Positions 1 to 18,494 of a stretch of DNA of 18,494 nt are shown here, in pieces; within the stretch, counting starts at the first letter, position 1, and every line of letters begins with the position of its first letter. Position numbers and translations under genes: made by a program. The notes under the pieces are model-generated. The model ran no database searches and was not told the origin of the DNA. It saw only the letters and a list, made by a program, of their open reading frames with translations. The DNA is from an uncultured Lachnospiraceae bacterium. GTDB taxonomy: Bacteria; Bacillota; Clostridia; Lachnospirales; Lachnospiraceae. Location of the stretch: assembly GCA_934418125.1 (NCBI GenBank), contig CAKRWT010000044.1:1-18494 (forward strand), in the 5' to 3' direction.

Positions 1-1
1 T

Positions 2-553
2 AGTGCTTTCCATAAAGTGATGGAACTGTTTGATTTTACCTGTCTGACAGAGGTGTTACAACAGGAGCCGGAAGCTATGGAGGCGGTGCTACACAGACAG
101 GTAGAGCAGATGCACCAGGAAAGGCGGCTTTCCACAGAATATTATGAAGCTGTTTCGCTGCGCAGGCTGACTGGATTTCTGTTAAGCCCGGTGGCATTGC
201 GGATGGCGAAGGCAGCCAGAGCCGGGAAACTGTATAAAGAGCAGCCTTTTGTACTGGGACTTCCTGCCAACCGGCTGGGAGAGCAGTTCCCAACAGAAGA
301 AACAGTACTGATTCAGGGAATCATTGACGTATTTTTTGAAGAAGAGGATGGGTATGTGTTGCTGGATTACAAAACCGATGCAGTGGAGAGACCGGAAGAA
401 CTGATACAAAGATACCAGATTCAGCTTGCTTATTATACGGAAGCCCTGGAGCAGTTATCCGGCTGCCGGCAAAGTGGTGCAGGAAAGCAGGTAAAGGAGC
501 AGATAATTTACTCTTTTAAACTGGAACAGGAGATTTCCCTGCCTTTACACTAA
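2..553 (+). CDS. addA: AddA helicase-nuclease, C-terminal nuclease end (5' truncated by window)
   Basis: This is the last 183 codons of a gene whose 5' part lies before the window; the frame is open from base 2. AddA is the helicase-nuclease subunit of AddAB, which processes double-strand DNA ends for RecA-dependent repair in Firmicutes (the counterpart of RecBCD). What is visible is the RecB-family nuclease domain: an N-terminal SAFHKVMELFDF stretch typical of its first helix, then GIIDVFF and LLDYKTD, which supply the Asp and the Asp-x-Lys of the PD-(D/E)XK active site, and then a QIQLAYY helix matching the QxxxY motif. The protein ends about 50 residues later, as AddA does. All nuclease motifs appear intact. 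An addB gene would be expected upstream. Recognition is from remembered family motifs; the helicase part cannot be seen. Confidence 0.9.
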   Translation, partial: SAFHKVMELFDFTCLTEVLQQEPEAMEAVLHRQVEQMHQERRLSTEYYEAVSLRRLTGFLLSPVALRMAKAARAGKLYKEQPFVLGLPANRLGEQFPTEETVLIQGIIDVFFEEEDGYVLLDYKTDAVERPEELIQRYQIQLAYYTEALEQLSGCRQSGAGKQVKEQIIYSFKLEQEISLPLH

Positions 554-572
554 GGAAGCTTTGTTCTATGAT
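544..572 (+). promoter_or_regulatory. Putative sigma-A promoter of the sugar-sensing operon
   Basis: TTTACA (544-549) and TATGAT (567-572) are separated by exactly 17 bp, each one or two changes from the housekeeping consensus. The -35 lies over the last codons of addA and the predicted start, near 579, gives a leader of about 55 nt before the TTG start at 633. No terminator hairpin was seen between addA and this operon, so readthrough is also possible. Confidence 0.5.
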
Positions 573-632
573 AGGAAAGTAGAAAAAATCGGTTCATCTG
601 GGTGGACGACATAGAAATATGAGGAAAAGAAA

Positions 633-1748
633 TTGAATACCAACAAGGAAAAAGACAGGAGAAAGCCCTATTCATGGACCATCTTTCTCATTGGGTTAAG
701 TATCGCCATTACCATTATTATCAGTGTGATTCTGGGCGGCTTTTATCATGCCGGATTTGCCGAGGAGATGGAAACGGAAACGTATGATAAATATTATATG
801 ATGATTACCGAGGATAATGCCTCTTCTATCTGGACATCTACTTATGAAGGAGCAAGACAGCATGCAATAGAAGAAAACGCTTATGTGGACTGGCTGGGAG
901 AAGATTTGCTGACAGGCTATAGCGTGGAAGAGATGATGCAGATAGCCATTGCCGCTGATGTGGATGGTATCATTGTCACGGCCAATGAAGACGAAAGATT
1001 GATGGAACTTATCAATGAAGCGGCAGCAGCAGATATTCCGGTTGTAACCCTTTATGGGGATAGCCCCAACAGCAGACGCTGCAGCTTCGTAGGGGTGGGC
1101 AGCTACAATCTGGGAAGAGAGTACGGAAGACAGGCTCTCCAGATTATAAAAGAAAAAATGCAGGAAAATAATGGCGGCAAATCTGACAGCATGGAAGAGG
1201 AACAACCAGCCATTGGCACGGATGACAGACCGGCAAGAATCACAGTACTGGTCAATGCCTATGCCCAGGATTTAGACCAGAACATCCTGTGCAGCGGGAT
1301 TCAGGAAACCATTGAGCAGGAGAAGAAAGAAAATACTCAGGTGGAGCTGAGTCTTCTGCCGGTAGATGATACCAATGCCTTTTCTGTGGAAGAGTCTATC
1401 CGGGATATTTTTATGGAGCAGGAGATTCCGGACATTATTATCTGCTTAAATGAATTAAATACCACATGTGTCTATCAGGCGGTAGTAGATTATAACCGGG
1501 TAGGAGAAGTAAGCATTCTTGGTTACTATGATTCCGATACTATCATCAATGCCATTGACAGAAACGTTATCTATGCGACGGTATCCATTGATACCAGACA
1601 GATGGGAGAGTTCTGCATTGATGCTTTGCGGGAATATTATGAGCTGGGATATACCAGCCAGTATTTTACGGCAGATATTACCCTGATTGATAAAAATAAC
1701 GTAGACCAGTATCTGCTAAAGGAGGAAGAAACGGATGAAGATTCGTAA
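633..1748 (+). CDS. Membrane-anchored periplasmic-binding-protein sensor (XylFII-like)
   Basis: A 371-residue protein of the sugar-binding Peripla_BP_4/RbsB type. Residues 1-13 are charged, residues about 14-36 form one hydrophobic segment, and no cysteine lipobox is present, so it should be held to the outer face of the membrane by an uncleaved anchor, unlike the two lipoproteins downstream. The body shows the alternating beta-alpha pattern of the family (DVDGIIVTA, IPVVTLYGD, VGVGSYNLGREYGRQA, PDIIICLN, ILGYYDSD). The start is TTG at 633 behind GAGGAAAAG; an ATG at 619 runs into a stop after five codons. It overlaps the histidine kinase gene by 14 nt, so the two are translationally coupled. 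By analogy with XylFII-LytS of Clostridium beijerinckii it likely binds a sugar outside the cell and signals to the kinase rather than delivering sugar to a transporter. Ligand unknown. Confidence 0.85.
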   Translation: MNTNKEKDRRKPYSWTIFLIGLSIAITIIISVILGGFYHAGFAEEMETETYDKYYMMITEDNASSIWTSTYEGARQHAIEENAYVDWLGEDLLTGYSVEEMMQIAIAADVDGIIVTANEDERLMELINEAAAADIPVVTLYGDSPNSRRCSFVGVGSYNLGREYGRQALQIIKEKMQENNGGKSDSMEEEQPAIGTDDRPARITVLVNAYAQDLDQNILCSGIQETIEQEKKENTQVELSLLPVDDTNAFSVEESIRDIFMEQEIPDIIICLNELNTTCVYQAVVDYNRVGEVSILGYYDSDTIINAIDRNVIYATVSIDTRQMGEFCIDALREYYELGYTSQYFTADITLIDKNNVDQYLLKEEETDEDS

Positions 1749-3201
1749 GAAAACCAGTGCCTCCCTGCAGTTTAAAATAAGCAGTATCTATATCCTGATC
1801 AGCCTTTTTGTAATGCTGGTAAATATGGTTCTGATGATTGGCATCAACAATATGTCCAACCGGCTGGATGCGGTGTATCAGGACAACCTGCATCTGAATG
1901 AACTGACAGAAGCGCTGACTGCCGTACAGACGGATATGACCGATTACCTGAATGCGAAAACCAGTGACTCGCTGGAGAACTACTACCGCAGCGAACAGAA
2001 TTATCGTAACATGGTGGCAGAGCTCAACGAAGAAATTACCAGCATATCCTTTGACCGGATGGAGCGGAACATTAAATATATGTCGGGAAACTATCTGGAG
2101 TCTGTGGAGCAGACCATTGAGGCGAAGCGGGGCCGTAATGTGGAGAAATACAGACTGCACTATGAGAATGCTACCCAGATGTATGAATATATCAACAGCT
2201 ATATTTCCAGTCTGAACATGGAGAAGTTTAAGAGCAATTCCGAACGGTACAGCGAACTGCTGCAGCATTTCCGGCTGTTTGAGATGGTGTCGATGATTGC
2301 TATTATTCTGCTTATATTTGGTGATGCCGGTATTATTATCAGCTTTGTCGGAACCCTTATCAGCCCTTTGAAGAGGCTTGCCGGTTCCGCTGATGAAGTG
2401 GCAAAAGGCAATTTTGCCATTGAGCAGCTGCCGGTGGAGACGGAGGATGAAATTGGTATCGTAACCCGGGCATTTAACCAGATGGTGTTAAGCATAAGAC
2501 GGTACATTGAACGGCTCAAGGAAAGCATGGAGGCAGAACGCGCCTTAAAGGAGCGGGAACTGATGATGGAAACGCATCTGAAGGATGCCCGGTTAAAATA
2601 TTTACAGGCGCAGATAAATCCCCATTTTCTCTTCAATACTTTGAATGCAGGCGCCCAGCTTGCCATGATGGAAGGAGCAGACCGCACGTATGATTATGTG
2701 CAGAAGGTAGCGCAGTTCTATCGTTATAATATGAAGAAAAGTGAAGAAACGGTTACTATCCGGGAGGAAATTGAGATGGTAGATTCCTATATTTACATCT
2801 TAAATGTCAGATTTTCCGGGGATATCCATTATGTGAAAAAGATAGACAAAACCCTGTTGGATGTGGAAATGCCGGGTATGATTTTACAGCCCATTGTGGA
2901 AAACTGTGTCAATCATGGAATCCGGGAGATGGGTGATGCCGGGCAGATTACCCTTTCTGTTTATCGGGTGGAAGATAACGTGTGTGTCAGCGTAAAGGAT
3001 AACGGCATTGGCATGAGCCAGGAAACCATTGATAAAGTCATGAGTGGTACGTACCGGGAAGAGGGGATGACAGCAGGCTCTAATGGTATTGGTATGGACA
3101 ATGTGATTTCCCGTATGAAGCTTTTTGCCGGAAATGATGATGTGATGGCCATTTCCAGCGAAGGCGCAGGAAAGGGAACGGAAGTATTCTTATATCTGTA
3201 G
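1735..3201 (+). CDS. Sensor histidine kinase, LytS/YesM type
   Basis: A 488-residue membrane kinase. Two transmembrane segments (about 15-37 and 182-206) enclose an external, mostly helical sensor region of roughly 145 residues with no obvious ligand pocket. A HAMP linker (about 207-260) and a coiled-coil stretch (about 255-290) lead to a His_kinase (PF06580) domain with INPHFLFN, phospho-acceptor His297. The ATPase domain has an N-box (IVENCVNHGI, 387-396), DNGIGM (422-427) and a second glycine motif SNGIGM (449-454). A strong AAGGAGG at 1719-1725 precedes the ATG, inside the end of the upstream gene. The sensor region probably reads the sugar-loaded state of the upstream binding protein, and the phosphate goes to the AraC-type regulator encoded next. 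All catalytic motifs are present. Confidence 0.94.
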   Translation: MKIRKKTSASLQFKISSIYILISLFVMLVNMVLMIGINNMSNRLDAVYQDNLHLNELTEALTAVQTDMTDYLNAKTSDSLENYYRSEQNYRNMVAELNEEITSISFDRMERNIKYMSGNYLESVEQTIEAKRGRNVEKYRLHYENATQMYEYINSYISSLNMEKFKSNSERYSELLQHFRLFEMVSMIAIILLIFGDAGIIISFVGTLISPLKRLAGSADEVAKGNFAIEQLPVETEDEIGIVTRAFNQMVLSIRRYIERLKESMEAERALKERELMMETHLKDARLKYLQAQINPHFLFNTLNAGAQLAMMEGADRTYDYVQKVAQFYRYNMKKSEETVTIREEIEMVDSYIYILNVRFSGDIHYVKKIDKTLLDVEMPGMILQPIVENCVNHGIREMGDAGQITLSVYRVEDNVCVSVKDNGIGMSQETIDKVMSGTYREEGMTAGSNGIGMDNVISRMKLFAGNDDVMAISSEGAGKGTEVFLYL

Positions 3202-3243
3202 GAAACCAAAGAGGAATGATAAAAGCGGAAACGTGGAGGAAAC

Positions 3244-4845
3244 ATGTATAAAATTATGTTGGCAGATGATGAAGGAATCGTGATTGATTCCCTGAAATTC
3301 ATCATCGAGAAAGAATTTGGCGAAGAATGCATGGTGGAGTATGCGAAAACCGGACGGAGTGTCATTGAACTGGCAGAAAGTTACCGCCCGGATATTGCGG
3401 TAATGGATATCCAGATGCCTGGTATCAATGGAATTGAAGCCATGCGGGAAATCCGGGAGCAGAACAGCAATGTAATTTTTATTGTCATGTCTGCTTATGA
3501 TAAGTTTGATTATGCCAAGGAAGCCATTAAGTTAGGGGTACTGGAATATATTACCAAGCCTATGGAACGGACGAAAATCGTGGCAGCCTTGAAAAACGCC
3601 ATGCAAATGATAGATAAAGAGAGGACGAAACGCAGCAATGACCTGATGATTCGGGAGAAGCTGGAAACCGTTGTCCCTATCATCGAAAGTGGGCTGATTT
3701 ATAATATCCTTTTGCAGGAGCATTTTACCGAGGATATCAACAGTTATAAAAATCTGCTGAGAATGGAATCGGAGTATGGTTATATGATATCCGTGGTATG
3801 CGGGGACAGCCAGGAGGGAAACCACATGACGAATGCGGTTGGCAGCAGTGTGAAGATACAGCAGTTTGGCCAGATAGTAAGAATTGCCCTGAAAGAAGGA
3901 TTCCCGGGCTGCATCGTTGGAGCCGTCATGGCAAACAAGATTGCTGTGCTGGTGCCTTATGAAAAGGGAGAACTGGATTATAATGAAAGAATCCAGCTGA
4001 TAGACAGGTCCAGGGAATTGGTGCGAAGCCTGCGCAGACAGACCGATTGCAGCTTCCGTATCGGTATCGGTTCCGTTCAGCCGCTGCAGGATTTGGTCAA
4101 TTCTTATCAGGAAGCCCTGGAAGCTTTGGTAAAGTCTACCGGCAGTGTAGCACACGCAGATGATTTACCGATTGGCTGTGAATACGAAGAGAGTTATCCG
4201 GTGGATATGGAGAAGCAGTTGTTTGCAGCTGTCGAGAATGGAGAATTGAACCGTGCCCTGGCAACGGCAGAGGATTTTTTCCAGTGGATGATGGATAACC
4301 ACGCGGACAATCCGATGGATATCCGGCTGAAAGTGCTGGAATTTGTATTGTACGCAGAGCGCATTGCCTATGAAAATGGTGGTATGACATATGCATTCAA
4401 CACCAGAAAAGATTACCTGCCTGCGGTCATGGGGACAGAGAACATGAGCGACGTGGAGAAATGGTTTATCGGAAAAATCAATGATGCCTGCCAGAATGTT
4501 TTGCGGAAAAGCTCAGAGAAATCTACCAGCCTGGTGGAACTTGCCAAGGAGTACATCAATAATAACTACAGCAAGGACATTTCTCTGGATGATGTGTCCA
4601 GACAGGTTAATATCAGCCCTTATTATTTCAGCAAAATCTTCAAAGAAGATATGGGAGAGGGCTTTGTGGAGTATTTAACAAAAATCCGGATGGAAAAAGC
4701 AAAGGAACTGTTGACTACCACAGAGTATTCCATGAAGGAAATCTGTGCCATGGTAGGTTATGCAGACCCGAACTATTTCAGCCGTTCCTTTAAGAAAAAT
4801 GTGGGAGTTACTCCGACGGAATATAAGGAAGGAAGCAGCAAATAA
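3244..4845 (+). CDS. Response regulator with AraC-type DNA-binding domain (YesN type)
   Basis: A 533-residue regulator of usual YesN length. The receiver domain (1-120) has the acidic pair Asp8/Asp9, phospho-acceptor Asp55 (AVMDIQMPG), Ser/Ala around 83-84 and Lys105 (ITKPM). A central region of about 300 residues has no motif I can name. The C-terminal about 105 residues (429-533) are an AraC/XylS DNA-binding domain with two helix-turn-helix units; the second contains the typical IC.MVGYADPNYFSRSFKKNVGVTP pattern. GGAGG at 3236-3240 precedes the ATG, 42 nt after the kinase gene. It is the cognate partner of the kinase and, as in xylose-sensing clostridial systems, probably activates the transport genes downstream (chvE-mmsA-mmsB-mmsB). 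The target site is not known. Confidence 0.94.
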   Translation: MYKIMLADDEGIVIDSLKFIIEKEFGEECMVEYAKTGRSVIELAESYRPDIAVMDIQMPGINGIEAMREIREQNSNVIFIVMSAYDKFDYAKEAIKLGVLEYITKPMERTKIVAALKNAMQMIDKERTKRSNDLMIREKLETVVPIIESGLIYNILLQEHFTEDINSYKNLLRMESEYGYMISVVCGDSQEGNHMTNAVGSSVKIQQFGQIVRIALKEGFPGCIVGAVMANKIAVLVPYEKGELDYNERIQLIDRSRELVRSLRRQTDCSFRIGIGSVQPLQDLVNSYQEALEALVKSTGSVAHADDLPIGCEYEESYPVDMEKQLFAAVENGELNRALATAEDFFQWMMDNHADNPMDIRLKVLEFVLYAERIAYENGGMTYAFNTRKDYLPAVMGTENMSDVEKWFIGKINDACQNVLRKSSEKSTSLVELAKEYINNNYSKDISLDDVSRQVNISPYYFSKIFKEDMGEGFVEYLTKIRMEKAKELLTTTEYSMKEICAMVGYADPNYFSRSFKKNVGVTPTEYKEGSSK

Positions 4846-4859
4846 GACTGGGAGAACCG

Positions 4860-5906
4860 ATGGGAGAAAAAATGAGAAGGATAATGAGTGTATTACTTAT
4901 CGTTTGTATGGTTTTCAGCATCACTGCCTGTGGCAGCGTGGAGAAGGAAAACCCTGTAAGCGAGAAGGAAGAAAACAAGATTCAGATAGGCATGAGCTTT
5001 GATTCTTTTGTCATAGAGCGCTGGCAAAGAGACCGGGATGTGTTTGTATCCGTGGCAAAGGAGCTGGGAGCAGAAGTCAATGTCCAGAATGCCAATGGAG
5101 ATGTGGAACAGCAGAAGAACCAGATTGACTACTTTATCCAAAAGGGCATGGACGTGATTGTTATCATCAGTATCGATGGAGCTGCCCTTAGAGAATCGGT
5201 AGACAAGGCGAAGGCAGAAGGCATCCGAGTCATTGCTTATGACCGGATTGTGGAAGATGCGGATGTGGATTTATACATCTCCTTTGACAATGAAAAGGTA
5301 GGCACCATGATGGGACAGGCACTCATTGACCAGGGACTGACCGGGGGAAAAGTATTGATGCTTGGCGGCTCCCCTACGGATAAGAATGTTGGTATGGTAG
5401 AAGAGGGCTTTCGACGCATTATGAAAACCCACAATGTAACGATTCTGGATTCGACTCATGCAGATGGCTGGAAAGCAGAGCTGGCATCGCAATATATTTA
5501 TGATAATCCGGACGTGGTAAACGATGCCGATGCCATTATGTGTGGAAATGATGATTTGGCAACCCAGGTAGTCCATGCCCTGGCAGAAAAACGGATGGCA
5601 GGGGAGATTCTGGTAGTGGGACAGGACGCGGATTTGGCAGCCTGCCAGCGAATCGTGGAAGGCACCCAGGTCATGACGGTTTATAAGCCCGTGGAGAAGC
5701 TTGCCACCAGAGCCGCAGAGGAAGCGGTAGCCCTGGCAAAAGGACAGGATGTGACAGGGGATGACGTAACCCTGATAACCAATGGGGATTATGAGGTGCC
5801 TTATATCGGTCTGGAGCCAATCAGTGTAACGAAGGACAATATGGACGAGGTCATTATCGGAAGCGGTTTCCATCTGAAAGAGGATGTCTATCTGAATGTA
5901 CAGTAA
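4860..5906 (+). CDS. xylF: XylF-like xylose-type sugar-binding lipoprotein
   Basis: A 348-residue solute-binding lipoprotein. The signal peptide ends in the lipobox ITAC with Cys24 (from the ATG at 4860; an alternative ATG at 4872 gives a 344-residue product and also has GGGAG upstream, so the exact start is open). The mature part follows E. coli XylF closely from memory: ERWQ.DRD near the N terminus, AYDRI, YISFDNEKVG, GGSP.DKN, GNDDLATQ, GQDADLAA and MTVYKP. These stretches include most of the sugar-pocket residues of XylF, so D-xylose or a related pentose is the best guess. It sits 14 nt after the response regulator, so it belongs to the sensor operon. It could feed the importer downstream, or compete with the anchored sensor protein for ligand. 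No permease lies next to it in its own operon. Confidence 0.88.
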   Translation: MGEKMRRIMSVLLIVCMVFSITACGSVEKENPVSEKEENKIQIGMSFDSFVIERWQRDRDVFVSVAKELGAEVNVQNANGDVEQQKNQIDYFIQKGMDVIVIISIDGAALRESVDKAKAEGIRVIAYDRIVEDADVDLYISFDNEKVGTMMGQALIDQGLTGGKVLMLGGSPTDKNVGMVEEGFRRIMKTHNVTILDSTHADGWKAELASQYIYDNPDVVNDADAIMCGNDDLATQVVHALAEKRMAGEILVVGQDADLAACQRIVEGTQVMTVYKPVEKLATRAAEEAVALAKGQDVTGDDVTLITNGDYEVPYIGLEPISVTKDNMDEVIIGSGFHLKEDVYLNVQ

Positions 5907-5967
5907 CAGGAAAAGATAGTCAGAGATGAAAAAAGTCAAGAAAATAGAATAGGAAAAAATTGTAATA

Positions 5968-6011
5968 CAGGGTGTGCTATAGTACAAAATTGTGCTAGCA
6001 CCCCTGTTTTT
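5968..6011 (+). terminator. Intrinsic terminator after the sensor operon
   Basis: CAGGG-T-GTGCT (5968-5978, one bulged T) pairs with AGCACCCCTG (5997-6006) around an 18-nt loop, followed by a run of five T (6007-6011). It separates the sensor operon from chvE. It could act as a full or a partial (attenuating) terminator. Confidence 0.65.
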
Positions 6012-6171
6012 CGTATTCTGTTTATGTTAAAAATGTACAGAAAGTCGTAAATTATTCCTAGTTGATATGTGTTAAATTATGGTTACAGACAAATGAGAAA
6101 TTTGTTCTGGAGTAAAAATGTATAGTTCACTACTAAGGTGGACGGAATATTCTAAGGGAGGAAAACAGAAT
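6012..6171 (+). promoter_or_regulatory. Probable regulated promoter region of the chvE transport operon
   Basis: This AT-rich stretch lies between the terminator and the chvE start. I see no convincing -35/-10 pair. TATAGT at 6121-6126 could be a -10, with only a poor -35 upstream, as expected of an activator-dependent promoter. AAATTAT occurs twice (6049-6055, 6074-6080), 25 bp apart in the same orientation, which could be a site for the AraC-type regulator. GTTCA...GGTGGACG (6125-6144) resembles the leader of the sensor operon (592-608). All of this is inference. Confidence 0.35.
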
Positions 6172-7341
6172 ATGAAAAAGAAATTATTAAGCATGGTTCT
6201 GTCAACTGCAATGGTTGCATCCTTATTAGTTGGATGTGGCTCTTCCAGCGACAGCACAACAGCAACAACAGACACAGCAGCAGAGACAACTACAGAAGAG
6301 GCAGCACCTGCAGACGATGCAGCAGCCAGCGATGATGCAGCAGCTACCGATAACGTAGGAGCAGGCACAAAAGTCGGCGTTTCTATGCCAACCAAGGATT
6401 TACAGAGATGGAACCAGGATGGTGCCAACATGCAGGCTGAGCTGGAAGCTGCTGGTTATGAAGTAGACTTACAGTATGCATCTAACGATGTTCAGACACA
6501 GGTTTCCCAGATTGAGAACATGATTTCCAGTGGTGCGAATGTACTGGTTATCGCAGCAATCGAGGGCTCTTCCTTAGGTGAGGCTCTTGACATGGCTAAA
6601 TCCGCTAACATTCCGGTTATCGCTTATGACCGTCTTCTTATGAACTCTGATGCAGTTTCTTACTATGCAACATTTGATAACTACATGGTAGGTACAAAAC
6701 AGGGACAGTACATTGTAGATACACTTGACCTTGACAATGTAGACGGACCTTTCAACTTAGAGATTACCGCTGGTGACCCAGGTGATAACAATGCTGGTTA
6801 CTTCTACAATGGTGCTATGGATGTATTAAATCCTTACATCGAAGCTGGTAAGTTAGTAGTTGTATCCGGACAGTCATCTTTCGATGAATGTGCAACTCCT
6901 GTATGGGCAACAGAGACATCCCAGTCCAGAGCAGAGAACATTCTTTCCTCTAACTATGCAGATGGTACACAGGTTGACGTATGGCTTTGCTCCAACGACT
7001 CTACAGCACTTGGTGTTGAGAACGCACTGGAAGCTAACTACACAGGTGAATGGCCAATCATCACAGGTCAGGACTGTGACGTAGCTAACGTAAAGAACAT
7101 GCTTGCTGGCAAACAGTCTATGTCTATCTTCAAAGATACACGTACACTGGCATCCCAGGTTGTTAAGATGGTAGGTCAGATTTTAAAGGGTGAAACAGTT
7201 GATGTAAACGATACAGAGTCTTATGACAACGGAACAGGTATTATTCCTTCCTTCCTTTGCGAGCCTGTATATGCAGACAAAGATAACTACAAAGAACTGT
7301 TAATTGATTCTGGTTACTATACAGAAGCAGACCTTCAGTAA
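6172..7341 (+). CDS. chvE: ChvE-like multiple-monosaccharide-binding lipoprotein
   Basis: A 389-residue sugar-binding lipoprotein. The start is ATG 6172 with AGGGAGG at 6155-6161; an in-frame ATG at 6118 would add a stretch that spoils the signal peptide. The lipobox is LVGC with Cys22, followed by a low-complexity Ala/Thr/Asp/Glu linker to about residue 60. The binding domain matches Agrobacterium ChvE along its length from memory: VSMPTKDLQRW, VLVIAAIEG, VIAYDRLLMNS, YYATFDN, VVVSGQ, GQD, FKDTR, NDTESYDNGTG.IPS and SGYYT at the end. The family binds several aldoses (galactose, glucose, arabinose, xylose) and feeds MmsA/MmsB. It uses a narrow codon set rich in ggt, gca and aac, suggesting high expression. 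It heads the transport operon; the hairpin just after it may keep its mRNA level above that of the ATPase and permeases. Confidence 0.94.
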   Translation: MKKKLLSMVLSTAMVASLLVGCGSSSDSTTATTDTAAETTTEEAAPADDAAASDDAAATDNVGAGTKVGVSMPTKDLQRWNQDGANMQAELEAAGYEVDLQYASNDVQTQVSQIENMISSGANVLVIAAIEGSSLGEALDMAKSANIPVIAYDRLLMNSDAVSYYATFDNYMVGTKQGQYIVDTLDLDNVDGPFNLEITAGDPGDNNAGYFYNGAMDVLNPYIEAGKLVVVSGQSSFDECATPVWATETSQSRAENILSSNYADGTQVDVWLCSNDSTALGVENALEANYTGEWPIITGQDCDVANVKNMLAGKQSMSIFKDTRTLASQVVKMVGQILKGETVDVNDTESYDNGTGIIPSFLCEPVYADKDNYKELLIDSGYYTEADLQ

Positions 7342-7369
7342 GAAGTAAATAACAGGTAAGGTATGATAT

Positions 7370-7392
7370 GCAGGCGGGAAATTCCCGCCTGC
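7370..7392 (+). promoter_or_regulatory. Perfect hairpin between chvE and mmsA
   Basis: An 11-bp perfect inverted repeat (GCAGGCGGGAA, single central A, then its complement) 28 nt after the chvE stop. No T run follows, so it is more likely an mRNA-stabilising or partial-termination element than a full terminator. Such elements often follow binding-protein genes to raise their level relative to the membrane components. Confidence 0.6.
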
Positions 7393-7454
7393 TGACTTTC
7401 AGTAAAGAGACAGTAAAAACAATAATTAAAGATTTGGGAAATAGGAAATCATAG

Positions 7455-7472
7455 TTTCGCCACAGGGCGAAA
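7455..7472 (+). promoter_or_regulatory. Second hairpin in the mmsA leader
   Basis: TTTCGCC (7455-7461) pairs perfectly with GGCGAAA (7466-7472) around the loop ACAG, 20 nt before the mmsA ribosome binding site. No strong T run follows. It may affect mRNA stability or translation of mmsA. Confidence 0.45.
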
Positions 7473-7504
7473 AATTTGAAAAAGAATGGTTGGGAGGGAT
7501 ACAA

Positions 7505-9043
7505 TTGGCAAAAGTTTTATTGGAAATGAAAAATATTACCAAAACATTCCCTGGCGTTAAGGCACTTGACAATGTCAATTTGAAGGTTGAAGAGGGCGAG
7601 ATACATGCCCTGGTTGGCGAAAACGGAGCAGGAAAATCCACCTTGATGAACGTACTGAGCGGCATTTATCCTTATGGTACGTACGAAGGTGATATTATTT
7701 ACAATGGTGAGATTTGTAAATTTCATAAAATCAAAGATTCCGAGGAAAAAGGAATCGTAATTATCCATCAGGAACTTGCACTGGTTCCTTATATGTCCAT
7801 CGGAGAGAATATGTTCCTTGGAAATGAACAGGGAAAGAAAAATGCAATCGATTGGGATAAAACCTATGCAGAGGCAGATAAATACCTGAAAATGGTTGGT
7901 TTATCAGAGTCCTCTAAAACTTTGATTAAAGAAATCGGTACTGGTAAACAGCAGTTGGTAGAAATTGCAAAAGCACTTGCAAAGCATGCAAAACTGTTAA
8001 TCCTGGATGAGCCTACTTCATCCTTGAATGAGACCGATTCCAAAGCCCTTCTTGATTTGATGTTAGAGTTCAAGAAACAGGGTATGACGATGATTATTAT
8101 CACTCATAAATTAAATGAGGTTGCCTATGTGGCAGATAAAATTACAGTTATCCGTGATGGTTCCACGATTGAAACCATGGATAAGAAGACGACAGAGATT
8201 TCCGAGGACCGTATTATCCAGGGAATGGTTGGCCGTGAGATAACAGACCGTTTCCCGAAACGTCATGATGTAAAGATTGGCGATATTAATATGGAAGTAG
8301 ATAACTGGACGGTATACCATCCGTTGTATCCGGAGCGTAAGGTAGTAGATGATGTTTCCATCAATGTACGCAAAGGCGAGGTAGTGGGTATCTACGGACT
8401 GATGGGAGCAGGACGTACCGAGCTTGCCATGAGTATTTTCGGGCAGTCTTATGGTACTGGCATTACCGGTACTTTGAAGCTGAATGGCAAGGAAGTTACT
8501 TTAAAGAATCCTCAGGAAGCGATTAAGAACAAAATTGCTTATGTAACAGAAGACCGTAAAGGAAATGGTCTGGTACTGAGTAATCCAATTAAGATAAATA
8601 CCACACTTGCTAATCTGGACAGCATTAGTAAGCATAAGGTCATTGATAAAGACAAAGAGTATCAGGTAGCAGAGAAATACAGACAGATGCTTAAGACAAA
8701 ATGTCCTTCCGTAGAACAGAATGTCGGCAACCTGTCCGGTGGTAACCAGCAGAAGGTTCTTCTGGCAAAATGGATGTTTACCGAGCCTGATGTACTGATT
8801 CTGGATGAGCCTACCAGAGGTATTGACGTAGGTGCCAAGTACGAAATTTACTGTATTATCAATGATTTGGTAGCAGCAGGAAAATCTGTTATCATGATTT
8901 CTTCAGAACTTCCTGAGGTTCTGGGAATGAGCGACAGAATCTATATTATGAATGCAGCCAAGATAGTTGGTGAACTGAAAGCAGAAGAGGCTTCTCAGGA
9001 GATTATCATGGCAAGCATCCTGAAATCAGGGAAGGGGGCATAA
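7505..9043 (+). CDS. mmsA: Sugar ABC transporter ATPase with two nucleotide-binding domains
   Basis: A 512-residue double ATPase of the MglA/RbsA/XylG type, best matching MmsA (GguA). The start is TTG 7505 behind GGGAGGG (7492-7498), spacing 6; a TTG at 7490 overlaps that site and is rejected. Domain 1: Walker [10 protein letters not shown] (38-46), signature region IGTGKQQ (144-150), Walker B LLILDEP (164-170), H-loop His201. Domain 2: degenerate Walker A GLMGAGRT (298-305), signature LSGGNQQ (410-416), Walker B VLILDEP (430-436), Ser in place of the H-loop His (MISSELPEV). This asymmetry is normal for sugar importers. It powers uptake through the two permeases encoded next; mmsB starts only 2 nt after its stop codon. 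Confidence 0.95.
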
Positions 9044-9045
9044 CA

Positions 9046-10215
9046 ATGGGAAAGAAAAGTATTGGTGATATCTTAAAGAAAAACACCATGATTATTGCCC
9101 TGGTTCTGGTAGTTCTCTTCTTTTACTGGAGTACAGGCGGCAAGATTTTATATGCACAGAATATTAACAACCTGATTTCCCAGAATGCTTATGTATTCGT
9201 ACTGGCAACCGGTATGCTGCTCTGTATTCTGACAGGTGGTAACATCGACCTTTCCGTAGGTTCGGTAGTATGCTTTGTAGGCGGTATCGGAGCCGTCATG
9301 ATGGATAAGGGTATGAACCCATGGCTGGCAGTAGCTGCTATGCTGATAGTCGGACTTTTGGTAGGTATGTTCCAGGGCTTCTGGATTGCCTATATCAAGG
9401 TTCCGCCATTTATTGCAACCCTTGCCGGTATGTATGCGTTCCGTGGTTTATCTAACGTAGTATTACAGGGATATGCCGTATCGGTAACCGATACCACATA
9501 TCTGAAAGTATTCGGCGGTGGTGCTGACTGTTATGTACCGGATTTCTTCGGCGGTGCGAACTTAAATATTACCTGTCTTGGTTTAGGACTGATTCTGGCA
9601 GCGCTTTATATATTGATGACGGTTAAGAGCCGTATCAGCAAGAAAGCAAAAGGCTACCCGACAGAGCCATTTGCAACCGAGGCATTAAAAACAGCAGTTA
9701 TCAGTGTGGTAATTGTCTGGCTGATGTATAAACTGGCTCAGTACAAGGGTATTCCAAGTGCTTTAGTATGGATTGCCATCGTACTTCTGGCTTACGCTTA
9801 TATTACCCAAAAAACCGCTACAGGACGTTATCTGTATGCCGTAGGTGGGAATGAAAAGGCAACCAGGCTTTCCGGTGTTAATACGAAGAAAGTATACTTT
9901 TTCGCTTATGCAAATATGGGTCTGTTAGCAGGTCTTGCCGGTATTTTAACCATCGCAAGAGCCGCTTCCGCACAGCCTACTTACGGACAGGGATATGAAA
10001 TGGATGCCATTGCAGCCTGCTTCATTGGTGGAGCATCTGCTTATGGCGGTGTCGGTTCCGTAGCAGGTATGGTAGTCGGAGCTGTCCTGATGGGTGTTAT
10101 CAACCAGGGTATGAGTATCATGGGTATGGAAGCAAATTACCAGAAGGTAGTCAAGGGTGTTGTACTTCTGGTTGCGATTATCTTTGATGTAATGTCCAAG
10201 AAAGAAAAGAAATAA
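9046..10215 (+). CDS. mmsB: Monosaccharide ABC transporter permease 1
   Basis: A 389-residue, very hydrophobic permease of the BPD_transp_2 family (MmsB/GguB/XylH type). Signature stretches are GMLLCILTGGNIDLSVGS near residues 55-72, IPPFIATL-like VPPFIATLAGMYAFRG in the middle, and the cytoplasmic coupling region GGNEKATRLSGVNTKK followed by IGGASAYGGVGSVAGMVVGA near the C terminus. A polar insert in the middle (around SRISKKAKGYPTEP) is typical of the MmsB group, which is longer than RbsC. AGGGGG lies inside the end of mmsA and 2 nt separate the genes, so the two are coupled. It forms the sugar path in the membrane with ATPase MmsA, either as a homodimer or with the second permease. Confidence 0.94.
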   Translation: MGKKSIGDILKKNTMIIALVLVVLFFYWSTGGKILYAQNINNLISQNAYVFVLATGMLLCILTGGNIDLSVGSVVCFVGGIGAVMMDKGMNPWLAVAAMLIVGLLVGMFQGFWIAYIKVPPFIATLAGMYAFRGLSNVVLQGYAVSVTDTTYLKVFGGGADCYVPDFFGGANLNITCLGLGLILAALYILMTVKSRISKKAKGYPTEPFATEALKTAVISVVIVWLMYKLAQYKGIPSALVWIAIVLLAYAYITQKTATGRYLYAVGGNEKATRLSGVNTKKVYFFAYANMGLLAGLAGILTIARAASAQPTYGQGYEMDAIAACFIGGASAYGGVGSVAGMVVGAVLMGVINQGMSIMGMEANYQKVVKGVVLLVAIIFDVMSKKEKK

Positions 10216-10227
10216 GGAGGGATAAAG

Positions 10228-11397
10228 ATGAAAAATGCAGCTCAGGTATTGAGAAAAAATACCATGATGTTTGTCCTGGTCCTGGTATTTCTCTTCTTTA
10301 CAATAATGACTAAGGGACAGATGTTTACCGCATTGAACTTCAATGCACTTATCACACAGAATGCATACGTTTACATTCTTGCAACCGGTATGCTGATGTG
10401 TATGTTGACAGGTGGTAATATCGACTTGTCCTGTGGTTCTTTCGTATGCTTTATCGGTGCCGTCGGTGGTATCTGTATGGTAACAAAAGAAATGGGCACA
10501 GGCGTTTCGATTCTGATTATGTTACTGGTTGGTATTGTTTATGGTGCAGTGCTCGGATTCGTCATTGCTTACATGAACATTCCACCGTGGATTGCAACAC
10601 TGGCAGGTTACCTTGCTTTCCGTGGATGGGGTACCGCACTCTTAAGTGCCAACAGCTCCACCGGTAGTATTGCTCCTTTCCCACAGACATACTTAAAATT
10701 GTTCTCTGGAAAGGTATTCGAGACTCCTATCAATCAGATGAACATTCCATGTCTGGTTGTTGGTGTGGCAGTCAGTGTACTGGTAGTTGTGATTAACATC
10801 ATGAACAGAACAAGCAGAATCAAAAAAGGTTATGAAGTAAGTTCTGTTGCAGCCATGATTGCAAAAACCGTAATTTCCGTAGCGGTTATCATGTTATTTG
10901 CTTATAAATTAGCGATGGCAGGCGGTATTCCAACCGCACTTATCTGGGTTGTAGTAATCGTATTGATTTATGAGTTTATTACTTCCAAGACAACCGTAGG
11001 ACGTTACTTCTATACCATCGGTGGTAACGCAGAGGCAACCAGACTTTCCGGTATCAATACCAAAAAGATTATGTTCCTGGCATATTTGAACATGGCAATT
11101 CTTACTGTTATCAGTGCCTTTACGGTTATCGCAAGATTCCAGGCAGCAAACTCTACCGCTGGTACGAACTATGAAATGGATGCCATTTCGGCCTGCGTAG
11201 TAGGTGGTGTATCTGCTTATGGTGGTTCCGGTTCCGTATTCGGTATGGTAGTTGGTGCAACCCTGATTGGTGTTATCAACCTTGGTATGAGCCTTATGGG
11301 TATCGATGCAAACTGGCAGAAGGTTATCAAAGGTGTCGTTCTTCTGGCAGCCGTTGTATTTGAAATCCTGAACCATAAGGATAAATCCAAAGACTGA
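10228..11397 (+). CDS. mmsB: Monosaccharide ABC transporter permease 2 (paralogue of permease 1)
   Basis: A second 389-residue MmsB/XylH-type permease, 12 nt after the first and with AGGAGGG as ribosome binding site. It shares the same layout and many blocks with permease 1: TGMLMCMLTGGNIDLSCGS, IPPWIATLAGYLAFRG, the polar insert, GGNAEATRLSGINTKK, and VGGVSAYGGSGSVFGMVVGA. It clearly arose by tandem duplication, but the two have diverged throughout the transmembrane parts (for example Val/Trp and Ala/Gly changes around the IPPWIATL segment), and neither looks broken. The usual MmsB system has one permease acting as a homodimer. Here a heterodimer, or two alternative homodimers with different binding-protein or sugar preferences, is possible. 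Confidence 0.94.
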   Translation: MKNAAQVLRKNTMMFVLVLVFLFFTIMTKGQMFTALNFNALITQNAYVYILATGMLMCMLTGGNIDLSCGSFVCFIGAVGGICMVTKEMGTGVSILIMLLVGIVYGAVLGFVIAYMNIPPWIATLAGYLAFRGWGTALLSANSSTGSIAPFPQTYLKLFSGKVFETPINQMNIPCLVVGVAVSVLVVVINIMNRTSRIKKGYEVSSVAAMIAKTVISVAVIMLFAYKLAMAGGIPTALIWVVVIVLIYEFITSKTTVGRYFYTIGGNAEATRLSGINTKKIMFLAYLNMAILTVISAFTVIARFQAANSTAGTNYEMDAISACVVGGVSAYGGSGSVFGMVVGATLIGVINLGMSLMGIDANWQKVIKGVVLLAAVVFEILNHKDKSKD

Positions 11398-11445
11398 TAA
11401 GAAGATAAAAAAGAAATCTATATAAAAATGTTAAAGCATGAATAG

Positions 11446-11484
11446 AAAAACCGTGGATTTCCCGAAGGGAGTCCGCGGTTTTTT
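11446..11484 (+). terminator. Strong intrinsic terminator after the transport operon
   Basis: AAAAACCGTGGA (11446-11457) pairs with TCCGCGGTTTTT (one G-T pair), with an inner CCC/GGG pairing around GAA, and a run of six T at the 3' side (11479-11484). The A run on the 5' side would let it work on the other strand too. Confidence 0.85.
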
Positions 11485-11534
11485 GTTGTGAGGGCGGTCA
11501 GGCTGGGTAAGAGTTGCAAAGCGTATCGCATCTA

Positions 11535-11551
11535 TGTGAAAGTTTTGTGAA
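11535..11551 (+). promoter_or_regulatory. Direct repeat TGTGAA just upstream of a promoter
   Basis: TGTGAA at 11535-11540 and again at 11546-11551, exactly 11 bp apart, ending 4 bp before the -35 box of the exporter promoter. Helically phased direct repeats in this place fit an activator-binding site, but the regulator is unknown and the motif is short. Confidence 0.3.
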
Positions 11552-11555
11552 CTCT

Positions 11556-11584
11556 TTGACATATTTTTTTATTTGTTGGATAAT
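11556..11584 (+). promoter_or_regulatory. Sigma-A promoter of the ABC exporter operon
   Basis: TTGACA (11556-11561, perfect consensus), a 17-bp spacer that is nearly all T/A, and GATAAT (11579-11584). Predicted transcription start near 11591 gives a leader of about 64 nt before the ATG at 11655. Confidence 0.8.
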
Positions 11585-11604
11585 AAACTCCGTAGACAAT
11601 CTGG

Positions 11605-11640
11605 GCACTTGAAAGGACAAGCACCATCACAAGTGCTTTT
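11605..11640 (+). promoter_or_regulatory. Exporter leader with two mutually exclusive hairpins
   Basis: Hairpin A: GCACTTG (11605-11611) with CAAGTGC (11630-11636), followed by TTTT. Hairpin B: AAGCAC (11619-11624) with GTGCTT (11633-11638), 8-nt loop. Both use the same 3' GTGC, so only one can form at a time, and both end 5-7 nt before the AGGGGGG ribosome binding site (11643-11649). This could be an attenuator or a translation switch; the T run is short and no leader peptide is visible. Confidence 0.4.
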
Positions 11641-11654
11641 ATAGGGGGGAAAAT

Positions 11655-13394
11655 ATGATTAAAACGTTAGCGAAGCAGATTAAAGACTTTAAGAAAGCTT
11701 CCATTATAACGCCTGTCTTTATGATTTTAGAGGTTCTTTTCGAGACTCTGATACCTTTTTTGATGGCATCTATCATTGACGAGGGTGTGGAAGCGGGCAA
11801 CATGCATCATATTTATGTCATTGGTACGTATATGATTGTGGCAGCCCTGTGTGGGTTGTTCTGCGGTATCATGGGTGGTAAGTATGGTGCCAGGGCATCT
11901 ACCGGATTTGCCAGAAACTTAAGGAAAGCGATGTTTGAGAACATTCAGACCTTTTCCTTTAGTAATATTGACAAGTTCAGCACCGCGGGACTGGTAACCC
12001 GTCTGACCACAGATGTAACCAATATCCAGAATGCTTATCAGATGCTGTTAAGAATGTGTTTCCGGGCACCGGTCAGCATGATTTGTGCCATGGCAATGGC
12101 ATTCATTATCAATGCCAAACTTGCCAGTATCTATCTGGCAGCAGTCATTTTACTTGGTATTGTCCTGTACTTCATTATAAGAAGGGCGACGAAATATTTC
12201 CAGCAGGCTTTTCCGAAATATGATGACCTGAATGAGTCCGTACAGGAAAATGTCAGCGGCATCCGTGTGGTAAAGGCTTATGTCAGAGAAGACTATGAAA
12301 CCAGTAAATTAAAGAAAGCCAGCCAGAACATCTACGATATTTTCGTAAAAGCAGAGAAAAATGTCGTGTTAAACATGCCGATTATGATGTTTACCGTGTA
12401 CGCATGTATCCTGTTACTGAGCTGGCTGGGAGCAAAATCCATCGTGCAGAATACCCTGACAACAGGAGAACTGATGAGTCTTCTGGCATACTGCATGAAT
12501 ATTCTCATGAGTCTGATGATGTTATCCATGGTGTTTGTTATGTTAACCATGAGCGAGGCATCCGCAGAACGAATCAGCGAAGTGTTGAATGAAAAGAGTG
12601 ATTTAACGAACCCGGAAAGCCCGATTTACGAAGTACCAGACGGAGAAGTGGAGTTCCAGCATGTAACCTTTTCCTACCATAAGGACATCAGCAAGGCGGT
12701 ACTGCATGATATCAACCTGAAAATACAGGCAGGGGAGACAATCGGTATCATCGGTGGAACCGGCAGCTCCAAAACCAGTCTGATTAATCTGATAAGCCGT
12801 CTGTATGACGTATCAGAAGGCAGGGTTTTAGTAGGCGGACATGATGTGCGGGAATATGATATGGAGGCTTTGCGTAATCAGGTAGCGGTGGTATTGCAGA
12901 AAAACGTGCTCTTTTCCGGTACGATTCTGGAAAACCTGCGTTGGGGTGATGAGAAGGCTACCGAGGAAGAATGTAAACGTGCCTGTGAACTTGCCTGTGC
13001 CGATGAATTTATTGAAAAAATGCCGGAAGGCTATCATACCTACATAGAACAGGGCGGCTCTAATGTATCCGGTGGTCAGAAACAGCGTCTGTGTATTGCC
13101 AGGGCACTGTTAAAGAAACCGAAGGTACTGATTCTGGATGATAGTACCAGTGCAGTCGATACCGCAACGGATGCAAAGATTCGTAAGGCCTTTGCAGAGG
13201 AAATACCGGAAACTACCAAATTTATCATTGCCCAGAGAGTGTCCAGTGTACAGAATGCAGACCGGATTATTGTCATGGATGACGGACGTATCAACGGCTT
13301 TGGTACCCATGAAGAACTGCTGGCAGGTAATGAAATTTACCGGGAAGTATATGAGTCACAGACTGGTGGCAGTGGAGATTTCGATGAGGTATAA
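11655..13394 (+). CDS. Heterodimeric ABC exporter, subunit with degenerate ATPase site
   Basis: A 579-residue half transporter: a six-helix ABC exporter membrane domain (about 1-310) and one ATPase domain (about 330-565). Motifs are Walker A GGTGSSKT (367-374), Q-loop near VVLQKN (412-417), signature VSGGQ (471-475) and Walker B LILDD (492-496), where the catalytic Glu is Asp496, and AQR with Gln527 in place of the H-loop His. These changes mark the partner that forms the degenerate site in split exporters such as BmrC/BmrD, LmrC/LmrD and TM287/288. The start is ATG 11655 after AGGGGGG. The second subunit gene follows after 41 nt. Substrate is not readable from sequence; relatives export drugs, dyes or small peptides. 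Own promoter and structured leader upstream. Confidence 0.92.
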   Translation: MIKTLAKQIKDFKKASIITPVFMILEVLFETLIPFLMASIIDEGVEAGNMHHIYVIGTYMIVAALCGLFCGIMGGKYGARASTGFARNLRKAMFENIQTFSFSNIDKFSTAGLVTRLTTDVTNIQNAYQMLLRMCFRAPVSMICAMAMAFIINAKLASIYLAAVILLGIVLYFIIRRATKYFQQAFPKYDDLNESVQENVSGIRVVKAYVREDYETSKLKKASQNIYDIFVKAEKNVVLNMPIMMFTVYACILLLSWLGAKSIVQNTLTTGELMSLLAYCMNILMSLMMLSMVFVMLTMSEASAERISEVLNEKSDLTNPESPIYEVPDGEVEFQHVTFSYHKDISKAVLHDINLKIQAGETIGIIGGTGSSKTSLINLISRLYDVSEGRVLVGGHDVREYDMEALRNQVAVVLQKNVLFSGTILENLRWGDEKATEEECKRACELACADEFIEKMPEGYHTYIEQGGSNVSGGQKQRLCIARALLKKPKVLILDDSTSAVDTATDAKIRKAFAEEIPETTKFIIAQRVSSVQNADRIIVMDDGRINGFGTHEELLAGNEIYREVYESQTGGSGDFDEV

Positions 13395-13435
13395 GAACAC
13401 GTTTTGCAAGTGTTTATGGAAAGGCAGGAAAACAG

Positions 13436-15337
13436 ATGGCAGATATGAGAGGTAGAACACCTTATAGAGGAAAGACCACAGAGAATTCGGGCAAGACCTT
13501 CAAACGTCTGATGAAATATGTTATGAAAAATTATGCGCCCCATATCATTCTTGTGGCAGTTCTGATTCTGGTCAGTGTACTGGCAAATATCCAGGGAACA
13601 CTGTTTATCCAGAGTCTGATAGATGATTATATAGCCCCCATGCTGGTGGCAGATACCCCGGACTTTACGCCTCTTGCCAGAGGAATCATGCAGGTGGCAG
13701 TCTTTTATCTCATCGGTGTGGCAGCGGCGTATGCCTACAACCGTATTATGATTAACGTAACCCAGGGAACCCTTAGAAATGTGCGAAATGATTTGTTTTC
13801 CCATATGGAAACGCTCCCGATTAAATACTTTGATACCCATTCCCATGGCGATATCATGTCCACTTATACGAATGATACCGACACACTGCGCCAGATGATA
13901 AGCCAGAGCTTGCCACAGGTGTTCAATAGTGTGATTACCATTATCGGTGTCTTTATCAGTATGGTAATTTTAAGTGTACCATTGACGATTGTTACGCTGA
14001 TTATGGTAGCGGTTATGTTAGTCGCAACCAAGAAGGTTGCCGGACTAAGCGGCAGGTACTTTTTGCAGCAACAGAAAGATATCGGTAAGGTCAACGGCTT
14101 TATTGAAGAGATGATGGAAGGACAGAAAGTAGTCAAGGTTTTCTGCCATGAAGAAAAAAATACAGAAGCATTCCAGAAGCTGAATGACCAGTTGTTCCAG
14201 AGTGCAGACAAGGCAAACTACATGGTCAATATTATCGGACCTGTCAATGCACAGCTTGGTAACGTAAGCTATGTAGTCTGCGCTATCGTAGGGGGTGTGA
14301 TGGCATTATCCGGTTTCGGAGGACTTACGCTGGGTGCGCTTGCCAGCTTCCTGGCCTTTAACAAGAACTTCAGTCAGCCCATTAACCAGGTAAGTCAACA
14401 GTTTAACTCCATCGTTATGGCTATGGCAGGTGCAGAACGTATTTTCCAGATGATGGATGAGACACCGGAAGCAGACGAGGGCTATGTAGCCCTGGTTAAT
14501 GTGAAAGAAGAAAATGGAAAATTAACAGAGAGCAAGGAAAGAACCGGACGTTGGGCATGGAGGCATGAGCACCAGGCAGACGGCAGCGTAGACTATGTGG
14601 AACTGAAAGGTGACATTGTATTTGATGGTGTGGACTTCGGTTACACGGATGAGAAAATGGTACTCCATGACGTGAAACTTTTTGCCACACCGGGACAAAA
14701 GATTGCTTTTGTAGGCTCTACCGGTGCCGGAAAAACAACGATTACCAACCTGATTAACCGCTTCTATGATATTCAGGATGGTAAGATTCGTTATGACGGC
14801 ATCAATATCAACAAGATTAAAAAGGCGGATTTACGTCGCTCCTTAGGCATTGTATTACAGGATACCCACTTATTTACCGGAACTGTCAAAGATAACATTC
14901 GTTACGGAAAACTGGATGCCACAGACGAAGAAGTCATGGCAGCCGCTAAGCTGGCAAATGCAGACGGCTTTATCAGACATCTGTCAGATGGCTACGATAC
15001 CATGCTGACTGGTGATGGGGCGAACCTAAGCCAGGGACAAAGACAGCTCCTGGCGATTGCAAGAGCAGCCATTGCCAATCCACCGGTGTTGATTCTGGAT
15101 GAAGCAACCAGCTCCATTGATACCCGTACTGAGCGAATCGTACAGGATGGTATGGATAAGCTGATGAAAGGCAGAACCACCTTCGTCATTGCCCACAGAC
15201 TGTCAACCGTCAAGAACTCTGACTGTATTATGGTATTAGAGCAGGGGCGGATTATCGAGCGTGGAACTCACGACCAACTTATCGAAGAAAAAGGCAGATA
15301 TTACCAGTTGTATACCGGTAATGCCATTGCACAGTAG
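13436..15337 (+). CDS. Heterodimeric ABC exporter, subunit with canonical ATPase site
   Basis: A 633-residue half transporter and the partner of the preceding gene. A cytoplasmic lead (1-30) precedes the six-helix membrane domain (about 33-335). A linker insertion (about 345-388, with GRWAWRHEH) that is typical of this Firmicutes branch then joins the ATPase domain. Walker A is GSTGAGKT (427-434), Walker B LILDE with catalytic Glu556, and H-loop His587 (IAHRLSTV). The signature is LSQGQ (531-535), not LSGGQ, fitting its role opposite the degenerate Walker site of the other subunit. So the pair has one active and one degenerate ATP site, like BmrCD. Start ATG 13436 with a modest AAGG-type site. 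Its last two codons and TAG stop are the first nine bases of a 66-bp tandem repeat that continues downstream. Confidence 0.92.
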   Translation: MADMRGRTPYRGKTTENSGKTFKRLMKYVMKNYAPHIILVAVLILVSVLANIQGTLFIQSLIDDYIAPMLVADTPDFTPLARGIMQVAVFYLIGVAAAYAYNRIMINVTQGTLRNVRNDLFSHMETLPIKYFDTHSHGDIMSTYTNDTDTLRQMISQSLPQVFNSVITIIGVFISMVILSVPLTIVTLIMVAVMLVATKKVAGLSGRYFLQQQKDIGKVNGFIEEMMEGQKVVKVFCHEEKNTEAFQKLNDQLFQSADKANYMVNIIGPVNAQLGNVSYVVCAIVGGVMALSGFGGLTLGALASFLAFNKNFSQPINQVSQQFNSIVMAMAGAERIFQMMDETPEADEGYVALVNVKEENGKLTESKERTGRWAWRHEHQADGSVDYVELKGDIVFDGVDFGYTDEKMVLHDVKLFATPGQKIAFVGSTGAGKTTITNLINRFYDIQDGKIRYDGININKIKKADLRRSLGIVLQDTHLFTGTVKDNIRYGKLDATDEEVMAAAKLANADGFIRHLSDGYDTMLTGDGANLSQGQRQLLAIARAAIANPPVLILDEATSSIDTRTERIVQDGMDKLMKGRTTFVIAHRLSTVKNSDCIMVLEQGRIIERGTHDQLIEEKGRYYQLYTGNAIAQ

Positions 15338-15562
15338 TGCATCTGTACCAGAGCCGGTGTTTGGAAAAGTGCTATGGGACAGCACAATTAAATCGCACAG
15401 TAGTGCATCTGTGCCAGAGCCGGTGTTTGGAAAAGTGCTATGGGACAGCACAATTAAATCGCACAGTAGTGCATCTGTGTCGGAGCCAGTGTTTGGAAAA
15501 GTGCTATGGGACAGCACAATTAAATCGCACAGTAGTGCATCTGTGCCAGAGCCAGTGTTTGG
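15329..15562 (+). repeat. 66-bp tandem repeat starting at the exporter stop codon (3.5 copies)
   Basis: Copies begin at 15329, 15395, 15461 and 15527 (the last is 36 bp). They are nearly identical: the visible changes are A/G after CTGT in copy 1, two changes in copy 3 and G/A in the AGCCRGTG segment. Each full unit holds two inverted repeats: GCACAG-N8-CTGTGC and GTGCT-N7-AGCAC. The first nine bases are the exporter's last two codons plus TAG, so the array may have grown from the end of that gene. The unit is open in several frames on both strands, which follows from its length (22 codons) and is not evidence of coding. Confidence 0.95.
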
Positions 15563-15607
15563 GCAGAGAAGAAGAAAAAATAGTTGAAAAATGGATGAAT
15601 TAAAAAA

Positions 15608-15676
15608 GGGAATGAATTATAAAGGTAGTATTGAAAGCGGATGCTGGAGTGCTATAATAAATTCATTCCCATTTTT
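15608..15676 (+). terminator. Long-loop terminator after the exporter operon
   Basis: GGGAATGAATT (15608-15618) is perfectly complementary to AATTCATTCCC (15660-15670), followed by A and five T (15672-15676). The 41-nt loop is unusually long and contains a promoter. It is the only terminator-like structure after the exporter genes. Confidence 0.6.
15631..15658 (+). promoter_or_regulatory. Promoter inside the terminator loop
   Basis: TTGAAA (15631-15636), 16-bp spacer, TATAAT (15653-15658, perfect -10). The expected start, about 15665, is in the 3' arm of the terminator hairpin, so transcripts made here lack the 5' arm and would not terminate. It could drive the EEKLL-repeat ORF and the metallo-beta-lactamase-fold gene. 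Confidence 0.6.
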
Positions 15677-15737
15677 ATTGTAAAAAAGATAGATTGTTTG
15701 TGTCTGTGTAATAAGTTGCGCAGAAAAAGAGCCATAG

Positions 15738-15890
15738 ATGGCGGAAGAAAAGTTACTGGAAGAAAAGTTACTGGAAGAAAAGTCATCGGAAGAAAAGTTA
15801 CTGGAAGAAAAGTTGCCGGAAGAAAAGTTGCTGGAAGAAAAGCTGCCGGAAGAAAAGTTGTCGGAAGAAAAGTTACTGGAAGAAAAATGA
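15738..15890 (+). CDS. Possible 50-residue EEKLL-repeat peptide (uncertain)
   Basis: An ATG at 15738 opens a frame for MAEEKLLEEKLL and eight further five-residue units, ending in EEK and TGA. It would be a highly charged, probably helical peptide with no signal sequence. The preceding AAAGAG is a weak ribosome binding site. The whole frame is a 15-bp DNA repeat whose GAAGAAAAG part is invariant even at synonymous positions, so copying at DNA level explains it as well as selection on a protein. Two other frames are also open through it. It lies between a good promoter and the downstream membrane protein gene and could be a leader ORF. I give it low confidence as a gene. Confidence 0.3.
   Translation: MAEEKLLEEKLLEEKSSEEKLLEEKLPEEKLLEEKLPEEKLSEEKLLEEK
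15744..15887 (+). repeat. 15-bp tandem repeat, 9.6 copies, varying only by transitions
   Basis: Nine full units at 15-bp steps from 15744 plus a partial tenth. Each unit is GAAGAAAAG followed by a hexamer. The nine hexamers are TTACTG (four times), TCATCG, TTGCCG, TTGCTG, CTGCCG and TTGTCG. All fit YYRYYG, so every difference is a transition and all lie in five neighbouring positions. Confidence 0.95.
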
Positions 15891-15989
15891 TTAGAAAAAA
15901 TGGTCAGTATGAAATTTTCCAGGCTGCTTTGTAACAAATGTTCAAGAATGAAAAAATACTATATTGTAAGATGCGCGAGGTAAGAAAGT

Positions 15990-17927
15990 ATGAAAACAAT
16001 TAAGAAGGCAGGACTGTGGGTGCTCTCTCTCTTTTTCCTGCTGATGACATTGGGAGCATTCAGGCAGAGTGTTTTAAGTGGTTTACTGTTGCTTGCAGCG
16101 GCACTTCTTTGTAATCCACTGGTATTAAATGGAATACAAAAGACTGGGAGAAGAATGAAGCCGGCTATTACAATACCAGGTGTTATTGTATTGTTTTTTG
16201 CCGGGGTTTTGACAGCACCTTCCAGTGGCAGCGGCGAAACCCATGATGTAGCAACAGCACAGCAGGCGACTACAGAGATAGCAACCATGCAGGACACTGG
16301 AGCAGAAGAGAGCAATTCGGATGAAGCAGCAGGAAATGAGGCAGAAGCAGTTTTAAAAGAAGCGGATACAGAGAATCCGAAGACAGAGAATCCGAAGACA
16401 GAGAATCCAAAGGCAGAGAATCCGAAGACAGAGAATTCGAAGACAGAGAATCCAAAGGCAGAGAATTCAAAGACAGAGAATACCAAAGTAGAGAATTCAG
16501 AAACAGAATTGAACGTGCACTTTCTGGATGTGGGGCAGGGAGATGCTGTTCTCATTTCCTGTGATGATGCCTATATGCTTATTGATGCGGGAGATAATGA
16601 TAAAGGTACTCTGGTGCAGAATTATCTGAATAAACAGGGCGTGGAACACCTGGATTACATCATCGGTACGCACCCAGATGCAGACCATATTGGTGGCATG
16701 GATGTTATTTTGTATAAATTTGACTGTGGTACAGTGATGATGCCGGAGGTAACCAATGATACAGCAACCTACCGTGATGTGATAGATACCATGAAGGAAA
16801 AGGGCTATCAGAATACGGCACCAGTTGTCGGCGATTCTTATTCGCTTGGCAGTGCACAGTTTACTATTTTAGGTCCAACAGATACCTATGAGGATACAAA
16901 CAATAACTCTATTGTATTATTGCTGACCCATGGCGATAATAAATTTTTGTTTGTAGGTGATGCAGAGGAAAAAGCAGAGGAAGATATACTGGCAGAAGGT
17001 GTTTCTGTCAAAGCAGACGTACTCAAGGTAGGACATCACGGCAGCCGTACGGCTTCTTCAGAAGCATTTCTGCAGGCAGTAGAGCCAACGTACGCAGTCA
17101 TTAGCTGTGGACAGGATAATAGCTATGGGCACCCGCATGCGGAAACTTTAAATACGCTGCGCAGCATGGGAGTAAAGCTATTTCGTACCGACGAACAGGG
17201 GACTGTGACAGCCACTTCCGATGGACATGAAATCAGTTGGAACTGTGCTCCTTCTACTACCTGGAAAGCTGGTGAAAATGTACAGAGCAGCACCGGTACA
17301 GACCAGAAGAAGTCTAATACAGCAAACAGTAAGAAGAACCTGTCAGATACTACAAATAGTTCAGTACAGCCTGCGGCAAGCCAAAGCAGTGGGACGCAGA
17401 CGGGTGCAGATAGTCAGAGCAGCGGGGCGCAGACAGGCACAGATAGTCAGAGTAGTACGACACAGTCCAGTGTTACAGGAAGTACCAACAGCCAGTCTGC
17501 AGCAAGTCAGGGTAGTACGACACAGTCCAGTGTTACAGGAAGTACCAACAGCCAGTCTGCAGCAAGGCAGGGCAGTACGACACAGTCCAGTGTTACAGGA
17601 AGTGCCAACAGCCAGTCTGCAGCAAGGCAGGGTGGTACGACACAGTCCAGTGTTACAGGAAGTACCAACAGCCAATCTGCAGCAAGTCAGGGTAGTGCAG
17701 CGCAGACGGATAGCACTCAGATTGCCGGAGTCACCCAGGAAAACAATGGCAGCAATTTTGGAACCGCACCAGCTACCGGCAGTTATATAGGCAACCGCAA
17801 TAATCATAAGCTGCATCGGGCAAGCTGTTCTTATCTACCCAAGGAAAAGAATCAGGTTATCTTTGACACTAGAGAGGCAGCTGTGGCAGCCGGTTATAAT
17901 GACCCCTGTGGGCATTGCAATCCATAG
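15990..17927 (+). CDS. Membrane-anchored ComEC-type metallo-beta-lactamase-fold protein with repeats and Ada-like C terminus
   Basis: A 645-residue protein. Three hydrophobic segments (about 8-25, 28-46, 57-76) should leave the rest outside the cell. Residues 127-171 are nine TENPK-like units. The metallo-beta-lactamase-fold domain (about 173-418) has HFLDVGQGDA (177-186), THPDADHIGG (227-236; the HxDxDH form seen in the ComEC nuclease domain), FVGDAEE (321-327), VGHHGS (347-352) and YGHPH (379-383). Residues about 425-590 are Ser/Thr/Gln/Asn-rich with four 20-residue repeats. The end (about 598-645) has His606, His609, Cys613, Cys640 and Cys643 in the pattern of the Ada metal-binding-like domain found at the end of some secreted nucleases. 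The start ATG follows GCGAGG. ComEC transport helices are absent, so it is probably a cell-surface hydrolase, perhaps acting on DNA. Substrate is inference. Confidence 0.88.
   Translation: MKTIKKAGLWVLSLFFLLMTLGAFRQSVLSGLLLLAAALLCNPLVLNGIQKTGRRMKPAITIPGVIVLFFAGVLTAPSSGSGETHDVATAQQATTEIATMQDTGAEESNSDEAAGNEAEAVLKEADTENPKTENPKTENPKAENPKTENSKTENPKAENSKTENTKVENSETELNVHFLDVGQGDAVLISCDDAYMLIDAGDNDKGTLVQNYLNKQGVEHLDYIIGTHPDADHIGGMDVILYKFDCGTVMMPEVTNDTATYRDVIDTMKEKGYQNTAPVVGDSYSLGSAQFTILGPTDTYEDTNNNSIVLLLTHGDNKFLFVGDAEEKAEEDILAEGVSVKADVLKVGHHGSRTASSEAFLQAVEPTYAVISCGQDNSYGHPHAETLNTLRSMGVKLFRTDEQGTVTATSDGHEISWNCAPSTTWKAGENVQSSTGTDQKKSNTANSKKNLSDTTNSSVQPAASQSSGTQTGADSQSSGAQTGTDSQSSTTQSSVTGSTNSQSAASQGSTTQSSVTGSTNSQSAARQGSTTQSSVTGSANSQSAARQGGTTQSSVTGSTNSQSAASQGSAAQTDSTQIAGVTQENNGSNFGTAPATGSYIGNRNNHKLHRASCSYLPKEKNQVIFDTREAAVAAGYNDPCGHCNP
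16368..16502 (+). repeat. 15-bp repeat coding TENPK units in the surface protein
   Basis: Nine 15-bp units encode five-residue blocks (TENPK, AENPK, TENSK, AENSK, TENTK, VENSE), forming a charged linker between the membrane segments and the enzymatic domain. Variation is mostly at Pro/Ser and Thr/Ala codons. Confidence 0.95.
17461..17700 (+). repeat. 60-bp repeat coding 20-residue Ser/Thr/Gln-rich units
   Basis: Four adjacent 60-bp copies begin at 17461, 17521, 17581 and 17641 and differ at a few bases each (for example AGT/AGG giving Ser/Arg, ACC/GCC giving Thr/Ala). They encode SVTGSTNSQSAASQGSTTQS-like units in the linker before the C-terminal Cys/His domain. Shorter related SQSSGAQTGTD blocks lie just upstream. 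Confidence 0.95.
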
Positions 17928-17970
17928 AAAATGTTGCTTGCGAGTGTGACTGGAATCAGGCAGGAAAGCC

Positions 17971-18106
17971 AAGACTTGAACCAAAGTAAGTCCTAAGACC
18001 GAGTAGAATCTAAGCCAAACAAGGTCTAAGCCAGAGCAAGGTCTAAGCCAAGCAAGGTCTGAGCCAGAGCAAGGTCTAAGCAAAATAAGGTCTGAGCCAA
18101 AGCAAG
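17971..18106 (+). repeat. 33-bp tandem repeat built of alternating 17- and 16-bp halves
   Basis: Unit starts at 17971 (17), 17988 (17), 18005 (16), 18021 (17), 18038 (16), 18054 (17), 18071 (16) and 18087 (17), with consensus AAGGTCTRAGCCARAGC; the short halves lack one base near the end. The two leftmost units are the most diverged. No SD-preceded start and no strong hairpin or terminator was seen here. Confidence 0.85.
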
Positions 18107-18137
18107 AAGAGATGCGTAAGAGGCAGGTGGCTGGTGT

Positions 18138-18494
18138 GGGTATAAGAGGCAAAAAGTCTTCGCAATACCCGGGAAAAATTCAAACTGTGGGTATAGGAAA
18201 GGATATTACTTTTGGATAACCAGAATAGGTAAATGGGGAGGGTATAGAGAGACAAAATAAGTGAGAATACCCATTCAGCCAGAAAAATGAGGGTATGGTG
18301 TATAAAAGGAAGCAGAAATACCCAGACAACAGTCAAGCGGTGGGTATAAGAAGTAAAAAGTCTTCATAATACCCAGAAGAAGTCTAAGTTAGTGGGTATG
18401 CCAAAAGGAAAAGTCTCGTAATACCCAGCTGGCAGGTGAATTATGGGTATGAAAGAAGAAAAGTTGTGCAAATACCCAGAAGAAGTCTAAGTTA
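18138..18494 (+). repeat. Array of seven 51-bp units bounded by GGGTAT...ATACCC inverted hexamers
   Basis: GGGTAT begins at 18138, 18189, 18240, 18291, 18342, 18394 and 18445 (steps 51, 51, 51, 51, 52, 51). In every unit the inverted partner ATACCC ends exactly 33 nt from the start (18170, 18221, 18272, 18323, 18374, 18426, 18477); unit 2 has ATAACC instead. The 21-nt cores are purine-rich but poorly conserved; units 1 and 5 share AAAAAGTCTTC. Linkers are 18-19 nt and mostly unrelated, except that units 5 and 7 share agaagaagtctaagtta. The window ends in the linker after unit 7, so the array may continue. No gene is supported in this stretch. Confidence 0.95.

What the first reader, a model, noticed from the sequence alone, without database searches (positions are those of the whole stretch)
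18138..18494. Array of phased inverted hexamers GGGTAT-N21-ATACCC every 51 bp
Seven units keep a 6-bp inverted pair at exactly 33-nt span while cores and linkers have drifted; 13 of 14 hexamers are perfect. If this were a decaying minisatellite, the ends should decay like the middle. Retention of both arms, their spacing and the near-constant 51-bp step (about five helical turns) points to selection on a dyad: an oligomeric DNA-binding protein site, a partition- or replication-like site, or an array of small RNA hairpins (units 1 and 5 have an extra inner GAAG/CTTC-like pairing). It is not a CRISPR array, since neither the intervals nor the cores are conserved as repeats. The array runs off the window.
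Basis: seen in the sequence. Interest (0 to 1): 0.7.

Follow-up and report, generated by a model that had tools for sequence, protein, structure and literature searches.

The report
Nuclease-linked phased DNA docking arrays
The repeats look like a row of docking sites for a family of small, unstudied, probably DNA-cutting proteins of gut bacteria; many members sit beside their own row of sites, and two of their amino acids largely predict which DNA letters the sites carry.

Summary
The array is real: seven units, steps 51,51,51,51,52,51, 13 of 14 hexamers perfect; arms 95-100% identical, cores 41%. The same double-dyad pattern gave 46 stretches, all in Lachnospiraceae or other Clostridia MAGs. 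They led to a ~255-aa protein family without a Pfam family: PD-(D/E)XK-like C-domain, N-terminal beta-hairpin domain. A de novo caller finds dyad arrays at 92 of 154 of these genes and 53 of 77 hold-out genes, against 0 of 26 and 2 of 80 control windows. Arm sequences differ between nucleases, but dyads are spaced by whole helical turns (R 0.73; hold-out 0.74). Arm sequence follows the N-domain, above all residues 32 and 37. Of four rules fixed before hold-out, three held: Asn/Lys-GGG 8 of 8 against 3 of 43, Ser/Gln-CGTA 8 of 12 against 1 of 39, Asp/Arg-GTCA 4 of 4 against 0 of 47; Lys/Glu failed, 0 of 2. Base pairing of arms is not supported. Dyads with the same arms also lie scattered between genes. 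What it does there is inferred; the window's own nuclease, expected past 18494, is untested.

The parts
18138..18170 (.). dyad unit 1, GGGTAT-N21-ATACCC
   Evidence: exact
18189..18221 (.). dyad unit 2, right arm ATAACC
   Evidence: one mismatch
18240..18272 (.). dyad unit 3
   Evidence: exact
18291..18323 (.). dyad unit 4
   Evidence: exact
18342..18374 (.). dyad unit 5
   Evidence: exact
18394..18426 (.). dyad unit 6 (step of 52 before it)
   Evidence: exact
18445..18477. dyad unit 7, last one seen; the window ends 17 bases later. A nuclease gene is expected past 18494 by analogy: 43 of 53 hold-out arrays lie upstream of the gene
   Evidence: exact; the nuclease itself is not seen, no match in the window
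15990..17927 (+). neighbouring gene: MBL-fold protein of ComEC/Rec2 C-terminal type with a C-terminal Ada_Zn_binding-like segment; upstream neighbour of the array, not known to belong to the system
   Evidence: NCBIfam TIGR00361 residues 170-404, E 8.5e-47, 159.7 bits against a cut-off of 190; Pfam Lactamase_B E 1.4e-19, Ada_Zn_binding E 4.4e-5

Best explanation
The array is a set of phased recognition sites for a linked ~255-aa protein: N-terminal helix, beta-hairpin and long helix (predicted DNA reader) fused to a PD-(D/E)XK-like nuclease domain. Shown by computation: arrays sit beside these genes far more often than in control DNA, mostly upstream; dyads are spaced by whole helical turns; arm sequence co-varies with the N-domain, above all residues 32 and 37, and three of four residue rules held on hold-out loci. 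Inferred: a dimer holds each dyad, one beta-hairpin per arm, and dimers line up on one face of the DNA. Inferred with less certainty: the array beside the gene lets the protein dock at, and hold down, its own promoter region, while array copies spread through the chromosome, the whole persisting like a REP-RAYT pair built from other parts. For the window: this is a GGGTAT-type array, so its nuclease should carry Asn32/Lys37 and start soon after 18494.
Confidence: 0.77

Rival explanations
1. A mobile, REP- or MITE-like repeat family: the arrays are parts of a transposing unit that the nuclease moves, and arrays away from nuclease genes are non-autonomous copies. (Overlaps with the best explanation; differs in making mobility the function.)
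For: In G001, of 24 sites fetched 17 have four dyads in the order 71, 52, 71 (each plus or minus a few bases), one of the 17 beside the nuclease. L310 and L314 in G215 share 324 bp at 84% and, by eye, end in an inverted pair GCTGTTGC/GCAACAGC, with one mismatch in L314. Arrays on both sides of some nucleases. C-domain pairs with TnsA, the Tn7 endonuclease. Three lineages of 26-35% mutual identity sit at the same place behind comEC.
Against: A suspected terminal repeat in G001 was not consistent; target duplications and empty sites were not searched systematically, a transposase partner not at all. The other CCGACT clusters of G215 show no shared cores by eye. Mobile-element collections hold few relatives: 3 of 50,697 phage records (unannotated fecal contigs, 27-32% identity), 8 plasmid records covering at most 52% of the query, and 8 viral-contig loci whose best segments begin at residue 133 or 135. 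An orthologous cluster stays put in two genomes.
Confidence: 0.35
2. An operator array of an unrelated host regulator or nucleoid protein; the nuclease is only a frequent neighbour.
For: Whole-turn phasing and intergenic position suit any DNA-binding protein.
Against: Arm sequence is largely predicted by two residues of the nuclease, also on hold-out loci; a separate regulator would have to change in step with them.
Confidence: 0.08
3. An RNA array: hairpins or guides made from the transcribed repeats, as in TIGR or CRISPR systems.
For: Array beside a nuclease-like gene; repeats constant within a locus and different between loci, as stated for TIGR arrays (passages).
Against: Spacing in whole helical turns. 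Complementary double changes not in excess: 5 of 13 both-arm changes. Copies in G001 keep related cores. No Rfam family at gathering threshold in the window.
Confidence: 0.06
4. A decaying minisatellite without function.
For: Some nuclease-linked arrays are nearly homogeneous tandem repeats, and the window holds other tandem repeats.
Against: Arms kept while cores diverge, here and in an orthologous pair; same geometry around unrelated cores; arm rules predictive.
Confidence: 0.03

Closest known systems
REP sequences with TnpA-REP/RAYT (REPtrons)
   Same: A chromosomal single-gene enzyme paired with its own repeats, many dispersed copies, enzyme and repeat reported to have co-evolved (abstract and section list of PMC8266576 seen; that repeats flank the gene is recalled).
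   Different: There an HuH transposase acts on folded single-stranded palindromes; here a PD-(D/E)XK-like protein with arrays of spaced half-sites on one face of the helix.
TIGR-Tas
   Same: Tandem array beside a gene, sequences constant within and different between loci (passages of PMC12045711).
   Different: No Nop domain match in 129 members, no sign of RNA; spacing follows the DNA helix.
Homing endonucleases, including PD-(D/E)XK ones (recalled)
   Same: Small nuclease-like protein, many specificities, recurrent sites beside conserved genes.
   Different: Sites are kept as arrays beside the gene rather than destroyed by its insertion.
Iteron and operator arrays such as ParR-parC (recalled)
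   Same: Phased tandem sites next to the gene of the presumed binder.
   Different: The presumed binder carries a nuclease domain, and one family holds many specificities.
PADLOC candidates PDC-S68, PDC-S69 and HEAT_CxxC_PD-DEXK
   Same: C-terminal nuclease-type domain.
   Different: PDC-S68 models are about 1200 positions long and match only at their C-terminal end; the other two, under 300 positions, match weakly. I know of no array with them and did not look for one.

Membership tests
PD-(D/E)XK nuclease superfamily | conserved acidic motif in an alpha-beta core | tested here: met
PD-(D/E)XK nuclease superfamily | cleaves DNA | not testable with these tools
   needs an assay
REP-RAYT | HuH/Y1 transposase | tested here: not met
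   none of the 13 Pfam families matched by any of 129 members at E 0.01 is a transposase
REP-RAYT | repeats fold as short tagged hairpins | tested here: inconclusive
   arms lie 21 bases apart and both-arm changes are not complementary in excess; the tag motif was not searched for
TIGR-Tas | Nop-domain protein | tested here: not met
   no such family in the Pfam scan of 129 members
TIGR-Tas | array processed to 36-nt RNAs | not testable with these tools
   needs RNA sequencing
CRISPR | conserved repeats with unique spacers, and cas genes | tested here: not met
   only the 6-bp arms are conserved; the 10 window proteins scanned show no Cas family among the families listed
Homing endonuclease | insertion splits its own recognition site | not tested
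   no empty sites were compared

The most novel reading that the evidence does not exclude
A large natural family of compact, self-docking nucleases whose beta-hairpin reads DNA through a simple residue code (positions 32 and 37), each member keeping a phased array of its own sites as dock, brake and seed for chromosome-wide satellites: a new class of selfish or domesticated enzyme-repeat pair and a possible template for programmable DNA binding.
Probability: 0.5. Interest if true: 0.93.

Novelty: categorically new. Interest (0 to 1): 0.87.

Why it matters
A protein family with 3045 matches at E 0.001 for one query, named only 'ATPase' or 'hypothetical protein' where the listings seen give a name, would get a DNA target, a reading domain and a testable code. 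It would add an enzyme-repeat pair built from other parts than REP-RAYT, explain intergenic repeats of gut Clostridia, and offer a small DNA-reading domain whose specificity has changed many times in nature.

Tried and rejected
Rfam on the window at gathering threshold: no match. Viral contigs for the double-dyad pattern: 0 stretches. Coding sequence: with ORFs of 90 aa or more, 46 of 148 dyads in the 46 first loci fell inside one, many of these ORFs being short ones laid over intergenic DNA; with ORFs of 120 aa or more that extend past the cluster, 0 of 59 clusters of two or more dyads, 17 of the 59 being too near an edge to class (nuclease loci, L034 and duplicates left out). Orientation of flanking genes: no preference, 30 co-directional, 6 convergent, 6 divergent, against 101, 26 and 21 for gaps of 150 bases or more in the same loci. 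Terminal repeat GTTCAGCCT in G001: seen in some copies, not consistent. Promoter between array and gene: not above shuffled. Strand of the upstream neighbour: 78 same, 51 opposite, 7 none, of 136, by crude ORFs, so no general rule, though the recurrent neighbours comEC (13 loci), S9 (8) and PPDK (4) are upstream on the same strand, and lysS in 4 of 5 (names are my reading of the translations, comEC supported). The window's 33-bp repeats against those beside an array in G001: score 28 against a shuffle maximum of 26, inconclusive. Relatives of the window's MBL gene: 21 of 22 genomes, best-scoring ones 44-57% identical; four such places fetched earlier (L122, L132-L134) had no GGGTAT dyad, and I did not run the de novo caller on them. 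Co-occurrence in 397 genomes: 3 or more GGGTAT dyads in 7 of 128 carriers and 1 of 269 others; for the close subfamily 5 of 27 against 3 of 370. The genus of G215 for CCGACT dyads: G215 12, G474 2, G009 0, G475 0. Structure search for the N-domain: only helical pairs of middling Z, nothing to name. Literature: nine searches, of which 53 was for TIGR-Tas and 96 for REP; no paper on this family or array among the rows listed (not all hits were listed); the library holds open-licence papers only.

Rows dropped: locus L174 (fragment) before the 154; 20 of 154 proteins (length, stops, end) before the 134; 8 of 92 arrays without intact protein, and one more with a gap at residue 32, before the class tests (83); of 78 hold-out loci one duplicate, then 24 without array and 2 without intact protein (51). 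The caller favours steps near whole turns; and the unfiltered part of 109 do not.

Full report
THE OBSERVATION. The array is as described. Seven units start at 18138, 18189, 18240, 18291, 18342, 18394 and 18445, 13 of 14 hexamers are perfect, and the partner always begins 27 bases on. Six exact dyads stand against none in 200 dinucleotide-preserving shuffles. Arms are 95-100% identical between units, cores 41% (shuffled 32%), linkers 42% (shuffled 30%). No whole genome is held for the window.

WHERE ELSE. A pattern of two GGGTAT dyads, 10-30 bases apart, gave 46 stretches among the genome contigs, all in MAGs titled Lachnospiraceae, Roseburia, Tyzzerella, Clostridium or Clostridia, and none in viral contigs. 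Within the spacing that the pattern allowed, steps of 50-53 dominate; further dyads beside them step mostly by 60-62, 69-71 or 80-81 or by sums of such steps, with exceptions such as 56, 76 and 100. One hit, L034, is a 23-bp tandem repeat and not of this kind. In 15 of these genomes the exact dyad occurs 4 to 87 times, the reversed control 0 or 1 time. Among 397 genomes of the family of G001, 59 have at least one dyad and 8 have three or more; of the reversed control about 45 have at least one, at most 3 (my count). So five genomes, with 5 to 87, stand clearly above background: the trait is patchy.

DISPERSED COPIES. In G001, of 24 sites fetched, 17 hold four dyads in the order 71, 52, 71, give or take a few bases. 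In G215 a second sequence, CCGACT-N21-AGTCGG, occurs 12 times: three at a nuclease gene, nine at six other places, where clusters of 4 to 6 dyads (up to two mismatches) step by 52-53, once by 42. Two of these clusters are copies of each other over 324 bp at 84%; the others share no cores by eye. G411 and G012 hold an orthologous cluster between the same two genes: arms identical at 57 of 70 aligned positions, cores 67 of 122, linkers 92 of 151, and the flank 102 of 135, not far below the arms.

ARRAYS AND NUCLEASES BELONG TOGETHER. I took 154 nuclease loci with up to 1.1 kb on each side and searched for recurring inverted 6-bp pairs without assuming a hexamer. Upstream flanks with three or more pairs peak at spans 33-37 (31 of 154 at 33, 34 at 35); mirror, complement and direct controls on the same DNA gave 1 to 10 at spans 33-35 and at most 16 at any span from 20 to 55. 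With any span from 24 to 42 allowed the contrast shrinks, since tandem repeats recur by themselves: three or more upstream in 81 inverted, 56 direct, 42 mirror, 20 complement; four or more in 54, 33, 20 and 12. With the full caller, which also asks for steps near whole turns, 92 of 154 loci have an array and 53 of 77 on hold-out, against 0 of 26 windows from other Lachnospiraceae loci and 2 of 80 array-free windows of array genomes, one of these two lying in a nuclease locus. Of 84 training arrays with intact protein 62 lie upstream, ending a median of 122 bases before the start codon. Hexamers differ between loci: GGGTAT, GGGCAT, GGGTCT, CCGACT, ACCGTA, GTCA types and more.

PHASING. With no step filter, 153 distinct steps of 117 arrays fall at 50-54, 60-64, 69-75, 80-85 and 93-95, none at 55-59, 65-68, 76-79 or 86-92; four lie at 41-46 and one at 49. 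The resultant is 0.73 at a period of 10.2 bases. Hold-out, unfiltered: 77 steps, 0.74 at 10.25, with one step of 56 between the groups. Mirror pairs on the training flanks, which partly come from the same tandem repeats, give 0.42 at 10.5. Whole-turn spacing points to proteins on one face of duplex DNA.

NOT A HAIRPIN. In 60 arrays with diverged cores (300 dyads) both arms deviate at 13 positions, 7.1 expected if arms vary independently; in 5 of the 13 the change is complementary, about a third, as chance would give. In the GGGTAT set it is 106 against 73 expected, 34 of them complementary; that set includes frame-shifted sites and is weaker evidence.

THE ARRAY IS PROBABLY READ BY THE LINKED PROTEIN. 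Similar arms are found in 6% of locus pairs under 30% protein identity and in 75% of the 28 pairs above 60%. With the C-domain held fixed arm similarity still follows the N-domain (partial 0.174, largest of 300 permutations 0.090); the reverse partial is 0.022. Column by column, residues 32 and 37 of P0002 numbering rank first (0.172, 0.158; null maximum of 60 permutations 0.130); both lie in the predicted hairpin. Residue 247 in the C-domain is third with 0.137. By residue pair: Asn/Lys with GGG 24 of 26 against 7 of 57, Ser/Gln with CGTA 8 of 15 against 1 of 68, Asp/Arg with GTCA 4 of 4 against 2 of 79, Lys/Glu with CCGA 3 of 4 against 0 of 79. Matched for overall identity (45-55%), 52% of 185 pairs with equal residues have similar arms, 8% of 147 with different residues. 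I wrote these four rules down and fetched 78 new loci. Result: 8 of 8 against 3 of 43, 8 of 12 against 1 of 39, 4 of 4 against 0 of 47, and 0 of 2 against 0 of 49 for Lys/Glu, whose two arrays read CCCnACTAA and GCCCnAC. Three rules held; one failed in its strict form. A Gly/Arg association seen in training (3 of 3 against 4 of 80) was not among the rules, and its one hold-out member does not fit. The new loci are relatives of the old, partly from the same genomes, so this tests unseen loci, not independent lineages.

PLACE IN THE GENOME. Recurrent upstream neighbours on the same strand are comEC (13 loci), ribosomal protein S9 (8), lysS (4 of 5) and PPDK (4) (names read from translations). 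Behind comEC sit three lineages 26-35% alike, with residue pairs Asn/Lys, Lys/Glu and Thr/Arg and with different arms; 5 of the 13 comEC loci gave no called array. The window's array also follows a gene of ComEC C-terminal type. Arrays away from nucleases show no preference for gene orientation. Mobile-element collections hold few relatives: 3 phage records with near full-length matches at 27-32% identity, 8 plasmid records with part of the protein, 8 viral-contig loci whose best segments begin at residue 133 or 135.

HOW IT PROBABLY WORKS. Shown by computation: linkage, phasing, and prediction of arms from two residues. Inferred: a dimer on each dyad with one hairpin per arm, neighbouring dimers aligned on one face. 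Guessed: docking at the own promoter region keeps expression or activity in check, and copies spread by a REP-like route. The nuclease motifs are kept, so cutting is likely to matter at some stage.

NOVELTY. The nearest comparison is REP-RAYT; enzyme class and repeat design differ. TIGR-Tas shares the look of the locus, not its protein. Nine literature searches listed no description, within an open-licence library.

THE WINDOW. No nuclease is seen in it and the array runs off its end. That this array belongs to the system rests on hexamer and geometry alone; a nuclease with Asn32/Lys37 past 18494 is a prediction.

Noticed in passing
window 18009-18106: Tandem repeat of period 33 (and 16), TCTAAGCCAAACAAGG-type, just before the array; a 33-bp repeat also lies beside an array in G001 (L033). 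Similarity score 28 against a shuffle maximum of 26.
   Followed up: partly
window 15329-15562: 3.5 copies of a 66-bp repeat at 96% match, from the end of an ABC transporter gene into the gap behind it.
   Followed up: no
window 15743-15886: 9.6 copies of a 15-bp repeat GGAAGAAAAGTTACT before the MBL gene.
   Followed up: no
window 16368-17696: The MBL-fold gene holds 15-bp, 33-bp and 60-bp repeats and ends in an Ada_Zn_binding-like segment.
   Followed up: no
L310, L314 (G215): Two copies of a 324-bp stretch end in an inverted pair GCTGTTGC...GCAACAGC (one mismatch in L314): possible end structure of a spreading unit.
   Followed up: partly
L170, L172, L202, L208, L209, L219, L240, L258: The spot behind comEC is occupied by nuclease lineages only 26-35% alike, as if a hot spot.
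   Followed up: partly
P0153: One relative of 347 aa carries precomputed Pfam domains PF00376 and PF13411 (MerR, name recalled), perhaps a fusion.
   Followed up: no
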